Positions 1 to 64,000 of a stretch of DNA of 64,000 nt are shown in pieces. Location of the stretch: contig JAGTRB010000004.1 of the NCBI GenBank assembly GCA_018396865.1, positions 1 to 64,000 on the forward strand, written 5' to 3'. The notes under the pieces are model-generated. The model ran no database searches and was not told the DNA's origin. It saw only the letters and a list, made by a program, of their open reading frames with translations. Position 1 is the stretch's first letter; every line of letters begins with the position of its first letter. The translations under genes and the position numbers were made by a program. The DNA is from Candidatus Bathyarchaeota archaeon. Its GTDB lineage: Archaea; Thermoproteota; Bathyarchaeia; TCS64.

Positions 1-555
1 ATAGAGGAGGCCCAGCGTCTAAAGCCAACCCCAGATATGAGGCATAGGATAGAGCATAACAGCCTCTGCACCCCGAAACAGCTGAAGAGGATAAAGGAGC
101 TTGGGGTCACACCTAGCTCGAGCATAGGGTACATGTGGGGAATAGGGGATGACTATGCTGAGAACTTCGGCCCTGAGAGGGAGAGATGGCTCCACCCCCA
201 CAAGAGCATGATAGACCTGGGAATTATAGCCGGGGGAAACAGCGACTATCCAGTGAGCGATGGAAACCCAATGGTTCAGATATATGAGGCCGTGACCAGG
301 AGGACAAGAACGGGGAGGACCATAGGTCCAGAAGAGGCCATAACCTTAAAGGAGGCTTTGAGGCTGTACACCTGGAACGGGGCCTATCTAGGAAAGGAAG
401 AGCACATTAAGGGGAGTATAGAGCCGGGAAAATATGCGGACATCGTTGTACTGGATAGAGACATCCTAAACATTTCCCCCGAGGAATTAAAGGATGTAAA
501 GGTAGACATAACAATAGTCGACGGCAGAATAGTCTTTCAACGACCGAAAACCTAA
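1..555 (+). CDS. Amidohydrolase (YtcJ-like), C-terminal part
   Basis: The reading frame is open from the first base of the window, so the gene starts upstream and only the last 184 residues are seen. The sequence shows an HRIEH motif (the barrel histidine of amidohydrolases), a GNSDYPV segment carrying the conserved aspartate, and a C-terminal GKYADIVVLD strand followed by VDGRIVF, which is the usual end of the composite beta-sandwich. These features match metal-dependent amidohydrolases of the amidohydro_3/YtcJ group. Substrates in this family are poorly known; amide or N-formyl bonds are typical. The next gene lies on the opposite strand, so this is a transcription-unit end. The subfamily is inferred; the fold is well supported. 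Confidence 0.85.
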   Translation: MEEAQRLKPTPDMRHRIEHNSLCTPKQLKRIKELGVTPSSSIGYMWGIGDDYAENFGPERERWLHPHKSMIDLGIIAGGNSDYPVSDGNPMVQIYEAVTRRTRTGRTIGPEEAITLKEALRLYTWNGAYLGKEEHIKGSIEPGKYADIVVLDRDILNISPEELKDVKVDITIVDGRIVFQRPKT

Positions 556-703
556 AACCAAAACCAACTCTCAAGGAAATGAAGTCCTAACGTTTAATAT
601 AAAACGTCATGGAATGCTCATTTATTATGAGCATTCTGAGTTTGAAACTTTAACAATCTTCGAAGAACTTATAATTTGTGAGATGTTCAGCCTTCCTATT
701 TAG

Positions 704-1561
704 TCACTTTTCGCAGATTACTCCTAGGATCTCCTCCCGGTAGACCACTTTTTTGAAGCCCGCTATTCTTAATCTCTTCATCACGCCCCTTCTTATATCC
801 AGTCTTCTGAACCTCTTCCCAGGCTCACCAGTATAATGGTAGAGTCTCCCACCAACCTGGAGAACCCTATGGAGGCTCTTATAGAACTCCATGCTGTATA
901 GATGTCCGGCGCGAGACAGCCTTGGGGGGTCGTGAATGATGTACTGGAAAAAGCCTGTGGGCAGAGCGTCGACCAAGATGTACGAGTCTCCGATCAACAG
1001 GTGAATTCTAGGATCCTCGAATAATCCCCTGGACCAAGGGTTGATCATCGCCATCTTCAGAACCTGGGGGTCGAGTTCTATGGAGACCACGATCTGGGCT
1101 CCCCTCTCAACCGCTGCTAGGGCAGTATAGCCCAGCCCAGTACATGTGTCCAGGACGTTTCCTCCCTCAACTCTTAGGGATTCCACCTTCCCCTTGGCAT
1201 CCGCCTCTGGTGTCGTACCCTTTGTCCTGTGCATCCTAATCCCGTCAATCTCTAGGGTTGGGGCTCCATCAGTTGGTACAAGCTTATAGTAGTGGTCTCC
1301 AGACATGGCGGCTATGTATAGTCTTCCATCCCTTAGGATGAAGACTACATCTTCTCTCTTTGCAGCCTTCTCAAGCTCATCAAACCCTATCAGGCTTCCA
1401 TCGGGGAGGATAACCCCCTCATTCCACTGCCCTATCGAGACCTGAGATATCCCAAGGTCGAGTGAGATTCTCCTCTCCCCCTTCAGGATTCTCCTAGCCG
1501 TCTCGGGGGTTATGAGCACAGGAATATTCCTTTCATTCAAATAGGCAAGTATTATAAACAA
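704..1561 (-). CDS. Predicted archaeal SAM-dependent methyltransferase
   Basis: This 285-residue protein has a glycine-rich SAM-binding motif I (VLDTCTGLGYTALAA, near residue 137), an acidic motif II (SIELDP) and an HDPPR motif at the end of strand 4, where N-type methyltransferases carry (D/N)PPY/F. The arrangement resembles the archaeal 'predicted methyltransferase' group COG2521; that assignment is from memory. The substrate is unknown, with RNA or protein both possible. The start used here is a TTG at 1561; no better in-frame ATG precedes the conserved region. It is divergent from the cupin gene beginning at 1584, so the two share a 22-base intergenic region that must hold both starts. 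Confidence 0.8.
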   Translation of the reverse strand: MFIILAYLNERNIPVLITPETARRILKGERRISLDLGISQVSIGQWNEGVILPDGSLIGFDELEKAAKREDVVFILRDGRLYIAAMSGDHYYKLVPTDGAPTLEIDGIRMHRTKGTTPEADAKGKVESLRVEGGNVLDTCTGLGYTALAAVERGAQIVVSIELDPQVLKMAMINPWSRGLFEDPRIHLLIGDSYILVDALPTGFFQYIIHDPPRLSRAGHLYSMEFYKSLHRVLQVGGRLYHYTGEPGKRFRRLDIRRGVMKRLRIAGFKKVVYREEILGVICEK

Positions 1562-1583
1562 GTGGAATTATTTAACCGAACTC

Positions 1584-2045
1584 ATGTCTAAGGGGTTACT
1601 AGAATTCATATTAAACTTGAGAAGGTGGGCTGGAGGAGATAAGTGGGATGTGGAGGAACCTACCGCGATTGGAGAAGGCTATGCTTGGACCTACAATGGA
1701 AGGTTCTACTCTATTCTATACACAAGAGCAGGGATGTACAGAGGAAACCACCTCCACCCCGTGGATCAGCACACCATCCTCCTTGAGGGTAAAGGAAGTT
1801 ATATCATGAAGAGGGGATTGGGGGAGGTCATCCAACCACTGGAGGTGGGGAAGGTCCTCACCATTAAGGCTGGGATCCCCCACATCTTCCTACCCGAGGA
1901 GGATTGCCTGACCTTGGAGTGGTGGGATGGGATGTTCGAGGCCAAGGAGCATGACTTCCCCAAATACATGAAAGAGATAAAGCCTAGAATCGACGAGTTC
2001 AATAGACGCCTAGAAGAGTTAAAAAACCAGAGATCAAGAAGATAA
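1584..2045 (+). CDS. Cupin-domain protein
   Basis: The 153-residue protein contains the two cupin motifs: GNHLHPVDQHTILLEGKG around residues 52-70 (metal-binding histidines) and VLTIKAGIPHIF around residues 90-101 with the second histidine. It is a single-domain cupin with a charged helical tail (residues 125-153). Such proteins bind a divalent metal and act as isomerases, dioxygenases or sugar-binding proteins; the sequence does not decide among these. It starts with ATG just 22 bases from the divergent methyltransferase gene. It is followed by about 100 bases without a gene and then the oppositely oriented mch. No operon partner is visible. Confidence 0.75.
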   Translation: MSKGLLEFILNLRRWAGGDKWDVEEPTAIGEGYAWTYNGRFYSILYTRAGMYRGNHLHPVDQHTILLEGKGSYIMKRGLGEVIQPLEVGKVLTIKAGIPHIFLPEEDCLTLEWWDGMFEAKEHDFPKYMKEIKPRIDEFNRRLEELKNQRSRR

Positions 2046-2144
2046 GAAGATTTCAGATGACAACAAGAATTCTATATTATAATTAAGACTTCCATAAAAC
2101 ATGTGGGGAAACTAGTTCTATCGTAGGTGCCCCGTCCTAATAAT

Positions 2145-3113
2145 TTAGAAGCCTCCTAGGCCTATGGACCTCCTGAGGATCTCGGAGTTTATGGAGCCCG
2201 AGGTGTAGGATGAGCCTGTTCTGAAGCTGGTTAGGGTTATGACGGCGGGGGCGAAGAGGGAGGGGTCTATCCTAGTGAAATCGAAGTCTACAGCCCTATA
2301 AACCTCGTATGAGGGTCTGCCATAGAACCTCGATCTGGATGAGGGAGCCCTCTCAGCTAGGTCCCTGAGGGTTTCATCATCCTCATCAACTATGTAGTCT
2401 GTAACCCCTCCGTATGTTATGGCGTCCTCAGCTCTCCCCATAGCGATTCCGAGATCTCTGTGAAGGGGCATGACCGGGGCGTATCCAGAGCCGTGGAGAA
2501 CCTTTCTAGGCTCGAGCCCTAGGAGGTCAAGCCTGAAGAGGCCTGTCTCGACAACTCTGCTGGATATCTGGATCATGCCGGCTAGGGAGGTTGTGGATGT
2601 GAGGATCAGATAGGTTTCGGAGGGCTTGACACCGCAAGCCTCGGCTATGAATCTTATGGCCTCATCAGGAGGCTTTTGATGAGTCTCTAGCAGGAGGACG
2701 GCTACATCTGATTCGTCTCTGTAGCCGATCCTCTCGTAAATCTTCTTGGGCTTTAGGGCTAGGGCTCTCGCAGGACCCGAACCATCAGCGTTGTAGTCCC
2801 CAACCCTTATCTTCCACCCGGCAAGCTGCGCTCCTAAAAGGGCTATGGATGGATGATCTGTGGTGACGACGACAGTTGGTAAGACCAGTCCATCATATCC
2901 GGAGTAGCTGAGGGATACCGTTCCAGCTCCACCCATCGCGATCCTCGAAGCCATGAGGCCGGCCTCATAGCCTCCTCTCGCATCCACCCCCGTGTCTATG
3001 AGGGTCGCCCCAGAGGGTAGCTTCTCCACGATAACACCGTAATACTCGGGTTCTGAAAGGAGATCTTCGACGATTCTATAAGCCAACCTATTGATGCTAA
3101 ATAAGGTTTTCAT
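2145..3113 (-). CDS. mch: Methenyl-tetrahydromethanopterin cyclohydrolase
   Basis: At 322 residues the protein has the usual Mch length. Diagnostic segments are ATLIDTGVDARGGYEAG (residues 36-52), a TTDHPSIALLGAQLAGW stretch (84-100) and GSGPARALALKPK (111-123). The family interconverts N5,N10-methenyl-H4MPT and N5-formyl-H4MPT in the cytoplasm. It belongs to the tetrahydromethanopterin C1 branch used in methanogenesis, methyl-branch acetogenesis or formate/formaldehyde handling. No other C1 gene is present nearby, so the direction of the pathway cannot be read from this window. The ATG start at 3113 places the conserved N-terminus normally. It stands alone between the cupin gene and the acyl-CoA synthetase gene. 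Confidence 0.95.
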   Translation of the reverse strand: MKTLFSINRLAYRIVEDLLSEPEYYGVIVEKLPSGATLIDTGVDARGGYEAGLMASRIAMGGAGTVSLSYSGYDGLVLPTVVVTTDHPSIALLGAQLAGWKIRVGDYNADGSGPARALALKPKKIYERIGYRDESDVAVLLLETHQKPPDEAIRFIAEACGVKPSETYLILTSTTSLAGMIQISSRVVETGLFRLDLLGLEPRKVLHGSGYAPVMPLHRDLGIAMGRAEDAITYGGVTDYIVDEDDETLRDLAERAPSSRSRFYGRPSYEVYRAVDFDFTRIDPSLFAPAVITLTSFRTGSSYTSGSINSEILRRSIGLGGF

Positions 3114-3197
3114 CCTCCATGCCTTATCATCTAGTCTCAGCCAGGAGTATTTTTTTTGATCCAGCTAGCTTATTAATCTAGCATCTTTAGTCTGACT

Positions 3198-3908
3198 TCA
3201 CTCCAGTATGACCCTTGCATCTACGATCTTCGCCCCCTTCTCGTAGACTAGGATGGGATTCATGTCCAGCTCCTTTATCTCTGGGCAATCCATGAGCATC
3301 CTAGATGTCCCTAGGAGAATGTTTATTATCGCCTCCTGGTCCGCCCTGGGCATGCCTCTAGCCCCCTCCAGTATCTTGTAAGACCTGATCTCCCTAATCA
3401 TCTCCTCGGCATCCCTCCTAGTTATGGGGACGAGCCTGAAGGATACATCCTTCAGGATCTCGACAAATATGCCTCCAAGGCCGAACATTATCGTCTGCCC
3501 GAATGTTGGGTCCCTCGATGAGCCTACGATCACCTCCGTAGACCTTGGGGCCATCTCCTGAATCAGGATACCCTTGATCTCAGCTCCAGGAACCCTATCG
3601 AGTACATTTTTCACTATCCTCCTGTACCCCTCCCTCACGCCTACCTCATCCCTGACATCCACGATCACCCCACCCACATCGGATTTGTGTAGGACTTGGG
3701 GTGAGACTATCTTGAGGACGACGGGGAAGCCTATCTCCTCTGCAGCCCTTACGGCCTCCTCCTCTGAGGTGGCTAGGAATATCCTAGTAACGGGAAGGCC
3801 GTAAAGGGAGCAGAGCATCTTGGCCTCATGCTCCAAGAGGAAGCCTCTTCCCTCAGACTTAGCATCCCCGAAGATCTTGACAGCTTCCTTCCTCATCTTC
3901 ATCCACAT
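3198..3908 (-). CDS. acdB: Acetyl/acyl-CoA synthetase (ADP-forming), beta subunit
   Basis: This is a 236-residue ATP-grasp protein (ATP-grasp_5 type). It contains GFPVVLKIVSPQVLHKSDVGGV (residues about 60-81), a GSSRDPTFGQTIMFGLGGI segment and the closing ELDMNPILV motif of the nucleotide-binding lobe. The separate beta subunit pairs with an alpha subunit encoded elsewhere to convert acyl-CoA, ADP and phosphate to acid, CoA and ATP. This is the archaeal energy-conserving step of peptide and sugar fermentation. ATG codons at 3908, 3902 and 3896 compete for the start; GGAG about 8 bases ahead favours 3908. The alpha subunit is not in this window, which is common in genomes with several acd paralogues. 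Confidence 0.9.
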   Translation of the reverse strand: MWMKMRKEAVKIFGDAKSEGRGFLLEHEAKMLCSLYGLPVTRIFLATSEEEAVRAAEEIGFPVVLKIVSPQVLHKSDVGGVIVDVRDEVGVREGYRRIVKNVLDRVPGAEIKGILIQEMAPRSTEVIVGSSRDPTFGQTIMFGLGGIFVEILKDVSFRLVPITRRDAEEMIREIRSYKILEGARGMPRADQEAIINILLGTSRMLMDCPEIKELDMNPILVYEKGAKIVDARVILE

Positions 3909-4073
3909 CCCTGCAGCTCCATATCCCTGAGCCTCAAAAGCTTAAAAATATAGGGCCCCATCTAAAGAAACAGTAACTATTTTTGTCGAAGGTGCATCTC
4001 AGGATTCTTTCTTCCTAGAAATCCTCCCGGAACTTCTTCGGTAAGGACTATTTATGTCGAGGGGTCTCAGCAA

Positions 4074-4490
4074 CTAGTCAGCCTCCTCGCTCAGCCTCTC
4101 CTTCAGCCACCTTGCTACCTGTTTCAGGATTGGGTTGGGAGTTAGGAGGACGGGTATCTCCCTAGTTCTAACCTTAAGGATTGGGGAGTACTCGGGCATA
4201 GGAGCGTAGAGGACATTGGCCCAGTAGATCCTCCCCCTCAATCTCTCCTCCATGAGCTCTTTCGTGTTAACAGGTAGGGGTGTGTGATGGAACACCACAC
4301 CCTCAGCCCAGTTGAGGATGACGGGGCGGCCTGCCTCCATGACGAGGACGCATGTCTCGGCGAGTTCCTGTAGCCCATACCTGGCCATCTCGAGGATTAT
4401 TAGCTCCTTTATGGGCAGATATGATATCCGGATCGGGACCCCTTCCCTACGCCTACCTATCAAACTCATAGGCTCCATTCGGCCTCCCAC
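4074..4490 (-). CDS. Conserved-looking hypothetical protein, coupled to aminotransferase
   Basis: I do not recognise this 138-residue protein. It overlaps the 3' end of the upstream aminotransferase gene by 25 bases if translation starts at 4490, and in-frame ATGs at 4478 and 4469 would shorten or nearly remove the overlap. It has a mixed alpha/beta appearance with no membrane segment, no cysteine cluster and no signal peptide; a hydrophobic strand (CVLVMEAGRPVILNW) lies near residues 47-61. The coupling suggests it is made with the aminotransferase and may support the same amine or amino-acid pathway. That link is inference from position only. Confidence 0.55.
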   Translation of the reverse strand: MGGRMEPMSLIGRRREGVPIRISYLPIKELIILEMARYGLQELAETCVLVMEAGRPVILNWAEGVVFHHTPLPVNTKELMEERLRGRIYWANVLYAPMPEYSPILKVRTREIPVLLTPNPILKQVARWLKERLSEEAD

Positions 4491-5806
4491 AATGACTTAT
4501 CGAGCAGGCTCACGATCTCCTCTATCTGGTCCCCGGTTACTATCAGTGGCGGGGCCACTTGGATGTGGTCTCCCCTCACTCCGTCAACTCCACCCCATCC
4601 CGGGTAGACTATTAGGCCGTTTTGCAGGCATCTCTCTAGTACCCTCCTGCTATACTTGGCCTCTGGAGGTAAGGGCTCCTTAGATCCCTTGTCTCTCACG
4701 AACTCTATGCCAGCGAATAGTCCTAGGCCGCGGACATCCCCGACCGTCGGATGCTCCTTAAGCCCCTCAAGCTTTGACAGGAGTTGTCTTCCCAGCTCGG
4801 CCGACCTCTCAACGAGCCTATGCCTCTTTATGTAATCTATGACGGCTGCTCCAGCCGCGCAGGCCAAGGGATGGCTACCATATGTGTGGCCGTGAGCGAA
4901 GGGCTCCTTGAAGGCGGAGTAGATCTCTTCAGAGGCTATGACCGCGCCGAGGGGCATATATCCACTGGATATTCCCTTAGCTGTCGCTATTATATCGGGC
5001 TTCACCCCCCAATGCTCGATGCCGAAGTTTCTTCCTGTCCTGCCGAAGCCTGTCATGACCTCGTCGGCTATGAATAGGACACCATACTTGTCGCAGATCT
5101 CTCTGATGATCTCGAAGTAGCCCTCTGGGGCTGGAACCGTGCCAAGGGTTGCCCCGACCACAGGCTCCGCTATGAAGGCAGCCACATGCTCAGGGCCTGA
5201 GGCCTTTATCATCCATTCCAGAGCCCATGCACACTCTAACCCACACTCCTCTCGGTTCTTCCCAAACCAGCACCGGTAGCAGTACGCTGGAGGTATGTGG
5301 GGGAAGTCTATTAGCATTGGCTCATACCTTCTACGCCTCGCTATATTACCGGACATGGAGAGGGCTCCGAGGGTGTTCCCATGATAGCTCTGCCACCTGG
5401 CAACAATCTTGTATCTCGATGGTTCCCCCTTCTCAAGGTGATACTGGCGGGCCATCTTCGCAGCCGCCTCCGTGGCCTCAGAGCCGCCTGAGGTGAAGAA
5501 GACCCTTGTAAGGCCCTTAGGCGCGATGCTGACGAGCTTCTCAGCGCATTCTAGGACAGATTCGGCGGTGAAGTGGGAGCTGTGGGCGAAGGAGATCTTC
5601 ATCATCTGCCTCTGAACGGCCTCTAGAACCTCACCCACCCCGTATCCGATACCGACGCATATGGGCCCACCGCTCCCATCTATATACCTCCTGCCAAACT
5701 CGTCCCAGACATATATTCCCCCCCCTCCAGTTAGGAGGATGAGAGGCTCATCCCCCCTTGTAAAGAGCCACCTAGAATGGTTCATGGGTCCCATCTCGGA
5801 TCTCAC
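4466..5806 (-). CDS. Class III PLP-dependent aminotransferase
   Basis: This is a 446-residue fold-type I enzyme. The PLP-binding features are visible: SGGSEATEAAAKMAR (residues 106-120), the pyridine-nitrogen aspartate in IADEVMTGFGRTG (Asp248) and the Schiff-base lysine in ATAKGISSGYMPLGAV (Lys277). An internal YCYRC...CGLEC cluster (Cys176, 179, 188, 192) could bind a metal. The family covers omega-amino acid:pyruvate, taurine and beta-alanine aminotransferases; the exact amine donor cannot be fixed. A GTG at 5806 opens the frame, with ATG at 5794 and 5785 as alternatives. It begins one base after the biotin ligase stop and overlaps the next small gene, so the three form an operon. Confidence 0.88.
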   Translation of the reverse strand: MRSEMGPMNHSRWLFTRGDEPLILLTGGGGIYVWDEFGRRYIDGSGGPICVGIGYGVGEVLEAVQRQMMKISFAHSSHFTAESVLECAEKLVSIAPKGLTRVFFTSGGSEATEAAAKMARQYHLEKGEPSRYKIVARWQSYHGNTLGALSMSGNIARRRRYEPMLIDFPHIPPAYCYRCWFGKNREECGLECAWALEWMIKASGPEHVAAFIAEPVVGATLGTVPAPEGYFEIIREICDKYGVLFIADEVMTGFGRTGRNFGIEHWGVKPDIIATAKGISSGYMPLGAVIASEEIYSAFKEPFAHGHTYGSHPLACAAGAAVIDYIKRHRLVERSAELGRQLLSKLEGLKEHPTVGDVRGLGLFAGIEFVRDKGSKEPLPPEAKYSRRVLERCLQNGLIVYPGWGGVDGVRGDHIQVAPPLIVTGDQIEEIVSLLDKSLWEAEWSL

Positions 5807-5807
5807 T

Positions 5808-6533
5808 TTATTTTGATCCTCCGCAGTGATATCTAATGGTACCGTTTACAATATGCATTAATCCATCATCTGCCTCCAGTAGGAGGCCGCCTTCCCTGGA
5901 AATATCTACGGCAAAACCACGGAGGATCCTTTCACCATCGTAGACCTCAACCCTTCTGTTGAGAGTTGTGGATAGACCTTTCCACCTTCTCAGCAGCTCG
6001 CGAGGCTCATCCTTTAAGACTATGAGGTTATCGCCTACTCTATCCAATAAAGAGAGGGCGAGCTCCCTGAGGGGTACTTTCCCACCGAGTTCTAATGAGA
6101 GGTTTGTGGCTGAGGTGAGGACCCTTGGGATATGGTTGTTCACATTTATGCCTATCCCAAGCAGGATCTTCTCAGGTCTATCCCTCATCCAAAGAACCTC
6201 CGTCAATATGCCCCCCAGCTTCCTATCCCCAACCATGATATCATTCGGCCATTTCAGGCTGGCCTCTACCCCGCAGGCCTCCCTAACAGCCTCGACTGCA
6301 GAGACACCAGCCATAATAGGGACTAGTCTAACCGCCTCTACCTCTGGGAGGATGATGGTCATATATAGGCCCCCTATGGGAGAGTGCCAGACACGTCCCC
6401 GCCTCCCCCTGCCCCTAGTTTGAGCCTCTGCGATGACTACCCTCAATGAGTCCCTAGGCAGGGGAAGAGATCTCGCGATGTCTTGAGTCGAGGAGATAAG
6501 CCCCACTCTTGATATCCTAGATATCCTCCACAT
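5808..6533 (-). CDS. birA: Biotin-[acetyl-CoA carboxylase] ligase
   Basis: The 241-residue protein has the biotin ligase signature: the adenylate-binding GRGRRGRVW loop (residues 41-49), SLKWPNDIMVGDRKLGGIL (from about residue 92, with the KWPND motif) and a C-terminal SH3-like domain ending in NGTIRY. It activates biotin with ATP and attaches it to a carrier lysine. There is no N-terminal winged helix, so it is a ligase without the repressor function of E. coli BirA. Its substrate, a biotin carboxyl carrier, is not in this window. The gene is first in the unit with the aminotransferase one base downstream. Confidence 0.92.
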   Translation of the reverse strand: MWRISRISRVGLISSTQDIARSLPLPRDSLRVVIAEAQTRGRGRRGRVWHSPIGGLYMTIILPEVEAVRLVPIMAGVSAVEAVREACGVEASLKWPNDIMVGDRKLGGILTEVLWMRDRPEKILLGIGINVNNHIPRVLTSATNLSLELGGKVPLRELALSLLDRVGDNLIVLKDEPRELLRRWKGLSTTLNRRVEVYDGERILRGFAVDISREGGLLLEADDGLMHIVNGTIRYHCGGSK

Positions 6534-6720
6534 CCCTCCGTCTAATCCTTTCCCCTCCTAAACCCCCTCATATAGTAAGGGTGGACCATCATTAATCCTC
6601 ATGAGATACACAAGTCTAACGGGTGCCAGATATGATGCTTCTAGGTTATTAAGATTCATCCTTGGGCTTTAGAACATTCAAACCCTTAAGGTTATTAGCC
6701 CGATTGATGATGTTAGTGGG

Positions 6721-8064
6721 ATGCGTATGGAGAAGGTGCCTAACGTAATCGTTCCTCCTCCAGGGCCGAGATCTAGGGCTCTACTGGAGGAAAGGAACGA
6801 GTACGTCACTCCTGGAGTCTACCTAGTCTCACCAATAGGCATAGCTGAGTCGAAGGGGGCTGTTGTGAGAGATGTTGATGGAAATGTCTACATAGACTTC
6901 ACATCCGGGATAGGGGTTGTCAGCCTGGGTCACTGCAGAGATGAGATAGTGGAGACCATCTGCAGCCAGGCTAGAAGGTATATCCATCAATGCATCCACG
7001 TCGCGAATTATGAGCCCTACCTTAAGCTGGCCAAGAGGTTGACCGAGATCACGCCAGGCTCCTTCAAGAAGAGGGCGCTTATGCTCAACAGCGGGGCTGA
7101 GGCAGTAGAGAATGCTGTAAAGATAGTTAGGCAGTACACTGGGAGACCCGGGATCCTGAGCTTCGAGAACAGCTTCCATGGCAGAACCTACATGGCCATG
7201 AGCTTGACTGGGAAATGGGATCCCTACAAGGTTGGCTTCGGTCCATATGTTCCAGGGGTCTATATGACCCCATACGCTTACTGTTACAGGTGCCCCTTCA
7301 AGCTGGAGTATCCGGGCTGCGGATTGGCCTGCGCCCATCACATAGAGGAGACAATCCTTAAGACCCAGATCCCACCAAGGGAGCTGGCGGCCATAATAGC
7401 TGAGCCCGTCCAGGGAGAAGGCGGCTTTGTAGATCCCCCATTGGAGTTCTTCAAGGAGATCAAGAGGATCTGCATGGATCATGGAGTCTACCTCATAATA
7501 GATGAGATACAGACGGGCTTCGCCAGGACTGGGAGGATGTGGGCCATAGAGCACTATGGGGTTGAACCTGATGTGATGGTGATGGCCAAGGCCATAGCCT
7601 CGGGGCTACCACTGAGCGCGGTCGTAGCGAGGGACGAGCTGATCAGGAACTCCTACCCTGGATCCCTCGGAGGAACATATGGAGGGAACCCGATAGCGTG
7701 CGCGACCGCCCTAAAGGTTATAGAGATAATCGAGAGGGAGAGGATAGTGGAGAAGGCCTCAGCCCTAGGGGTAAAGCTCAGGAGGCGCCTTGAAGAGTTC
7801 AAGGAGAGATACGAGATCATAGGGGATGTGAGGGGGAAGGGACCCATGCTCGCGATGGAGTTCGTGAAGGAGCGGCGGACAAAGGAGCCCCATCCGGAGG
7901 CCGTGAACCAGATCCTGAGGAGCTCCCTATCGAAGGGGCTGCTCCTTCTAAAGGCGGGATTATACGGGAACTGCGTGAGGCTCCATCCCCCCCTCACAAT
8001 AGAGGACGAGCTCATAGATAAGGGCCTGGAGATCATCGAATCCTCAATAAAAGAGGTCTCCTAA
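6721..8064 (+). CDS. Class III PLP-dependent aminotransferase or racemase (GabT-like)
   Basis: This 447-residue protein carries MLNSGAEAVENAVKIVRQYTGR (residues 121-142), the PLP aspartate in IIDEIQTGFARTG (Asp261) and the lysine in VMAKAIASGLPLSAV (Lys290). It fits the 4-aminobutyrate/acetylornithine branch. Archaeal members of this branch include broad-specificity amino-acid racemases in Pyrococcus, so racemase activity is a real alternative. Like the aminotransferase at 4466-5806 it holds a CYRC...CGLAC cysteine cluster (Cys188, 191, 200, 204). It is on the opposite strand from the biotin ligase operon and appears monocistronic. ATG at 6721 and 6727 are both possible starts. Confidence 0.88.
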   Translation: MRMEKVPNVIVPPPGPRSRALLEERNEYVTPGVYLVSPIGIAESKGAVVRDVDGNVYIDFTSGIGVVSLGHCRDEIVETICSQARRYIHQCIHVANYEPYLKLAKRLTEITPGSFKKRALMLNSGAEAVENAVKIVRQYTGRPGILSFENSFHGRTYMAMSLTGKWDPYKVGFGPYVPGVYMTPYAYCYRCPFKLEYPGCGLACAHHIEETILKTQIPPRELAAIIAEPVQGEGGFVDPPLEFFKEIKRICMDHGVYLIIDEIQTGFARTGRMWAIEHYGVEPDVMVMAKAIASGLPLSAVVARDELIRNSYPGSLGGTYGGNPIACATALKVIEIIERERIVEKASALGVKLRRRLEEFKERYEIIGDVRGKGPMLAMEFVKERRTKEPHPEAVNQILRSSLSKGLLLLKAGLYGNCVRLHPPLTIEDELIDKGLEIIESSIKEVS

Positions 8065-8155
8065 CCCCCATCAAGGCTCCTATTTTCCTCCTCATGTTTC
8101 ATGTGTAAACCAGTAACCTTATTTTTCTTCTCCTTGAGGTAAAATGCTGCTAAGT

Positions 8156-8920
8156 TTAAGCTTTTATGGAGCTCATCGCTCTAAATAAAAGGGAGAGGGC
8201 TAAATCCCCTAGGAATAGGGAGGTCAGATAGCCCAGGGTAATGAAGACTATGAAGGGTAGTGTGTTGGAGACCCATAATTCAGATGCCCCAGACCTCCTA
8301 AACTCATCTAATATCTTCAATGCCTCACCGTCATCCATCCTGAGAGGAGAGAGAAGCCTCCTAACACCATTCTCCAAGGCCTCGAGGGGATAGTGGAAAG
8401 GTGGACCCCTAACAGAATTTAGGTTCATCTTTGACCCAGAGATTAGGACCATCAGCTTCCTCCAGGAGGGCTCGTGGCCAAGCCCTTCAAAAAGCCTAGA
8501 GCCCCTATAAGCAGCATACAGGTTTCTAAAGGCCTGGAAGAGCGCGGATGAGGCGCCCAAGATGGAGGAGTTGGAGAGAACAGTTAATGGATATACCTCC
8601 GAGGTCATCCCTAAGAGAGGTTTAAACATCCCTGGAGGATATGGCTGGAGGAGGGAGAGGGCTACGAGGGCCTTGAAGTCAGCCCCCCCGAAGAGGCCGA
8701 GGTAACCTATGAAGAATGAAAGGGCTGTAGAGGCTAATAGAGTGAATCCAAGGCCTAAAGGGGATATATCTCCGGTGTATATCTCGTAAAGGTCTATGAT
8801 GAAGCCTGTAAGGCCGAAGAAGAGCCAGGTGATATCGGGAACCTCCCTCTCCCTCATATCCCTCAGGGATGCATAGACCAGCATGATCAGGGTCAGAGAG
8901 ATCCTGACGAACTCAGACAT
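8156..8920 (-). CDS. Archaeal prepilin/preflagellin peptidase (A24 family)
   Basis: This 254-residue membrane protein has the two catalytic aspartates of aspartic prepilin peptidases: Asp21 in SLRDMREREVPD and Asp81 in FGGADFKAL. The second sits in a GGAD rather than the textbook GxGD motif. Several hydrophobic helices (residues 6-20, 32-45, 58-80, 215-245) surround a large soluble loop (about 110-205). The enzyme would remove class III signal peptides from archaeal pilins or archaellins at the membrane. No pilin, archaellin or assembly ATPase gene is in the window, so its substrates lie elsewhere. ATG at 8920 gives a normal N-terminus. Confidence 0.85.
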   Translation of the reverse strand: MSEFVRISLTLIMLVYASLRDMREREVPDITWLFFGLTGFIIDLYEIYTGDISPLGLGFTLLASTALSFFIGYLGLFGGADFKALVALSLLQPYPPGMFKPLLGMTSEVYPLTVLSNSSILGASSALFQAFRNLYAAYRGSRLFEGLGHEPSWRKLMVLISGSKMNLNSVRGPPFHYPLEALENGVRRLLSPLRMDDGEALKILDEFRRSGASELWVSNTLPFIVFITLGYLTSLFLGDLALSLLFRAMSSIKA

Positions 8921-9020
8921 GATCCGGATTATCCTATAAATTAAGCTCGGTGGAGAGGTATATGAAGCCTTTCAATTCAATTAATCGATTAATAACCCTT
9001 GGTGACTAACATAAAGATGG

Positions 9021-9869
9021 ATGAAGATAGGGTTCCATGTCTCAATCTCAGGCTCCATAGACCTGGCGGTTGATAGAGCCGTCGCCCTAGGCTGCAACAC
9101 CTTCCAGATATTCACGAGAAACCCAAGAGGCTGGAGAGCCAGACCTCTTAGGGAGGAGGAGGTAAAGGCCTTCAAAGAGAAGAGGTCTATGGCCGGCCTG
9201 GAGCCGGCCTACGCCCACACACCCTACCTAATAAACTTAGCCTCTCCAAGGGAGGAGGTGTATACGAGGTCTATTGAAGCCCTTATGGTCGATATCGAAA
9301 GGTGTAGGTCTCTTGAGGTCCCATACCTTGTCACCCACCTTGGCAGCCACCTCGGCTCTGGATTTGAGCTTGGCGTTGAGAGGCTTCTCGAAGCCATAAA
9401 TAAATCCCTGGCAAGAGCTGGAGACGCCGTGATGATCCTCCTGGAGAATGGATCTGGCTCAGCACATCAAATAGGATCAAACCTGGAAGATTTGAGAAGA
9501 ATCATAGAGGGGGTTGATAAGCCTAGCCAGGTAGCCGTATGCCTCGACACATGCCACGCCTTCGCGGCGGGCTACGAGTTCAGAAACCCCAAAGGCTTGG
9601 AGAAGACCCTTAAAGCCATCGAAGATGTAATCGGCTTTGAGAAACTGAGACTGATCCACCTGAATGACTCGAGAGGCGGCCTAGGCAGCGGGGTGGATCA
9701 CCATGAGCATATAGGCCTAGGAGAGATTGGGGAGAAGGGGTTCAGCCTCATCCTACACAGCAGGCTTGCAGAGCTGCCTATGATCCTAGAGACCCCTATG
9801 GACGGCAGGAGAAGCGACATGGAAAACCTTAGAAAGGTCTGGGAGCTCGCCTCAAAGGCTTCTGATTAA
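9021..9869 (+). CDS. nfo: Endonuclease IV (apurinic/apyrimidinic endonuclease)
   Basis: At 282 residues this matches endonuclease IV. It begins MKIGFHVSISGSIDLAVDRA and shows the metal-binding segments THLGSHLG, LLENGSGS (catalytic Glu), CLDTCHAFAAGY, HLNDSRGGLGSGVDHHEHIGLGEIG and ILETPMD. The enzyme cleaves 5' to abasic sites using a trinuclear zinc centre. Its start is the ATG at 9021. It is convergent with the small gene at 9889-10194, with 19 bases between the stops. Assignment is firm; the symbol nfo is by family. Confidence 0.95.
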   Translation: MKIGFHVSISGSIDLAVDRAVALGCNTFQIFTRNPRGWRARPLREEEVKAFKEKRSMAGLEPAYAHTPYLINLASPREEVYTRSIEALMVDIERCRSLEVPYLVTHLGSHLGSGFELGVERLLEAINKSLARAGDAVMILLENGSGSAHQIGSNLEDLRRIIEGVDKPSQVAVCLDTCHAFAAGYEFRNPKGLEKTLKAIEDVIGFEKLRLIHLNDSRGGLGSGVDHHEHIGLGEIGEKGFSLILHSRLAELPMILETPMDGRRSDMENLRKVWELASKASD

Positions 9870-9888
9870 ATTATTAAAGAGACCTTTG

Positions 9889-10194
9889 CTAAGAACTCCT
9901 CTCTCCATCATCTCCAAGGGGTTGCATAGGTTTCCTTTCAGCCTCTATGAAGAGATTGTGTAGAGTTGTTTGACGGCCCCTGAGCCTCCCGGATTGATAT
10001 CTATATTTGATCACCCTCAAGGCTGTCCTAGCGTACTCGTTGAGGGCTCCTTCGTGGAGGTATGGGAATAGCCTCCTAGCCCACCTCAACAGGGGATCAA
10101 TGGTCTCTATCTCCCTACCTCTTCTATAAGCATCCTCAAGGGCACACCTGACCAGCCTCTCTATATCCGCTCTTCTATTATCAACGTAGACCAT
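9889..10194 (-). CDS. Small hypothetical basic protein
   Basis: I do not recognise this protein of about 101 residues. It is arginine-rich and looks helical, with no membrane segment and no cysteine motif. A TATA-like box on the minus strand (10229-10238) predicts transcription from about 10208. That makes the ATG at 10194 a more likely start than the upstream in-frame TTG at 10209. The very AT-rich stretch upstream (10210-10380) fits a promoter region. It is convergent with endonuclease IV, but the adjacency does not indicate function. Confidence 0.55.
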   Translation of the reverse strand: MVYVDNRRADIERLVRCALEDAYRRGREIETIDPLLRWARRLFPYLHEGALNEYARTALRVIKYRYQSGRLRGRQTTLHNLFIEAERKPMQPLGDDGERSS

Positions 10195-10209
10195 AACTTT
10201 AAAGTCCAA

Positions 10210-10493
10210 GAAAAAATTAATTTCGTCATTTATAAATATTTCGGCAAAAAATCAAAATTTTTTTCATAAAAAGACCGAAACAAAAAATTCAAAGTTCAAA
10301 GTTTTCTTTGACGAACGAATAAAAAAGGACCTTTTTCAAGCAAAACCTCGAAAAAAAGGGATTTAAATTCATTAGATACCTATAAAGTTGAATTTCTCAA
10401 CCGATTAGACCTGATGCTGAAACTCATTTTAAACCTAACGGCTTTAAGATGAGAAGATTAAAATCATTGATGTAGACCATTAATTCCTAGGTT
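10210..10493. other. AT-rich intergenic region, no gene recognised
   Basis: This stretch is strongly AT-rich, with long A and T runs between 10240 and 10370, and separates the small minus-strand gene from tRNA-Thr. It contains the minus-strand TATA-like box at 10229-10238. I see no origin-type repeat array and no open frame worth calling. Confidence 0.5.
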
Positions 10494-10587
10494 GCCCCGG
10501 TGGCTTAGCCTGGCCAAAGCGTCTGCTTGGTATCCCTGAAGGCCGAAGAGCAGAAGATCGCGGGTTCGAATCCCGCCCGGGGCTCCA
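10494..10587 (+). tRNA. tRNA-Thr(GGT) with a 16-nt intron, CCA encoded
   Basis: The acceptor stem GCCCCGG (10494-10500) pairs with CCGGGGC (10577-10583), followed by U73 and an encoded CCA (10585-10587). The D stem is GCTT/AAGC, the anticodon stem TCTGC (10522-10526)/GCAGA (10550-10554) and the T arm GCGGG-TTCGAAT-CCCGC. The 23 bases between anticodon stem strands leave a 7-base loop after removing a 16-base intron at 10533-10548. A bulge-helix-bulge is present: TTGG pairs with CCGA, with bulges TAT and AGA cut after their second base, which puts the intron at the canonical 37/38 position. The mature anticodon is GGT. U73 is compatible with archaeal tRNA-Thr. Confidence 0.93.
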
Positions 10588-11085
10588 ATTTCCTAAGCGA
10601 CAGTAAACTTGGAGTTATAATGGGATTATTAACTAGGTTTGACCTAGGAGAATAAAGGTTGTTAAGGCTGTCTTGAGATATTTTATGGAGATGGTCTAGA
10701 TGGGGTGTTCTATTTTAAACTTAATATTTCTAGCTATATTTAAATTTGAACTCGGTGAAAGACTTTGTTACTTATTTTAATCGGATTAAATCTTGATATG
10801 AAAATGACATTGTTAGATATCTATGGCGTGCTTATCTGGAGTTTTGCAATGTTTCTTTTATTAAATTTAAGGCTTAAAAATGTATAGTAAAGTGCAGTAT
10901 GGCCAAGTCTTCGGCTGACGCTTTCGCTCCGTTTAGTTTCAGTCTTCTTGAAGCTCAAGGAAATTATCAGCTATTTAAAAAGAGGAGCTCTAGCTCATTT
11001 TGTCATCGTGCTCCAGAGGGATTCTAATTCGGAGGAGTGTGCGCTTATATAAGGTTGGATAATTAGTTAGAATTGTGGGATTTCT
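10588..11085. other. Intergenic region, one 42-codon ORF of unknown status
   Basis: No recognisable gene lies here. An ATG ORF at 10899-11027 encodes 42 serine-rich residues and follows a TATA-like stretch, but it has no recognised motif and may be chance. The promoter of the downstream FBP aldolase/phosphatase gene lies at its right edge. Confidence 0.4.
11044..11052 (+). promoter_or_regulatory. Archaeal TATA box for FBP aldolase/phosphatase
   Basis: The sequence CTTATATAA is centred 38 bases before the ATG at 11086. Archaeal initiation about 26 bases downstream of the box would give a 5' leader of roughly 12 bases. Confidence 0.6.
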
Positions 11086-12207
11086 ATGAAGACCACCGTT
11101 AGCATCATAAAGGCTGATGTGGGGAGTCTCGCAGGCCACAGCTTTGTTCCTAAGCCCTTGATAGAGGTCGCGGAGGGGAGGCTTTCAGAGGCCGTTGAGA
11201 CGGGGCTTATAAACAGTTTCTACGTCTTCAACGCTGGGGACGACCTAGAGCTCTTGATGACCCATTTCAAGGGGGAGAACTCGGAGGAGGTTCACCGCTT
11301 AGCCTGGGAGACCTTCAAGGCGGCTGCGGAGAAGGCGGGGCGGTTGAAGCTTTATGGGGCGGGACAGGACCTCCTAAGCGACGCCTTCAGCGGAAATGTC
11401 AGGGGATTGGGTCCAGGGGTGGCCGAGATGGAGTTCGAGGAGAGGAGGAGCGACCCTGTCGTCGTCTTCGCGGCAGATAAGACTGAGCCGGCGGCCTTCA
11501 ACTACCTCCTCTACAGGGTCTTCGCGGACCCCTTCAACACGGCTGGCCTGGTCATAGACCCGAAGATGGCTGGAGGATTCGAGTTCGAGGTTCTAGACGC
11601 GATAGAGAACAAGGCCGTCACCCTGAAGACCCCCGAGGAGTCCTACGGCCTCCTAGCCCTGATCGGTACCACTGAGAGATACATGATCTCAAGGGTCTGG
11701 AGGAGCGAGGACCACGAGATAGCAGCATCCTCGAGCACCACAAAGCTCTCCCTCATCGCGGGAAAATATGTCGGAAAGGATGACCCCGTCTGCCTTGTAA
11801 GGGCGCAGGCAGGATTCCCGGCCCTAGGCGAGATCCTAGCCCCACTACTCCACTCCTACCTAGTGGCAGGCTGGATGAGGGGAAGCCACTGGGGACCCCT
11901 AATGCCAGTAGGCCTCAAAGACAGCAGGTGCACCCTCTTCGACGGCCCACCGAGGATAGTAGCCCTAGGCATACAGATAGCTGGTGGAAAAATAGCATCC
12001 GATGATGAGGGAAGACCATTAATAGCCGATCTCCTCGGAGACCCAGCCTTCGACCAAGCTAGATGGGAGGCCCTTGAGCTCGCATCCCACCTGAGGAGGA
12101 TGGGGGAGTTCGAGCCGGCCAGGCTTGGCCCAAGCGCCATGGAATACACTACTCTCCCTGATGTGCTGAAAAAGCTTGAGGCCAGGTTTAAACATGTCAG
12201 CTTTTAA
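11086..12207 (+). CDS. Fructose-1,6-bisphosphate aldolase/phosphatase (bifunctional)
   Basis: The 373-residue protein begins with KTTVSIIKADVGSLAGH, the hallmark of archaeal bifunctional FBP aldolase/phosphatase. Asp11 and His18 are metal ligands, the Asp52-Asp53 pair lies in AGDDLELL, and Tyr228 and Lys231 in AGKYVGK match the Tyr/Lys pair that forms the aldolase Schiff base in the Sulfolobus enzyme. It condenses dihydroxyacetone phosphate with glyceraldehyde 3-phosphate and dephosphorylates the product to fructose 6-phosphate, making gluconeogenesis irreversible. A TATA box at 11044-11052 and a T-rich stretch after the stop indicate its own transcript. Residue roles are family knowledge; their presence is seen here. 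Confidence 0.95.
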   Translation: MKTTVSIIKADVGSLAGHSFVPKPLIEVAEGRLSEAVETGLINSFYVFNAGDDLELLMTHFKGENSEEVHRLAWETFKAAAEKAGRLKLYGAGQDLLSDAFSGNVRGLGPGVAEMEFEERRSDPVVVFAADKTEPAAFNYLLYRVFADPFNTAGLVIDPKMAGGFEFEVLDAIENKAVTLKTPEESYGLLALIGTTERYMISRVWRSEDHEIAASSSTTKLSLIAGKYVGKDDPVCLVRAQAGFPALGEILAPLLHSYLVAGWMRGSHWGPLMPVGLKDSRCTLFDGPPRIVALGIQIAGGKIASDDEGRPLIADLLGDPAFDQARWEALELASHLRRMGEFEPARLGPSAMEYTTLPDVLKKLEARFKHVSF

Positions 12208-12290
12208 GGATTCTAGAATAGCTCTAAACCTACATATAGATCTTGGAGCCTCAGACTAGCTGTAGATGAAGGGAGGATAACGTAACTCGC

Positions 12291-12307
12291 CTATTTTTCC
12301 TTTTTTA
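12291..12307 (+). terminator. Oligo-T terminator after FBP aldolase/phosphatase
   Basis: Two T runs (TTTTT and TTTTTT) lie about 85-100 bases after the stop codon, in the non-template orientation used by archaeal termination. The assignment is by position and composition. Confidence 0.4.
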
Positions 12308-12433
12308 CATATTTAATCTAGTTGAGACTAATTTTAACTTGAATATAAGGAATAAGTCCTAAAAATATTTCATAAAAAATTTGTACTTCTTTAAGATAAG
12401 GTTTGTCCTTTGAGGCAATCTCTTGAGCTTATT

Positions 12434-14233
12434 TTATTTCTTTCTAATCAAGTATAAGTAAATGATGATTAAGACAGCTATTATGATGGCGATTGTGATT
12501 ATGATGTATGATATAGGGACTTCTAACCCAAAAATGTTTATTATTAGCTCGGGAGGAGGTTTAGGGAGGGCTAACGCGATTATGGCCTTCTCAATCCTCG
12601 ATGAGCGGTATCCGGGCTTTGAGACCTCTATTAAGAGTTCCAGCCTTTCCCATGTCTGCTTTAAGACCCCATAAGCGATACCAGAGCTTCCCGTCGATCT
12701 ATCTGTGGAGATTAGCTCTCCTCCTTTTATCTCCCAATTTACAGATGCGTTTTTTATAGGTTGGATCCCGCTTGTGGCAGTTAAAATGACGGTGAAAGTC
12801 TGATTTATCTGAACGGTGGATGGCGCTTGGATACTTAGGTTCATTGGGAGGGCTATTGTGGTTATTGTGGCTGTTGAGGCTTCTAACCCTTGAGTGTGAG
12901 CTATTATTTCCACATCACCAGGAACTAGAGTCGATTTGAGAGGGATCCTAACATAGCTTTCACCTTTACCAATCTTGGTTGTGGATGGTACTTCTACAAC
13001 GAATTTTGAGGAGGAGGCCAAGTACACCTCCAGATCCCATGGTGAAACCATGGGGTTCCCTTCTCTAGACTGTACTTGTAACACCAGTATACCCCTCACC
13101 TCCCCATCTGCAAGAATCAAGGGGGAGGCAGCATAAAGGAAGAGTTTAGAAGGGGTTGGCCCTCTAACCTCGAGCATGGCCGAAGAGGCCTCGAGCCCCT
13201 GAGCAGCCGCAGCTATTATACTCTTCCCAGGTTTAAATCCCGTCATAAGCGTAACAGTCGTATAATGCCCCCCAGGCTCTATAGTAACATATGACTTCTC
13301 CACACTCGCGACATCCAGGTCTGAGGAGGAAAGGTATATTGAGACTGGTTCTTGGGTTATGGTTGGGATTCCCTCCTCATCTAGTAGCTGGATAATGATA
13401 GAGTTATGAAATGAACCCCCTAGAAGTAGCGTTGAGGGACTGAGGCTCAAGGAGAGCTTGGCAGGAGGTCCTCCCAGACGAGTGACCGAGACCTTAGTGT
13501 TTCCGGGTATGAGGCCTTCCGACAGGGCTGTGATGGTTGTACTTCCTACTAAGCCTAAAGTGGAGAAGGAAATACTTCCGTAGTCCTTTCCACTGGGGAT
13601 GGTCAGGGAAGAGGGAATTCTTAAGATGCTAGCATTCGAAGATGCTAATAAAACTTCTATCTTAGAGGTGGCCGTTGTTGGTGCACCCTTAGAATCAACA
13701 ATCTGGACCGTAACCCTCCCAATCATCCCATACTCTGCGGGTATAAAACTTGGTGATGCATACACCCTTAAGGTGTAGGGTGGAGAGATGGAGGCATAGG
13801 GATCGAAGGTCCTTAAGGAAGCTGAACCGGGAATGAAACCAGACGCTGAGGCTGTTATAACTGTCTCGCCGGGCCTTTGGGTGGCTCTGAAATATGCAGT
13901 TTTTAAGTATTCACCTTCAGGTATAACTATTGGAGTCTCAACAAACCCTACATCGAGGTTTGAGGAGGATAGGAAAACCCAAACTTCATGGGGAGCGGGT
14001 AATGGATCACCATTTAGGGTCTGAAGCTGTATGAATATGCAGTCATGCCTACCTCCATCCGCGAGTAGGTAAGAAGGCGAGATGTTAAGGGAGAGCCTTC
14101 CCTCCTCTCGGCTCCCACCTTGAAGACCTGAGGTTAGGATGTGAGGAGGTGGATTAAAGAGTGAGGACGAGATTATGATGAGAAGAAGTAGATGTTTTTT
14201 CAGCGAGATTTTTATGCGAATCCTATGAGGCAT
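12434..14233 (-). CDS. Large membrane-anchored surface protein with Ig-like repeats
   Basis: From the ATG at 14233 the protein is 599 residues. A basic start (MPHRIRIKISLKKH) and a hydrophobic stretch form a signal sequence. Four repeats of about 100 residues follow, each with a PS..(L/I)LADGG-like opening, an internal VxLASSS or FLSSSNLDV strand, and a closing G(K/E)xxIxAxxxGL strand. A fifth Ig-like domain contains NASVNWEIKGG. The C-terminus has a proline linker, one membrane helix (about 22 residues) and LIRKK, so the repeats face outside. The repeats resemble invasin/BIG-type Ig domains. The frame extends to an ATG at 14305, but the signal sequence favours 14233. A role in adhesion or envelope structure is inferred. 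Confidence 0.75.
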   Translation of the reverse strand: MPHRIRIKISLKKHLLLLIIISSSLFNPPPHILTSGLQGGSREEGRLSLNISPSYLLADGGRHDCIFIQLQTLNGDPLPAPHEVWVFLSSSNLDVGFVETPIVIPEGEYLKTAYFRATQRPGETVITASASGFIPGSASLRTFDPYASISPPYTLRVYASPSFIPAEYGMIGRVTVQIVDSKGAPTTATSKIEVLLASSNASILRIPSSLTIPSGKDYGSISFSTLGLVGSTTITALSEGLIPGNTKVSVTRLGGPPAKLSLSLSPSTLLLGGSFHNSIIIQLLDEEGIPTITQEPVSIYLSSSDLDVASVEKSYVTIEPGGHYTTVTLMTGFKPGKSIIAAAAQGLEASSAMLEVRGPTPSKLFLYAASPLILADGEVRGILVLQVQSREGNPMVSPWDLEVYLASSSKFVVEVPSTTKIGKGESYVRIPLKSTLVPGDVEIIAHTQGLEASTATITTIALPMNLSIQAPSTVQINQTFTVILTATSGIQPIKNASVNWEIKGGELISTDRSTGSSGIAYGVLKQTWERLELLIEVSKPGYRSSRIEKAIIALALPKPPPELIINIFGLEVPISYIIITIAIIIAVLIIIYLYLIRKK

Positions 14234-14438
14234 AGCTGAATCCACTTCATGGCAAGCATACGACATACTTATAAAGGAGTATCTCATCCTATTCCTCCAC
14301 TCCATTAAATTTGAGATTTATGTTTAAAGCTTTCTTTACGATTCTAATAATATCTATAGGCCTCATAAACATGTTTCCATTCCAGGCTAAACTTATTTCC
14401 CTGTGAATAGACATCTTTTATAGGAGCGGTTCGGACAT

Positions 14439-15269
14439 TCAGTGGCCTCCCTTTATAAAGGGATAAAAGATCCAGAGGAGTAAGAGGACAGCTGAGAGGG
14501 CAAGTCCTATTGAGGTCTTCAAAAACATGAGGGGGATCCCCAAGTACGAGATCTTAAAGGCATATATGCCTATCACCCCTTCAGCTGGTAGGCTCCAAGG
14601 ATCCATGGAAGGGAGATTGTCCCCCTTTGTCTTAAAGTAGAGTCGACCATCCTCCACCCTTACATCAACGACTCTATGGATCACCGGAGAGGGAGTGTAA
14701 CGGTTGTAGGGCGAAGGGACATCGAATATTATGATATCCCCAACTTTTAGACTGGCCGGATTCACACCTACGACTATGACTATATCTCCCATGTTTAATG
14801 TCGGGGACATGCTGTTCGAAGGAATAACAAACAGTGGCATAAAGCTTCCAAGAGTAAAGGCCAACAAAAGATAAGCCTCAAGAGCAGATAGAAGTGGGAT
14901 CCCCACCTTAAGAGACCTCAAAATGATCATTTTCCACAGATTCTGAATGAGTGGCCTTCCATGCACTGAGCATTGAGCATCGGCCAGATGGCCTGCTCTA
15001 TTCATCAATATTTCTTCATCCCCTTCATCAATTGGAAGCCTTAAATCCTCCCCTCTATATCGGCCCACGCTCCTCTCATCTTTAAGGAGGCTATCCAGTC
15101 CAAGGTAGAGGAGGCCTCCTATTGTGGCTCCCATTAAGCAAACATATGGGAACAATCCCTGGAAGGATATGTTGCTCCTTGAAATCACCAAAGCTAGGAG
15201 GGATGATAAGCTTAAAGCCGAAGCCATACATACGGCTCTTAGCACCATTGATAGTCTCAAATGTTTCAA
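14439..15269 (-). CDS. Signal peptidase I, ER/archaeal type (S26B)
   Basis: This 276-residue membrane protein has the Ser-His catalytic pair of ER-type signal peptidases: Ser153 in VIPSNSMSPTL and His198 in SPVIHRV, followed by KTKGDN and the closing VIGIYAF box. Two N-terminal helices (about residues 8-30 and 40-60), one helix before the catalytic serine (about 123-145) and a C-terminal helix surround the outside-facing domain. The N-terminal extension of about 120 residues is longer than in typical archaeal signal peptidases. A GGAGG in the mRNA sits 9 bases before a TTG at 15260, which may be the real start. It follows a small secreted-protein gene on the same strand, an arrangement like the SipW-substrate pairs of bacteria. 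Confidence 0.88.
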   Translation of the reverse strand: MKHLRLSMVLRAVCMASALSLSSLLALVISRSNISFQGLFPYVCLMGATIGGLLYLGLDSLLKDERSVGRYRGEDLRLPIDEGDEEILMNRAGHLADAQCSVHGRPLIQNLWKMIILRSLKVGIPLLSALEAYLLLAFTLGSFMPLFVIPSNSMSPTLNMGDIVIVVGVNPASLKVGDIIIFDVPSPYNRYTPSPVIHRVVDVRVEDGRLYFKTKGDNLPSMDPWSLPAEGVIGIYAFKISYLGIPLMFLKTSIGLALSAVLLLLWIFYPFIKGGH

Positions 15270-15279
15270 CCTCCACTAA

Positions 15280-15289
15280 AAAAAGGGGG
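15280..15289 (-). terminator. T7 run between secreted protein and signal peptidase genes
   Basis: On the transcribed strand the stop of the secreted-protein gene is followed within 10 bases by a C run and seven T residues. This could end part of the transcripts before the signal peptidase gene and raise the ratio of secreted protein to peptidase. Confidence 0.35.
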
Positions 15290-15293
15290 GCTA

Positions 15294-15821
15294 TCAGGAG
15301 GGTTCCACGGCCTTGGCTGGCTCGACTGAACAATACAGGGTTATGCCCACTGTTCCGGTCCTGTAGGCGTATCCGTAGAACTCGAGATCAATGGTCCAAC
15401 TTGAGCCCGTGGCTATATTTGTTGTATCCAGCAGGATTTCAGGGTTAGTTAAGGTTAGATATCCAGTTATATCGCTCGGTCCATCGACCGTTACCTTTAT
15501 TGTTAGAAATGAGAGATAGTTTCGTACCTCTGGAGCGTTTAGTAGAATGACCCTCACATATCTCTCCACGCCACTCAAATTAGGATTATGTTCTATCTTG
15601 AAAACATCGTTAGCTGTCTTTGTGAACCAGCCAAATGTAGGTATGGGTTGGCTTATAGTAACATCGCTCTTAGTTATAGTCACCATATCCTCAACTTTTA
15701 AAGAGGTGATGTTTACCGTGCTTGTGTACTGTGTTGCCCAAGCAGCCGATATCCCTATTAAGGCTAACGCCATTATAGCCAGCGCAACAGCCTTCTCCTT
15801 GAAGTCTATCTTCTCATCCAT
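15294..15821 (-). CDS. Small secreted beta-rich protein next to signal peptidase
   Basis: The 175-residue protein starts MDEKIDFKEK, then has a hydrophobic signal segment (about residues 11-29) and an Ala-x-Ala-like cleavage region (SAAWATQ). The rest is soluble, Thr/Ser/Val-rich and predicted beta, ending with TLYCSVEP. There is no second membrane helix and only one cysteine. Size, signal layout and the neighbouring signal peptidase recall TasA/camelysin-type fibre proteins made with SipW, and TasA-like pilins are known in some archaea. I cannot show homology by eye, so the fibre-subunit idea is a hypothesis. Its AT-rich upstream region suggests its own promoter. Confidence 0.65.
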   Translation of the reverse strand: MDEKIDFKEKAVALAIMALALIGISAAWATQYTSTVNITSLKVEDMVTITKSDVTISQPIPTFGWFTKTANDVFKIEHNPNLSGVERYVRVILLNAPEVRNYLSFLTIKVTVDGPSDITGYLTLTNPEILLDTTNIATGSSWTIDLEFYGYAYRTGTVGITLYCSVEPAKAVEPS

Positions 15822-16001
15822 CTCATTCCAATAAATATTAAAAACATTTTAATTTTTTATGGAACCATAATATAGATTAATCATCTATTTTTAATCTGAT
15901 ATAGATAGAACTTCTGAAGACCATTAAATCCTCGGTGTTTTATTCTTTTCCATTTTCGGGCATGCTTTTATGCTAACTGGAAAATGAGAAAAATTTGGGT
16001 T

Positions 16002-16694
16002 CTATGTTTCGCTATACCATTCTATCCTCTTCGTCTTATATCCCAAGGTCAATATCAAGATTACTAGGATTAGGAATCCCGTCGTGTACCATATGACATC
16101 GGGCCTCAGCATTTCGACTAGGCGTCCGATGACCAGCTCAAACCTGAAGGAGACGGTCTGGCCGTATGTTACACCGAAGGCGACTAGGAGGAACAGCCTT
16201 CCAACCCTGTTCACATACCTGTATGGCCCTGTTGGGGTAGTGGTGAATATGAAGTAGGCGGCTGAGGTTATGGTTCCAACAATCATAACGATGTTCTCCA
16301 AGCTGTTCCACCTAAGAAGTGTTGCCTGTATCTGCTGGACGAAGTCGGCCATCACCGTCGTCCTCATGGCCAGCCCCATCCCAACCCCTATAGATAAGAC
16401 GATGGGGTAGCGGGAGAGCCACATCCATCCACTTTTAAGTCTAGAAAGCAGCATTAGGGATAGGATTATCGGTATAACATAGATGACTTCTCCTCCCTGG
16501 ACCTTTGTGACAGCATTCCTGTATATATAGTCCCAGTTTGTGGCGAAGAGATACCCTGCAAGGATTCCGAGGTATAGGTTCTCCGTCGCTTTCGAGATGG
16601 GATTGTCTCCAATTAGGGTTGTGTAGGCTCCTATCGAGACTAGGGAGCCGACTATCAGGCCTAGGTAGGCTGGGTCCATCAATTTATCTCTCAC
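16002..16694 (-). CDS. Polytopic membrane protein, last gene of a four-gene operon
   Basis: This 230-residue protein has about six or seven hydrophobic segments (around residues 10-25, 38-50, 68-83, 97-112, 133-150, 163-180, 203-222) and short loops. I do not recognise a named family. A GTG at 16694 overlaps the upstream gene by 11 bases; an ATG at 16679 is the alternative. Overlap and co-orientation place it in one transcript with the three genes above it. It has no ATPase, peptidase or transporter signature that I can see. Polar residues within membrane segments are few, which argues against an ion-coupled transporter but does not exclude it. Confidence 0.65.
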   Translation of the reverse strand: MRDKLMDPAYLGLIVGSLVSIGAYTTLIGDNPISKATENLYLGILAGYLFATNWDYIYRNAVTKVQGGEVIYVIPIILSLMLLSRLKSGWMWLSRYPIVLSIGVGMGLAMRTTVMADFVQQIQATLLRWNSLENIVMIVGTITSAAYFIFTTTPTGPYRYVNRVGRLFLLVAFGVTYGQTVSFRFELVIGRLVEMLRPDVIWYTTGFLILVILILTLGYKTKRIEWYSET

Positions 16695-17523
16695 CCCTCA
16701 TCCTCAGGATTAGGTACAACACGTTCCCAATGATCACTAGAGTGAGCCATAATAGGCCGCCCAGGTTTGTGGCCATGGCCTGTCCCAGGGCTGGGCCGGG
16801 CCTCTTTAGGAGGTACTCGTACTCCGCTGATCCTCTCACCCCTCCGAAGAGGCCCTTAAGCTGACCCGCGCTTATGTATGGGCTGTAGTTTGGGACCTCG
16901 TTAGTGGTACATGAGCCGGACATGGGGATGCCGAAGGGGACGGCTATCTGCCTTATCCCGTATGGGATGCTCCCCTCCGAGCCACCCCACCAGAGGACTG
17001 CTGAGAATGCCCTCGCATCGTTGATATCCTTCATTAGGGGGATCTCATCTATCGGGGTTCCGAAATAGTCCTTCTTCACCACGCTCCTTATATTGTTGGC
17101 TAGGGCTCCTACACCAGACTCTCCGCCGGGGATGTATCCCAGGTTCACCCACTCAATCCCATTCCGGGCCTGGACTCCCGGAGGAAGCTTGGATATTACG
17201 GAATCAATCGCCTTCTGGGTCCAGATCTGCTGCTCCGCGCCTATGCTGAAGAAGACTATCTTGACCCCCTTTGTGAACATGTGGTATATCTGTGCCTCCA
17301 TCCCAGGCCCGGTCTGTGGGTAAGTTGCAGCGGTATTGCCTCCTTCAAATAGTACGACGGACCCTGGCGGTATAGACTCTGCGAACTCGAAGGCCATCTT
17401 CGAGTAGTCTTGGATTGCCATCGGTAGGATTATCGGGTTAAGTATGGGATAGGCAAGGGCGATAAACATTGCGAGGAAGATCACCCTCTGGTCTAAAGCC
17501 AAAAGCTTCTTTAGGGTACTCAC
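16684..17523 (-). CDS. Membrane-anchored protein with large soluble domain, operon gene 3
   Basis: The 279-residue protein has an N-terminal hydrophobic helix (about 13-35), a soluble domain of about 210 residues and a C-terminal helix (about 253-275) followed by RMRGER. The soluble part has alternating strands and helices (SVVLFEGGNTAATYP, KGVKIVFFSIGAEQQ, IEWVNLGYIPGGESG, AVLWWGGSEGSIPYGIRQIAVPFGIP) suggesting a Rossmann-like or sugar-binding fold. One cysteine occurs, at the GSCTTN motif. It starts with GTG at 17523 behind a strong GGAGGTGAT ribosome site just after the upstream stop. I do not recognise the family. Topology implies the domain and both termini lie on defined sides of the membrane, but which side is unresolved. 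Confidence 0.7.
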   Translation of the reverse strand: MSTLKKLLALDQRVIFLAMFIALAYPILNPIILPMAIQDYSKMAFEFAESIPPGSVVLFEGGNTAATYPQTGPGMEAQIYHMFTKGVKIVFFSIGAEQQIWTQKAIDSVISKLPPGVQARNGIEWVNLGYIPGGESGVGALANNIRSVVKKDYFGTPIDEIPLMKDINDARAFSAVLWWGGSEGSIPYGIRQIAVPFGIPMSGSCTTNEVPNYSPYISAGQLKGLFGGVRGSAEYEYLLKRPGPALGQAMATNLGGLLWLTLVIIGNVLYLILRMRGER

Positions 17524-17527
17524 CTAA

Positions 17528-18172
17528 TCACCTCCTCTCCTCCCTAATACCAAGGTGCTCCCTCTGCCTCCCTACCAGTATCCTCACCCCAAGTCCAACG
17601 ATACCGAGAGAAGTCCCTATTATCATTCCTCTGAATCCCGCCGAGCTGGGGAAAGACCTCAACCACTCCCCGATTGGGACAACGGGAGGGAGGATGGCAG
17701 CGCCTACTGGTATGAGCATCATAAGCACGATGAATGCGGTGACTAAGAGCACCGTGGCGTCGAAGTTCCTAGCCCTGAAGACCCTATAAGCAGCGGAGGT
17801 GATATAAAAAGCTGTTAGAGAATATAATGCAACACCGATGGGAGCCGTCATGTTATTATAGATCCACCGGAATGTGAAATCTCTGACGCTTATTATCCCA
17901 AGGGCGGCAGTTATAGCTAATGAGATCAAGTATATAAAGCTGTAATACCAGTCTTCGCCTCTAGTAGATATCCTTTTAAGATGGCTTAGGGTTAGTAGTA
18001 CGACTCCAAGCATTATGGCTGAGGCTGTTACTATTGGAACAAAAGATCTAAGATTTACGTTTAAATCTGTGATAGGCTTTGGAACGGAAAAGAAGAACTC
18101 AACCAACATCAATATTATGAATATAGATTGAAGGAATATCGGAATCTGCACTTTATAAAGTCTCTCAGACAT
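17528..18172 (-). CDS. Polytopic membrane protein, operon gene 2
   Basis: This 214-residue protein has about six hydrophobic helices (near residues 11-30, 46-63, 78-98, 110-127, 141-165, 185-200) and a conserved-looking C-terminal block: VFRARNFDATVLLVTAF, then IGEWLRSFPSSAGFRGMIIG and GVRILVGRQREHLG. From memory, similar C-terminal blocks occur in uncharacterised membrane proteins of anaerobic bacteria that sit beside DUF6754-like genes. The ATG at 18172 follows a GAGGTGAT ribosome site and lies 11 bases after the stop of gene 1. It may form a membrane complex with the other three products; this is inference from the operon. Confidence 0.65.
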   Translation of the reverse strand: MSERLYKVQIPIFLQSIFIILMLVEFFFSVPKPITDLNVNLRSFVPIVTASAIMLGVVLLTLSHLKRISTRGEDWYYSFIYLISLAITAALGIISVRDFTFRWIYNNMTAPIGVALYSLTAFYITSAAYRVFRARNFDATVLLVTAFIVLMMLIPVGAAILPPVVPIGEWLRSFPSSAGFRGMIIGTSLGIVGLGVRILVGRQREHLGIREERR

Positions 18173-18183
18173 TCATATCACCT

Positions 18184-18963
18184 CTAGATCTTAAAAATAG
18201 TTGTTATATCTATTCCAAGTGATATTAGCACCGATCCTATTAGGATTAGTATTATAGCTAGGTATTTGCCAATGTCTTGTCCCGCTAGAGAGGAAGATTG
18301 AATCGGGTCTTGAGATACGTAGGCTCCAAGAGCGTATAGTTCCTCACCTATTATGCTATAGTCGCATACGGCTACTAGGAAGGGGATGTTGTGGGTTGTA
18401 TCCGTTCCACCCAATGAGACTGCTCCTACTCTGGCAGCTTGCTCTGTGAAGATCACGGCCTTATGATACCAGCTCCCCAGGAAGAAGGCTCCACCTATCC
18501 TTTCACTCCACATATGATTTAGTATATACATCCTGTCAGCTCCATCAGTTAAGAACTTCACCGTTTCCAATGGATTATAATCCTCTGCCTTATCCTCGGC
18601 CTTATAGGCCTCCTCCACGATCTCGCTTGCTATGGTATATGCTAGCCCCTGGGTTACGGGCACAAAGAACTTGGCTCCAAGTCTGGCCGCCCTCCTTGCG
18701 GTGTAGGAGAGGATCTGGAAGGCTGCGACGGTGGGGGCGAGGACGCTTGGGGTGGTCATATCTGTGTTGTCCATGAGATACCATGCTGGACGCCCCATCT
18801 CCACACACCTTCCTAGGATCTCGTCGATGACGTCGACCGCTGGCAGACGCCTTAGGTTAGGAAGCTTTCCGGCGAGGCTCCTCCTCATGAAGAGGAGAAT
18901 CGAGGCGGAGACGATGAGCATCGAGACCAACCCTAGAGCTCTTCCGGCTATTATCATAGCCAT
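18184..18963 (-). CDS. Membrane-anchored protein resembling DUF6754, operon gene 1
   Basis: From the ATG at 18963 the protein has 259 residues: an N-terminal helix (about 3-24), a soluble domain, and a C-terminal helix (about 232-252). The domain opens with LPAVDVIDEILGRCVEMGRPAWYL, followed by an ARRAARLGAKFFVPVTQ segment, a charged helix with KAEDKAEDYNP, and GTDTTHNIPFLVAVCDYSIIGEELYA. This layout resembles DUF6754 proteins of bacteria and archaea (recollection, not tested). The start is decided by GGAGG six bases ahead (18970-18974) and by the TATA box at 18999-19008, which predicts transcription near 18977; the upstream in-frame GTG at 18990 would lie outside the message. Confidence 0.72.
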   Translation of the reverse strand: MAMIIAGRALGLVSMLIVSASILLFMRRSLAGKLPNLRRLPAVDVIDEILGRCVEMGRPAWYLMDNTDMTTPSVLAPTVAAFQILSYTARRAARLGAKFFVPVTQGLAYTIASEIVEEAYKAEDKAEDYNPLETVKFLTDGADRMYILNHMWSERIGGAFFLGSWYHKAVIFTEQAARVGAVSLGGTDTTHNIPFLVAVCDYSIIGEELYALGAYVSQDPIQSSSLAGQDIGKYLAIILILIGSVLISLGIDITTIFKI

Positions 18964-18998
18964 TATTCGCCTCCAAAAAAATGAAACCACTTTTTAGG

Positions 18999-19008
18999 TA
19001 TATATAAT
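18999..19008 (-). promoter_or_regulatory. TATA box of the four-gene membrane operon
   Basis: On the minus strand the sequence reads ATTATATATA. Initiation about 26 bases downstream (near 18977) gives a short leader that contains the GGAGG ribosome site of the ATG at 18963. Confidence 0.65.
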
Positions 19009-19040
19009 TTAGGGTCAACTTATTGAAATTTATGAAAAGA

Positions 19041-19049
19041 ATTAAAAAT
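19041..19049 (+). promoter_or_regulatory. TATA-like box of the M20 peptidase gene
   Basis: ATTAAAAAT is centred about 27 bases before the ATG at 19072, which predicts a leaderless message. It is only about 35 bases from the divergent promoter of the membrane operon, so the two could interfere or share control. Confidence 0.45.
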
Positions 19050-19071
19050 ATGTTGAAGACTGCTTACTGAG

Positions 19072-20382
19072 ATGTCAAAACAGGCTTTAAAGGATGAGGT
19101 TCTCGAAGCGATAGATGGCTTAGCATCAGAGATAGTCAAGATAGGGGATGCCATATGGAGATGCCCTGAGCTTGGATTCAAGGAGTTCAAGACCTCTAGG
19201 CTTGTCGAGTCGAAATATGAGGAGTATGGATGGCCATACGAGAGGTGCATATCCATAACGGGCTCAAAGGCATATATTGGAAAGAGTGAAGGAGGGCCTA
19301 TTGTAGGGATTATTGGGGAGTTGGATGCTGTTAGATGCCCTGATCATCCTGAGTGTGACCCCATAACCGGTGCTGTTCACGCCTGCGGCCACCATGCCCA
19401 GATAGCCAGCATGCTCGGAGCCGGAATGGGCCTATACGAATGCGGGGCTCTGACAAGGCTGGAGGGGAATGTTGCCATGTTGGCGGTTCCGGCGGAGGAG
19501 TTTCTAGAGATAGAGTATAGGAACACTCTCAGAGAGAAGGGCGAGATAGCCTTCTTCGGTGGTAAGCAGGAGTTCATACGCCTCGGGGCCCTAGATGACA
19601 TTGACATCTCTCTGGGGACACATTCCATATCCGATCCCGAGTTCAAGGGTAAGCTCGGTGTGGGGGGCTCAAATAACGGCTTCATTGGGAAGCTCGTCAG
19701 GTATAAGGGGCTTGAAGCTCATGCGGGAGCAGAGCCACACAGGGGCGTGAATGCTTTGAACGCGGCTCTCCTCGGCCTCATGGGAATCCACGCCCAGAGG
19801 GAGACCTTCAGGGATGAGGACTCGATAAGGGTTCACCCAATCATAACCAAGGGTGGGGAGATAGTGAACAACGTCCCCGCAGATGTCAGGATAGAGGCAT
19901 ATGTGAGGGGAAGAACCGTCGAAGCTATAATGGATGCGAATATGAAGGTCAATAGAGCCCTTAAGGCGGGGGCCTCCGCAGTTGGGGCAACCGTCGAGAT
20001 CAGTGACATACCGGGTTACATGCCCTACACCCAAGAGCCGAGCCTCGTGGAGCTGATGAAGAAGAACGGAGAACTCGTGGTCGGAGAAGGGTGTGTGGAG
20101 GCGAGGGGGCACAGCACGGGTTCCACAGACCTGGGAGATGTCTCCTGTGTGATGCCCACAGCCTCGCTGGGTATGGGAGGCGTAGAGGGAGCCGGCCACA
20201 CCAGGAGCTTCAAGATAGTCGATAAGGAGCTATTATATGTTATCCCAGCGAAGGTCCTAGCACTGACATGCATAGATCTCCTATATGACGGTGCGAGAGA
20301 GGCGAAGAGGATAATAGATTCCTTTAAACCCAAAATACCTAAAAACAACTACACACAGTTCATGATTCAACTATTCCGCTAG
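19072..20382 (+). CDS. M20 family amidohydrolase/peptidase
   Basis: The 436-residue protein has the M20 layout. It contains GIIGELDAV for the metal-binding aspartate region, an ACGHHAQIASMLGA histidine motif (about residues 103-116), PAEEF for the catalytic glutamates, a dimerisation insert, and a closing EGAGHTRSF histidine segment. Close relatives cleave aminobenzoyl-glutamate, N-acyl amino acids or small peptides; the GHHAQ and VPAEEF forms suggest the AbgB-like or aminoacylase side of M20D. It is probably cytoplasmic because there is no signal peptide. TATA spacing predicts a leaderless start at the ATG. It lies just upstream of an M14 peptidase gene, forming a peptide-use neighbourhood. 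Confidence 0.88.
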   Translation: MSKQALKDEVLEAIDGLASEIVKIGDAIWRCPELGFKEFKTSRLVESKYEEYGWPYERCISITGSKAYIGKSEGGPIVGIIGELDAVRCPDHPECDPITGAVHACGHHAQIASMLGAGMGLYECGALTRLEGNVAMLAVPAEEFLEIEYRNTLREKGEIAFFGGKQEFIRLGALDDIDISLGTHSISDPEFKGKLGVGGSNNGFIGKLVRYKGLEAHAGAEPHRGVNALNAALLGLMGIHAQRETFRDEDSIRVHPIITKGGEIVNNVPADVRIEAYVRGRTVEAIMDANMKVNRALKAGASAVGATVEISDIPGYMPYTQEPSLVELMKKNGELVVGEGCVEARGHSTGSTDLGDVSCVMPTASLGMGGVEGAGHTRSFKIVDKELLYVIPAKVLALTCIDLLYDGAREAKRIIDSFKPKIPKNNYTQFMIQLFR

Positions 20383-20392
20383 GGATCACCCT

Positions 20393-20410
20393 CTATTTTA
20401 TTTTTTTTAA
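20393..20410 (+). terminator. T-rich terminator after M20 gene
   Basis: A run of mainly T (TATTTTATTTTTTTT) begins about 10 bases after the stop and precedes the promoter of the M14 gene. Confidence 0.45.
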
Positions 20411-20420
20411 ATCCAATGAT

Positions 20421-20428
20421 CTTAAATA
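20421..20428 (+). promoter_or_regulatory. TATA box of the M14 peptidase gene
   Basis: CTTAAATA is centred about 28 bases before the ATG at 20453, again predicting a leaderless or almost leaderless transcript. Confidence 0.5.
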
Positions 20429-20452
20429 TTCGCGGCAATAGTCGGATGTTGT

Positions 20453-23002
20453 ATGTTAGGTAAGGTAACTCCTCCCGAGGAGTTTTTCGGTTTCAGGCTA
20501 GGTAGTGACGGAAAGATAGCCCGTTGGGACAGGATTGTCGAATATTTCAGGCTGCTTGAGAGGCAGAGCGAAGAGATAAAGGTGATCGATATGGGGCCCT
20601 CGACGGAGGGCAACCCATTCCTGCTTGTTATAATCTCTTCTGCTAACAACCTCATGAACCTGGAGAGGCTGAGGCAGATAAACCTCAGGCTCAGCGATCC
20701 CAGAGGGGTCTCAGAAGAGGAGGCTGAGAGGCTGATCAAGGAGGGCAGGGCTGTCATCTGCCAGTCCATGAGCCTCCACGCCACGGAGATAGGTGGAACC
20801 CAGATGGCTCCCGAGCTCGCCTATGACCTCCTAACCAGGGATGACGAGGAGACGAGGAGGATCAAAGAGAATGTGATCTTCTTAATGGTTCCATGCTTCA
20901 ATCCTGACGGCCAGATCATGGTCACTGACTGGTATAATAAGTGGCTTGGAACCGAGTATGAGGGGTGCGACCTCCCATGGCTCTACCACAAGTATGTGGG
21001 CCACGACAACAACCGGGACGCCTTCATGACCAACATGATCGAGTCCAGACATATGGCCCAGATACTATTCAGGGATTGGATCCCCCAGGCATATCAGGAC
21101 CATCACCATATGGGCAGCTATGGAGCGAGGCTCTATGTGGCCCCATACTGTGAGCCGATTCACCCCTATGCGGACCCCTTGATCTGGAGGGAGCACAGCT
21201 GGTTTGGAGCCCATATGGCCCTGAGGCTTGAGGAGGCTGGGAAAATGGGTATAATAAATGGGGCCCAGTTCCTGGGATGGGGACATCTGGGGTTCCATTG
21301 GATCGGGAATTATCATAACATAGCCAGCATGCTCACAGAGTCGGCGAGCGCCAAGCTGGCCACACCTCTCTACATACACCCAACTCAGCTGAGGGGGGAT
21401 GGCCGAGGCCCCATAAGGGGATTCCCCCACTATAAGCCGCAGACGAACTTTCCGAACCCATGGCCCGGGGGCTGGTGGAGGCTCCGAGATATAGTTGAGC
21501 AGCAGAAGATAGCGTCATGGGCCCTGCTGGACCTCGCTGCTAGGCATAGAGAGACCGTGCTCAGGAACGCCTACCTGAAGGCGAAGAGGCAGGTGGAGAG
21601 AGGGATGAAGGGGAGACCCTATGCCTATATCGTACCAGCAGACCAGCACGATCCCCTCACGGCTGAGAAGCTCATAGAGAAGCTGCTGATCCAGGGCTTG
21701 GAGATCAAGAGAGCAAAAGAGGACTTCATCGCCGAAGGCAGAGTTTATGGAAGGGGCTCCTACATCCTCACCCTGGACCAGCCGAAGATGGGTTTGATCA
21801 GAACCCTCCTAGGTAGAACCCTATACCCGGATGACGCCTGGACCAGGGAGGCCGACGGCTCCCCAAGCAGGCCTCAGGACACGGCCTCGGACACCATGGC
21901 GGAGTATATGGGCGTAAGGGTGGATGAGATCCAAGAGCCCTTCAAGGCGGAGGCTGAAATTGTTAAGGAGCATAAGAGGCCGAGGGGTAGGATCCTAGGA
22001 GGCTCGGGCTTTGGATATGTATTTGACCCTAGGCTGAACGACAGCTTCAAGGCCTTAAACCTCCTCATAGAGCGGGGATTGAAGGTTGAGAGGTTTGAAG
22101 AGGCATTATGTCTTGATGGGCTCAGGCTTCCCTGTGGAGCTTTCATGGTAGAGGGCGGGAAATTGAACGCTCTGAAGGAGGCCGCAGATGCTACCGGAGT
22201 GGACTTCATAGCCTTAAGGGATGAGCCAAGGGGGAGGAGGCGTGAGGTTAGGAGGCTAAGAGTTGGTCTCTACCAGAGGTACTGGGGAGGAAACATGGAT
22301 GAAGGCTGGACAAGGTGGCTGCTCGAACAGTTCTGTTTCCCCTACAAGAGCCTTAAGGACGAGGAGGTTAAGAAAGGGCGGCTAAACGATGTTTATGACG
22401 CCATTATAATCCCGGATGATGCCACACCCTTCATAACGGGGATTGGGGTGGAGGAGTGGATGAGGGAGCATAGACCCGACTGGCCCCAGCCCTTCTATCC
22501 ACCAGAGTACAGAGGCGGAATAGGCGAGGAGGGGGTCAAAGCCATTAATGACTTTGTGGAGAACGGAGGGACTCTAATAACCCTTGGAGGAGCATGCGAC
22601 TTCGCCATAGAAAAGCTCGGATTAAATGTTAGGAATCCACTGAAGGGGTTGAAGCCAAAGGAGTTCTTCTGTCCAGGGTCAACTCTGAGGGCGTGTGTCG
22701 ACAATTCTCATCCGCTGGGCTACGGGATGCCAGAAAAAACGCTAGTATTCTTCTGGAATAATCCAGCCTTCGAGATAATCCCCTCAAAGATGAATGAGTT
22801 CTTCGAGACGGTGGTCCAGTATCCTGAAAGGGACATCCTACAGAGCGGATGGCTGATAGGTGAAGAGAGGATATCAAAGAGGATCGGGATGCTTGTGGCG
22901 AGGAAGGGTAAGGGTAGAGTAGTCCTCATAGGCTTCAGGCCTCAGCACAGATGCCAGACACACGGAACCTTCAAACTACTCTTCAACGCCCTGATATCTT
23001 AA
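20453..23002 (+). CDS. M14 family zinc carboxypeptidase-like protein
   Basis: At 849 residues it is a large M14-type enzyme. Zinc ligands are visible as LHATE (His109, Glu112) and the QDHHHMG histidines (217-219); NPDGQ (150-154) and HDNNRD (184-189) carry the substrate-binding Asn-Arg. The catalytic glutamate should lie near LTESASAKLATP. Residues after about 600 form a separate alpha/beta domain (RVGLYQRYWGG, YDAIIIPDD, FVENGGTLITLGG, GRVVLIGFRPQ) like the glutamine-amidotransferase/ThuA fold seen in long M14 homologues. No signal peptide is evident, so it may act inside the cell on imported peptides. It follows the M20 gene in the same direction but has its own promoter. Confidence 0.85.
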   Translation: MLGKVTPPEEFFGFRLGSDGKIARWDRIVEYFRLLERQSEEIKVIDMGPSTEGNPFLLVIISSANNLMNLERLRQINLRLSDPRGVSEEEAERLIKEGRAVICQSMSLHATEIGGTQMAPELAYDLLTRDDEETRRIKENVIFLMVPCFNPDGQIMVTDWYNKWLGTEYEGCDLPWLYHKYVGHDNNRDAFMTNMIESRHMAQILFRDWIPQAYQDHHHMGSYGARLYVAPYCEPIHPYADPLIWREHSWFGAHMALRLEEAGKMGIINGAQFLGWGHLGFHWIGNYHNIASMLTESASAKLATPLYIHPTQLRGDGRGPIRGFPHYKPQTNFPNPWPGGWWRLRDIVEQQKIASWALLDLAARHRETVLRNAYLKAKRQVERGMKGRPYAYIVPADQHDPLTAEKLIEKLLIQGLEIKRAKEDFIAEGRVYGRGSYILTLDQPKMGLIRTLLGRTLYPDDAWTREADGSPSRPQDTASDTMAEYMGVRVDEIQEPFKAEAEIVKEHKRPRGRILGGSGFGYVFDPRLNDSFKALNLLIERGLKVERFEEALCLDGLRLPCGAFMVEGGKLNALKEAADATGVDFIALRDEPRGRRREVRRLRVGLYQRYWGGNMDEGWTRWLLEQFCFPYKSLKDEEVKKGRLNDVYDAIIIPDDATPFITGIGVEEWMREHRPDWPQPFYPPEYRGGIGEEGVKAINDFVENGGTLITLGGACDFAIEKLGLNVRNPLKGLKPKEFFCPGSTLRACVDNSHPLGYGMPEKTLVFFWNNPAFEIIPSKMNEFFETVVQYPERDILQSGWLIGEERISKRIGMLVARKGKGRVVLIGFRPQHRCQTHGTFKLLFNALIS

Positions 23003-23073
23003 GCCTCCCTTTATAATTCATATTCCGACCGTTAAGGATAATATAGTAAGCTCAGGGTCTAAAGATACATAGT

Positions 23074-23466
23074 GTGTTCATGATCTATAGATGCTTTGGA
23101 TGGTTAAAAAAGAGGAAACCTCAGCCGAAATCTGAGATGGGGAGAGTGAAAGGTAAACCCAAGCCCCTATATAAAACTAGATACCGTTGGTGGAAGCCCT
23201 TAGACATAGACGAGTTCGCGTCTAATCTGGGAGATGCCTTTCAAGTATCCTTTAGGGAAAACTTGATTGCTGAGGATAAGATCGAGATATTCAGTCAAGA
23301 CCGGAGGGAGATAAGGGTCTGCGCAGACACGGTATCTGCCCTTATCTCTCCATACAGAGCTGTCCTGTACCAGAGAGAACCAGCAAAACTCACCGAGAAG
23401 GATCGGAAATTATTGGAGATCGTTATGGAGGCATATCCAAGGGGACACTATACACCATTCCTATAA
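23074..23466 (+). CDS. Hypothetical basic protein
   Basis: I do not recognise this 130-residue protein. Its first 45 residues are very basic with tryptophans (KKRKPQPK, YKTRYRWWKP), which could bind nucleic acid or membrane lipid. The remainder is a mixed alpha/beta domain with one cysteine. A GTG at 23074 opens the frame; an ATG at 23080 is close. It follows the M14 gene by 71 bases in the same direction and precedes the TIGR04076-like gene. No functional link is indicated by sequence. Confidence 0.5.
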   Translation: MFMIYRCFGWLKKRKPQPKSEMGRVKGKPKPLYKTRYRWWKPLDIDEFASNLGDAFQVSFRENLIAEDKIEIFSQDRREIRVCADTVSALISPYRAVLYQREPAKLTEKDRKLLEIVMEAYPRGHYTPFL

Positions 23467-23488
23467 ATCGTATCTCCGAACTAATAGA

Positions 23489-23791
23489 ATGATTTATCAA
23501 CCCCTTTTATCATCCCTTATCGAAATGTCGTGGAAAGAACCTATTTTCAGAGCTGAGGTGGTCTCGATTAAGGGGAGCTGCAGCGCGGGGCATAAGGTCG
23601 GGGATGTCTTCGAGATAAACACCCACAAAACAGGGGGAATCTGCGGGTGGTGCTACCACGACCTCTTCCCAACCCTGATGACGCTGGCCATGGGCGGAGC
23701 CATACCTTGGAGGCAGAGGCAGGACGAGTTCACCTACGAGTGCCCTGATAGGCACAATCTAGTCACATTCAAGATAACAGTCAAAAGGTGA
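23489..23791 (+). CDS. TIGR04076-family protein
   Basis: The core runs from about residue 20: VVSIKGSCSAGHKVGDVFEI, GGICGWCYHDLFP, then AMGGAIPW and ECPDRHNLVTFKI. This cysteine pattern and the GGxxPW and CPD..N..VxF blocks match the small family named TIGR04076, found in anaerobic archaea and bacteria. Its function is unknown; four conserved cysteines suggest a metal or redox role. ATG at 23489 gives 100 residues; ATG at 23525 gives 88 and begins close to the conserved core. A TATA-like CTATAAAT at 23461-23468 predicts initiation near 23490, so the upstream ATG would be leaderless. It precedes the MFS gene. Confidence 0.75.
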   Translation: MIYQPLLSSLIEMSWKEPIFRAEVVSIKGSCSAGHKVGDVFEINTHKTGGICGWCYHDLFPTLMTLAMGGAIPWRQRQDEFTYECPDRHNLVTFKITVKR

Positions 23792-23875
23792 CTAATCTCC
23801 CACCTTTTTTCTCCTCATCGATGCCTTCCCGAGGAGACTAAATGGAGCTTAAAACCTGAGAGGTGGAAGTGGAGA

Positions 23876-25174
23876 GTGATGCGCCATCTAAGATCGAATA
23901 TCTCATTCCTAAAGGGGAATATCCTCATACTCATAATCTGCAGGGTCCTATGGAGCTGGTCAACCAGCATCGTCTACCCCTTCTTCAGCCTATACATCCT
24001 AGCCCTAGGCGGCACACCTCCGGAGATAGGGCTGATAAACTCATTAGGCCTCATAGCTGGTATGTTTCTATACCCTGTAGGTGGATATATCGCGGATAGG
24101 AAAGGGAGAGTGAAGCTTATAGGCTATTCGACATACCTATACTCGCTCTCCCACCTACTATTCGTCCTAGCGGTAAACTGGCAGACCATTGCGATAGGTC
24201 AGTTCCTTAGCCAGCTCTTGCTATTCTATATGCCCGCCCTGACAGCCCTGGAGGCGGATTCCCTACCACCTGAGGTTAGAGGGAGAGGGTTCGCCCTAAT
24301 GATGGCAATACCTGGAGCTATCCGGGTCATCGCGCCATACACTGGGGGATTGATCATAACAGCCTATGGAGGAGGGGAAGAGGGTATGATCCAAGCCATC
24401 AGACTATGCTGGACAGTAGCCTTCGCCACTGGAATCCTTGTAGCGACAATAAGGCTAAGATACCTTAAAGAAACACTCGAGATGAATGAGGATGACAAAC
24501 CATCCAGTCGGAGCATCCTCACAACCCTAAAGGAGTCGTACAGGGGCATCATAGACTCGATCAGGTGGATGGATAGACCTCTAAGGATGATCCTCCTAAT
24601 CGAGGTTGTTAGCTCATTCTTCGTGGCCATGGCGGCACCTTTCTGGGTGGTATATGCGAAGGAGGCGCTGGGTCTCACCCCATACGATTGGGGAGCCGCC
24701 ATGCTCATTTCAGGCCTCGTCGGCATCCTCACAGCCTTCCCGATGGGCCTCCTCGTGGATAGACTGCGTCCAAGAAAGATGATCCTCTCCGGGTTATCCA
24801 TCTCCTCCATATGCATCCTGCTCTACATATTCTCAGGAGGTCCTTTTGGGGTCTTCGCCATCCTCCCCCTCATCTCCCTCTCAAACAGCATGATGATGCC
24901 GGCCTTCTCAACCCTCATCGCCAATAAGATACCCAGAAGCAGGAGGGGGAGGCTCTTCTCCATTTTGGGGGAGAGGGGGATCCAGATAAGCTTCGAAAGC
25001 TTCTGGGGAGGGGGCTTCCTCCTATTCCCACCCGCTGCGGTGGGCGCGCTTCTCGGGGGATATGTTTACGAGTTAAACCAGAAATACCTCTGGATGATCT
25101 TATCAGCCGCAATGGCCTCCATTTTGATTCTAGCCCATCTGTTCATCAAAGATTCAGACGAGACCCACTATTAA
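23876..25174 (+). CDS. Major facilitator superfamily transporter
   Basis: The 432-residue protein has about twelve membrane segments. The MFS loop 2-3 signature is seen as GGYIADRKGRVKLIG (near residue 67), with a second-half copy GLLVDRLRPRKMILSG. A central cytoplasmic loop with KETLEMNEDDKPSS (about residues 195-215) divides the two six-helix halves. The substrate is not predictable; drug/sugar-type MFS are the nearest in appearance. GTG at 23876 is followed by ATG at 23879, either of which may start. It is downstream of the peptidase and TIGR04076 genes but separated by 84 bases. Confidence 0.85.
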   Translation: MMRHLRSNISFLKGNILILIICRVLWSWSTSIVYPFFSLYILALGGTPPEIGLINSLGLIAGMFLYPVGGYIADRKGRVKLIGYSTYLYSLSHLLFVLAVNWQTIAIGQFLSQLLLFYMPALTALEADSLPPEVRGRGFALMMAIPGAIRVIAPYTGGLIITAYGGGEEGMIQAIRLCWTVAFATGILVATIRLRYLKETLEMNEDDKPSSRSILTTLKESYRGIIDSIRWMDRPLRMILLIEVVSSFFVAMAAPFWVVYAKEALGLTPYDWGAAMLISGLVGILTAFPMGLLVDRLRPRKMILSGLSISSICILLYIFSGGPFGVFAILPLISLSNSMMMPAFSTLIANKIPRSRRGRLFSILGERGIQISFESFWGGGFLLFPPAAVGALLGGYVYELNQKYLWMILSAAMASILILAHLFIKDSDETHY

Positions 25175-25613
25175 TCATGAATGGAGAAAACCCTCAACAA
25201 CGGGAAATGCCTCAACTTCCATAGAGGAATTGTCTTGAAAAACATTTAAAGCTGAAATGAGAAGTGATATTCAGATCTATTAATGTTCATCAACTTTTCA
25301 TCATTATAACTATCATCTTAAATTTTAGATGGATTATATAATTTTCATTCCATGTCTCAGCATAAAGACGAGGATATCCCACTATCTCCCTAGATTTTCG
25401 GCCTTTCTAGGTTACCATAGTTTCCAGTTTGACCGTACCTTAAAGTGAACAATCGAAAGGGTTACAAATATACATCTACTGCAATAAACACACATCCGGT
25501 GCAGTTATCTCTCCTCTGTGGACTTGAGTTAGACTTTTTCGCGTTAGTTCTGGCCTCATCTGTTATTGCTGAAATCGAAGAGAGAAGAGGCTAGAATAGA
25601 ACTCACAAAGGTT
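25175..25613. other. Intergenic region, no gene recognised
   Basis: AT-rich sequence between the MFS gene and tRNA-Ser. I read both strands for short frames and repeats and found nothing that I can support as coding or as an array. Confidence 0.5.
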
Positions 25614-25714
25614 TGGCGCCGGGGATGGGATTTGAACCCATGAGCTCGCGTGGAGCACCAGTTCTCTCGGCCGATTTCAAGACTGGCGCCTTATCCTGGC
25701 TTGGCTACCCCGGC
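25614..25714 (-). tRNA. tRNA-Ser(TGA) with a 12-nt intron, CCA encoded
   Basis: Reading the minus strand, GCCGGGG (25714-25708) pairs with CCCCGGC (25624-25618), then G73 and CCA (25616-25614). The D stem is GCC/GGC and the anticodon stem CCAGT/ACTGG. A long variable arm with a GCTC/GAGC stem identifies a class II tRNA, and G73 fits serine. The T arm is ATGGG-TTCAAAT-CCCAT. A 12-base intron at 25664-25675 interrupts the loop after position 37. Its bulge-helix-bulge pairs CTTG with CGAG, with bulges AAA and AGA cut after the second base. The mature anticodon is TGA. Confidence 0.94.
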
Positions 25715-25923
25715 CCCGATGGAGATATCCCCCGAAAGGTCCCCCTCTTTTTCTGCTTTAACTTCTTTCAACGCTTAAATAAAACATTACCCGTGCGTAT
25801 TTCTTGACGTCTGTAAGAAGGGCGAGAGACCCGATAAAAGGGTTAATTGGATAACATCAGCCACGAAACTACTAAAACTATCAGGGAACATGAAGGGGAT
25901 CAAACATATTTGTCGTTGCGGTA

Positions 25924-26091
25924 ATGCCCAGGAGGGCTAGGAATCTTCTAGGCTGGTGGGACTTCAGAGCCGTTCTAGGAGATTCCAAAAATGTTTTTGA
26001 GAGGTTCAACCCATTTCTAGACGATCTATGTCAAAATCTGAAGGAAAACTGCCAAACAGGCAAAATCGCGATCACAGAAGAAGAGACATGA
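25924..26091 (+). CDS. Possible 55-residue protein or gene remnant
   Basis: An ATG ORF encodes 55 residues beginning MPRRARNLLGWWDFRAVLG and ending ITEEET. The amino-acid makeup looks protein-like (aromatic residues, alternating charge), unlike random translation, but there is no clear ribosome site or TATA box. It may be the N-terminal remnant of a longer gene whose rest has decayed. I do not recognise it. Confidence 0.3.
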   Translation: MPRRARNLLGWWDFRAVLGDSKNVFERFNPFLDDLCQNLKENCQTGKIAITEEET

Positions 26092-26488
26092 CTTGACATG
26101 GGGAAAAAGGAATGGGATCGAGACTAGGCTTTTTTAATTTAAACTTTTCTTATATATTCTTAATGATTATATTCTAAAATAAGTTGTTGGTATGCGTGCG
26201 TGGCCTTTAGGAGCCGTCTTAAAAGATTGAATTAGAGGGATCAACAAGACCAAGCAGATGACGACAATATTCCTAGGAAACTTGATCAACCGAAGCTCCG
26301 ATGCGGTTTGTGAGATAATGAAACCATAACCTCTACGTGGGTACTGTTGCTTTATACCCGAGATAATTCCTCAAAAAGATTGGAGCGTATTCCATTACTA
26401 AATATGGAACAAAGTATGTAAGCTTATTTCAGCTGTTTACTGGAGGCTATTAACTTTCTTATTATTTTTTTTAGCAAGACAATAGGCT

Positions 26489-26498
26489 TTTATATATT
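26489..26498 (+). promoter_or_regulatory. Strong TATA box
   Basis: TTTATATATT is centred about 28 bases before the ATG at 26522, the best TATA match in this gene-poor section. It supports expression of the small ORF that follows. Confidence 0.6.
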
Positions 26499-26521
26499 GA
26501 AAAAGTTAAAGTGTGTTTGAG

Positions 26522-26698
26522 ATGAATTTTGAAGAGTTGAGGAGTGAAATTTTGCCGAGATTAGAGAAGATAATTGAATTTTCGTTGATTAATAATTTGG
26601 ATCTTCATACATCTGTAGGGGGGAGATTATGGAGAACTCTGGGTAGCTTGCAAGTTGTGGAGGCACGAACCAAAAATTTGCCAAAATCATATATTTAA
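26522..26698 (+). CDS. Small hypothetical protein
   Basis: From the ATG at 26522 this encodes 58 residues, mostly one or two amphipathic helices (MNFEELRSEILPRLEKIIEF, then a hydrophobic NNLDLHTSVGG). A strong TATA box 28 bases upstream predicts a leaderless transcript at this ATG rather than at the in-frame GTG at 26513. The C-terminus ends abruptly at the convergent gene, with two bases between stops, so a truncated longer gene is possible. No family is recognised. Confidence 0.45.
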   Translation: MNFEELRSEILPRLEKIIEFSLINNLDLHTSVGGRLWRTLGSLQVVEARTKNLPKSYI

Positions 26699-26700
26699 TT

Positions 26701-27021
26701 TCACCCATAAATAAAATGATATATACCTACATGGCCTCTCGGAGGGTGAATCGCCCTAGCCGCCTCCTCCGCAGCCCTCTTCGAGGCATCTGTGGCGATA
26801 GACCCCATCCGCCACCTTCGTGTAACCCTTGTAAACCTCATTAGCCATATTTTCATCCACTCCTCCCGGTTCTCGGCTGTCCTCGCCATCAGGACGGCCT
26901 GCCCGAAGAGGGCCTCAAGCTCGGATATCACATAGACCCTTAGCTCCTGGGTCCTCAGCTCCATGAAGCACTGTATCTTTTCCAGCCTGTCCTCTATTAT
27001 CTTCTCCCCCTTCTTCGCCAT
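26701..27021 (-). CDS. Hypothetical helical protein
   Basis: The 106-residue protein is strongly helical: MAKKGEKIIEDRLEKIQCFMELRTQ, then VISELEALFGQAVLMARTAENREEW, an arginine-rich stretch and a C-terminal GHVGIYHFIYG. The pattern suggests a coiled-coil or helical bundle without membrane segments. The AGGAGG motif directly abuts the ATG at 27021, an unusually short spacing. I do not recognise the family. Good codon structure and length support it as real. Confidence 0.5.
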   Translation of the reverse strand: MAKKGEKIIEDRLEKIQCFMELRTQELRVYVISELEALFGQAVLMARTAENREEWMKIWLMRFTRVTRRWRMGSIATDASKRAAEEAARAIHPPRGHVGIYHFIYG

Positions 27022-27317
27022 CCTCCTAAACCTACCCCCCTTCCCCTCTCCTCAAGTATATACTATCCAGCCTCAGGTCTAGGGCTTGGTGCCTAGAGGT
27101 GGTATAGGAGAAGGGCAATTTTGTTATGGAAAACCAACCATATAGGTAAATAGGAATATCCATAGGTATCGTTATTCCTCTGTGTAATCAGTTCCTTAGA
27201 TCGAGAAACAGTTTCACTATTCCTGTGAACCTCCTATCCCGGCTGAAACTAGTTTGTTAAAACTCATGTAAATCTCTTTCTTCCCTTACATTATGATGTG
27301 TGTAACTTCTTAGAACA

Positions 27318-28130
27318 TTAGATCCTTATTTTGAAGACCTTCTCAGCGTTCCTGGTAGTTGCTTGGGCTACATCCTCAAGAGGCAGTCCCTTGAGTTCTG
27401 AGAGGGCCCTTAGAGTTCTAACGAGGTCCGCGGGCTCGGATGGGCTTCCGCGGTATACGACCGGCGAGTCGGTCTCTATCAGGATCCTCTCCAGTGGGGC
27501 ATGGGTCAGGGCTGCTCTATGTTCCTTGCTGTACTCCGCGGCTATGGTGGCTGATATATAGTAGCCGGAGTCAAGGAGCTCTTTGAGTATATCTAGGGGT
27601 CCACTATACCAATGGAAGACGCCCCTTCCTGGACCATGGATTTTGGCTAGATCCAGCGCATCCCTCCATGAACCCCTAGCGTGGATTGAGACTGGTTTAT
27701 CCTTATCTGACGCTATTCTCAGCTGTTGAATGTAGAGGTCTCGCTGTAGATCCCTTATCTCCCTGTTTTTTCTAGCCTCCCTGCTCCAGTAGTCTAAACC
27801 TATCTCCCCGACGGCTGCGCATTTCTCTATATTCTCCTCGATGAATTTTATCGTCTCAGGTATCTCTTGGACTACGATCTCTGTTGGGTGTATTCCCAGG
27901 GCGGGGTATATATATCCTGTGAAGTTTCCGGCCAGCTCAAGGGTTGCCCTGCACGTCTCCATATCGGCTCCAACGGCTAAGATGGCCTCCACCCCAGCCG
28001 CCTTCGCCCTCTCAACGGCCTCCGCAGGGTTATCTAGGTCCGAGATATGGGCGTGGGTATCTATTAGTTTGAACAAATCGAGATTCCTCTTCCGGAAGAT
28101 TTTGATGTAAGGCTTGAGTATTGCCGCCAC
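27318..28130 (-). CDS. TatD-family metal-dependent hydrolase
   Basis: The core begins LIDTHAHISDLDN (metal-binding HxH) and continues with a PALGIHPTE segment, VGEIGLDYW (Glu ligand), KPVSIHARGSW, VFHWYSG (His) and ILIETDSPV (Asp). These are the TatD DNase/hydrolase motifs. The family acts on DNA 3' ends or small substrates; the exact role in archaea is unclear. The frame opens with GTG at 28130, giving 270 residues, but 20 basic residues precede the conserved core and a TTG about 19 codons in would give a more typical N-terminus. It is downstream of a small membrane-protein gene. Confidence 0.85.
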   Translation of the reverse strand: MAAILKPYIKIFRKRNLDLFKLIDTHAHISDLDNPAEAVERAKAAGVEAILAVGADMETCRATLELAGNFTGYIYPALGIHPTEIVVQEIPETIKFIEENIEKCAAVGEIGLDYWSREARKNREIRDLQRDLYIQQLRIASDKDKPVSIHARGSWRDALDLAKIHGPGRGVFHWYSGPLDILKELLDSGYYISATIAAEYSKEHRAALTHAPLERILIETDSPVVYRGSPSEPADLVRTLRALSELKGLPLEDVAQATTRNAEKVFKIRI

Positions 28131-28191
28131 TCAAAAATCTCATCCTCAAACATTAATGATGTAAACATTGTCATATTTTGGCTTAACATTT

Positions 28192-28518
28192 TTATCTCCA
28201 TTTTTCAAGCTGTTCTTCTATGGATATTTTTTCTTTCCTCTTTTTTGATACGTACCAGCAGAGCCAGGTTATGGTGAAGAGAGGGAGAATATCGAATCCC
28301 GGTATAACCTCCAGCATGGTGATCAAGCCGAGCCAGCCGAAGAGTATGAAGGAGGATGCTATACCCAATAAGTCGAGGAGATCGCCTAAGAGGGGAGTTA
28401 GGAAGATGGGGTAAAGGTATTCCACGAAGTCCATCATCAAACAAAAAATGAGGGTGGCCAGCTCCTCCCAAGATAGCCTGACGAGCCAAGGCTCGGAGAT
28501 GGTCCTTATGATGATCAC
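28192..28518 (-). CDS. Small membrane protein
   Basis: The 108-residue protein has three hydrophobic segments (about residues 20-40, 44-67 and 72-90) and a basic, acidic-ending tail KKRKEKISIEEQLEKW, which likely faces the cytoplasm. A competing frame overlaps it almost completely, but that translation is proline/histidine-rich and has no membrane pattern, so this one is preferred. GTG at 28518 is the start. It lies 46 bases downstream of the SPFH gene in the same direction and may be co-expressed with it. Function unknown. Confidence 0.6.
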   Translation of the reverse strand: MIIIRTISEPWLVRLSWEELATLIFCLMMDFVEYLYPIFLTPLLGDLLDLLGIASSFILFGWLGLITMLEVIPGFDILPLFTITWLCWYVSKKRKEKISIEEQLEKWR

Positions 28519-28564
28519 CCGAAGAGAGCAATGTAACGAGAATATAAAAACGACTTGTTTCAGC

Positions 28565-29530
28565 CTAGGGGGTTGCTGGGATGGGTAACAGGAAACGGTC
28601 CGCCTCCCCTGGAATCACTATTATAAGACCCCTGCCAGCTTCGGCTATAGATCTCAGGGTTTCGAGATAGAGGTAGAGGCTCGTCAGCTGGGTCGAGTTC
28701 AATCCTGGCTGCTGTGATGCTATGGCCTCTATTGCCCCCCTCGTGGCATTAGCTATTATTATCTTGGACTGCGCGAGGCCTTCAGCCTCTATAATCTTAG
28801 ACAGGGCGGTGGCGTTGGCTATGACAAGGATACGGGTCTTGTTGAACTCCGCGGCTATGGCTAACTGCTCAGCCGCCAGTTTACTCTCTATGGCCTCTAC
28901 GAAGGCGGATGGGAGAGCTATCTTCCTAAGATTTACAGCTTCAAGGACCACCGCGTCTGCGAGGGAAGCCTCCTTTCTGAAAGCCTCAGCTAGGGTCTTC
29001 TCCATCAGGGCGCTGACGACCCCCCTCTCCTCTATGGTCTGAATAGCGGTGAAGCTTACTATAAGGTTCCTGATGGTCTCCCTTATTATCGGAATAATCG
29101 CCCTGTCCTTCCAGTCCATTCCTGGATAACGCTTGAAGAGGTCTAGGGCCTTGGATGGGGTGATGCTCCATCTAACGGTTATATCCACATCGACCCTCAG
29201 ACCGTCTTTGGTAAGGCATGGCACTGCCGGGAAGTCTCCACGGGACTCCCCCTCCGACCACATATTCACGCTGTCAGTCGCGACATAGATCTTATAAACG
29301 GTTGCCCATGGGGGCTTGATGAAGTAGCGTGCGCTGGTCCCATCCCCGACCGATGTGACAGATCCCGTGAAGGGGTCGGCGATGACTGCGACGAAGCCCA
29401 CTCCTATCTGGCCGACGCTGAAGACTAGGACGCCAGCTATTATTATGACCAATACAATGGCGATGATCCCTAATCCCTCTAATCTCCTTCCCCCTTCTAC
29501 GCGTACACGTCTATACAATTCACTCACCAA
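28565..29530 (-). CDS. SPFH/band 7 (prohibitin-like) membrane protein
   Basis: This 321-residue protein has one N-terminal membrane helix (about residues 19-40) and then the SPFH domain: GQIGVGFVAVIADPFTG, KDGLRVDVDITVRWSITP and a long helical part (ESKLAAEQLAIAAEFNKTRI, then IIEAEGLAQSKIIIANAT). That is the prohibitin/stomatin layout, in which the helical part drives oligomerisation under the membrane. The protein is expected to organise membrane patches or regulate a membrane protease. No NfeD or protease gene is adjacent; a small three-helix membrane protein follows instead. The frame opens with TTG at 29530, with GTG at 29527 next. Confidence 0.85.
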   Translation of the reverse strand: MVSELYRRVRVEGGRRLEGLGIIAIVLVIIIAGVLVFSVGQIGVGFVAVIADPFTGSVTSVGDGTSARYFIKPPWATVYKIYVATDSVNMWSEGESRGDFPAVPCLTKDGLRVDVDITVRWSITPSKALDLFKRYPGMDWKDRAIIPIIRETIRNLIVSFTAIQTIEERGVVSALMEKTLAEAFRKEASLADAVVLEAVNLRKIALPSAFVEAIESKLAAEQLAIAAEFNKTRILVIANATALSKIIEAEGLAQSKIIIANATRGAIEAIASQQPGLNSTQLTSLYLYLETLRSIAEAGRGLIIVIPGEADRFLLPIPATP

Positions 29531-29578
29531 TACTGCTCCTGTGGGAGCTTAAACCTATCTTTTGGTCGATTATTGAGA

Positions 29579-29851
29579 TTAATCTCTTATCCCTTCGAGG
29601 AAGCTTATGGCGCTCCATATTCGTGTGCGGGTGTACATCGGCATGTTTGGATCTTGTGAGATCTCGTCGAGGAGATCGATCGCGTTAGCTGCCCTTGTAG
29701 CGATGCTCAAGCTCTCGTCTAGGAGTATGTCGTACGCCTGCTTTGCGGTCCTCCTGATGTTCCTCGGGGTCGTATTATCCTCAGCCACCCTATTAAGGAT
29801 CGCCATGGCCTGCTTGAGCTTCTGCGTGTAGTCCTCACTCTTACTCGACAT
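29579..29851 (-). CDS. UPF0147 family protein
   Basis: The 90-residue protein is a helical bundle with NRVAEDNTTPRNIRRTAKQA, then RAANAIDLLDEISQDPNMPMYTRT, the conserved core of archaeal UPF0147. Function is unknown, though the family is widespread in archaea. The start is set by a GGAGGTGG ribosome site just ahead of the ATG at 29851; the frame continues upstream to 29872, but that codon would place the site inside the gene. A minus-strand TATA (around 29894-29902) fits a transcript beginning near 29873. Confidence 0.85.
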   Translation of the reverse strand: MSSKSEDYTQKLKQAMAILNRVAEDNTTPRNIRRTAKQAYDILLDESLSIATRAANAIDLLDEISQDPNMPMYTRTRIWSAISFLEGIRD

Positions 29852-29872
29852 CACACCACCTCCAAGCATCAT

Positions 29873-30174
29873 AGAAGGGTACTTTCAAGCCCTCTATAAA
29901 CCCATAACTCGATAAAAAGGTATCTATTAAATTTTTAGTTATCTACAGAAATCTTCCTTTTTTTGACTATTTTAAGAAGGGGGGCTTTAGATATTCCCCC
30001 TTTCAGAAGAGTTCAACCCCGCCATTTCGAGACATGCTCGAGAAGGCCTCTAAGAACTCTCTAGCCTCTCAGACGCTATCGCATCCGGGTTTATAAAAAT
30101 CCACAAGAGGCCAGATAATTAACTCCCACTTCAATGATGATAAGTAGATCCTACAGATTTCTCATTTTAGATTC
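29873..30174. other. Intergenic region with UPF0147 promoter
   Basis: It holds a minus-strand TATA-like TTTATAG near 29894-29902, a T7 run near 29960-29970 and a GGGGG/CCCCC inverted pair near 29980-30001. No gene is seen. Confidence 0.45.
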
Positions 30175-30852
30175 TCAATTTTCTCCAGATAGGTATTCAG
30201 TTAGCTGTTTTAGGCTGTCTAAGAGGATACAGGGCCTATTTTGCCCCCAGGAGGCTTCGCCCAATGGTCCAGTTCGAACTCCTATGAATCTGCAACCAGC
30301 TCTCTCCGCGCATTCCATATCAATCCTGTGGTCTCCAACTAGTAGAACCTCCTCGGGTTTAAGCCCCATCATGGCTGAGGCGTGGATTAGGGCTTCGGGG
30401 TTCGGCTTAGGCTTTGGTGTCTCACCCCTTGCGAGGATGATGTCGAAGTAGTTGATCATTCCAGTCTTTTCAAGGGCCTTCAAGGCGTATGTTCGGTGGC
30501 CTCTCGTGAGCACGGCCAGCTTCAGGCCCATCTCCCTCAGCCTCTTTAGGGCCTTAGATGTCCCCTCCACCTCGACAACCGTCGGGAGGGCGTCAATCTC
30601 AGTCTCATCCATTATCTCCTCCACCTCTCTCAGTATCTCTCTCATCTCCTCCTCAGGCCTTTCTCCCCATAAACCCTCAGCCTTTCTCAAGATCTCCACC
30701 GTCGTCTCATTGGGTGATAGGTGGCCCTCGGGAACCCCCTTAGACTCCAGAAGGGAGATTATCTTCCTCTTCATCCCGAGAAAATCTATTTTTGAACTTA
30801 TCAGGGTTCCATCAAGGTCGAAGACGATGCCTTTCACTCCCTTCAACTTCAC
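30175..30852 (-). CDS. HAD-superfamily phosphatase
   Basis: From the GTG at 30852 the protein is about 225 residues. HAD motifs are present in order: VFDLDGTLI (motif I), VLTRGHR (motif II), KPKPNPEAL (motif III lysine) and VLLVGDHRIDME (motif IV). A helical cap lies between motifs I and II. It most resembles phosphoglycolate phosphatase/Gph-type enzymes, but substrate is not fixed. A TTG at 30909 would add 19 residues, but a TATA-like AAATAATAAATT just inside that extension predicts transcription starting downstream of it, and a GGGTGGG site precedes the GTG. It is followed convergently by no gene. Confidence 0.82.
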   Translation of the reverse strand: MKLKGVKGIVFDLDGTLISSKIDFLGMKRKIISLLESKGVPEGHLSPNETTVEILRKAEGLWGERPEEEMREILREVEEIMDETEIDALPTVVEVEGTSKALKRLREMGLKLAVLTRGHRTYALKALEKTGMINYFDIILARGETPKPKPNPEALIHASAMMGLKPEEVLLVGDHRIDMECAERAGCRFIGVRTGPLGEASWGQNRPCILLDSLKQLTEYLSGEN

Positions 30853-30933
30853 ACCATTCCCACCCTTCCCCGAGAGATGAAGCTTCAAGAATTTATTATT
30901 TACGTTCAATAGAAGGGGAAGCTTTTCTACTCT

Positions 30934-32238
30934 TTATTCTTGGGTTCTTAAGCTCCTCCTGAAGCCTATCCTCGAGGTTATTATCCTCTCCGTTGAGAAT
31001 AGACGGGAGGCTATGTACAATATGATTCCTGTGAAGATGCTTATGTAGAGTATGCCTCCAACTGCTCTAAAATAGTCTCCCAAGAGAGCTGCCTTTGAGG
31101 ATAGGATGCTGTGGGTGTAGGGAACCATAAGTAGTATCAACCTGAACCCTGTTGGAAGGTTCTCTAAGCCTGTGAACATCAATATGATCGCTGGTACTAC
31201 GACTGGGATGACGAGAACCCCTACTAGGCTTTGAGCAGCCCGGACACTATCGGTGAAGATGGCCAGGGAGATGGCCAAGGCTAGCCCCGAGACCAATGTT
31301 ATGAATATTATGCATCCGAGGAGGAGGAGCCCTAAGGGGCTGGGGCTTAGCCCAACTTCCCCGATGGGTAATGGCATCTGAGATGCGAATCTAAGGGCTG
31401 CACCCATGTAGAAGCTGAAGCCGAACATATATGCTATGGATCCGAGGATGGCAACGACTATGGAGCCCCCAAGCTTCCCTGCCAGGATGGCCAGCCTCCC
31501 TATGGGGAGGGTCATTAATGTCTCGAAGGTTTTCTGCTCCTTCTCGATCGCTATGCTCGTGGCTGCCATCTGGATAGCGAACATCAGCATAACCATCACT
31601 AGTACGGGGAGCAGGACGCTCTGAGAGATGACTAGACCGATTATCGACTGGGGTGGAGCCTCGATCAGGGAGCCCCTGACCAACGATGAATAGTGTATGG
31701 CTATTGGGCTCCTCACGGCCTCAGCCTCATAGGTGGCTCCTGCTTCGCTAAGTAGCCTCTCTATCCTGCTCAGCGAAGCCTGATAACTGTATATGTTTAT
31801 GATGTTGGCTGCTGCCTCAGCCCCCAATGTCTCAGTGATTGTTAGATCCCTCAGGTTTGCATAGATCCTCACCATAGCTTTACGTCCTGAAGTGATATTA
31901 GCCGAGTGGCCTTTGGGTATATGGAGGAGGGCTGGATAGCCTCCTTTATCCAACTCGGTCAAGGCCTCTTCTAGGGATGAGGCTTCAAAGATTATGACTG
32001 TGCCGTTCTTTTCTAAAAATCCGATCAGGCTCTGAGAGGCCTCGCCCTTGTCTTCGTTATATATAGCTATTGGGGAGGATGAGGCAGCTCTAACAGCAGA
32101 CTCCTGTGATACGCCTATGGCTGACCCCATTATCGGGAAGAGAATGAGGGGCATCAATATCACGCCCAGTAGGATCTTCGGATCCCTGACCAGCTCCTTA
32201 ACCTCTTTGACCATAAGGGCTAGAAGAATCCTAACCAA
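30934..32238 (-). CDS. ABC-2 type transporter permease
   Basis: The 434-residue protein has an N-terminal membrane helix (about 22-42), an extracytoplasmic domain of roughly 150 residues, and five or six helices from about residue 205 to 410. This is the NatB/ABC-2 layout of exporters. The segment EKEQKTFETLMTLPIGRLAILAGKL is the characteristic cytoplasmic coupling region. It overlaps the ATPase gene by 8 bases, so the two are co-translated. The cargo is not known; sodium, drugs or lipids are possible in this family. The start is the ATG inside the ATPase gene's end at 32238. Confidence 0.88.
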   Translation of the reverse strand: MVRILLALMVKEVKELVRDPKILLGVILMPLILFPIMGSAIGVSQESAVRAASSSPIAIYNEDKGEASQSLIGFLEKNGTVIIFEASSLEEALTELDKGGYPALLHIPKGHSANITSGRKAMVRIYANLRDLTITETLGAEAAANIINIYSYQASLSRIERLLSEAGATYEAEAVRSPIAIHYSSLVRGSLIEAPPQSIIGLVISQSVLLPVLVMVMLMFAIQMAATSIAIEKEQKTFETLMTLPIGRLAILAGKLGGSIVVAILGSIAYMFGFSFYMGAALRFASQMPLPIGEVGLSPSPLGLLLLGCIIFITLVSGLALAISLAIFTDSVRAAQSLVGVLVIPVVVPAIILMFTGLENLPTGFRLILLMVPYTHSILSSKAALLGDYFRAVGGILYISIFTGIILYIASRLFSTERIITSRIGFRRSLRTQE

Positions 32239-32965
32239 TTTTCGTCGCCTCTAGGAAGACTTGCTCCAGATTCTCGGCTCCATATCTATCCTTAAGCTCT
32301 TCTGGCTTCCCCTCCTCGATTATTATTCCCCTATCTATTAGGGCCACTTTGTCGCATAGGTACTCCACCTCCAGCATGTTGTGGCTTGAGAGGAGGACTG
32401 TTAGGCCCCCCTTCTCCACATACTCCTTTATCTTCACCCTTATGTGGTGGGCGTGTACTATGTCGAGGCCTGCTGTGGGGTCGTCTAGGATCGCGAGCCT
32501 AGGCCTCATCATAAGAGCCCTCGCTAGCAGTAGTCTCCTAGTCATACCTTTACTATAGCCCTTAATCCTCTCCCCTAGCCTTTTTCCCAACCCGGAGATC
32601 TGTATTCCCTCATCAACAATGGCGTCGATCTGGGATCCTGCGGAGTAGAACCCTGCCACGAATCTCAGGTACTCTATCCCTGACAGGTTTGGATAGGCGC
32701 CTGCATCCTCTGGAAGATATCCTATCATCTTCCTAACCTCGCTCGCCCCCTCCACAGCGTCCACTCCGAAGACCTTCACCCAGCCTTTGGTGGGTTTGAT
32801 GAGGGTCCCAACGATCCTCAGGGTCGTGGTCTTCCCAGCCCCGTTCGGCCCTATAAGCCCGAAAACCTCTCCCTCATCAACCTTGAAGCTGCACCCCCTC
32901 AAAGCCTGTACCCTGCCGTAGTTCTTCACTAGCCCTGAGGCCTCGACTGCGATCCCCATCTCCAT
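32231..32965 (-). CDS. ABC transporter ATP-binding protein
   Basis: The 244-residue ATPase shows Walker A GPNGAGKTTT, a Q-loop region (IGYLPEDAG), the ABC signature YSKGMTRRLLLARAL, Walker B LAILDDPTAGLD and the switch histidine in LLSSHNM. The signature departs from the common LSGGQ, as usual for ABC-2 exporters. The Walker B segment ends in Asp-Asp where most ABC proteins have Asp-Glu; that catalytic glutamate is replaced (ILDDP), which may slow ATP hydrolysis. It pairs with the permease at 30934-32238 to form an exporter, probably as a homodimer with two permeases. Confidence 0.92.
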   Translation of the reverse strand: MEMGIAVEASGLVKNYGRVQALRGCSFKVDEGEVFGLIGPNGAGKTTTLRIVGTLIKPTKGWVKVFGVDAVEGASEVRKMIGYLPEDAGAYPNLSGIEYLRFVAGFYSAGSQIDAIVDEGIQISGLGKRLGERIKGYSKGMTRRLLLARALMMRPRLAILDDPTAGLDIVHAHHIRVKIKEYVEKGGLTVLLSSHNMLEVEYLCDKVALIDRGIIIEEGKPEELKDRYGAENLEQVFLEATKIG

Positions 32966-32994
32966 TCATAGGTGGATACTCTGATCTAAAAACC

Positions 32995-34563
32995 TTAAAG
33001 GTCTAATTTTCCTCTTCTAAGCACTTTGCCCGCTCTTGTACCCCTGTAGCTCCCTTCCTCCACTGTTATTTCTCCGTTAACGATAACATATTCGATCCCG
33101 TCTGGAAATCTCCTGGGATCCTCGAAGGTCGCCTTATCTCTGATGTATCTTGGGTCGAAGATGGTTATGTCTGCTGCTAGCCCCGGCCTCAGAAGGCCTC
33201 TATCCATAAGGCCAAATCGCTGGGCTGGAAGGGAGGTCATCTTCCTCACCGCCTCCTCTAGGCCTAGGACACCTTTATCCCTGACATAGCGTCCCAGAAC
33301 CCTCGGGAAGCTCCCGTAGGCCCTAGGATGGGGCCTTCCAAGGACGAGGCCGTCTGTGCATACCATCCCGAGGCGGCTGCGCATAGCTGTTTCAACGTCC
33401 GTCTCGGACATCGAGAATAGGATCATGCTGACGGCGTTCTCCTCCTCCTCTATGAGCTTAAGGACCAATTCCTGAGGGCTTAGGCCCATCTCTGATGCGG
33501 CCTCATCTATCCTCTTTCCAATCAATCGCCTGTTCTCCTCGGTTTTTACCGAGGATATGATGATCCCATCCCACCTCTCGCCTCTAGGCCTCTCCATCTC
33601 CTCGAGAATCTTTCTCCTAGATGCCGTATCTCTAATCCTCTCAAGCATCTTCGAGGGGCCCCCCTCGTGAGCCCAGCCGGGTAATAGGCTGCTTAGGAAG
33701 GTGCTCCCGGCTATGTAAGGGTACTGGTCGAACGTTATGTCTATCCCCTCACCCCTCGCCGACTCGATCATCTCGAGGATCTCTACCATCCTCCCCCAGT
33801 TTCTCTCGCCACTCGTCTTCAGGTGGCTTATATGGATTGGCGTTCTCGCCCCCCTTCCAATAGTGAATATCTCTTCGAGGGCCTCTATGATCCTATCTCC
33901 CTCATTCCTCATGTGGGCTACGAAGATCCCGCCGTATTCGCGGACGACCTGGCAGAGGGAGGAGAGCTCCTCTGGGTCGGAGTAGGAGCATGGAGGATAT
34001 ATGAGCCCCGTGCTTAAGCCTAGGGCCCCTTCCTCTAGGGCTTCAGCTAGGAGCCTCCGCATCTCTTCCATCTCCTCTTCTGTCGGCCTTCTTTCCTCCA
34101 TCCCCATCGTGAGTAGGCGGAGGTTTCCATGCCCTACTAGGGAGGCCACATTCGTCGCCGGCCTGGCCCGCTCAAGCCTGTTAAGATAATCTGAGAAGCT
34201 TCTCCAATCCCACTCTATCTCAGGGTCTCCGTTAAGGCCTGAGAGGTATCTTCTCCAATCATCCAGTAGATCGCCCCTTATCGGCGCCTCCCCTAGGCCG
34301 TCCTGGCCGACTATCTCCGTTGTTATCCCCTGCATAACCTTCACCCTAGCCTCGGGCTCCGCGATCAGCATCAGGTCCGAGTGGCTGTGCGTGTCTATGA
34401 ATCCCGGTGCCACTACAAGCCCCTCGGCGTCTATCACCTCCTCCGCTGCGTTTTTGATCCTTCCGATCGCGGCGATCCTTCCATTCTCCACCACGAGATC
34501 AGCCTTGAACCAGGGGTTTCCAGACCCGTCGAAGATCCTTCCACCCTTTATCAGGAGTTCCAT
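32995..34563 (-). CDS. N-acyl-D-amino-acid deacylase (D-aminoacylase)
   Basis: This 522-residue amidohydrolase begins with the beta-sandwich MELLIKGGRIFDGSGNPWF, then APGFIDTHSHSDLML with the HxH metal motif. Further motifs are HMRNEG, HISHLKTSG and a late TDGLVLGRPHPRAYGSF aspartate/histidine segment. Order and length match D-aminoacylases and related N-acyl-D-glutamate deacylases. They release D-amino acids from N-acyl forms. Combined with the peptidases and aminotransferases here it suggests use of D-amino acids from old cell-wall material; that is inference. It precedes the ABC operon but is separated by 29 bases and could be transcribed with it. Confidence 0.88.
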   Translation of the reverse strand: MELLIKGGRIFDGSGNPWFKADLVVENGRIAAIGRIKNAAEEVIDAEGLVVAPGFIDTHSHSDLMLIAEPEARVKVMQGITTEIVGQDGLGEAPIRGDLLDDWRRYLSGLNGDPEIEWDWRSFSDYLNRLERARPATNVASLVGHGNLRLLTMGMEERRPTEEEMEEMRRLLAEALEEGALGLSTGLIYPPCSYSDPEELSSLCQVVREYGGIFVAHMRNEGDRIIEALEEIFTIGRGARTPIHISHLKTSGERNWGRMVEILEMIESARGEGIDITFDQYPYIAGSTFLSSLLPGWAHEGGPSKMLERIRDTASRRKILEEMERPRGERWDGIIISSVKTEENRRLIGKRIDEAASEMGLSPQELVLKLIEEEENAVSMILFSMSETDVETAMRSRLGMVCTDGLVLGRPHPRAYGSFPRVLGRYVRDKGVLGLEEAVRKMTSLPAQRFGLMDRGLLRPGLAADITIFDPRYIRDKATFEDPRRFPDGIEYVIVNGEITVEEGSYRGTRAGKVLRRGKLDL

Positions 34564-34745
34564 CTCTAAACCTTTGGTTCTTGAGGGTTAAAAGCCTCAT
34601 CAAAGACGGGCTTCATACTCCCTTCATCATCTTTCTTGAGGCCGCAGCGAATGTTTCACCCTAAAGACGACTAGGAGGGCTCTGAAGTCGTGGATCCCAT
34701 TCAAGATTAGCTGCATTTTTAGGGTTTTTAGACCTGTTTAGGGTA

Positions 34746-35267
34746 TTATCTCTTGATCGATTCCTTCTCTATTGGCCTCCTCTTCAGCCTAGTTCCACAT
34801 ATAGGGCATGGGGCGTTGGGCCGGAGGTTTTGTAGCACCTCCCTACATCCAGGGCAGTATATCTCCCATCTTATCCTATGTTTTATGCCATGTGTAGTCA
34901 TACTCCTGTAATTTAGGCCTATCTTGTCAGCGATGTTCTGGAGGGAGTAGTCGTCAGATATTATGAGGGGGTTCCTTCCAAGGACCTTAAACTGGAGCCC
35001 TAGTGAGAGCACATCGATGTCGGCTTCGGATAATTTTCCAATCTCCCCCAGTTCGGCTGCTATCAGTCTCACCTGATTTATGTACCTCTCCTCAGGCTCC
35101 ATTATCTTAATTCTTCCAGTCTCGATGGCAGCCTCAAGCCTTATATGTAGCAGACCCGCCTCTTCCAGCTCCTCCTTCACGGAAGGTGTCGTGTAATTCT
35201 CACTGTCTAGAGACGCTTCATAGCCCGCGATGAAGGCGGAAGTATCCAGAACTATTAGAGGTTTCAA
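34746..35267 (-). CDS. nob1: Ribosome maturation endoribonuclease Nob1
   Basis: A PIN domain occupies residues 1-125: LIVLDTSAFIAG (Asp8), an ADIDVLSLGLQ segment and ISDDYSLQNIA provide the acidic active-site residues. A C-terminal zinc ribbon follows with YCPGC and CPICG knuckles. Nob1 cleaves the 3' end of small-subunit rRNA. The 173-residue length is normal for archaeal Nob1. The gene lies next to NAD kinase on the same strand, 84 bases apart. Assignment as Nob1 rather than a VapC toxin rests on the zinc ribbon and lack of an antitoxin partner. Confidence 0.9.
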   Translation of the reverse strand: MKPLIVLDTSAFIAGYEASLDSENYTTPSVKEELEEAGLLHIRLEAAIETGRIKIMEPEERYINQVRLIAAELGEIGKLSEADIDVLSLGLQFKVLGRNPLIISDDYSLQNIADKIGLNYRSMTTHGIKHRIRWEIYCPGCREVLQNLRPNAPCPICGTRLKRRPIEKESIKR

Positions 35268-35351
35268 TGGGCACTAAGCCTCCGACACTTATGGATATTG
35301 AGCTGTGACTTAAGTCTAAGGAACAATGGCCTAATTTTTTGTTTATCTTCC

Positions 35352-36197
35352 TCATCTAAGCTTTCCACGTGGGGAGGTGGGGAGGATAACTCCTAGCCTT
35401 TCGTAGAAAGATCTAAACCTTATGAACTTTGTTCTTCTCGTAGAGGCCCTTATCTCGACAGTTGAACCTGTTCTAAGAGCTGTCTGGACTCTCCCATCTA
35501 CGATAAGGAGGGCGTTGACATCCGGCTTGATATGCTGGATCTCTATCCTGCTCGTTGATGGTGTTACGATGCTCCTGAATAGACTGTCTGAACAAACTGG
35601 TGTCAGTATCATGGCCTCCACACCTGGGGCTATCACTGATCCCCCCGCAGAAAAGGAGTAGGCTGTCGATCCGGTTGGAGTTGCGACCATGGCGCCATCC
35701 CCCCTCAGGTCTGTAAGCCTAACTCCATCGATGGTCAGCCCGAGCTCGATGGCCTTTGAGGGTAGGGGCTTTGAGACCAGAACCTCGTTCAGGGCATCTG
35801 GGAATACCTCCCCCGTCTCGAGGCATCTGGAGGAGATCTTAAGACACTCCTCTATAGAATAATCTTCCCTCAGAACCCTCTCTACGGCTGTCTTAGCCTC
35901 GGACGCGGAGACCTCACTGAGGAAGCCCCTCCTTCCAAGTTTGACTCCAAGTATCGGGGTTTCTTGATTTCCCATCAGCATCACCGTCCTGAGGATGGTT
36001 CCATCCCCGCCAACCACTACCAGAAGGTCGACATTCATCTCCCCAAGATCTATTCCCTTGATAGATAGATCAAGTGCTATGGCCGTATCCTTCTCTATTA
36101 CTGCCTCCATCCCCTTCCCATCGATATAGCCCATGATTTCCTTTGCGATTGATAGAGCCTCAGGATTATCGATCCTCGAGACCACTCCGATCCTCAA
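35352..36197 (-). CDS. nadK: NAD kinase
   Basis: The 281-residue protein has the NAD kinase signature VVVGGDGTILRT (GGDG at residues 63-66), NEVLVSKPLPSKA in the middle and GDGAMVATPTGSTAYSFSAGG, the NAD-binding loop. It phosphorylates NAD to NADP using ATP or polyphosphate. Start is the ATG at 36197, with a normal MRIGVVSRID opening. It sits between nob1 and pcm in a run of minus-strand housekeeping genes. Confidence 0.95.
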   Translation of the reverse strand: MRIGVVSRIDNPEALSIAKEIMGYIDGKGMEAVIEKDTAIALDLSIKGIDLGEMNVDLLVVVGGDGTILRTVMLMGNQETPILGVKLGRRGFLSEVSASEAKTAVERVLREDYSIEECLKISSRCLETGEVFPDALNEVLVSKPLPSKAIELGLTIDGVRLTDLRGDGAMVATPTGSTAYSFSAGGSVIAPGVEAMILTPVCSDSLFRSIVTPSTSRIEIQHIKPDVNALLIVDGRVQTALRTGSTVEIRASTRRTKFIRFRSFYERLGVILPTSPRGKLR

Positions 36198-36245
36198 TTC
36201 TGACCTAAGATCCTCCTCTTCCGTATTTAAAGCTGGATATTCGTG

Positions 36246-36926
36246 CTACTTCTTCGTCCACCCATACCTTCCTATGAGTGGTACGTAGGCTACCTTCATC
36301 AACGACCTCCTTGAGGTTCCCCCCTTCTCATCCTTCTCCAAGAGGATTAGATCTTGACCGAAGATGTCGCATGTATGCCCGACTGGGGCTATCAACTTCC
36401 CTGGGGAGCTCAGCTGATCTATCAGCGGTTTAGGGATATCTGGGCAGGCCGCGGTTACACATATCGCGTCGTATGGGGCCATCTCAGGATAGCCTAGAGA
36501 TCCATCACCTAAAACCACTATGACATCCTCATAACCGGTCCTCTTGAGGTTCTCTAGGGCGAAGCGGTATGTGGTGGGGTTTATCTCCACGGTCACAACG
36601 AGGCCTGCCGAGCCGACCATCTCCCTTGCCAGGGCAGCCCCGTATCCAGACCCTGCACCGATTTCAAGTACCCTATGCCCCTCACGGAGTTCAAGCGCTT
36701 CATAAAATATCGGGTACATATATGGAGCCGATATTGTCTGCCTTCCATCTCCTGGTATTGGTAGAGGCTGCTCTATGTAGGCGTAATCCATGTACTCTGG
36801 CTCTACGAAAAGCTCCCTAGGAACCTTGAGCATGGCCTCCGCCATCCTCTCGGTCTTTATGTACCCCTGAGCCCTGTATCTCTGAACCATTCTCCGCCGC
36901 TCGGAGGCGAAGTCCCGCATCACCAC
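36246..36926 (-). CDS. pcm: Protein-L-isoaspartate O-methyltransferase
   Basis: This 226-residue protein shows the PCMT features: FASERRRMVQRY near the start, VPRELFVEPEYMDYAY, the substrate-loop PGDGRQTISAPYM, motif I VLEIGAGSGYGAALA, and post motifs VVVLGDGSLG and YDAICVTAACPDIP. It methylates isoaspartyl residues so that damaged proteins can be repaired or cleared. The frame opens MVMRDF at 36926, with ATG at 36920 as alternative. It is upstream of NAD kinase on the same strand. Confidence 0.93.
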   Translation of the reverse strand: MVMRDFASERRRMVQRYRAQGYIKTERMAEAMLKVPRELFVEPEYMDYAYIEQPLPIPGDGRQTISAPYMYPIFYEALELREGHRVLEIGAGSGYGAALAREMVGSAGLVVTVEINPTTYRFALENLKRTGYEDVIVVLGDGSLGYPEMAPYDAICVTAACPDIPKPLIDQLSSPGKLIAPVGHTCDIFGQDLILLEKDEKGGTSRRSLMKVAYVPLIGRYGWTKK

Positions 36927-37041
36927 TCAAGAGATTATAAGATGTGCCATCTTTAATGGTTATCGAGATCTGATCATAAGATTATCTGTGCTAGGGGTGA
37001 GAGGCAAGGGCCTATCAAGTGTTGGGATTAAATAGATTAAA

Positions 37042-38181
37042 TCAGAGGATTATCCTCTCCCCTCTAAGGGCCTCTATCTCCTCCTCATTATAGCCCAGTA
37101 TCTCCCTTAGAACCTCCTTTGTGTGCTGGCCCAGGAGAGGTGCCGGTGATCTGATCTTTAGGTCTACTCCGTTATACTTGATAGGGTGTCCGGGTAACCT
37201 GATCATACCTGCGGTGGGGTGTTCTAGGCTCTTTAGTATTCCCCTGGCCTTCACATGAGGGTCCTCTATCGTCTGATCTATCTGTAGGATGGGGGCCACT
37301 GGGACAGCCTCAGCGACTAATGCATCCACAACCTCCTTGACGGTTCTCGAGGCCACCCACTCCCTTAGCTGTTCATCCCTCTCAAGCTTCTCAACCCCCA
37401 TCGCCCTCGTTAACCCATCTCTCATCTGCGGGTCTGCAGCTATGTAGACCCACCCGTCAGCCGCCCTGAACATCCCGAAGGTGTGGAGGCCCGCATACTT
37501 CCTTCTCGACTGCCATGGGAGCTCCCCAGTATTTGCATACTCTGTGATGGAGACCCCTGTCTGGGCTATCATGCAGTCGAGTTGAGCCACATCGATGAGC
37601 TGCCCCTCTCCAGTTCTATTCCTACGATGTAGAGCTCCGAGGATCGCTATGACGGCCCATAGGGCGGGGTCGAGGTCCCCATGCCACTCCGCTGGCTGGA
37701 TTGGAGGGCCCTGGGGATCGATGAGATCCCCTGTCAGCCTATACCATCCGCTGATGGATGAGGCCATTGGAGCGTAGCTCGGCCTAGAGGCATATGGGCC
37801 ATAGAGGCCGTAACCGCTTAAGGATGCGTAGATTATATCGGGATTCACTCTTCTGACATGCTCGTATCCCAACCCCAGCTTATCCATTACACCTCTCCTG
37901 AAGTTTTCGACGAGGATGTCGCTCCTCTCAGCGAGCTTGAGGGCTATCTCAGCCCCCCTTGAGGTCTTAAGGTCTATGGCTATCCCCTTCTTATTCCTGT
38001 TAAAGTATAGGAAGACGCAGCTGACTCCACCTACTAGAGGTGGATACATCCTGGCCACCTCGCCCCATAGAGGCTCCACCTTGATGACCTCAGCACCCAT
38101 ATCGGCAAGGATCATGGTTGCATATGGCCCGAAGTAAACATGGGTAAAGTCTAAAACCCTCACCCCATCCAGAAGCTCCAT
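37042..38181 (-). CDS. CaiB/BaiF family (class III) CoA-transferase
   Basis: The 379-residue protein begins MELLDGVRVLDFTHVYFGPYATMILADMG-type sequence with a GAEVIKVE strand, then NRNKKGIAIDLKTSRG and ILVENFRRGVMDKLGLGYE, all standard for class III CoA-transferases. The catalytic aspartate is expected in HGDLDPALWA. It moves CoA between carboxylic acids; the partner acids (oxalate/formate, carnitine, aryl acids) cannot be told. It is a single gene flanked by gaps. An acyl-CoA network with the Acd subunit at 3.2-3.9 kb is conceivable. Confidence 0.9.
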   Translation of the reverse strand: MELLDGVRVLDFTHVYFGPYATMILADMGAEVIKVEPLWGEVARMYPPLVGGVSCVFLYFNRNKKGIAIDLKTSRGAEIALKLAERSDILVENFRRGVMDKLGLGYEHVRRVNPDIIYASLSGYGLYGPYASRPSYAPMASSISGWYRLTGDLIDPQGPPIQPAEWHGDLDPALWAVIAILGALHRRNRTGEGQLIDVAQLDCMIAQTGVSITEYANTGELPWQSRRKYAGLHTFGMFRAADGWVYIAADPQMRDGLTRAMGVEKLERDEQLREWVASRTVKEVVDALVAEAVPVAPILQIDQTIEDPHVKARGILKSLEHPTAGMIRLPGHPIKYNGVDLKIRSPAPLLGQHTKEVLREILGYNEEEIEALRGERIIL

Positions 38182-38399
38182 ACCCCGTCCCCCTCTGAGA
38201 GCATAGAACCAAAATTAAACTTTACGGAAGGTCTGCTCTGGAAGAGTTAATCTAATATGGATTATCTTAAATTGTTATATGAGAAACTCTTCTCGTCATA
38301 ACGAATTTGCTAAGGGAGTTGAAATAGAGGTTTAAAGATTGGCCTCCCCACGTTATAACCCTTTATGCAAACTTTCTGAAAACATCAGTCCGTTCTTAT
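38182..38399. other. Intergenic region beside recombinase remnant
   Basis: No gene is recognised. It lies directly after the 3' end of the decayed recombinase and is a place where an attachment-site trace might remain; I see no clear repeat. Confidence 0.35.
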
Positions 38400-38697
38400 C
38401 TATATAAACTCTAAACCCATTTTAAATAGCTCCTCTCCTGGCTTCTCAGTGATCTTCACCACGAATTCATCATTATATTCTCCAAATGTTGTTCTTTCTA
38501 TTGTTATATAGAACTCTGTTCTTTTCAGGTTTTTATATCCGAAGAACTGCTTGACCTTGTAGGGATCTTTCAGGTGGTATATCAATGTTGCCTTCCAGGT
38601 CCCTTAATATGTGGAAGGTTGTCCTTTTTAGCCGAGTTCCCTAGCCAATTCAACAACTTTTTTCAAAAAGCGCGCATAGAGGGTTGCGGGATCCTTC
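38400..38697 (-). pseudogene. Remnant of an archaeal tyrosine recombinase (integrase) C-terminus
   Basis: The last 65 or so codons read WKATLIYHLKDPYKVKQFF followed by GYKNLKRTEFYITIE and EFVVKITEKPGEELFKMGLEF. This matches the usual archaeal integrase ending (HWKATMEYH.T.D...VKQ.LGHK...T..Y, then D-E-F..KVA...EE...L...GFEY). The histidine of the LGH motif is replaced by tyrosine (FGYKN) while the nucleophile tyrosine (FYITIE) remains. Upstream, the frame is broken: ELARELG runs into a stop, and the matching continuation AKKDNLPHIKGP lies one frame over, then shifts again to WKAT. The first catalytic Arg region is missing. The fragment abuts the stop of the PUA gene. Confidence 0.75.
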
Positions 38698-39207
38698 CTA
38701 GGAGTGAAGGGTTTTCCAGATCTTGTCCCCAACGTAGTGAATATTCTCCACGGCCCTTCCCCTCCCTCCTTTCTTTATCTCACCGGAGGATAAAAGGGCT
38801 CTTCCGATCGAGAGGGCCTTCCTATGTCTGATATCTCTAACAGCTATGAGGCTTCCAGCCCCAAAGTCCGTCTCCACATCTACTATGCCCGGGATCATCA
38901 CATCTGCTCCTTTGCATATGTGCGGAACCGCTCCCATATCTATGTATATCGACGGAAGCCTATCTATAGCTGGGGAGGTCAGGAGGGGGATCAGGTTACC
39001 ACCTTTCCTTGCCATCATGGGTGAGCCGTCTATCAAGTAGATCCAGATCTCGTCATCCAGCTTCGCCTCCTCGACGAGGCCTGTCTCGATCTCCCCAAAC
39101 AGGTTCGAGGCCTCTTTAAGGAGTTCTCTGGCCTCTTTTCTTCTCATAGTTCTCCTTGCCCTGTATATTCTCTCCACAACCCCTCCCTTGATTAATTTAT
39201 AATCCAA
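38698..39207 (-). CDS. PUA-domain RNA-binding protein (MCT-1/Tma20-like)
   Basis: This 169-residue protein has an N-terminal alpha/beta domain and a PUA domain from about residue 85 to 160 (IYIDMGAVPHICKGADVMIPGIVDVETDF, then GSLIAVRD and ALSIGRAL). That arrangement matches archaeal COG2016 proteins related to MCT-1/Tma20, which in eukaryotes act in ribosome recycling and re-initiation. It is divergent from sepF (39283), with a compact AT-rich promoter region between. The ATG at 39207 begins MDYKLIKGG. Its 3' end touches the integrase remnant. Confidence 0.85.
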   Translation of the reverse strand: MDYKLIKGGVVERIYRARRTMRRKEARELLKEASNLFGEIETGLVEEAKLDDEIWIYLIDGSPMMARKGGNLIPLLTSPAIDRLPSIYIDMGAVPHICKGADVMIPGIVDVETDFGAGSLIAVRDIRHRKALSIGRALLSSGEIKKGGRGRAVENIHYVGDKIWKTLHS

Positions 39208-39282
39208 AAAACAAATAAGTATTTTTCAAATAGCTATATATAACAGCCATGGCGGATGGTTTTAGATGGGGGCTAGAAGAGC

Positions 39283-39582
39283 TTGGAGAGGGGTTTAGGC
39301 CTCGGGACTACTGAGGGAACAATGGAAGTTTGTAGAGAGATCTTTGTGAAAGCCATCCCATTAAGGTCTTATGAAGATGTGGATGTGATTAAGTCAGAGG
39401 TGAGATCTGGCAATATTGTTATCTCGAATGTGACTCCTCTAGCCAAACAAAGCATGGAAGATGTTAAACGCGCTGTCAACGAGCTGAACGATTATGCCTC
39501 CTTTATAGGTGGGGATATAGCCCGTCTAGGGGAAGAGAGGATAATCCTGACGCCAAGAAATGTTAAGATCTGGAGAGGTTGA
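39283..39582 (+). CDS. sepF: Archaeal SepF, FtsZ membrane anchor
   Basis: The core reads CREIFVKAIPLRSYEDVDVIKSEV, then GNIVISNVTPLAKQ and VKRAVNELNDYASFIGGDIARLGEERIILTP, which is SepF. In archaea SepF binds FtsZ to the membrane at mid-cell. The frame opens with a TTG at 39283; an ATG at 39322 would start at the core. Neither version has a clear amphipathic membrane-targeting helix. Upstream short ATG frames (39249, 39266) in other phases encode Trp/Arg-rich leaders and end before the core. Its presence implies FtsZ-based division, which argues against a Sulfolobus-like crenarchaeon. Confidence 0.9.
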   Translation: MERGLGLGTTEGTMEVCREIFVKAIPLRSYEDVDVIKSEVRSGNIVISNVTPLAKQSMEDVKRAVNELNDYASFIGGDIARLGEERIILTPRNVKIWRG

Positions 39583-39597
39583 ATATGACGCCACCTC

Positions 39598-41514
39598 TCA
39601 GGCCAGCCTGAGGGTCTCGAGTAAGTAGGGGGAGTAGGCCTGTACCCCTGAGAAGCGGGAAAGCGTTTTAGCCATGTTCTCACACTTCGCCTCTTCTCCA
39701 TGAATGAGGAGAACTCTCTTCGGTGTGGGCCTTATCCTCCTCACGTAGTTGAGGAGTTGCCTTCTGTCCGAGTGGCCTGAGAAACCCTCAACCGTGTTTA
39801 TACTCATCCTTACATTGATAACCTCTATCTTCCCTTCGCTGTTGAAGAACTGGAAGGATCTGAGACCCGACTGGAGCCTCTGCCCGAGGGTTCCTGAGAC
39901 CTGATAGCTCACGAATATTAGGCCGTTCTCCTCGGATGAGGCTAGCCTCTTAAAGTATTCTATTACTGGTCCACCCTCCATCATTCCAGCGGTTGCGATA
40001 ATTATGCATGGCCCCCCCTCAACTATCTCATCTCTGCTATCCGCCTGTTTCACGATGGTGAAGTAGTCTGATTCGAAGGGGTTTTTGTCCTCCTCTATTA
40101 TTTGATCTCTAATCTCGCTGGAGAGATAACCTGGATAGGCAGTGTGTATAGCTGTTGCCTCAGAGATCATCCCTTCGATATATACTGGCACTTCGAGTAG
40201 CTTACCCACATCCATATATTTGTTTATCACCATCATTATCTCTTGGGCCCTTCCCACAGCGGGCACTGGGATAAGCACCTTCCCCTTCTCCAAGATGCTG
40301 TTGGCTATCTTTATGAACTCCTCCTCTGTCTCCTCCCTTGACTTGACCGAGTCTCCAGCGCCTCCATATGTGCTCTCCATCAATAGGGTCTCAACGCGTG
40401 GGAACTGGATGGAGGCTGGGGGAAGGAGCTGGGTAGGCCCGAACTTGAAGTCACTTGTGTAGACGATGTTGTGGAGACCCTTTCCCACATGTATATGTAC
40501 GATTGATGAACCGAGGATATGCCCTGCGTTGTGAAGCGTAAGCCTGATGTCAGGGGAGACATCGGTGACCTCATTGTAACCTAATGGTATTATGTGGGTA
40601 ATGACCTCCCTCACATCCTCCACACTGAAGGGCGCGGGCCTCCCCTCCTTGGACATGACTTCGAGATAGTCTCCGAGGAGCAGCATCATCAGGCTCTCAG
40701 TTGGCTGAGAGCAGTATACGGGTCCATCATAACCATACTTGAAAAGGTATGGGAGGAATCCGCAGTGGTCGAGGTGTGCATGGGTTATGACCACCCCATC
40801 CAGTCTTTCAAGGTCGAACTCCTCTACATCCAGTCTGGGATAGGCATCTATAGGGTTGCTTGTGCCGGGGTTGATCCCACAGTCGAGGAGGAGGCAGCTC
40901 TCCCGGGTTCTAATTAGGAAGGCTGATCGGCCGACCTGCCTTGCTCCGCCTAGGGCCGTGATTCTTACATCACCGGTTCCCTGTCTTGGAGGCCTGAAGA
41001 TCACCTCCCCCGTCTCCCTTAGGAATCGCTCCCTCTCCTTACCCCTTGAGTATAGGTAGCTCCTCACCTGTTTTAGGGTCATCGAGGGGATTGGAGGGGC
41101 CCTAACCAGTAAGGGGATCCAACCCGTCCTCCTGGCTATATCTATGAGGTTGACGCTCCCACTTCCATAGGCCAACTCAGGCCTTGCAGCCTCGATGACA
41201 ACCTCTCCTAAAGCCGGGTCAAGGTATATCCTGACGAGGCCAGCCTCTTCGGGCAAGGCCTCTCTTACGACCTTCTCAACATCCCCTTCAGCTATCCTCA
41301 CCGAGGGGTCTGACCGGACTACGATCCTCTTCTTTATAGAGGTGGCTATCTCGGATATGACCTGGCTTCTCTCCAGCAGTACATCAGGCCTCTTCGCATA
41401 TATGGCGAGGCGGGGCCCCTCAAACTCTATCCTAGTCAGACCTGCCTCTGGGGGTATGTTCTGAAGTATCGAACTCCTTATCTCCACATACGATAGGCTT
41501 TGTTGCCTCTGCAT
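39598..41514 (-). CDS. fttA: aCPSF1/FttA, KH-domain beta-CASP ribonuclease
   Basis: At 638 residues it has the archaeal CPSF1 layout: two KH-like domains (residues about 1-145), a metallo-beta-lactamase domain with VITHAHLDHCGFLP, a beta-CASP domain, and late histidines in GFSGHSDRRQLL and LIHGEEAKCENM. The protein, called FttA, cleaves nascent RNA and terminates transcription in archaea. It lies directly downstream of the proteasome beta gene (6 bases apart), a neighbourhood conserved in many archaea. The convergent sepF gene ends 15 bases from its stop. Confidence 0.95.
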   Translation of the reverse strand: MQRQQSLSYVEIRSSILQNIPPEAGLTRIEFEGPRLAIYAKRPDVLLERSQVISEIATSIKKRIVVRSDPSVRIAEGDVEKVVREALPEEAGLVRIYLDPALGEVVIEAARPELAYGSGSVNLIDIARRTGWIPLLVRAPPIPSMTLKQVRSYLYSRGKERERFLRETGEVIFRPPRQGTGDVRITALGGARQVGRSAFLIRTRESCLLLDCGINPGTSNPIDAYPRLDVEEFDLERLDGVVITHAHLDHCGFLPYLFKYGYDGPVYCSQPTESLMMLLLGDYLEVMSKEGRPAPFSVEDVREVITHIIPLGYNEVTDVSPDIRLTLHNAGHILGSSIVHIHVGKGLHNIVYTSDFKFGPTQLLPPASIQFPRVETLLMESTYGGAGDSVKSREETEEEFIKIANSILEKGKVLIPVPAVGRAQEIMMVINKYMDVGKLLEVPVYIEGMISEATAIHTAYPGYLSSEIRDQIIEEDKNPFESDYFTIVKQADSRDEIVEGGPCIIIATAGMMEGGPVIEYFKRLASSEENGLIFVSYQVSGTLGQRLQSGLRSFQFFNSEGKIEVINVRMSINTVEGFSGHSDRRQLLNYVRRIRPTPKRVLLIHGEEAKCENMAKTLSRFSGVQAYSPYLLETLRLA

Positions 41515-41520
41515 TGGAAT

Positions 41521-42165
41521 CTAACTCTTTAAATTCAGTAAAGCCTGTTTCTCCTCTAGGCTTAGCTCCCTGAACCCCTCCTTTGTTATAACTGCGACAT
41601 CGAAGCCGTCCCCACTGGCCACATCCCTCTTCATGGCTGAATCCACAGCCTTCACAACGATGGGGAGGATCTCGCTCACCAGCCCATCCTCCCTGTATCT
41701 GTCCTCCAACACGCCATAGGCGATGGGTGAGCCCGACCCTGTGGAGACCATCCTCTCCTCAGTTAGGCTTCCGAGCGGGTCCAAGGAGAATATGTGGGGC
41801 CCAGTCTCATCATACCCCCCTACAAGGGCTTGAAGGGGTAGGGGCAGCCCCACCTCTCGATTTGCGAAGAGGAGATTGGATAAGAGCCTAGCAGCTGAGA
41901 CGACGGGCATTGGCCGACCATTATTCAGCTCGAAGAGCCTTGCGTTGGCCCTGAGGATATCTACGACCCTCTGAGCTACTGCTACTCCTCCAGCCACCGT
42001 CATAGCGAGGCGGTCAGTTATCTTGTAGACCTTCTTAGCCTGCTTACTAGCAACATAGGTTCCCATGGTCGCCCTCTTGTCAGTGGCCATTATGACCCCA
42101 TCTCTGCAGACCACTCCTACAGTAGTTGTTCCGGTGATCTCTCCTGGTATTCTTCTCATAGACAA
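41521..42165 (-). CDS. psmB: Proteasome subunit beta
   Basis: The 214-residue protein has a short propeptide MSMRRIPGEITG, and cleavage between Gly12 and Thr13 would expose TTTVGVV with the catalytic threonine. The active-site lysine is in MATDKRATMG, and the closing SGDGFDVAVIT carries the conserved Ser-Gly-Asp region. It forms the catalytic inner rings of the 20S proteasome. The alpha subunit is not in this window. It is co-transcribed with fttA. It could team with the CDC48 ATPase encoded 1.3 kb away, a suggestion from position and known biology. Confidence 0.95.
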   Translation of the reverse strand: MSMRRIPGEITGTTTVGVVCRDGVIMATDKRATMGTYVASKQAKKVYKITDRLAMTVAGGVAVAQRVVDILRANARLFELNNGRPMPVVSAARLLSNLLFANREVGLPLPLQALVGGYDETGPHIFSLDPLGSLTEERMVSTGSGSPIAYGVLEDRYREDGLVSEILPIVVKAVDSAMKRDVASGDGFDVAVITKEGFRELSLEEKQALLNLKS

Positions 42166-42318
42166 CTCCCTTAACTGGCATTTTATGAGCTCTCAGAACC
42201 CAGCTCATATGAATAAAAGCTATGATTTAAAAATCTTTCTAGCCTGAGATGGAGTAACACTGAGGAGATAGAAGAAGTCTTAATTGCCTCTACCCTCCAT
42301 TAATAATCCGATGCCGCT

Positions 42319-43368
42319 GTGAAGGAAGTCCATAGGATAGACCTGCCCCGAATAGTTATGATAGGACAGGGGGTTATAGGCGAGCTTGGGGATATCTGTG
42401 AGGAGATCGGTGTAGAGAGGGCCCTCATAGTCACCGGTAAGAGGACCCTGCAAGTCGCTGGAGAGAGAGCCCAAAGGTTGGTTCAACAGCAGGGGATCGA
42501 GGCTGGCGCAATCCTGATAGAGAACGCCGATATGGCCTCAGTCGAGGCCGTGAAGAGAGCCGCCGAGGGGTTGAGGGCAGAAGCCATCATAGGAGTAGGT
42601 GGAGGGAGAACAATTGATGTAGCTAAACTAGCCTCAGCTCAAAGCGAAGCCCATTTCATAAGCGTTCCAACAACAGCCTCCCACGACGGGATAGCAAGCG
42701 GATTCGCCTCCATAAGGAGCCTTGGGAAGCCATACTCCGTGAGGGCAAAGGTACCGACGGCTGTGATAGCGGATTCACAAATCGTTGCGGCGTCTCCCTA
42801 TAGGTATATAGCGAGCGGATGCGGCGACGTTGTAGCGAAGGCTGTCTCAGTATTGGATTGGAGGATAGCCCACGAGGATGTGGGGGAGTACTATGGGGAC
42901 TATGCAGCGAGCCTAGCCCAGATGAGCTCTGAGATGGTTATGGAGAGGGCTGGGTTGATTCGGGAGCGTTCAGGTGAGGGCTTAAGGGTTCTACTGGAAT
43001 CCCTCGTGAGCTGCGGGGTAGCCATGAGCATAGCTGGAAGCAGTAGGCCCTGCAGCGGCTCGGAGCACCTGTTCAGCCACGCCCTTGAGATGATAGCCCC
43101 CAACAAGATCCTTCACGGGGAGGGGTGCGGATTGGGCACGATAATGATGGCCAAGCTCCACGGAATAGACTGGGTCTCGATAGCTGAGGTGTTGAGGATT
43201 GTGGGGGCGCCCACGACCGCGGAGGAGGTGGGGCTATCGGAGGATGTTATAGTCGAGGCTCTGGTCAGGGCCAGAGAGGTTAGGCCTGAGCGCTACACCA
43301 TTCTTAACAGGGTCTCCTTAGACAGGGATAGAGCTAGGAGCCTAGCCATGGAGTGTGGAGTTATATGA
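42319..43368 (+). CDS. egsA: sn-Glycerol-1-phosphate dehydrogenase
   Basis: At 349 residues it matches archaeal G1P dehydrogenase. It begins HRIDLPRIVMIGQGVIGELG, has AIIGVGGGRTIDVAKL (NAD-binding GGGxxxD), VPTTASHDGIASGFAS, and zinc ligands in GSEHLFSHAL and LHGEGCGLGT. It makes sn-glycerol-1-phosphate, the backbone of archaeal lipids, from dihydroxyacetone phosphate. The start is GTG at 42319. It is divergent from the proteasome operon and alone on its transcript. This gene is itself strong evidence for an archaeal host. Confidence 0.96.
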   Translation: MKEVHRIDLPRIVMIGQGVIGELGDICEEIGVERALIVTGKRTLQVAGERAQRLVQQQGIEAGAILIENADMASVEAVKRAAEGLRAEAIIGVGGGRTIDVAKLASAQSEAHFISVPTTASHDGIASGFASIRSLGKPYSVRAKVPTAVIADSQIVAASPYRYIASGCGDVVAKAVSVLDWRIAHEDVGEYYGDYAASLAQMSSEMVMERAGLIRERSGEGLRVLLESLVSCGVAMSIAGSSRPCSGSEHLFSHALEMIAPNKILHGEGCGLGTIMMAKLHGIDWVSIAEVLRIVGAPTTAEEVGLSEDVIVEALVRAREVRPERYTILNRVSLDRDRARSLAMECGVI

Positions 43369-43421
43369 CCCTTGGGGGTTTCTCCCTAGTGTCTCCTCGG
43401 GTCTCCTTTTAGAGATAAAAT

Positions 43422-43430
43422 CTTTATAAG
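43422..43430 (+). promoter_or_regulatory. TATA box upstream of CDC48 gene
   Basis: CTTTATAAG is centred 37 bases before the TTG start. The predicted 11-base leader contains GGGAGGG (43451-43457), so this gene is expected to have a leader with a ribosome site. Confidence 0.55.
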
Positions 43431-43462
43431 ATTCGACCTTTCCGAAGATTGGGAGGGTTCAT

Positions 43463-45637
43463 TTGAGCAGTGTTCAACTGAAGGTGGCTGAGGCGAAACA
43501 GCAGAGGGATGTGGGGAGGAGCATCGCCAGGATTGATGCCGAGACCATGAAGGCATTGGAGGTAACAGTGGGTGATGTAATAGAGATAACGGGGAAGAAG
43601 ACCACCGCCGCGAAGGCCTGGCCAGCCTATCCCGAGGATCAGGGGCTCATGATAATAAGGATAGATGGCTTCATAAGGAAGAACTGCGGGGCCTCCATAA
43701 ACGAGTATGTCACCGTTAAGAAGGCGGAGGTTGAATATGCCCTTTCAGTCAAGCTTGCGCCTGTAGATATACGGATAAGCGTAGACAGCGACTTCGTCAG
43801 GTTCGTCAAGGATAGATTGATAGATAGGCCCTGCACAAGGGGGGATACACTCCTCATAATGATGCTGGGCCACTCGGTTCCATTCATGGTGGTCAGCACC
43901 AAGCCTAATGGGATTGTGAAGATCTCGCCTACCGCCGAGGCGACCATCCTGGCCGAGCCAGTGCCGGAGCTTGAGATGCCCAGCAGGACGACATACGAGG
44001 ATATAGGAGGTCTCGACGAGGCCATCCAAAGGATCAGGGAGATGGTAGAGCTCCCACTGAGGCATCCTGAGATATTCCAAAGGCTTGGTATCGACCCCCC
44101 GAAGGGGGTCCTCCTCCACGGTCCTCCAGGTACGGGAAAGACCCTCCTGGCTAGGGCGGTTGCGAACGAGTCTGAGGCGAACTTCTACGCTGTCAACGGG
44201 CCTGAGATAATGAGCAAGTTCTACGGCGAGTCGGAGGCTAGGATGAGGAAGATCTTCGAGGATGCCGAGAAGAATGCGCCAAGCATAGTCTTCATAGATG
44301 AGATAGACGCCATCGCTCCTAAGAGGAGTGAGGTCACGGGAGAGGTTGAGAGGAGGGTTGTAGCCCAGCTGCTCGCCTCTATGGACGGGCTTAAGGGGAG
44401 GGGGAACGTCATAGTCATAGGGGCCACAAACAGGCCGGACGCATTAGACCCCGCGCTCAGGAGGCCAGGTAGATTCGACAGGGAGATAGAGATAGGGATA
44501 CCGGACGCCAAGGGGAGGCTTGAGATCCTCCAGATCCACACAAGAGGGATGCCACTAGCGAAGGATGTGGACCTGAAAAGGATGGCCGAGATAACCCATG
44601 GATATACCGGAGCGGACTTGGCGGCCCTGTGCAGGGAGGCAGCCATGAAGGCCCTCAGGCGATACCTCCCGAAGATCAATCTGGAGGAGAAGAAGATACC
44701 CCACGAGCTACTGGAACAGATGGAGGTGACCAACGAGGACATGATGAACGCCTTCAGGGAGATAACACCGACGGCCATGAGGGAGGTCTACATAGAGACC
44801 CCAAATGTAAAGTGGGAGGACATAGGTGGGCTCGAAGATGTCAAGCAGTACCTGAGGGAGGCTGTTGAGTGGCCATTGAAGAACCCCGAGGCCTTCAAGC
44901 GCTTCGGGATAACCCCTCCAAAGGGGATCCTCCTCTACGGCCCTCCTGGAAGCGGGAAGACCCTCCTTGGAAGGGCTGTTGCAACGGAGTCAGAGGCCAA
45001 TTTCATATCAGTTAGGGGGCCGGAGATATTCAGCAAGTGGGTTGGAGAGTCTGAGAAGGCGATAAGGGAGATCTTCAGGAAGGCCAGGATGGCAGCTCCC
45101 TCCATCGTATTCCTCGACGAGTTCGATTCCATAGCCCCGAGCAGGGGTATGGACATCTCAGATTCCAGGGTGACTGAGAGGGTGATAAGCCAGCTCCTCA
45201 CAGAGATAGATGGGTTGGTGACCCTCCAGAACGTGGTGGTCATAGCCGCCACAAATAGGCCTGACATCCTAGACCCGGCCGTGTTGAGGCCCGGGAGGCT
45301 TGACAGGAGGATCTACGTGCCACCTCCAGATGAGAACGCTAGGCTCAGGATACTGGAGATAAAGACCAAGAACATGCCCCTGGATAAGAGCGTGGACCTA
45401 GCCCTTCTGGCTAAGAAGATGGCCGGATATTCTGGGGCCGATATAGAGTCAGTCTGCAGGGAGGCGGCATTCTACGCCATGAGGCGGGATATTAACTCAG
45501 GCGTCATAACTCTAGAGGACTTCGAGAAGGCCCTATCCGAGGTTTCACCGTCGATAACCCCAGACATGGAGAAATGGTATATCGATATCTCGAAGAGATT
45601 CAGGGAGCCCCAGAGGAGGCCCATCGCCATAGCATAG
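43463..45637 (+). CDS. CDC48/VCP-like AAA ATPase
   Basis: The 724-residue protein has a CDC48 N-domain (residues about 1-175, opening [20 protein letters not shown]) and two AAA modules. D1 has Walker [10 protein letters not shown] and Walker [15 protein letters not shown]2 has YGPPGSGKT and [13 protein letters not shown]. Both have the NRPD/RRPGR(F/L)D arginine-finger regions. It unfolds proteins for the proteasome or remodels complexes. The C-terminus is short and has no hydrophobic-tyrosine-X motif (it ends QRRPIAIA). The start is TTG at 43463 behind GGGAGGG. It is co-transcribed with the next two genes. Confidence 0.96.
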
Positions 45638-45889
45638 GTGGATAGGGTGAAGTTGAGGCTGGTGGCATCCTCCATTTTAGATATACTTGAGAGGGAAGGC
45701 GCGGGGGAGGAGGAGGAGATATATAAGCAGATCCAGAGGCTCCACGGAGATATCGATAGACGCATGTTCGAGGAACTCCTTATGTGCCTTGAGATCCAGG
45801 GGCTGATCAGGGTGAGCGATCTATCTAGAGATAGACGGAGGATAGAGCCGGTGAGGAGCGAGGGTTGGGGGTCCAGCTCGGAGATATAA
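45638..45889 (+). CDS. Small helix-turn-helix-like protein between CDC48 and FEN1
   Basis: This 83-residue protein begins with GTG immediately after the CDC48 stop and overlaps the FEN1 start by 25 bases, so it is translationally coupled to both. The helical pattern (VASSILDILEREGAG, IYKQIQRLHGDID, FEELLMCLEIQGLIRVSD) has the shape of a winged-helix domain with a recognition helix and wing. No metal site or membrane segment is seen. I do not recognise a named family. Position suggests a role linked to replication or protein remodelling, but that is inference. Confidence 0.7.
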   Translation: MDRVKLRLVASSILDILEREGAGEEEEIYKQIQRLHGDIDRRMFEELLMCLEIQGLIRVSDLSRDRRRIEPVRSEGWGSSSEI

Positions 45890-46911
45890 TCAAGCCAAAG
45901 AAAATCTCACTGGAAGATCTCTCAGGAAAGGTGTTAGCCTTCGACGGCCATAACATACTTTATCAATTCCTCGCCATCATAAGGGGGAAGAGGGGGGAAC
46001 CCCTAAGAGATAGAGAGGGCAGGGTGACAAGCCATCTAAGCGGACTTCTATACAGAAACTCAAATCTTGTCGAAGCCGGCATAAAGGTCGCATATGTATT
46101 CGACGGCAAGCCCCACGAGTTCAAGTCTAGGACCCTAGAGGGGAGGATGGAGGCTAGGAGGGAGGCCCAAGCAAAATACGAGGAGGCGCTCAGGGAGGGG
46201 AGGGTCGAGGAGGCCAAGAGATACGCACAGCAGGCCGTAACAGCTACGGCATCCATGGTTGAGGAGGCGAAGAGGCTCCTCACCCTCATGGGGCTTCCCT
46301 GGGTCCAAGCGCCAGGCGAAGGAGAAGCCCAGTCGGCCTACATGGCTCGTAGGGGGGATGTATGGGCTGCGGCCAGCCAAGACTACGACTCCCTATTATT
46401 CGGAGCCCCACGCCTAGTTAGGAACCTCTCAATCACTGGCAAGAGGAAGCTACCTGGCAGAAACCTGTATATCAAGATCGAGCCGGAACTCATAGAACTC
46501 GAACCCCTTCTGAGGGATCTAGAGATCGACCTGGAGCAGCTGGTGGATATAGGTATCCTCGTCGGGACAGACTACAACCCTGAGGGGGTTAGGGGCGTAG
46601 GCCCGAAGAAGGCACTTAAGCTAATCAAAGAAAACGGGAGCCTCGAAAAGGTGCTCATAAATCTCCATGAAGCCAGATTCTTGCATCCGCCTGATGAGAT
46701 AAAGGAACTCTTCCTAAACCCCCCAGTAACAAATGATTATAGGTTGATATGGAGACAACCGGATGAGGAGGGGATAATTAAATTCCTGTGTGAAGAAAGG
46801 GACTTCGATGAGGCGAGAGTGATGAAGGCCATAGAGTGCCTAAAAAAGGGATATAATAGGATGCGAGAAGAAACGACTTTAGAAAGATGGTTTTATAACG
46901 GCTTAAGCTAG
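45865..46911 (+). CDS. fen: Flap endonuclease 1
   Basis: The 348-residue protein begins MGVQLGDIIKPKKISLEDLSGKVLAFDGHN (the last Asp a metal ligand). It also contains VAYVFDGKPHEFK, QAPGEGEAQSAYMA, SQDYDSLLFG and GTDYNPEGVRGVGPKKALKLI, all standard FEN1 motifs. It removes 5' flaps in Okazaki-fragment processing and repair. The C-terminus ETTLERWFYNGLS fits a PCNA-binding PIP box, although the usual first glutamine is glutamate. The start is TTG at 45865 within the end of the previous gene. Symbol by family. Confidence 0.96.
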   Translation: MGVQLGDIIKPKKISLEDLSGKVLAFDGHNILYQFLAIIRGKRGEPLRDREGRVTSHLSGLLYRNSNLVEAGIKVAYVFDGKPHEFKSRTLEGRMEARREAQAKYEEALREGRVEEAKRYAQQAVTATASMVEEAKRLLTLMGLPWVQAPGEGEAQSAYMARRGDVWAAASQDYDSLLFGAPRLVRNLSITGKRKLPGRNLYIKIEPELIELEPLLRDLEIDLEQLVDIGILVGTDYNPEGVRGVGPKKALKLIKENGSLEKVLINLHEARFLHPPDEIKELFLNPPVTNDYRLIWRQPDEEGIIKFLCEERDFDEARVMKAIECLKKGYNRMREETTLERWFYNGLS

Positions 46912-47049
46912 AGGATGAATATATAAAGATAAAATTAAATGGTGGAAAGTCTTAATAGTCTTATTTTTAGAATAAATTGCAAAGAATATTTAGGATTATT
47001 TAACTATTTATAAACCAGCTCATTCGATACCGATCTCCATCGAAAAGTG

Positions 47050-47092
47050 GGACATAATTTATGTCCATTTTTAGTAAATTTGTCATGACAAA
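47050..47092. repeat. Two adjacent perfect palindromes
   Basis: GGACATAA-T-TTATGTCC occupies 47050-47066 and is followed by a T run; TTTGTCATGACAAA occupies 47079-47092. The first could act as a hairpin terminator for the CDC48-FEN1 transcript; either could be a dimeric regulator site. Function is unproven. Confidence 0.5.
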
Positions 47093-47374
47093 AAATAACC
47101 GAGAATTATGGCCAAGAACCTAAATGGAGCTTTATTTGAGTTTTAATGGAAACTGGGGGACTGAAGGCCATAGGGAGCAACTCATAAGAAAAGCGCTAAA
47201 TTCATGAGCTCTTTTAGAAAGCTTCGAGGCAGCACATGGATGCCTTATAGATTAAGCAGTTTCAAGAGTTCGGATATAAAAAATATCCCTTAACTACAAG
47301 GCGAGGTTTTATTTAGTAAGGCGTCGAGTTCATGCTCTGTGAAGTAGCTCCTTATTCCAGTCAAACCCCTTCAC

Positions 47375-47708
47375 ATGTTCTGGGGTAGCCCCGGAACAGA
47401 GGTCCTGGCCGAGAGGGGGATAGCAGGCCTTACCCCCATCAGAGAACTGACGAAGATGGCTTTTATTGTTGAGGCGGGTCTGAGAAAGATCCCCGACGGC
47501 CTCATTCCCACTTCGAAGTAGAACTCAGAGACCTCCTCTTCGGCTTCAGAAACGCATCCCTCAAGGCTAGACTAAGCCATCGGGCGACCCCATCCTAGAC
47601 AAGTTAGCCTCAAGACCCTTTATAATGTTTCCAGAAGAAGATATCTGGATGAAGACCCTAGTAGAATTCGGCCTGTCAACCCCCTTAAATGGGGATGAGC
47701 CGAGATGA
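47375..47708 (+). pseudogene. Decayed coding sequence of unknown family
   Basis: Three short frames follow one another. The first is a 48-codon frame at 47375-47521 (MFWGSPGTEVLAERG, ending GLRKIPDGLIPTSK). The second is a 28-codon frame at 47512-47598 in another phase (FEVELRDLLFGFRNASLKAR). The third is a 27-codon ATG frame at 47625-47708. The composition is protein-like and the first two join smoothly if one frameshift is removed, which suggests a broken gene. I do not recognise the parent family. Confidence 0.35.
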
Positions 47709-47860
47709 CGCGCAGATATGCGCATAAAAGGGTGAACCTAACCTCTATGTGGAAGAACTTCATAAAGCCCGAGAAATGGTTCTCAACCTCTAAGAACCTC
47801 GAATTCTGCCTAAAAAAGATGATTACTGCCTTTTGATCAGCTAATTTCCTAAAAGAGGAG

Positions 47861-47932
47861 TGGGCCGGGCCGGGTTCGAACCGGCGACCACCGCCGCGTC
47901 AAGGCGGTGTCATACCACTAGACCACCGGCCC
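47861..47932 (-). tRNA. tRNA-Val(GAC), no intron
   Basis: On the minus strand GGGCCGG (47932-47926) pairs with CCGGCCC (47868-47862), followed by A73 at 47861; CCA is not encoded. The D arm is GTC..GAC, the anticodon stem CCGCC/GGCGG with loop TTGACGC gives anticodon GAC, and the T arm is GCCGG-TTCGAAC-CCGGC. Every stem is fully paired. Unlike the other tRNAs here it has no intron. Confidence 0.95.
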
Positions 47933-48003
47933 ATTATCCAATGAGTTCTCCAACTTAAGATTTCGATTGTCCCCCTTTTTCTCTCTTTCGCTCCATGATG
48001 TAT

Positions 48004-50061
48004 TTAGGTTTGGTCTCTTCTCTCCATCCGGATTAGGCCCATCTTCTCTAGGAAGCCAAAGTATTCAATGAGGTACCCGACGTCCCTCCTCCCAGTCTCG
48101 AGTTCTAATAGGTCAGCGATGTCTAGGAGGCTTCTCTTTCCATCAGCCCAGTATAGTGCGAGGGTTCCCAGGATCCTGCTCTCCTGATGCCCTCTCTCGA
48201 GCTTCCACAGGGAGTCTCTCTCCTCTCTTGAGAGCCTCCTTACCCAGGGCCTTGTAGATAAGGGCCCCCTGTAGACCCGTTTTGGGATCTTTGAGGCCGC
48301 ATCCTTCTCAGGCTCTTTCAGTCTTTTCTCCTTCTTCTGCATCGGCTTCATTCCCTTTTGTTTAAAGTACTCTTCCAGGGTTAGCTTGGCCAGATACATT
48401 TCCTCCTTCGCGAACCTCTCTAAGTCGGTTATGTGCTTCTCCTCGAGGGCCTTGTAGGCTTTGTTCTCCTCCGAGAGTCTTCTGATGCTCTTGATCGCTT
48501 CGATCCCTCTGTCCAAGAGGAATTTCGCCTTTTCTCCGATGGCTTCTAAATCAGGTAAGGCAGCGTTCTCCGGTCCCTCCTTCTCCGCCTCCTCGATGAC
48601 CCTGTTGGCCTGGGCTCTTATGGTTGAGGCTATCTCAATCCTCTTGCGGGCTGAGGTCTCACCCAGGAGCCAGATGGCCTCCTCCAATCCCGCATCGGCT
48701 ATGAAGTAGGCATAGGTAGCTGTCATTAGGGCCACCTTCCTAAGCATCTCTGGGTCGACTTTGTCGGGTGTATCATAGCTGGTGTGGTAGAACTTATCTG
48801 GCCACTGGATTATCATTGGGCATGGGATCCCCACGGAGGGGTCGCTCAGGATTTGGTGGTCGCTCCCTCCTGAGAATGGAGTGACCGCATACTTGAACAG
48901 GGGGTATCCAGCTGTGCCCGCGAGGTTTCTCCCCTCTACCTTTATCTTGTCCAAGATCGCCTCTAGGAGGGCGTCGGTGTAGGAGGGCATGGCCATAGGA
49001 GGTCTCTCAATTATCAACGGCCCCCCGCATAGGTTCTGGTTCTCCCCCACCATATCGAGATTAATGGCCGCCGCAATCCTCCCAATCCTCCTCTCGTCCT
49101 CCGCCAGCCAGGCGTAGGTTCCTGTCATCTCGGGCATCAGCATAAACCTTATCGTTCTCTTAGGCCTATGGATTTCTCCCCTCTCTATGAGCCTCTGCAG
49201 TGCTCTAGCAGCCTCCAAGAGGGCCGCACAGCCTGAGGCGTTATCGTTCGAGGAGGGTTGTGGATGGCAGATATGGGCTAGGACCAGGACCTCCTCATCG
49301 ATTTCCCCCTTAATAATGGCGACCGCGTTCTCCATAGTCCCTTCATAGAACTTGGAGTCGACCTTGGCCCAGATCTTTAAGGTCTCCCCCTTCTTCATCC
49401 TCTCCTTGGCTAGTCCCCTGAGCCATCTCCCCTTTCTGGGTGATAGGACGAATCCGAAGGCCGGCCTCTCGTCTCCAGCCCACCAGAAGCTTGTGTATTG
49501 GAGGGCGTCGTCGAGGTCTCCCTCCCTTCTAACTGGTGGGAAGGCTCTCATCCCATCGAAGATTATTCCTATGGCTCCCCTACGCTCAACTGCCAGCTCA
49601 TAGACTCGGCTTAGGTCTCCACGGGTTAAGACGACCCTCCCCCTAATATCCAACCCCTCGTATTCGGATTCCTCCTCCCCATCCTCTAGGACCACCAGCT
49701 CCGCCTCCAACCCACTTGTAGGGGTTGGGTGACTCCTCTGGATCAGGCTGAACTTGGAGTCTGACCATCTCGCAAGGACCTGTGCCTCCTCACGGGGTTC
49801 TATCAGCCTCAGCTCTGCACCCCGACAGCTCCACTCCTTAAACATCAGGTTGCTCCAGCAGTATGTTTTACCGTCCGCCGGGTATCTTCTAACCTCCGCC
49901 TCAAGGCCGTATCCCCTCAAGGTCTCAACGGCATAGGTGACCGCATCCCTCAGGCCTGGGCTGCCCTGTATCCTGTGATAACGGCCTAAATCATAAACCA
50001 AGTTTAGAGCGGATTCCCCTGAGATCTCTCTACCAAGCCTTTCTAAAACTTGTCCAAACAC
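48004..50061 (-). CDS. M28-family aminopeptidase with C-terminal helix-turn-helix (DUF4910-like)
   Basis: The frame spans up to 710 residues. Zinc ligands are in VLAHICHPQPSSNDNASG, MPEMTGTY, AAINLDMVGE and FYHTSYDTPDK, and a PA-like insert occurs at about residues 135-235, together giving an M28/DUF4910 aminopeptidase. The last 150 residues form a helical linker and a domain with RSLLDIADLLELETGRRDVGYL, like the winged helix of DUF4910 proteins. The ATG at 50136 overlaps the start of the divergent gene at 50135, which is implausible for both. A GTG at 50061 begins just before the conserved region and is preferred. It is probably cytoplasmic and adds to the peptide-degradation set. Confidence 0.85.
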   Translation of the reverse strand: MFGQVLERLGREISGESALNLVYDLGRYHRIQGSPGLRDAVTYAVETLRGYGLEAEVRRYPADGKTYCWSNLMFKEWSCRGAELRLIEPREEAQVLARWSDSKFSLIQRSHPTPTSGLEAELVVLEDGEEESEYEGLDIRGRVVLTRGDLSRVYELAVERRGAIGIIFDGMRAFPPVRREGDLDDALQYTSFWWAGDERPAFGFVLSPRKGRWLRGLAKERMKKGETLKIWAKVDSKFYEGTMENAVAIIKGEIDEEVLVLAHICHPQPSSNDNASGCAALLEAARALQRLIERGEIHRPKRTIRFMLMPEMTGTYAWLAEDERRIGRIAAAINLDMVGENQNLCGGPLIIERPPMAMPSYTDALLEAILDKIKVEGRNLAGTAGYPLFKYAVTPFSGGSDHQILSDPSVGIPCPMIIQWPDKFYHTSYDTPDKVDPEMLRKVALMTATYAYFIADAGLEEAIWLLGETSARKRIEIASTIRAQANRVIEEAEKEGPENAALPDLEAIGEKAKFLLDRGIEAIKSIRRLSEENKAYKALEEKHITDLERFAKEEMYLAKLTLEEYFKQKGMKPMQKKEKRLKEPEKDAASKIPKRVYRGPLSTRPWVRRLSREERDSLWKLERGHQESRILGTLALYWADGKRSLLDIADLLELETGRRDVGYLIEYFGFLEKMGLIRMERRDQT

Positions 50062-50125
50062 GATTCTAGATTGAACTTTCTCATAATTATGGGTATCCCC
50101 TGGATAGATGCTGAAACAGAAAAAC

Positions 50126-50133
50126 CTATAAAA
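50126..50133 (+). promoter_or_regulatory. TATA box of the divergent small gene
   Basis: CTATAAAA-type box centred at about 50129. Initiation about 26 bases on falls at 50155-50156, inside the frame that opens at 50135, and therefore selects the GTG at 50156 as start. Confidence 0.55.
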
Positions 50134-50155
50134 CATGTTTGTAAATTCTCAGGAT

Positions 50156-50410
50156 GTGAGATCTCTAGCTGATGAGGTGAAAGACTTTATCCAAGAAAGA
50201 TACGTGAAGCCCGCTAGAGATAAGGGTTCCAAGACCATCACCCTAAAGGCAGGTGAGATCCAAAGGGGGATGGGGCTGAAAGGTAAGATCCCGACTATCT
50301 GCTCAGCCCTATCATCAAAAAAACTTCAAGAAATCTGTGGAATACGCCTCCTTAAAAAGGAAGGACCTTCCTGCGGATCAGAAGCTACCTTCACCTACGA
50401 GATCCAATAA
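50156..50410 (+). CDS. Small conserved-looking hypothetical protein
   Basis: The frame opens at an ATG at 50135, but the TATA box at 50126-50133 predicts that transcription begins near 50156. The GTG there gives a leaderless 84-residue protein starting VRSLADEVKDF. It is basic and helical with a KTITLKAGEIQRGMGLKGKIPTICSAL block and two cysteine-containing turns near the end (EICGIRLLKKEGPSCG). The shape suggests a winged-helix or nucleic-acid-binding domain, but no family is recognised. It is divergent from the M28 gene and followed by tRNA-Gly. Confidence 0.65.
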   Translation: MRSLADEVKDFIQERYVKPARDKGSKTITLKAGEIQRGMGLKGKIPTICSALSSKKLQEICGIRLLKKEGPSCGSEATFTYEIQ

Positions 50411-50487
50411 AGTACAAAAAGTTAAGAGAATGATTAATCCCACAAGGCCAAGGCTTAGAGCCCATAGGAAGCTCGTGCCCAGAAAAT

Positions 50488-50497
50488 CTTTATATTA
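50488..50497 (+). promoter_or_regulatory. TATA box of tRNA-Gly
   Basis: CTTTATATTA is centred about 30 bases ahead of the tRNA 5' end at 50523, giving a transcript that begins a few bases upstream of the mature end. Confidence 0.6.
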
Positions 50498-50522
50498 AAA
50501 CTGTGTAAAGTTTAGATCGCCT

Positions 50523-50618
50523 GCCGCGGTAGCTCAGGTGGGAGAGCGTCCGACTTCCCATGGGGGAAGGGCGAGGCTGAAGACCGGAATGTCGAGTGTT
50601 CAAGTCACTCCCGCGGCA
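50523..50618 (+). tRNA. tRNA-Gly(TCC) with an intron of about 23 nt
   Basis: GCCGCGG (50523-50529) pairs with CCGCGGC (50611-50617), then A73; CCA is not encoded. The D stem is GCTC/GAGC and the T arm GAGTG-TTCAAGT-CACTC. The anticodon stem TCCGA (50549-50553) pairs with CCGGA (50584-50588), leaving one A-C mismatch at 31/39. Removing 50560-50582 gives loop CTTCCCA and anticodon TCC. The splice motif is not canonical: CTTC can pair with GAAG (50579-50582), but the 3' bulge is then not three bases. Exact intron ends are therefore uncertain. The identity Gly fits A73 and the loop. Confidence 0.85.
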
Positions 50619-51269
50619 CTATTTACTTCCATCATGGCACTTCCGCCTATTTCCTCTTCCTGAAGAGCGTGTGCCCTAGTGTTTCAGGGGGACCAAGGCT
50701 AGCCCTAGACCTCCTCTATATCCCTGATCCTCTACTTCAAGGACTAGTCCTCTGAGACCCCATTCCTTTATCTCCTTCCTGATCAGGCTTTGGGGTTGGA
50801 TGAACTTGGCGACCTGCTCCTCGAACCCCTCATCCTGGGTTGCTAGGATAAGCTGGCCTCCTTGTAAGCCTCGTCGAAGGATTGGATTGGGTTTTCTAGC
50901 ACCATGAGGTTGTGGGGCAGCCGCCTGGCCATATCGATGAAGACGGCTATGGCTGTGTCAGTGCGAGTGTAATGACGCATTCCACCGATAAAACTCTACT
51001 AGAGTTTCAGGGGCCAAATAATGGGTTTTGGCACATCTTATGATTCACATTAACCTCACACATTCAGATCAATGATGAGAAGATCCTCGCAAAGGATTTA
51101 AAAGATGGGTTGCCGAAACGCCGAGGATCTTGAACTAGGTTCTCCTAATTCTCTTTGAGATCTATTTCACTAAACCCAATGAGTTCCCCAAGAGGCTTAA
51201 GGGTAGTTCATGTGCCCGATAGAGTTCAATATGGGTATCGTTAAAGGGTTGAATATATCTGGTTACAAC
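50619..51269. other. Region holding a decayed minus-strand gene
   Basis: The left two thirds is occupied by the frameshifted gene described at 50676-51044; the part from 51050 to 51269 shows nothing recognisable. A palindrome AAACTCTA-C-TAGAGTTT lies at 50991-51008 inside the decayed gene. Confidence 0.5.
50676..51044 (-). pseudogene. Frameshifted gene of unknown family
   Basis: On the minus strand an open stretch reads THYLAPETLVEFIGGMRHY, TRTDTAIAVFIDMARRLPHN and MVLENPIQSFDEAYKEA, then hits a stop after a frameshift near 50852-50857. The adjacent phase continues without a gap as QLILATQDEGFEEQVAKF, IQPQSLIRKEIKEWGLRG and LVLEVEDQGYRGG to a stop at 50676. Both halves look like genuine protein and join across one indel. 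No start codon in context is seen at the 5' end, so the gene is also truncated. The ILATQDEGF segment has an ATPase-like flavour, but I cannot name a family. Confidence 0.6.
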
Positions 51270-52124
51270 TTATTGTGTTGAGATTGTTGTAAATTTTAAT
51301 ATAGATGATATTAGGGCAATTAATCCCATTAATATACAAAAGCTTGAAAAATTTACTTTTTGTGAGATCCGGATTAGTGATCCTATCGTTATTAGGCCTG
51401 AGATGAAGGAGGCTATGATGGCCATCTGTATATGTGGATCTAAGGGTAAACCTCCATTCAGGAGAATAAGACCAAATGAGGCGAGTAAGGAGGCCGGGAT
51501 GCTTAATAGGTATGAGATGCGAAGCGCCTCTTTTCCCTCGAATCCTAGGAGCAGAAGGGTGAATATCGTTATCCCAGAGCGGGATAGGCCAGGCAGGGCT
51601 GATAGGCCTTGGAGGAGGCCTACGATAAAGCTGGTGCCTGTGCTGGGGACTCCTTGAACGATTCTTCTTCTATATATGCTCCTTCTCTGAGCTAGACCGG
51701 TTATGATCAATGCCACCCCAACCAATCCGATTATGGTTTCTCCTTGGCTCACCTCTCTGAAGAGGAGATAGATGGGAACGCCTGTGAGGACTGTTGCTAG
51801 GCTGGCTACGATTAGGAATAAAACCATTCTCTTATCATCATCTGAGCGTCTTCCGAGGATCTTCGCTATATCCCTCCTGAAGTATATCGTTACGGCTAGG
51901 CATGAGCCAAGATGTAAGAGAATGGAGATATCCGCAGCCTCCGGAGACTCGAAACCTAGAAGAAGAACGAGCAGGAGTACGAGGCTTCCCTGGCTTGATA
52001 TTGGGAGCCACTCGAAGACCCCCTGTAAGAGGCCTAAGAGGAAGAATTCGATATATCTGTCCATCGGCTTAGAAGAATATTCTCTTGAGATAAAACCTTT
52101 AAACCTTGATGATCCTTCACTCAT
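51270..52124 (-). CDS. uppP: Undecaprenyl-diphosphatase (UppP/BacA)-like protein
   Basis: This polytopic membrane protein has the two BacA motifs: LLGLLQGVFEWLPISSQGSL near the N-terminus and GLLQGLSALPGLSRSGITIF in the middle, both at the membrane face. It dephosphorylates a C55-type polyprenyl diphosphate, or dolichyl diphosphate in archaea, recycling the lipid carrier used in N-glycosylation and envelope sugars. The frame opens at 52124; an ATG at 52064 (MDRYIEFFLLGL) would match the usual N-terminus. It is divergent from hflX. Confidence 0.88.
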   Translation of the reverse strand: MSEGSSRFKGFISREYSSKPMDRYIEFFLLGLLQGVFEWLPISSQGSLVLLLVLLLGFESPEAADISILLHLGSCLAVTIYFRRDIAKILGRRSDDDKRMVLFLIVASLATVLTGVPIYLLFREVSQGETIIGLVGVALIITGLAQRRSIYRRRIVQGVPSTGTSFIVGLLQGLSALPGLSRSGITIFTLLLLGFEGKEALRISYLLSIPASLLASFGLILLNGGLPLDPHIQMAIIASFISGLITIGSLIRISQKVNFSSFCILMGLIALISSILKFTTISTQ

Positions 52125-52215
52125 AATTGAATCTCTTTATGGTGGAATGCGCCTTTCCAATAGAGGGCGTCAAAATTTATAGGATTCTTAAGAGGAGTGA
52201 AGAGAAAATATCGGT

Positions 52216-53412
52216 GTGAAGAGGAGGGGACTGAAGGTAAAGGAAGACAGAGCCTCAGGAAGGGACGAGAGGACTGGCCGCGCAGTGCTCTGCATGCTTA
52301 AGACGAATATACATGATCATAGGATTTACCGCATCAGGTTGAATGAGCTTAGAAACCTTGTCGAGAGCCTTGGGATAAAGGTTATAGGGGAGTTCGTCCA
52401 GACTGAAAGAACCCCCTCAGCGAGGTTTTACATCGGAAGCGGCAAGGTGAAGGAGCTGCGCAAATTTGTTGAGGGCAATGGGATAGACATAGTTGTATTC
52501 TATAATCTCCTTAGCAGCAGCCAGAAGCTCAATTTGATCAGGGCCTTGGGGAGGGAGGTGGTTGACAGATATGAGATCACCCTAGAGATCTTCCAGCGTA
52601 GGGCCTCGGATAACCTTAGTAAGCTCCAGATAGAGGCAGCCCGCCTCAACAAGATCGTCCCCTACCTGAAACTGCAGGCCTCCCTCAAGTACAGAAATGA
52701 GCGCCCATTCTTCCTTAGCATGGGTGAGTATGCCTATCACAGTCAACTCAGGGAGATAACGAGGCGCCAGGCCAGGATTAAGGAGAGGATCGAGGCCCTA
52801 AGGAAGGAGAGGCTGGAGCAGATAGCTTACAGAAAGGGGCTGGGATACCCCATAGTCTGCATCTCCGGCTATTACAACGCGGGTAAGACCAGCCTCTTCA
52901 ACGCCCTAACCGGTGAGAGCAAGGAGGTTAGCCCACTACCCTTCACAACCCTGAGCAGCAAGTATCAACGCCGGTATCTCGAGCCTGGGCTTACCCTCCT
53001 CTTCATCGATACCATAGGGTTCGTCATGGACCTGGACCCCAGGTTGATTAAAAGCTTCGAGCTGAACTTGGAGGATATAAGGAACGCAGACCTAGTCCTA
53101 TTACTGCTAGAGATAACCGATCCCACCCTAGTCCTCAAGATGAAGATAAGGGAGGGGATAAAGCTTCTAACGGAGATGGGAGTGGAGAGGGAGAGGATAC
53201 TCGTCGTGTTGAACAAGATAGATCTTGCAGCCAGCTCCCCCGAGAGTATATGTAAAACTCTTGACATAGAGCGTTATGGCCTTCCATGGGCCATGGTCTC
53301 AGCTGAGAAGAGGATCAACCTCGAAGGACTCCTCCGACTCATAACAGAAAGGCTCGTGCAACTGGGTGAAAAGGGCGGAGGATTCATGGAAAGTGCTTTC
53401 AGAAGCCCTTAA
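52216..53412 (+). CDS. hflX: HflX-family GTPase
   Basis: The 398-residue protein has the HflX N-terminal domain (FYIGSGKVKELRKF, then VVFYNLLSSSQKLNL, a glycine-rich linker region and a helical segment at about 140-200). The G domain shows G1 GYYNAGKTSLF, G3 FIDTIGFV, G4 VLNKIDL and a G5-like MVSAEK. HflX binds the large ribosomal subunit and rescues stalled or heat-damaged ribosomes. The switch I region ends with PFTTLSSK. The frame starts GTG at 52216. Its last 47 bases overlap nth, so the two are translationally coupled. Confidence 0.93.
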   Translation: MKRRGLKVKEDRASGRDERTGRAVLCMLKTNIHDHRIYRIRLNELRNLVESLGIKVIGEFVQTERTPSARFYIGSGKVKELRKFVEGNGIDIVVFYNLLSSSQKLNLIRALGREVVDRYEITLEIFQRRASDNLSKLQIEAARLNKIVPYLKLQASLKYRNERPFFLSMGEYAYHSQLREITRRQARIKERIEALRKERLEQIAYRKGLGYPIVCISGYYNAGKTSLFNALTGESKEVSPLPFTTLSSKYQRRYLEPGLTLLFIDTIGFVMDLDPRLIKSFELNLEDIRNADLVLLLLEITDPTLVLKMKIREGIKLLTEMGVERERILVVLNKIDLAASSPESICKTLDIERYGLPWAMVSAEKRINLEGLLRLITERLVQLGEKGGGFMESAFRSP

Positions 53413-54061
53413 TAAGATCATGCGGCATTGCCATCCCGGAAGAGCACCAAGAACTGGGGATCCCTTTAAAGGCCTCATCAGGGTGATATTGAGCCAGAAC
53501 ACGAGCTATTATAATGAGGCTAGGGCCTACGAGCAGCTTGAGAGAGCCATAGGGGTAGAGCCGAGGAGGCTAGCGGAGGCCAGTGTCGAAGAGATAGCCT
53601 CGGCCATCCGCCCAGCCGGGATGCACAATATCCGCGCAAAGGCGATCAAGAGGCTTTCGGAGATCGTAGTCTCCAGGTATGATGGGGACATATCGGTGAT
53701 CCTTATAAAAGGGCTCCAAGAGGCCAGGGAAGAACTCATCAGATTGCCCGGCGTCGGCAGAAAATCGGCCGATGTGGTCCTACTATTCGAGGCTAATAAG
53801 CCCGTAATGCCTGTTGACCGTCACATATTCAGGATAGCTGAGCGCCTAGGGTTCGTATCTGGGAATCAAGATTATGAGCGGGTCCGCTCGACCCTCGAAT
53901 CCATCATACCAAAAGACAAACTTGAGATTGGCCACCTATCACTCATTGAGTTTGGGAGGAGGATCTGCAGGGCTAGATTCCCCCTCTGCGGCAGCTGCTT
54001 CATCGCTGAATCATGTCCATCGGCTAAACACGGCAAGGATAAGGAAAACAGAATAAGATAA
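53366..54061 (+). CDS. nth: Endonuclease III
   Basis: The 231-residue protein shows the helix-hairpin-helix LPGVGRKSADVVL with the catalytic lysine, MPVDRHIFRIA with the catalytic aspartate, and a C-x6-C-x2-C-x5-C cluster (CRARFPLCGSCFIAESC) that binds a [4Fe-4S] centre. It excises oxidised pyrimidines and cleaves abasic sites. The start is a GTG at 53366 inside hflX; a GTG nine codons on is an alternative but still overlaps. It lies before the ribosomal protein operon with 135 bases between. Confidence 0.94.
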   Translation: MKRAEDSWKVLSEALNKIMRHCHPGRAPRTGDPFKGLIRVILSQNTSYYNEARAYEQLERAIGVEPRRLAEASVEEIASAIRPAGMHNIRAKAIKRLSEIVVSRYDGDISVILIKGLQEAREELIRLPGVGRKSADVVLLFEANKPVMPVDRHIFRIAERLGFVSGNQDYERVRSTLESIIPKDKLEIGHLSLIEFGRRICRARFPLCGSCFIAESCPSAKHGKDKENRIR

Positions 54062-54140
54062 AAGGAGGAATCAACTCTGAAAAATAATTCTATGAAACAG
54101 TCTCAAAGGCCCTTCACATCTTTTCGATAGATTTTCGAAT

Positions 54141-54150
54141 TATTTAAATT
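54141..54150 (+). promoter_or_regulatory. TATA box of the ribosomal protein operon
   Basis: TATTTAAATT is about 51 bases before the rpl3 ATG; initiation near 54170 gives a leader of about 26 bases holding a GGGAGAGG ribosome site. Confidence 0.5.
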
Positions 54151-54196
54151 TCAGGTCTCTGGTAATTATGGGTCGATCTGAAGGGAGAGGGGCTGG

Positions 54197-55207
54197 ATGC
54201 CCAGGGTAAGATGGCCTAGGCGTGGCTCGAGATCATACTATCCCAGGAAGAGGGCTAAGAGCATAGTCGGAAGAATAGATCACTGGCCTGAGGTGGAGGG
54301 ATCCCCCCGTCTTCTCGGGTTCGCGGGTTACAAGGTGGGTATGACCCACGTCTTCGTAATCGAGGATCGCGAAAAAACGCCAGATTATGGTAAGGAGGTT
54401 ATGGCTCCAGTCACAGTCATCGAGGCCCCTCCAATGCTTGTCTGCGCCTTAAGGGCATATACAAAAGGCCCAAACGGACTTAAGCCTCTCACCGAGGCCT
54501 GGATTGATAACCCTCCGGAGAACCTTAAAAGGAGGATCAAGCCCTTAACGGGGGTGGGCGGAGCCCAAGGACTCGATGAGATTAGAAAGGAGATAGATAG
54601 GATATTCGAGTTTAGGCTTCTATTAGCAACCCAGCCCTGGATGACTGGAATTGGAAAGAAGAAGCCGGAGGTAATGGAGGTGAAAATAGGGGGTGGAACG
54701 ATCGAGGAGCAACTTGAGTATGCTAAAAGCCTATTGGGAAAGAGCATCAGGGCCTCGGAGGTATTTAAGCCGGGCGAATCTGTAGATGTTATAGGAGTGA
54801 CAAAGGGGAAGGGCTTTCAAGGACCAGTTAAGAGGTTTGGGGTTAGAATCCTTCAGGATAAGGCCAGGAAGACGAAGAGAGGGGTCGCCACCCTGGGCCC
54901 ATGGCATCCAGCGAGGGTTATGCCAGGAGTCCCAAGGGCAGGGCAGATGGGATTCCACAACAGGACCGAGTATAATAAGAGGATCCTCATGATTGGAGAG
55001 GATAAGGATAAGATCGTCCCCCCAGGCGGCTTCATCAGGTATGGCGTTATCAAAAGCGATTATATAGTGGTGAAGGGGAGCGTGATGGGCCCCCCCAAGA
55101 GGCTGATAAGGCTTAGGAAGGCGGTGAGAAGGGCAAGGCTCCCGGAAGGAGCACCCATGATAACCTATATCAATACAACCTTCCACTTGGGAGGAGGCTC
55201 TAGTTGA
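54197..55207 (+). CDS. rpl3: Ribosomal protein L3 (uL3)
   Basis: This 336-residue protein has the archaeal/eukaryotic L3 length. It opens PRVRWPRRGSRSYYPRKRAKS, has LLGFAGYKVGMTHVFV, the conserved GVTKGKGFQGPVKRFGVRI block and the W-finger region TLGPWHPARVMPGVPRAGQMG. L3 binds near the peptidyl transferase centre and helps start large-subunit assembly. It is the first gene of the operon. Its stop (TGA 55205-55207) overlaps the ATG of rpl4 by one base, so translation is coupled. Confidence 0.97.
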   Translation: MPRVRWPRRGSRSYYPRKRAKSIVGRIDHWPEVEGSPRLLGFAGYKVGMTHVFVIEDREKTPDYGKEVMAPVTVIEAPPMLVCALRAYTKGPNGLKPLTEAWIDNPPENLKRRIKPLTGVGGAQGLDEIRKEIDRIFEFRLLLATQPWMTGIGKKKPEVMEVKIGGGTIEEQLEYAKSLLGKSIRASEVFKPGESVDVIGVTKGKGFQGPVKRFGVRILQDKARKTKRGVATLGPWHPARVMPGVPRAGQMGFHNRTEYNKRILMIGEDKDKIVPPGGFIRYGVIKSDYIVVKGSVMGPPKRLIRLRKAVRRARLPEGAPMITYINTTFHLGGGSS

Positions 55208-55974
55208 TGGTTCCAGTTCTAAACATTGACGGTCAACAGGTTGAGGAGATGGAACTCCCAAGGGTTTTTCAGACACCTATAAGGCCCGACATTATATGGA
55301 GAGCGGTCATTTCACTTCAATCTCACCGCTTCCAACCTCAAGGTAGAGACCCCTTCGCCGGAAAAAGGACGACGGCCGAGTCTTGGGGTGTAAACAGAGG
55401 CCTTTCAAGGGTTCCAAGGCTTAGGGATTCCCGCAGAGCAGCATTCGGGGTTGGGACTGTGGGCGGTCACCAGGCCTTCCCTCCAACCTCCATCAAGAGA
55501 ATTAGGAAAGAGATAAACAAAAAGGAGAGGAGGCTTGCGATTAGATCGGCGATAGCCGCCACAGCAGTCAGAGACCTCGTAGCGAAGAGGGGCCATGACA
55601 TACACACCATAGCCACGCTCCCAATAGTGGTTGAGGATAAGGTGGAGTCTCTGAATAAGGCCCGTGAAGCTAGGGAATTCCTAGCCAAGCTGGGGGTATG
55701 GCCAGATGTGGAGAGGGCCGATAGGAAAAAGATGAGGGCTGGGAGGGGGAAGATGAGGGGAAGGAAGAAGAAGCTTGGTAGGGGCCCCTTAATCGTCATA
55801 TCAGAAGACCAAGGGATCTCCAAGGCCTTCTCAAACATTCCCGGAGTGGAGGTGGTAAAGGTCTCTGCTCTAAACGCCGAACTCCTGGCACCAGGGGCAA
55901 GGCCTGGGAGGCTTGTGATATGGACAAAGACCGCATTCGCGACCCTAGATGAGATATGGGGTGAAAAGAATTGA
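55207..55974 (+). CDS. rpl4: Ribosomal protein L4 (uL4)
   Basis: The 255-residue protein carries the L4 features: PRVFQTPIRPDIIWRAV, the extended tunnel loop (DPFAGKRTTAESWGVNRG, then RGVGTVGGHQAFPP-like sequence) and the C-terminal SKAFSNIPGVEVVKVSALNAELLAPG globular end. L4 lines the exit tunnel. ATG at 55207 overlaps the L3 stop; a TTG at 55204 in the same frame is less likely. Its own stop is embedded in the start of rpl23. Confidence 0.96.
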   Translation: MVPVLNIDGQQVEEMELPRVFQTPIRPDIIWRAVISLQSHRFQPQGRDPFAGKRTTAESWGVNRGLSRVPRLRDSRRAAFGVGTVGGHQAFPPTSIKRIRKEINKKERRLAIRSAIAATAVRDLVAKRGHDIHTIATLPIVVEDKVESLNKAREAREFLAKLGVWPDVERADRKKMRAGRGKMRGRKKKLGRGPLIVISEDQGISKAFSNIPGVEVVKVSALNAELLAPGARPGRLVIWTKTAFATLDEIWGEKN

Positions 55975-56231
55975 GGCCTCAGGAGATAGTCCTATACCCC
56001 CTGACAACCGAACGCTCCGTCAAGATGATACAGGAGGAGAACAAACTTATATTCATAGTTCAGAAGAAGGCGAACAAAAAGGAGATAGCAAGGGCAGTGA
56101 AAGAACTATACGAGGTAGAGGTGGAGGAGGTTAGAACCTCCATAGATAGAAGGGGGAGGAAGAGGGCTCTAGTTAGGCTGAAGGAGGGCTTCAGCGCCTC
56201 AGATATAGCCGTAAGGCTGGGCATCCTATAG
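55971..56231 (+). CDS. rpl23: Ribosomal protein L23 (uL23)
   Basis: The 86-residue protein reads EIVLYPLTTERSVKMIQEEN, then VQKKANKKEIARAVKELYEVEVEEV and ends with IAVRLGIL, matching archaeal L23. It sits at the tunnel exit and docks the signal recognition particle. The start is the TTG at 55971, overlapping the rpl4 stop, a four-base overlap typical of coupled genes. A later ATG would remove the conserved first strand. Confidence 0.95.
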   Translation: MRPQEIVLYPLTTERSVKMIQEENKLIFIVQKKANKKEIARAVKELYEVEVEEVRTSIDRRGRKRALVRLKEGFSASDIAVRLGIL

Positions 56232-56245
56232 GGGGCGAATAATGG

Positions 56246-56986
56246 ATGGGTAAGAAGCTAAGGGTTCAGAGGAGGGGGAGGGGCACCCCGACGTTCAGGG
56301 CAGCTAAGACAGGAAAGGTAGCCCCGGCCAGATACCCCTCCCCGACAGAAGAAGGTATGATCGGGGTGGTGAAAGATTTGATCCACGAGAGGGGAAGAGG
56401 AGCTCCGTTAGCATACGTCGAACTCGGCGGAGGGCTCGGATACTATCACGTCGCCCCCGAGGGGGTGCAGGTAGGCCAGAGCATAGCCATCGGCTCCGAG
56501 GCCCCAATCCAAGTGGGAAACATCCTCCCCCTCGAGGTCATCCCGGAGGGGACCATGGTATGCAACGTAGAACTTAAACCAGGCGATGGGGGAAGGGTGG
56601 CAAGGAGCTCGGGCTCATATGCGACGGTCGTAGCCCACATAGGCACCGACACAATACTCCAACTGCCCTCGAAGAAGACGATAAGGGTCCCTAAAGGATG
56701 CAGAGCCACTATAGGCGTAGTGGCGGGAGGGGGTAGAAAGGATAAACCCTTCCTAAAAGCTGGAGAGGTATACCACCTGACCAAGGCTAAGGGTAGGGTC
56801 TTCCCGAGATCAAAGGGGATCTCAATGACGGCAGCCTCACATCCCCACGGAGGAGGGCGCCACAGGCATATTGGCAAGCCCAGCACAGTCGCACGGAGCA
56901 CGCCACCGGGCAGGAAGGTCGGTCTTATCGCAGCGAGGAGAAGTGGTAGAAAGAAGAGGATGAGGAGAGAAAGGGAACGCGCATAG
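56246..56986 (+). CDS. rpl2: Ribosomal protein L2 (uL2)
   Basis: The 246-residue protein shows [21 protein letters not shown] at the N-terminus, IEYDPxR-region replaced by the archaeal [20 protein letters not shown], and the late [20 protein letters not shown] stretch with the histidine important for peptidyl transfer. It is a core large-subunit protein. The ATG at 56246 is preferred over an out-of-frame ATG four bases earlier. The downstream rps19 begins 38 bases later. Confidence 0.96.
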
Positions 56987-57023
56987 CTTAAATATCCCAA
57001 TTAAACGAATAATCGTGATAAAA

Positions 57024-57413
57024 ATGCCGAGGGAGTTCCTATACAAGGGCTACACCATAGAAGAGTTGAAGGCTATGTCAATGGATGAGTTCATAAAGAT
57101 ACTTCCATCAAGGATGCGTAGGAGCCTGCGAAGAGGTCTCACCCATGAACAGAGAACTCTCCTAGAAAAGCTCAGAACCTTAAAGAAGGGCGATAAGCCC
57201 CTAAAAACCCATGCCAGAGACCTGATAATCCTACCGGAGATGGTCGGCAAAACACTGCTGGTTCATAATGGAAAGGAATTCGTAGAGGTAAAGATAACCG
57301 AGAAGATGGTGGGACACTACCTGGGAGAGTTCGCGATAACCAATAAGCCAGTGCGTCATGGAAGGCCGGGAATAGGAGCATCCAGAAGCTCCATGTACAT
57401 ACCCTTAAAGTAA
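57024..57413 (+). CDS. rps19: Ribosomal protein S19 (uS19)
   Basis: From ATG 57024 the protein is 129 residues. [17 protein letters not shown] is archaeal S19, followed by the core [31 protein letters not shown] and the C-terminal [30 protein letters not shown]19 binds 16S rRNA in the head. A GTG at 57015 in the same frame would add three residues. After it there is a 180-base gap with its own promoter before rpl22. Confidence 0.95.
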
Positions 57414-57557
57414 GCTGACCCAAATAGGCTCATACGGGATCCAATAAAACCCTCGAGATCGTCTTCCCGGAGCTCCTCCACCCTTAAGAGGACTTCGAGA
57501 TCCAGTTTGATTTTCGAAACATTTTAAAGCATCTGAAAGGGGCCTCGGAGATAAAGG

Positions 57558-57567
57558 TTTTTATAAT
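57558..57567 (+). promoter_or_regulatory. Internal promoter between rps19 and rpl22
   Basis: TTTTTATAAT is centred about 34 bases before GTG 57596 (40 before ATG 57602), in a 180-base gap inside the ribosomal cluster. It probably gives a second transcript from rpl22 onward. Confidence 0.5.
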
Positions 57568-57601
57568 CATTTCGGGCCTTCTCTAGGCGAACGGTGTGGA
57601 T

Positions 57602-58063
57602 ATGCCCTCATGGAGGTATTCCATTAAGGGGTTAGACCCTGACAGAACAGCTATAGCCAGCGGTAGGGATCTTAGAATATCCCCCAAGGCTGCTAGAGAG
57701 ATCTGCAGGTACCTCAGGGGTAGGAGCCTCCAGAGGGCTAAGGAGATCCTCGGAGAGGTAATGGACCTGAAAAGGCCGATCCCATATTACAGGCATGGGA
57801 AGAAGATACCCCACAGGAGAAACGCGGAAGGTTTTGCCTCTGGCAGATATCCGGTTAAGGCTGCTAAGGAGATCCTAAAGGTGTTGGAGGCGGTTGAGGC
57901 CAACGCCGAATTCAAGGGGCTCTATGCTGAGAGGCTGAAGATAATCCACATAGCTGCACACAGGGGTCGAATGATAAAGGATTACGTCCCGAGGGCCTTC
58001 GGGAGGTCATCGCCGAGCTTCCAGCATCTGACTCATGTAGAGGTGGCTGTCGAGGAGGTTTGA
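57602..58063 (+). CDS. rpl22: Ribosomal protein L22 (uL22)
   Basis: From ATG 57602 the protein is 153 residues; a GTG at 57596 is in frame. It shows DPDRTAIASGRDLRISPKAAREICRYLRG at the front, the RHGKKIPHRRNAEGFASGRYP loop and the C-terminal KIIHIAAHRGRMIKDYVPRAFGRS extended hairpin that reaches the exit tunnel. It is followed one base later by rps3, and preceded by an internal promoter. Confidence 0.95.
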   Translation: MPSWRYSIKGLDPDRTAIASGRDLRISPKAAREICRYLRGRSLQRAKEILGEVMDLKRPIPYYRHGKKIPHRRNAEGFASGRYPVKAAKEILKVLEAVEANAEFKGLYAERLKIIHIAAHRGRMIKDYVPRAFGRSSPSFQHLTHVEVAVEEV

Positions 58064-58064
58064 T

Positions 58065-58730
58065 ATGTCAGCCGTGAAACGTGTGATCAACGACTCCCTT
58101 GAGAGGTTGAAGGTCGAGGAGCTATTGTCAAACGAGTTTGAGGAGGCGGGTTTTGGAGGGGTTACCATTGCGAGGACTCCCCTGGGAACCCAGATCAACC
58201 TGTATACGATGAGGCCGGGCAGGGTCATAGGTAAGAGGGGGCATGCCATCAAGACAGCCTCTGAAAGGCTTGAGAAGGAGCTTGGGATCTCGAATCCCCA
58301 GATTACTGTCGTGGAGGTTGAGGTACCGGAGCTTAACCCCCGCATAATGGCCTCCAGAATCGCCAACGCCCTCGAGAGGGGGGTCCACTTCAGAAGGGTG
58401 ATCTTCTGGGCCCTCCAGAGGATCATGAGCGCAGGGGCTATAGGATGCGAGATAATCCTTAGGGGAAAGTTGAGGAGCGATAGGAGCCGCTTCGAGAAGG
58501 TGACCGAAGGATACATCCCGAAATCCGGGGAGCCTTCTCAAAAGAATACGAGGGTCTGGACAACCCATGTGAAGATGAAGAGCGGAATATATGGCATCAC
58601 GGTCAAGATAGTACCTCCAGACGTTAAATTTCCAGACAAGCTGAAGCTTGAAGAACAAAATCTACCTGAAGGAGAAGATCATGAAAAAGGGAAGTTAGAA
58701 GAGATTGATACGAGTGAAGATGAGGGGTGA
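58065..58730 (+). CDS. rps3: Ribosomal protein S3 (uS3)
   Basis: The 221-residue protein has the KH domain RPGRVIGKRGHAIKTASERLEKELG (residues about 45-70) and the C-terminal part GAIGCEIILRGKLRSDRSRFEKVTEGYIPKSG, then VWTTHVKMKSGIYGITVKIVPPDV. The tail after about residue 195 is acidic and lysine-rich. S3 forms part of the mRNA entry site. The last 26 bases overlap the longest form of rpl29. The AT-rich patch begins at about 58640 within this gene. Confidence 0.96.
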   Translation: MSAVKRVINDSLERLKVEELLSNEFEEAGFGGVTIARTPLGTQINLYTMRPGRVIGKRGHAIKTASERLEKELGISNPQITVVEVEVPELNPRIMASRIANALERGVHFRRVIFWALQRIMSAGAIGCEIILRGKLRSDRSRFEKVTEGYIPKSGEPSQKNTRVWTTHVKMKSGIYGITVKIVPPDVKFPDKLKLEEQNLPEGEDHEKGKLEEIDTSEDEG

Positions 58731-58941
58731 ATTTAGATTGCCGATATTGAGGAAAAAAGAGATTAAGAATATGAAGCCTGAAGATCTGAATGAAAGGCTG
58801 ATTGAACTCGAGACAGAACTGATGAGATTGAGAGGCAAGATCCATGCCGGAGGGGCTATAGAAAATCCAGGGAGGATCAGGGCTCTTAAGCGGACTTTAG
58901 CTAGGATTAAGACATCTATGAGGGAGGTGTCTAAATCTTGA
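58720..58941 (+). CDS. rpl29: Ribosomal protein L29 (uL29)
   Basis: From ATG 58720 the protein is 73 residues: LRKKEIKNMKPEDLNERLIELETELMRLRGKIHAGGAIENPG, then IRALKRTLARIKT, the two-helix L29. It overlaps the rps3 end, and a TTG at 58705 in the same frame is less likely. Its stop overlaps the TTG start of the Rpp29 gene. It belongs to the AT-rich patch of the operon. Confidence 0.92.
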   Translation: MRGEFRLPILRKKEIKNMKPEDLNERLIELETELMRLRGKIHAGGAIENPGRIRALKRTLARIKTSMREVSKS

Positions 58942-59225
58942 CTCGTTTAAATGAAAGGAATATATTGACACACGAGTTAATAGGTCTTGAAGTGGAGGTT
59001 TCTCATGATACCAACCCTTATAATATTAATATTAGTGGAAGGGTTATAGATGAAACTAGGAATACCTTTTTGATAAATGTTTGTGGAAAAACTAAAAGGA
59101 TAATTAAAAAGGATTCAATTTTAAGGTTTAAAATCTCTAAAAATAAAATTGTAGAGATTGATGGTGGAACACTAGTTTCTAGACCAGAGGATAGAATAAA
59201 AAAAAGACTAAGGAGGGGATGGTAA
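58938..59225 (+). CDS. rnp1: Ribonuclease P protein component 1 (Rpp29/Pop4)
   Basis: The 95-residue protein reads LTHELIGLEVEVSHDTNPYN, GRVIDETRNTFLI and KTKRIIKKDSILRFK, the Sm-like fold of archaeal Rpp29. It supports the RNase P RNA in removing tRNA 5' leaders. It starts with TTG at 58938 overlapping the L29 stop. It occupies the place between L29 and S17 that is usual in archaea; the eIF1/SUI1 gene that some euryarchaea add here is absent. Codons here are AT-rich (Lys AAA, Ile ATA/ATT) unlike the early operon. Confidence 0.92.
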   Translation: MTRLNERNILTHELIGLEVEVSHDTNPYNINISGRVIDETRNTFLINVCGKTKRIIKKDSILRFKISKNKIVEIDGGTLVSRPEDRIKKRLRRGW

Positions 59226-59549
59226 ATGGTTTTAAACATAAAACCACCTCAGAAAGTATGTAACGATCGAAACTGTCCTTTTCATGGAAGTTTAAAGATT
59301 AGAGGAAGAATGTTTGAAGGAAGAGTTGTAAGAGACAAAATGGAAAGATCAGTTATCGTTAACATAGATTATTTGAAATATTATCCAAAGTATGAGAGAT
59401 ATGCGAGGATGAGAAGTAGAATACCCGCTCATAACCCTCCTTGCATAGGAGCTAAGACAGGAGACAGGGTCAAGATAATGGAGTGTAGACCTATAAGTAA
59501 GACAAAGGCCTTCGTGGTAGTGGAGAAGGTGGAAGAAACAAATGTCTAA
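59226..59549 (+). CDS. rps17: Ribosomal protein S17 (uS17)
   Basis: The 107-residue protein has [26 protein letters not shown], the archaeal N-terminal zinc-like extension, and the OB-fold core [24 protein letters not shown], then [29 protein letters not shown]. The gene changes from AT-rich to normal composition near base 59440. ATG at 59226 follows the Rpp29 stop at once. It overlaps rpl14 by 8 bases. Confidence 0.95.
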
Positions 59550-59961
59550 GAGGATAAAGCGTAGGATAACTCCGAGGAGGAAGGTCTCTCCAGGACTAAC
59601 CATCCGCTCACTTATAACTTGCGCAGATAACACCGGCGCCAGGAAGCTGAGGCTTATACAGGTGGTGGGGTACAAGGGAAGGAGGAGGAGGCTCCCCTTC
59701 GCTGGTGTTGGTGACCTAGTGACCGTCTCAGTGAGGGAGGGAACCCCTGAGATGAGGCATAAGGTGCTCAGCGCGGTCATAATAAGGCAGAGGAAGCCCT
59801 ACAGGCGCAGAGACGGGAATTGGATACAGTTTGAGGATAACGCGGCCGTTATAATAACCCCAGATGGCATGTTACAGGGGTCAGACATAAAGGGACCAGT
59901 GGCGCGAGAGGCCGTCGATAGATGGCCGAGGATAGGTGGAGTTGCGAAGATGATCGTGTGA
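59542..59961 (+). CDS. rpl14: Ribosomal protein L14 (uL14)
   Basis: The 139-residue protein contains [41 protein letters not shown] and [47 protein letters not shown], the L14 core, ending with [10 protein letters not shown]. It sits at the subunit interface. ATG at 59542 overlaps the end of rps17. Codon use returns to the normal AGG-rich type here. Confidence 0.96.
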
Positions 59962-59973
59962 AGGTGACATGAA

Positions 59974-60351
59974 ATGTCATCGAAGCCTTATAAAATTGAT
60001 AAGATCTCAAGGATCCGCCAAATAAATAGAAAGAGGCTCTCCGCCCCCTTGGCCCCCCCTCTAAGAACCCAACACGGTGTGAGATCAATCCCCGTGAGGG
60101 AGGGGGATACAGTCATGGTGGTCAAGGGAGATAGAAAGATGTCGGAGGGGCGAGTCATCAGGGTTGACCAGGAAAGGGGAAAAATATACGTTGAAGGGAT
60201 AACACGCCAAAGGCTTGACGGGAGAACCGTCCAGATCCCAATAAGCCCTCAAAACGTGATGATAACGAGGCTGAAACTAGACGATGAGTGGAGAAGAAGG
60301 ATTTTGGAGAGGCGTGGATATAAGGCGGAGTTGGAGGGAAGGGCCAACTAG
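59974..60351 (+). CDS. rpl24: Ribosomal protein L24 (uL24)
   Basis: The 125-residue protein contains LAPPLRTQHGVRSIPVREGDTVMVVKGDRKMSEGRVIRVDQERGKIYVEG, a KOW-type domain, and the C-terminal IPISPQNVMITRLKLDDEWRRRIL. L24 starts large-subunit assembly. ATG at 59974 lies 12 bases after rpl14; the gene ends directly at the ATG of rps4e. Confidence 0.95.
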   Translation: MSSKPYKIDKISRIRQINRKRLSAPLAPPLRTQHGVRSIPVREGDTVMVVKGDRKMSEGRVIRVDQERGKIYVEGITRQRLDGRTVQIPISPQNVMITRLKLDDEWRRRILERRGYKAELEGRAN

Positions 60352-61086
60352 ATGGGCAAGAAGGGACCTACTAGACACCTGAAGAGGGAGGCCTCCCCCA
60401 GGATCTGGCCAATACCGAGGAAGAGGTTCGTCTGGGCGCCTAGGACCAGCCCAGGTCCCCACCCTATCGACGAGTCGATCCCTCTCCTCATTATGGTTCG
60501 AGACATCCTAGGATATGCTGAGACGGGAAGGGAGGCGAGGATAGTTATCAAGGAGGGGCAGATATTGGTGGATGGAAGGACCAGAAGGGATATCGGCTTC
60601 CCTGTGGGCATAATGGATGTTGTAGAGATCCCGAAGGCGGGTCAGGCCTTCAGGGTCTTACCGGCCTCGAGGGAGAGGCTAAGGCTTCATCCTATAGGTG
60701 AGGAGGAGCTAAGATTCAAGCTCTGCAGGATCATCGGGAAGACAACTATAAAGGGGGGAAGGACTCAATTGAACCTCCACGATGGGAGGAATATACTCTT
60801 AGAGGATGGAGGAAGTGAGTACAAGCTCAATGACGTGATAAAACTTAGCATACCTGACCAGGAGATCTTAGATCACGTTAGGTTTGAGAAGGGAGCGAGG
60901 GCTTTGGTCATAGGAGGGGGCTCTAGGGGTATGTATGGGTTAATAGTTGAGCTTAGAACTGAGCCTTGGAAGAGGAGAACTGCGGTCCTCAAAATACCTG
61001 GAAGAGAGGAGATAACGACGCTGGCAAGATACCTGTTCGCTGTGGGCTCAGAGAAGCCTCTGATATCTCTTCCAGGAGGGGAGTAA
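60352..61086 (+). CDS. rps4e: Ribosomal protein S4e (eS4)
   Basis: The 244-residue protein has MGKKGPTRHLKREASPRIWPIPRKRFVWAPRTSPGPHP at the start, an S4-like RNA-binding segment (YAETGREARIVIKEGQILVDGRTRRDIGFPVGIMDVV) and a KOW domain near residues 170-215 (VRFEKGARALVIGGGSRGMYGLIVEL). It is archaeal/eukaryotic specific. The ATG follows the L24 stop immediately, and rpl5 follows with a two-base gap. Confidence 0.95.
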   Translation: MGKKGPTRHLKREASPRIWPIPRKRFVWAPRTSPGPHPIDESIPLLIMVRDILGYAETGREARIVIKEGQILVDGRTRRDIGFPVGIMDVVEIPKAGQAFRVLPASRERLRLHPIGEEELRFKLCRIIGKTTIKGGRTQLNLHDGRNILLEDGGSEYKLNDVIKLSIPDQEILDHVRFEKGARALVIGGGSRGMYGLIVELRTEPWKRRTAVLKIPGREEITTLARYLFAVGSEKPLISLPGGE

Positions 61087-61088
61087 GG

Positions 61089-61616
61089 ATGAGCATATCG
61101 GAAATCCAGAACCCGATGAGGAGGCCGAAGCTCGGTAAGGTAGTAGTAAACATATCAGTAGGGGAATCCGGTCAACCCCTTGAGAGGGCGTCAACCATAC
61201 TGGAGAACCTGACTGGACAGAGGCCCTCTCGGAGGGAGGCCAAACGAACGATAAGAGCCTTCGGTATAAGAAGAAGGGAACCAATAGCCTGTATGGTTAC
61301 ACTCAGGGGAGAGAGGGCGGTATTCTTTCTGAAGAGGGCTCTGGAGGCCATAGGGAACAGGATACCGCTTAAGAGCTTTGATCGGGAAGGTAACTTTGCT
61401 TTCGGGATAAAGGAGCACATAGATATTCCAGGCACCAGATACGAGCCCTCCCTTGGGATAACAGGCATGGATATAATAGTTCAGGTTGAGAGGCCCGGGT
61501 ATAGGGTTGAGAGGAGGAGAAGGGGTCGTTCAAGGGTAGGAAGACATCACAGGATGACCCGTGAAGAGGCCGCAGAGTTTATAAAGAGTAGCTTCGGAAC
61601 AGAGGTGGTCCCTTGA
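61089..61616 (+). CDS. rpl5: Ribosomal protein L5 (uL5)
   Basis: From the ATG at 61089 the protein is 175 residues: [48 protein letters not shown] and [31 protein letters not shown] match L5. The reading frame stays open upstream to 60966, but this overlaps rps4e and is not needed. L5 binds 5S rRNA. Its end overlaps the TTG start of rps14 by four bases. Confidence 0.95.
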
Positions 61617-61768
61617 GCGAGAGGAAGGAGAAGAAGTATGGAAGGGGGAGCAGGCAGTGCAGAAGATGTGGAGCCCACGACGGCCTCATCAGAAGGTATG
61701 ACCTAAACCTCTGCAGGAGGTGCTTTAGAGAGGTCGCGGAGGCTCTAGGATTCAAGAAGTATATGTGA
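61613..61768 (+). CDS. rps14: Ribosomal protein S14, zinc type (uS14)
   Basis: This 51-residue protein is short enough to be missed by length filters. It begins with TTG at 61613, overlapping the rpl5 stop, and reads [20 protein letters not shown], then [20 protein letters not shown]. The four cysteines (16, 19, 34, 37) form the zinc knuckle of archaeal S14, which sits in the small-subunit head. Gene order (L5-S14-S8) supports the call. Confidence 0.94.
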
Positions 61769-61774
61769 TCTGAA

Positions 61775-62164
61775 ATGACCACAGATCCACTAACGAATGC
61801 CCTAGAAACCATAAAGGCAAACGAGGAGAGACATAAGAAAGAATGTGTCATCTATCCAGCTTCAAACCTTATCGGAAAGGTCCTCCGCCTGATCCAGTCT
61901 AAGGGATACGTTGGGGAGATAGAGTTCATAGATGACGGTCGCTCTGGAAAGTTCAGGGTACAGCTATTTGGTCGAATAAATGACTGCAAGGCCGTTAAGC
62001 CGCGCTTCTCGGTTAAGGCGAGGGATATAGAGCGTTGGGAGGAGAGATTCCTCCCTGGAAGAGGAATAGGATACCTAATAATATCAACATCCAAGGGAAT
62101 AATCACTCATGATGTAGCTAAAGAAAATGGAATAGGGGGAAAGATTTTAGCATACATTTATTAG
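61775..62164 (+). CDS. rps8: Ribosomal protein S8 (uS8)
   Basis: The 129-residue protein shows DPLTNALETIKANEERHKKECVIYPASNLIGKVLRLIQSKGYVGEIEFIDDG and the C-terminal ISTSKGIITHDVAKENGIGGKILAYIY, the standard archaeal S8 ending. S8 binds the central domain of 16S rRNA. Its 3' part turns AT-rich from about 62090, where the second compositional patch begins. It is followed immediately by rpl6. Confidence 0.95.
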   Translation: MTTDPLTNALETIKANEERHKKECVIYPASNLIGKVLRLIQSKGYVGEIEFIDDGRSGKFRVQLFGRINDCKAVKPRFSVKARDIERWEERFLPGRGIGYLIISTSKGIITHDVAKENGIGGKILAYIY

Positions 62165-62173
62165 GTGATTTAT

Positions 62174-62695
62174 TTGATAAAGATCGAAGAAGAAGAGGTT
62201 AAAATTATGGAGGGCGTTGAAATATCAATTGAGGGTAATACGTTGAGAGTTAAAGGGCCTAAGGGGGAGTTGGTTAGAGCTTTTGATATAAATATGGTGA
62301 AAGAAGAAGATGTAATAAAAATAAGTGCTTTAAATCCTAGGAGAAGAGAAATGGCAAAGGTTAAAACCGTAGCCGCTCATATTAGAAATATGATGAAGGG
62401 AGTTAAAGAGGGGTTTACCTACAAGATGAAAATAGTATATGTTCATTTTCCAATTAATGTTAAGGTTGAGGAGGGAAGGGTTATCATTCAGAACTTTCTA
62501 GGAGAAAGGAAGCCCAGAGAGGCCAAAATAGTGGGAGAAACAAAGGTTATGGTGAAAGGAGATGATATTATTTTAGAAGGAATAAACATTGAAGATGTCG
62601 GACAAACCGCTGCAAACATTCAACAAGCAACAAAGACTAAAAGAAAGGATCCTAGAAAATTTATAGATGGAATTTATGTGTATGAGAAGTCTTGA
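62174..62695 (+). CDS. rpl6: Ribosomal protein L6 (uL6)
   Basis: The protein has EISIEGNTLRVKGPKGELVRAFD and GFTYKMKIVYVHFPINVKVEEGRVIIQNFLGERKPREAKIVG with IVGETKVMVKGDDIILEGINIEDVGQTAANIQQATKTKRKDPRKFIDGIYVY, the two-domain L6. A TTG at 62174 (behind AGGTGATTTA) or a GTG at 62165 is the start, giving about 173-176 residues. This whole gene is AT-rich (Lys AAA, Ile ATA/ATT, Arg AGA). Confidence 0.94.
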   Translation: MIKIEEEEVKIMEGVEISIEGNTLRVKGPKGELVRAFDINMVKEEDVIKISALNPRRREMAKVKTVAAHIRNMMKGVKEGFTYKMKIVYVHFPINVKVEEGRVIIQNFLGERKPREAKIVGETKVMVKGDDIILEGINIEDVGQTAANIQQATKTKRKDPRKFIDGIYVYEKS

Positions 62696-63137
62696 GGTGG
62701 AGAACTTGAGTTTTTCTATTAAAAAACTATTGAAGATAAAAAAATTTTTAGACAGCAAAAGACCCAATTTCGTTAGATCAGAATCATGGAGATATGCGAG
62801 AATTAAATCAAACTGGCGTAGACCAAGGGGTATAGATAATAAAATGAGGATGCGTGTCAAAGGTTGGCCATCCTCGCCCAATGTTGGGTATGGCTCCCCT
62901 AGACTGGTGAGGCATCTCCACCCATCCGGTTTAAAGGAGGTTAGGATCTCAAACGTCGAGGACCTGCTACTGGTGGATCCAGCGACCCAGGTAGCTAGGA
63001 TAAGCGGAGGAGTTGGGGAGAGGAAGAGAGCGGCTATAGTGGAGGAGGCCATGAGGATGGGGATAAGAATTCTGAACCCCGGCGGGAAACCGGAAGTCGA
63101 GAAAGGACAGGAAGGGGTTGGAGAGGATGAAAAATGA
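62682..63137 (+). CDS. rpl32e: Ribosomal protein L32e (eL32)
   Basis: From ATG 62682 the protein is 151 residues, with FLDSKRPNFVRSESWRYARIKSNWRRPRGIDNKMRMRVKGWPSSPNVGYGSPRLVRHLHPSGLKEV and the helical VAR.SGGVGERKRAAIVEEAMRMG-type ending. It overlaps the rpl6 end by 14 bases. It starts in the AT-rich patch and returns to normal composition near 62830. It belongs to the archaeal/eukaryotic ribosome. Confidence 0.93.
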   Translation: MRSLEVENLSFSIKKLLKIKKFLDSKRPNFVRSESWRYARIKSNWRRPRGIDNKMRMRVKGWPSSPNVGYGSPRLVRHLHPSGLKEVRISNVEDLLLVDPATQVARISGGVGERKRAAIVEEAMRMGIRILNPGGKPEVEKGQEGVGEDEK

Positions 63138-63592
63138 GCCTGAAGAGCCAGAGAAGGATCGCAGCCTCGATCCTTAACGTAGGCACGCACAGGGTCTGGA
63201 TAGACCCTGAGAGAAGAGAGGACGTAGAGCTCGCCATAACCAGATCGGAGATAAGGAGGCTCATCCACGAGGGGGCTATAAAGGCAGCCCCCATTAAAGG
63301 GGAGAGCAGGTGGAGAGCCAAGAGACTGAAAGAGAAGAGGAGAAAGGGGCTTAGGAGAGGCCCAGGAACACGCAAGGGAGGAAGATACGCAACTATATCA
63401 CGAAAGTCGAGATGGATGAGCAGGATAAGGGCTATAAGGGAAAGACTGCGCCTTTTGAGGGCCAGAAGGATAATCACCCCGACAACCTACAGGGAGCTAT
63501 ACCTAAAGGCGAAGGGAGGGGAGTTTAAGAGCATCTCCGATATGGAGAGGTATATCTCCCAGAGAGGATTAAGGAGGAAGACGTTTGGCTAA
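63134..63592 (+). CDS. rpl19e: Ribosomal protein L19e (eL19)
   Basis: The 152-residue protein starts SLKSQRRIAASILNVGTHRVWIDPERREDVELAITRSEIRRLIHEGAIKAAPIKG and continues with KEKRRKGLRRGPGTRKGG and LRARRIITPTTYRELYLKAKGGEFKSI, which is L19e. It forms an intersubunit bridge. ATG at 63134 overlaps the rpl32e end by four bases. Its last codons overlap the TTG start of rpl18. Confidence 0.94.
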   Translation: MSLKSQRRIAASILNVGTHRVWIDPERREDVELAITRSEIRRLIHEGAIKAAPIKGESRWRAKRLKEKRRKGLRRGPGTRKGGRYATISRKSRWMSRIRAIRERLRLLRARRIITPTTYRELYLKAKGGEFKSISDMERYISQRGLRRKTFG

Positions 63593-64000
63593 AGGTCCAG
63601 GGTACCGTGTACCATATAGGAGAAGGAGAGAATTTAAGACAGATTATAGAAAGAGAAGGATCTTGGCAACATCGAAATATCCAAGATTTGTTGTAAGAAT
63701 AACTAACAAAAATATAATTATTCAGATAATAAAAGCCGAAGTGAAAGGGGATCATTCTCTAATTCAGGCTCACTCCAAAGAGCTCGTAGAAAAATTCAAT
63801 TGGAAGGGGGATCCCAATAACACCTCTGCAGCATACCTGTTAGGTTTAATAGCCGGACTAAAGGCCCTAAGGGCGGAGATCGAGGCCACAATACCTGACA
63901 TAGGTCTAAGGACCCCATCGAAGGGATCAAGGGTCTTCGCCGCCATAAAGGGGGCAAGGGATGCCGGATTGAAGATCCCCCTAGATGAGGCGATGGCTCC
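63585..64000 (+). CDS. rpl18: Ribosomal protein L18 (uL18), N-terminal part
   Basis: The gene begins with TTG at 63585, overlapping rpl19e by 8 bases, and reads AKGPGYRVPYRRRREFKTDYRKRRILATSKYPRFVVRITNKNIIIQIIK, then AAYLLGLIAGLKAL and KGSRVFAAIKGARDAGLKIP, which is archaeal L18. It runs off the end of the window, so 138 complete codons are seen. L18 binds 5S rRNA. The first 200 bases are AT-rich and the rest normal, a third compositional step. Confidence 0.93.
   Translation, partial: MAKGPGYRVPYRRRREFKTDYRKRRILATSKYPRFVVRITNKNIIIQIIKAEVKGDHSLIQAHSKELVEKFNWKGDPNNTSAAYLLGLIAGLKALRAEIEATIPDIGLRTPSKGSRVFAAIKGARDAGLKIPLDEAMA

What the first reader, a model, noticed from the sequence alone, without database searches (positions are those of the whole stretch)
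16002..18963. Four-gene membrane operon of unknown function
Four tightly packed genes (spacing 11, 4 and -11 bases) encode two proteins with a single soluble domain held between terminal membrane helices and two polytopic membrane proteins. The unit has a clear TATA box and strong ribosome sites. None carries a recognised catalytic or transport motif. Gene 1 looks like DUF6754, and gene 2's C-terminal block (GEWLRSFPSSAGFRGMIIG) recalls proteins next to DUF6754 in anaerobic bacteria; both are recollections. If the same set recurs across bacteria and archaea, it is a conserved but unexplained membrane complex.
Basis: partly seen in the sequence, partly recalled or inferred. Interest (0 to 1): 0.72.

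Follow-up and report, generated by a model that had tools for sequence, protein, structure and literature searches.

The report
Unrecognised four-part membrane complex, fifteen copies
This is one of fifteen copies, in a single archaeal genome, of an undescribed four-protein membrane complex that also occurs in many bacterial phyla and sits next to enzymes that break down peptides and amino acids, so it is most likely a new family of substrate-specific transporters.

Summary
The four minus-strand genes (A 18184-18963, B 17528-18172, C 16684-17523, D 16002-16694) form an operon. A is DUF6754 (PF20539, E 2.7e-57). B, C and D match no Pfam family, nor do their homologues. The genome holds 15 copies, all in the order A-B-C-D, and the same block recurs in archaea and many bacterial phyla. 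Within one genome the subunits co-diverge, and they are under strong purifying selection, so this is a dedicated complex.

The A domain is cytoplasmic and the C domain extracytoplasmic. Both are confidently modelled alpha/beta domains without a close solved relative. B and D are six- to seven-helix membrane proteins.

Copy number rose independently in the archaeal lineage and in Fermentithermobacillaceae. In both, copies sit beside peptidases, amidohydrolases, creatininase or aminotransferases. A conserved cytosolic pair, a MutL-family protein (PF13941) plus a barrel-sandwich protein, is linked to the complex.

Best explanation: a new family of substrate-specific transporters for peptide, amide or amino-acid catabolism (about 0.5); direction and energy source are not shown. 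Rivals: sensor, membrane enzyme or protein-handling complex. I found no literature on it.

The parts
18184..18963 (-). Gene A: DUF6754 (PF20539); TM helix, cytoplasmic six-strand alpha/beta domain, TM helix
   Evidence: Pfam E 2.7e-57; AlphaFold2 pLDDT 94.2, pTM 0.90; topology
17528..18172 (-). Gene B: six-helix membrane protein, N-in, no Pfam family
   Evidence: No consistent family in 80 members; no PDB relative; topology
16684..17523 (-). Gene C: TM helix, extracytoplasmic six-strand alpha/beta domain, TM helix; no Pfam family
   Evidence: No family in 84 members; AlphaFold2 pLDDT 95.2, pTM 0.91; N-in in 74 of 77 two-TM members
16002..16694 (-). Gene D: six- or seven-helix membrane protein, probably N-out; start may be ATG at 16679
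   Evidence: No consistent family in 86 members; topology; start codons read
18964..19071 (.). 108-bp divergent promoter region between gene A and the M20 amidohydrolase gene; TATA element for A at 18999-19007 (minus strand), GGAGG at 18970-18974
   Evidence: Direct reading
19072..20382 (+). Divergent partner gene: M20 amidohydrolase (TIGR01891); adjacency conserved in a second species of the genus
   Evidence: orthologue and synteny in L133
20453..23002 (+). M14 zinc carboxypeptidase downstream of the M20 gene, probably part of the same catabolic locus
   Evidence: Pfam E 1.6e-13

Best explanation
Genes A-D encode one copy of a dedicated four-subunit membrane complex that most likely works as a substrate-specific transporter. 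Each paralogous copy would serve a different peptide, amide, acyl-amino acid or amino-acid-derived compound handled by the enzyme gene beside it; for this copy, the substrates or products of the M20 amidohydrolase and M14 carboxypeptidase. Proposed working: C carries an extracytoplasmic alpha/beta domain that contacts the solute; B and D form the membrane pathway; A carries a strongly conserved cytoplasmic alpha/beta domain that couples to the cytosol. A MutL-family protein of the ASKHA ATPase superfamily (superfamily placement from general knowledge) and a barrel-sandwich protein would be a shared cytosolic partner module that energises or remodels several membrane units. SHOWN: the invariant operon, 15 copies, the phyletic spread, co-divergence, purifying selection, topology of A and C (by charge bias and signal peptides), the linkage to hydrolases and to MutL plus barrel. 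INFERRED: that it transports anything, the direction, which subunit binds what, and that MutL supplies energy.
For: 15 whole A-B-C-D cassettes in one 1.83-Mb genome at 25-41% identity to the window's A. In 10 of 15 a nearby gene is a peptidase, amidohydrolase, creatininase or aminotransferase; the others sit by POR, CODH/ACS or MutL. In Fermentithermobacillus carboniphilus Bu02, 13 cassettes sit by the same enzyme classes plus threonine-degradation genes and IclR, RpiR, MarR or sigma-54 regulators; that organism is described as a peptide and amino-acid fermenter (PMC10215811). All 22 archaeal cassettes split from all 82 bacterial ones with support 0.997, so the expansions are independent. Copies keep their own partner gene between species of the genus. 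The genome has no AA_permease_2 match and only seven BPD_transp_1 matches. M20 genes lie within 2 kb of a cassette in 5 of 21 cases, p = 0.006. MutL is in 30 of 30 sampled DUF6754 genomes.
Against: No transporter family, fold or motif is recognised in any subunit (folds). No acidic residue is conserved inside a predicted membrane helix of B or D, so ion coupling has no visible signature. MutL and barrel are next to only 3 of 15 copies in this genome. Nitrospira keeps a single copy with no hydrolase beside it. The hydrolase test used a family chosen after looking, and a peptide degrader is rich in such genes anyway.
Confidence: 0.5

Rival explanations
1. A membrane-anchored sensor: the outer C domain detects a solute and B/D pass the state to the inner A domain, which signals to MutL plus barrel or to the neighbouring enzyme.
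For: Soluble domains on both faces of the membrane; regulators beside several Bu02 copies; the outer domain is less conserved than the inner one (mean column identity 34% and 46%).
Against: No signalling domain in any subunit; two polytopic subunits are more than a relay needs; 15 sensors in 1.8 Mb, most without an adjacent regulator.
Confidence: 0.12
2. A membrane-bound enzyme or energy-conserving module that couples a catabolic reaction to an ion gradient or to the cofactor chemistry of MutL.
For: Copies beside POR and CODH/ACS; MutL plus barrel with weak Biotin_lipoyl and RnfC_N similarity; A has invariant or nearly invariant polar residues such as R52, E55, C200 and D201.
Against: No cofactor-binding motif or metal ligand set recognised in A-D; the many different partner enzymes share no single reaction; no conserved membrane-embedded carboxylate.
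Confidence: 0.15
3. A protein-handling or envelope-maintenance complex: A-D hold or unfold membrane or secreted proteins, and MutL acts as a chaperone.
For: Bacterial A carries a signal peptide and an Fn3-like outer stretch (domain name by eye); MutL belongs to an ATPase superfamily that includes Hsp70 (general knowledge); peptidases are neighbours.
Against: The neighbouring hydrolases are mostly small-substrate exopeptidases and amidohydrolases (M19, M20, creatininase); amplification to 13-15 copies beside different enzymes is unusual for quality control.
Confidence: 0.1

Closest known systems
DUF6754 (Pfam PF20539)
   Same: Gene A is an unambiguous member.
   Different: The Pfam entry is a domain of unknown function; the four-gene unit, its copy-number expansions and its partners are not described in any paper found.
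MutL protein family (Pfam PF13941)
   Same: Co-occurs with DUF6754 in 30 of 30 sampled genomes and lies two genes upstream of A in 23 loci; all three in this genome lie by cassettes.
   Different: Named after the glutamate-mutase operon; here the linkage is to a membrane complex. It is a partner, not a subunit homologue.
Multi-subunit solute importers with an outer binding domain (ABC, TRAP)
   Same: Works-like comparison only: an outer alpha/beta domain plus polytopic subunits, and paralogous copies beside different catabolic genes.
   Different: No sequence or fold match; no P-loop ATPase; a second soluble domain is fixed on the inner side.
ECF-type transporters
   Same: Works-like comparison only: many specific membrane units and few copies of a possibly shared cytosolic module (15 cassettes to 3 MutL).
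   Different: The shared module would be an ASKHA protein plus a barrel protein, and its energising role is untested.

Membership tests
DUF6754 (PF20539) | Match above the curated cut-off over the whole domain | tested here: met
   194.3 bits against 27; positions 10-253 of 257
A-B-C-D cassette family (defined here) | All four genes adjacent in the fixed order A-B-C-D | tested here: met
   15 of 15 in this genome; 82 of 95 clusters exactly ABCD overall, most others tandem arrays or cut at contig ends
Multi-gene unit MutL - barrel - A-B-C-D (the layout in Nitrospira) | MutL and barrel-sandwich genes adjacent to the cassette | tested here: not met
   Not beside the window copy; present beside three other copies of the genome. 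Treated as an optional neighbour
ABC importer | P-loop ABC ATPase and a transmembrane domain of a known ABC family | tested here: not met
   No such Pfam or NCBIfam match in A-D
TRAP or other secondary transporter families in Pfam | Match of the polytopic subunits to a transporter model | tested here: not met
   Only stray matches in one or two of 80-86 members
Transporter (functional sense) | Measured movement of a solute across the membrane | not testable with these tools
   Needs reconstitution or uptake assays
Periplasmic binding protein fold for C | Structural match to a solved binding protein | tested here: not met
   Best PDB hits are generic Rossmann-type enzymes with TM-scores of about 0.2-0.3

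The most novel reading that the evidence does not exclude
A new class of primary transporter: an antiparallel pseudo-symmetric heterotetramer in which A and C share one fold with opposite orientation (TM, helix, six strand-helix units, TM; domain inside in A, outside in C), B and D likewise face opposite ways, and an ASKHA-type protein (MutL) with its barrel partner, shared among many membrane units, supplies the energy.
Probability: 0.15. Interest if true: 0.92.

Novelty: categorically new. Interest (0 to 1): 0.74.

Why it matters
A four-gene membrane complex that recurs in archaea and many bacterial phyla, and reaches 13-15 copies in two unrelated lineages rich in peptide-degrading genes, has no described function. 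If it is a transporter family, it would help explain how such uncultured fermenters take up or exchange organic nitrogen compounds, although this genome has few recognised importers, and it would mean that transporter annotation of such genomes is incomplete. It also gives the widespread 'MutL' family a likely partner other than B12 mutases, testable in culturable bacteria such as Nitrospira or Symbiobacterium.

Tried and rejected
Known enzyme or transporter: no match in Pfam, NCBIfam or PDB sequences for B, C, D, and only DUF6754 for A. Sequence homology of A with C: hhalign P = 0.0024 but probability 12%, so only suggestive; the equal order of secondary-structure elements is what any two Rossmann-like domains could show. 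Homology of B with D: none. SIS-domain similarity of A: TM-scores of 0.30-0.46, rejected as evidence. Mobile element or prophage: no plasmid or phage match, and orthologous copies are syntenic. Sigma-70 promoter scan: not appropriate for an archaeon. Literature: no paper with DUF6754, PF20539 or PF13941; searches on MutL gave nothing relevant.

Full report
WHAT IS THERE. The window is archaeal: the nearest matches to gene A are Methanomethylicota and Bathyarchaeota records, and the window carries an archaeal-type signal peptidase. Four minus-strand genes lie between 16002 and 18963. Intergenic distances are 11, 4 and -11 bases if D starts at GTG 16694; ATG 16679, preceded by GGGGTGA, is at least as likely. 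A TATA element at 18999-19007 and Shine-Dalgarno sequences before A, B and C are plain in the sequence. The operon shares a 108-bp divergent promoter region with an M20 amidohydrolase gene (19072-20382), which is followed by an M14 carboxypeptidase gene (20453-23002).

THE GENES ARE REAL. Orthologues in a second species of the genus (L133) have A at 95% identity and dN/dS of 0.025 (A), 0.042 (B), 0.060 (C) and 0.080 (D) (synonymous divergence is high, so the ratios are approximate).

FIFTEEN COPIES. DUF6754 gives 15 hits in the genome. All 15 are followed by B, C and D in that order. Against the window copy, A shows 25-41% identity, B 21-34%, C 25-36% and D 22-34%. Within the genome, pairwise divergence is correlated for all six subunit pairs (r 0.35-0.67, Mantel p about 0.02 or lower): the subunits diverge together, as expected of a dedicated complex. 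No species tree can confound this, because all copies are in one genome.

DISTRIBUTION. The best 80 come from Bathyarchaeota, Methanomethylicota, Bacillota, Nitrospira, Methylomirabilota, Planctomycetota, Armatimonadota, Zixibacteria, WOR-3, Cloacimonadota, Eisenbacteria, Acidobacteria and others. Of 95 clusters (15 own copies included), 82 read exactly A-B-C-D and most others are tandem arrays or cut at contig ends. Median gaps are 3.5, 3 and -1 bases. Copy number varies: 7 to 14 DUF6754 hits in four Fermentithermobacillaceae and one in each of two Nitrospira. Within the archaeal phylum it is patchy, 3 of 151 sampled genomes including this one, but common in the family. Sampling caveat: the 80 loci are the best matches to one peptide pattern, and most records are metagenome-assembled; Bu02 is a complete genome.

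TOPOLOGY AND STRUCTURE. Bacterial A carries a signal peptide and an outer Fn3-like stretch before TM1, and two-TM versions are N-out in 28 of 31 cases. The DUF6754 domain is therefore cytoplasmic. C is N-in in 74 of 77 two-TM cases, so its domain is extracytoplasmic. B has six helices, N-in; D has six or seven, probably N-out. These are charge-bias predictions. AlphaFold2 models are confident: A pLDDT 94.2, C 95.2. Both read TM, helix, six strand-helix units, TM. PDB searches give only generic Rossmann-like hits with low TM-scores. Whether A and C share one fold in opposite orientation is an attractive inference, not a demonstrated fact.

NEIGHBOURS. In this genome 10 of 15 copies sit near M14, M19, M20, M42 or M81 peptidases, amidohydrolases, creatininase or aminotransferases; one is by POR, one by CODH/ACS, three by MutL. 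Five of 21 M20-model matches lie within 2 kb of a cassette (p 0.006, family chosen after inspection). Same-genus genomes keep the same partner beside the same copy. In Fermentithermobacillus carboniphilus Bu02 (described as fermenting peptides and amino acids, PMC10215811) 13 cassettes, one with A truncated, sit by M20 peptidases, Amidohydro_3, creatininase, S9, a beta-lactamase-type enzyme, threonine-degradation genes and catabolic-type regulators (the threonine assignment rests on the pairing of an aminotransferase-fold and a zinc dehydrogenase gene). A tree of concatenated A-D separates all 22 archaeal from all 82 bacterial cassettes with support 0.997. The expansions are therefore independent and the shared enzyme classes convergent. 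This is the strongest argument for a substrate-specific role.

THE CYTOSOLIC PARTNERS. Upstream of A, in the same direction, a barrel-sandwich protein of about 377 residues stands first in 31 loci and MutL (PF13941) second in 23. The barrel protein is 40-53% identical between archaea and bacteria and ends in a KOW-like segment (weak Spt5 and uL24 matches). MutL is in 30 of 30 sampled DUF6754 genomes. Among 41 relatives both are present in 25, only one in 6, neither in 10 (Fisher p 5e-5, without correction for relatedness). All three MutL genes of this genome lie by cassettes. Some Bacillota MutL genes are shorter and score higher, probably true mutase partners, so presence alone overstates the link there. 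A shared energising or remodelling module is inferred.

MECHANISM. Best reading: a substrate-specific transporter, with C as the outer contact, B and D as pathway and A as inner coupling domain. Transport itself, direction and energy source are not shown. The genome has no AA_permease_2 match and seven BPD_transp_1 matches, which leaves room for another uptake system but does not prove one. Bu02 does have several peptide ABC importers, so the complex is not simply their replacement.

VERDICT. A real, conserved, undescribed membrane complex with unusual amplification. Only A has a family entry, of unknown function. I rate the system categorically new because no known kind accounts for its parts, and the functional assignment as moderately likely.

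Noticed in passing
window 12434-15821, minus strand: A unit of a small secreted protein (15294-15821), an archaeal/SipW-type signal peptidase (14439-15269, TIGR02228) and a 623-residue Ig-like surface protein (12434-14305): probably a surface fibre locus, separate from the finding; its three genes are also syntenic in L133.
   Followed up: partly
L121, L123, L125 (same-genus genome G001): Several cassettes look decayed in this relative: split frames in A, B or D, and in L125 the B, C and D genes and the neighbouring M19 dipeptidase gene are missing together.
   Followed up: no
L014:10670-11044 and relatives: A small (about 120 residues) conserved protein with a motif like 'ESIKPLTYIGGQ' recurs beside MutL or the cassettes in about 20 loci and has no Pfam family.
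   Followed up: partly
L053:13004-14398 (Nitrospira): A Memo-family protein (PF01875) follows gene D directly in most Nitrospira loci.
   Followed up: no
G041 (Bu02), G042, G051: Two size classes of MutL (PF13941), about 490 residues and more than 600; the copies found next to DUF6754 cassettes are of the long class.
   Followed up: partly
L045:3030-14094 (Zixibacteria): Three A-B-C-D cassettes in tandem in one locus.
   Followed up: no
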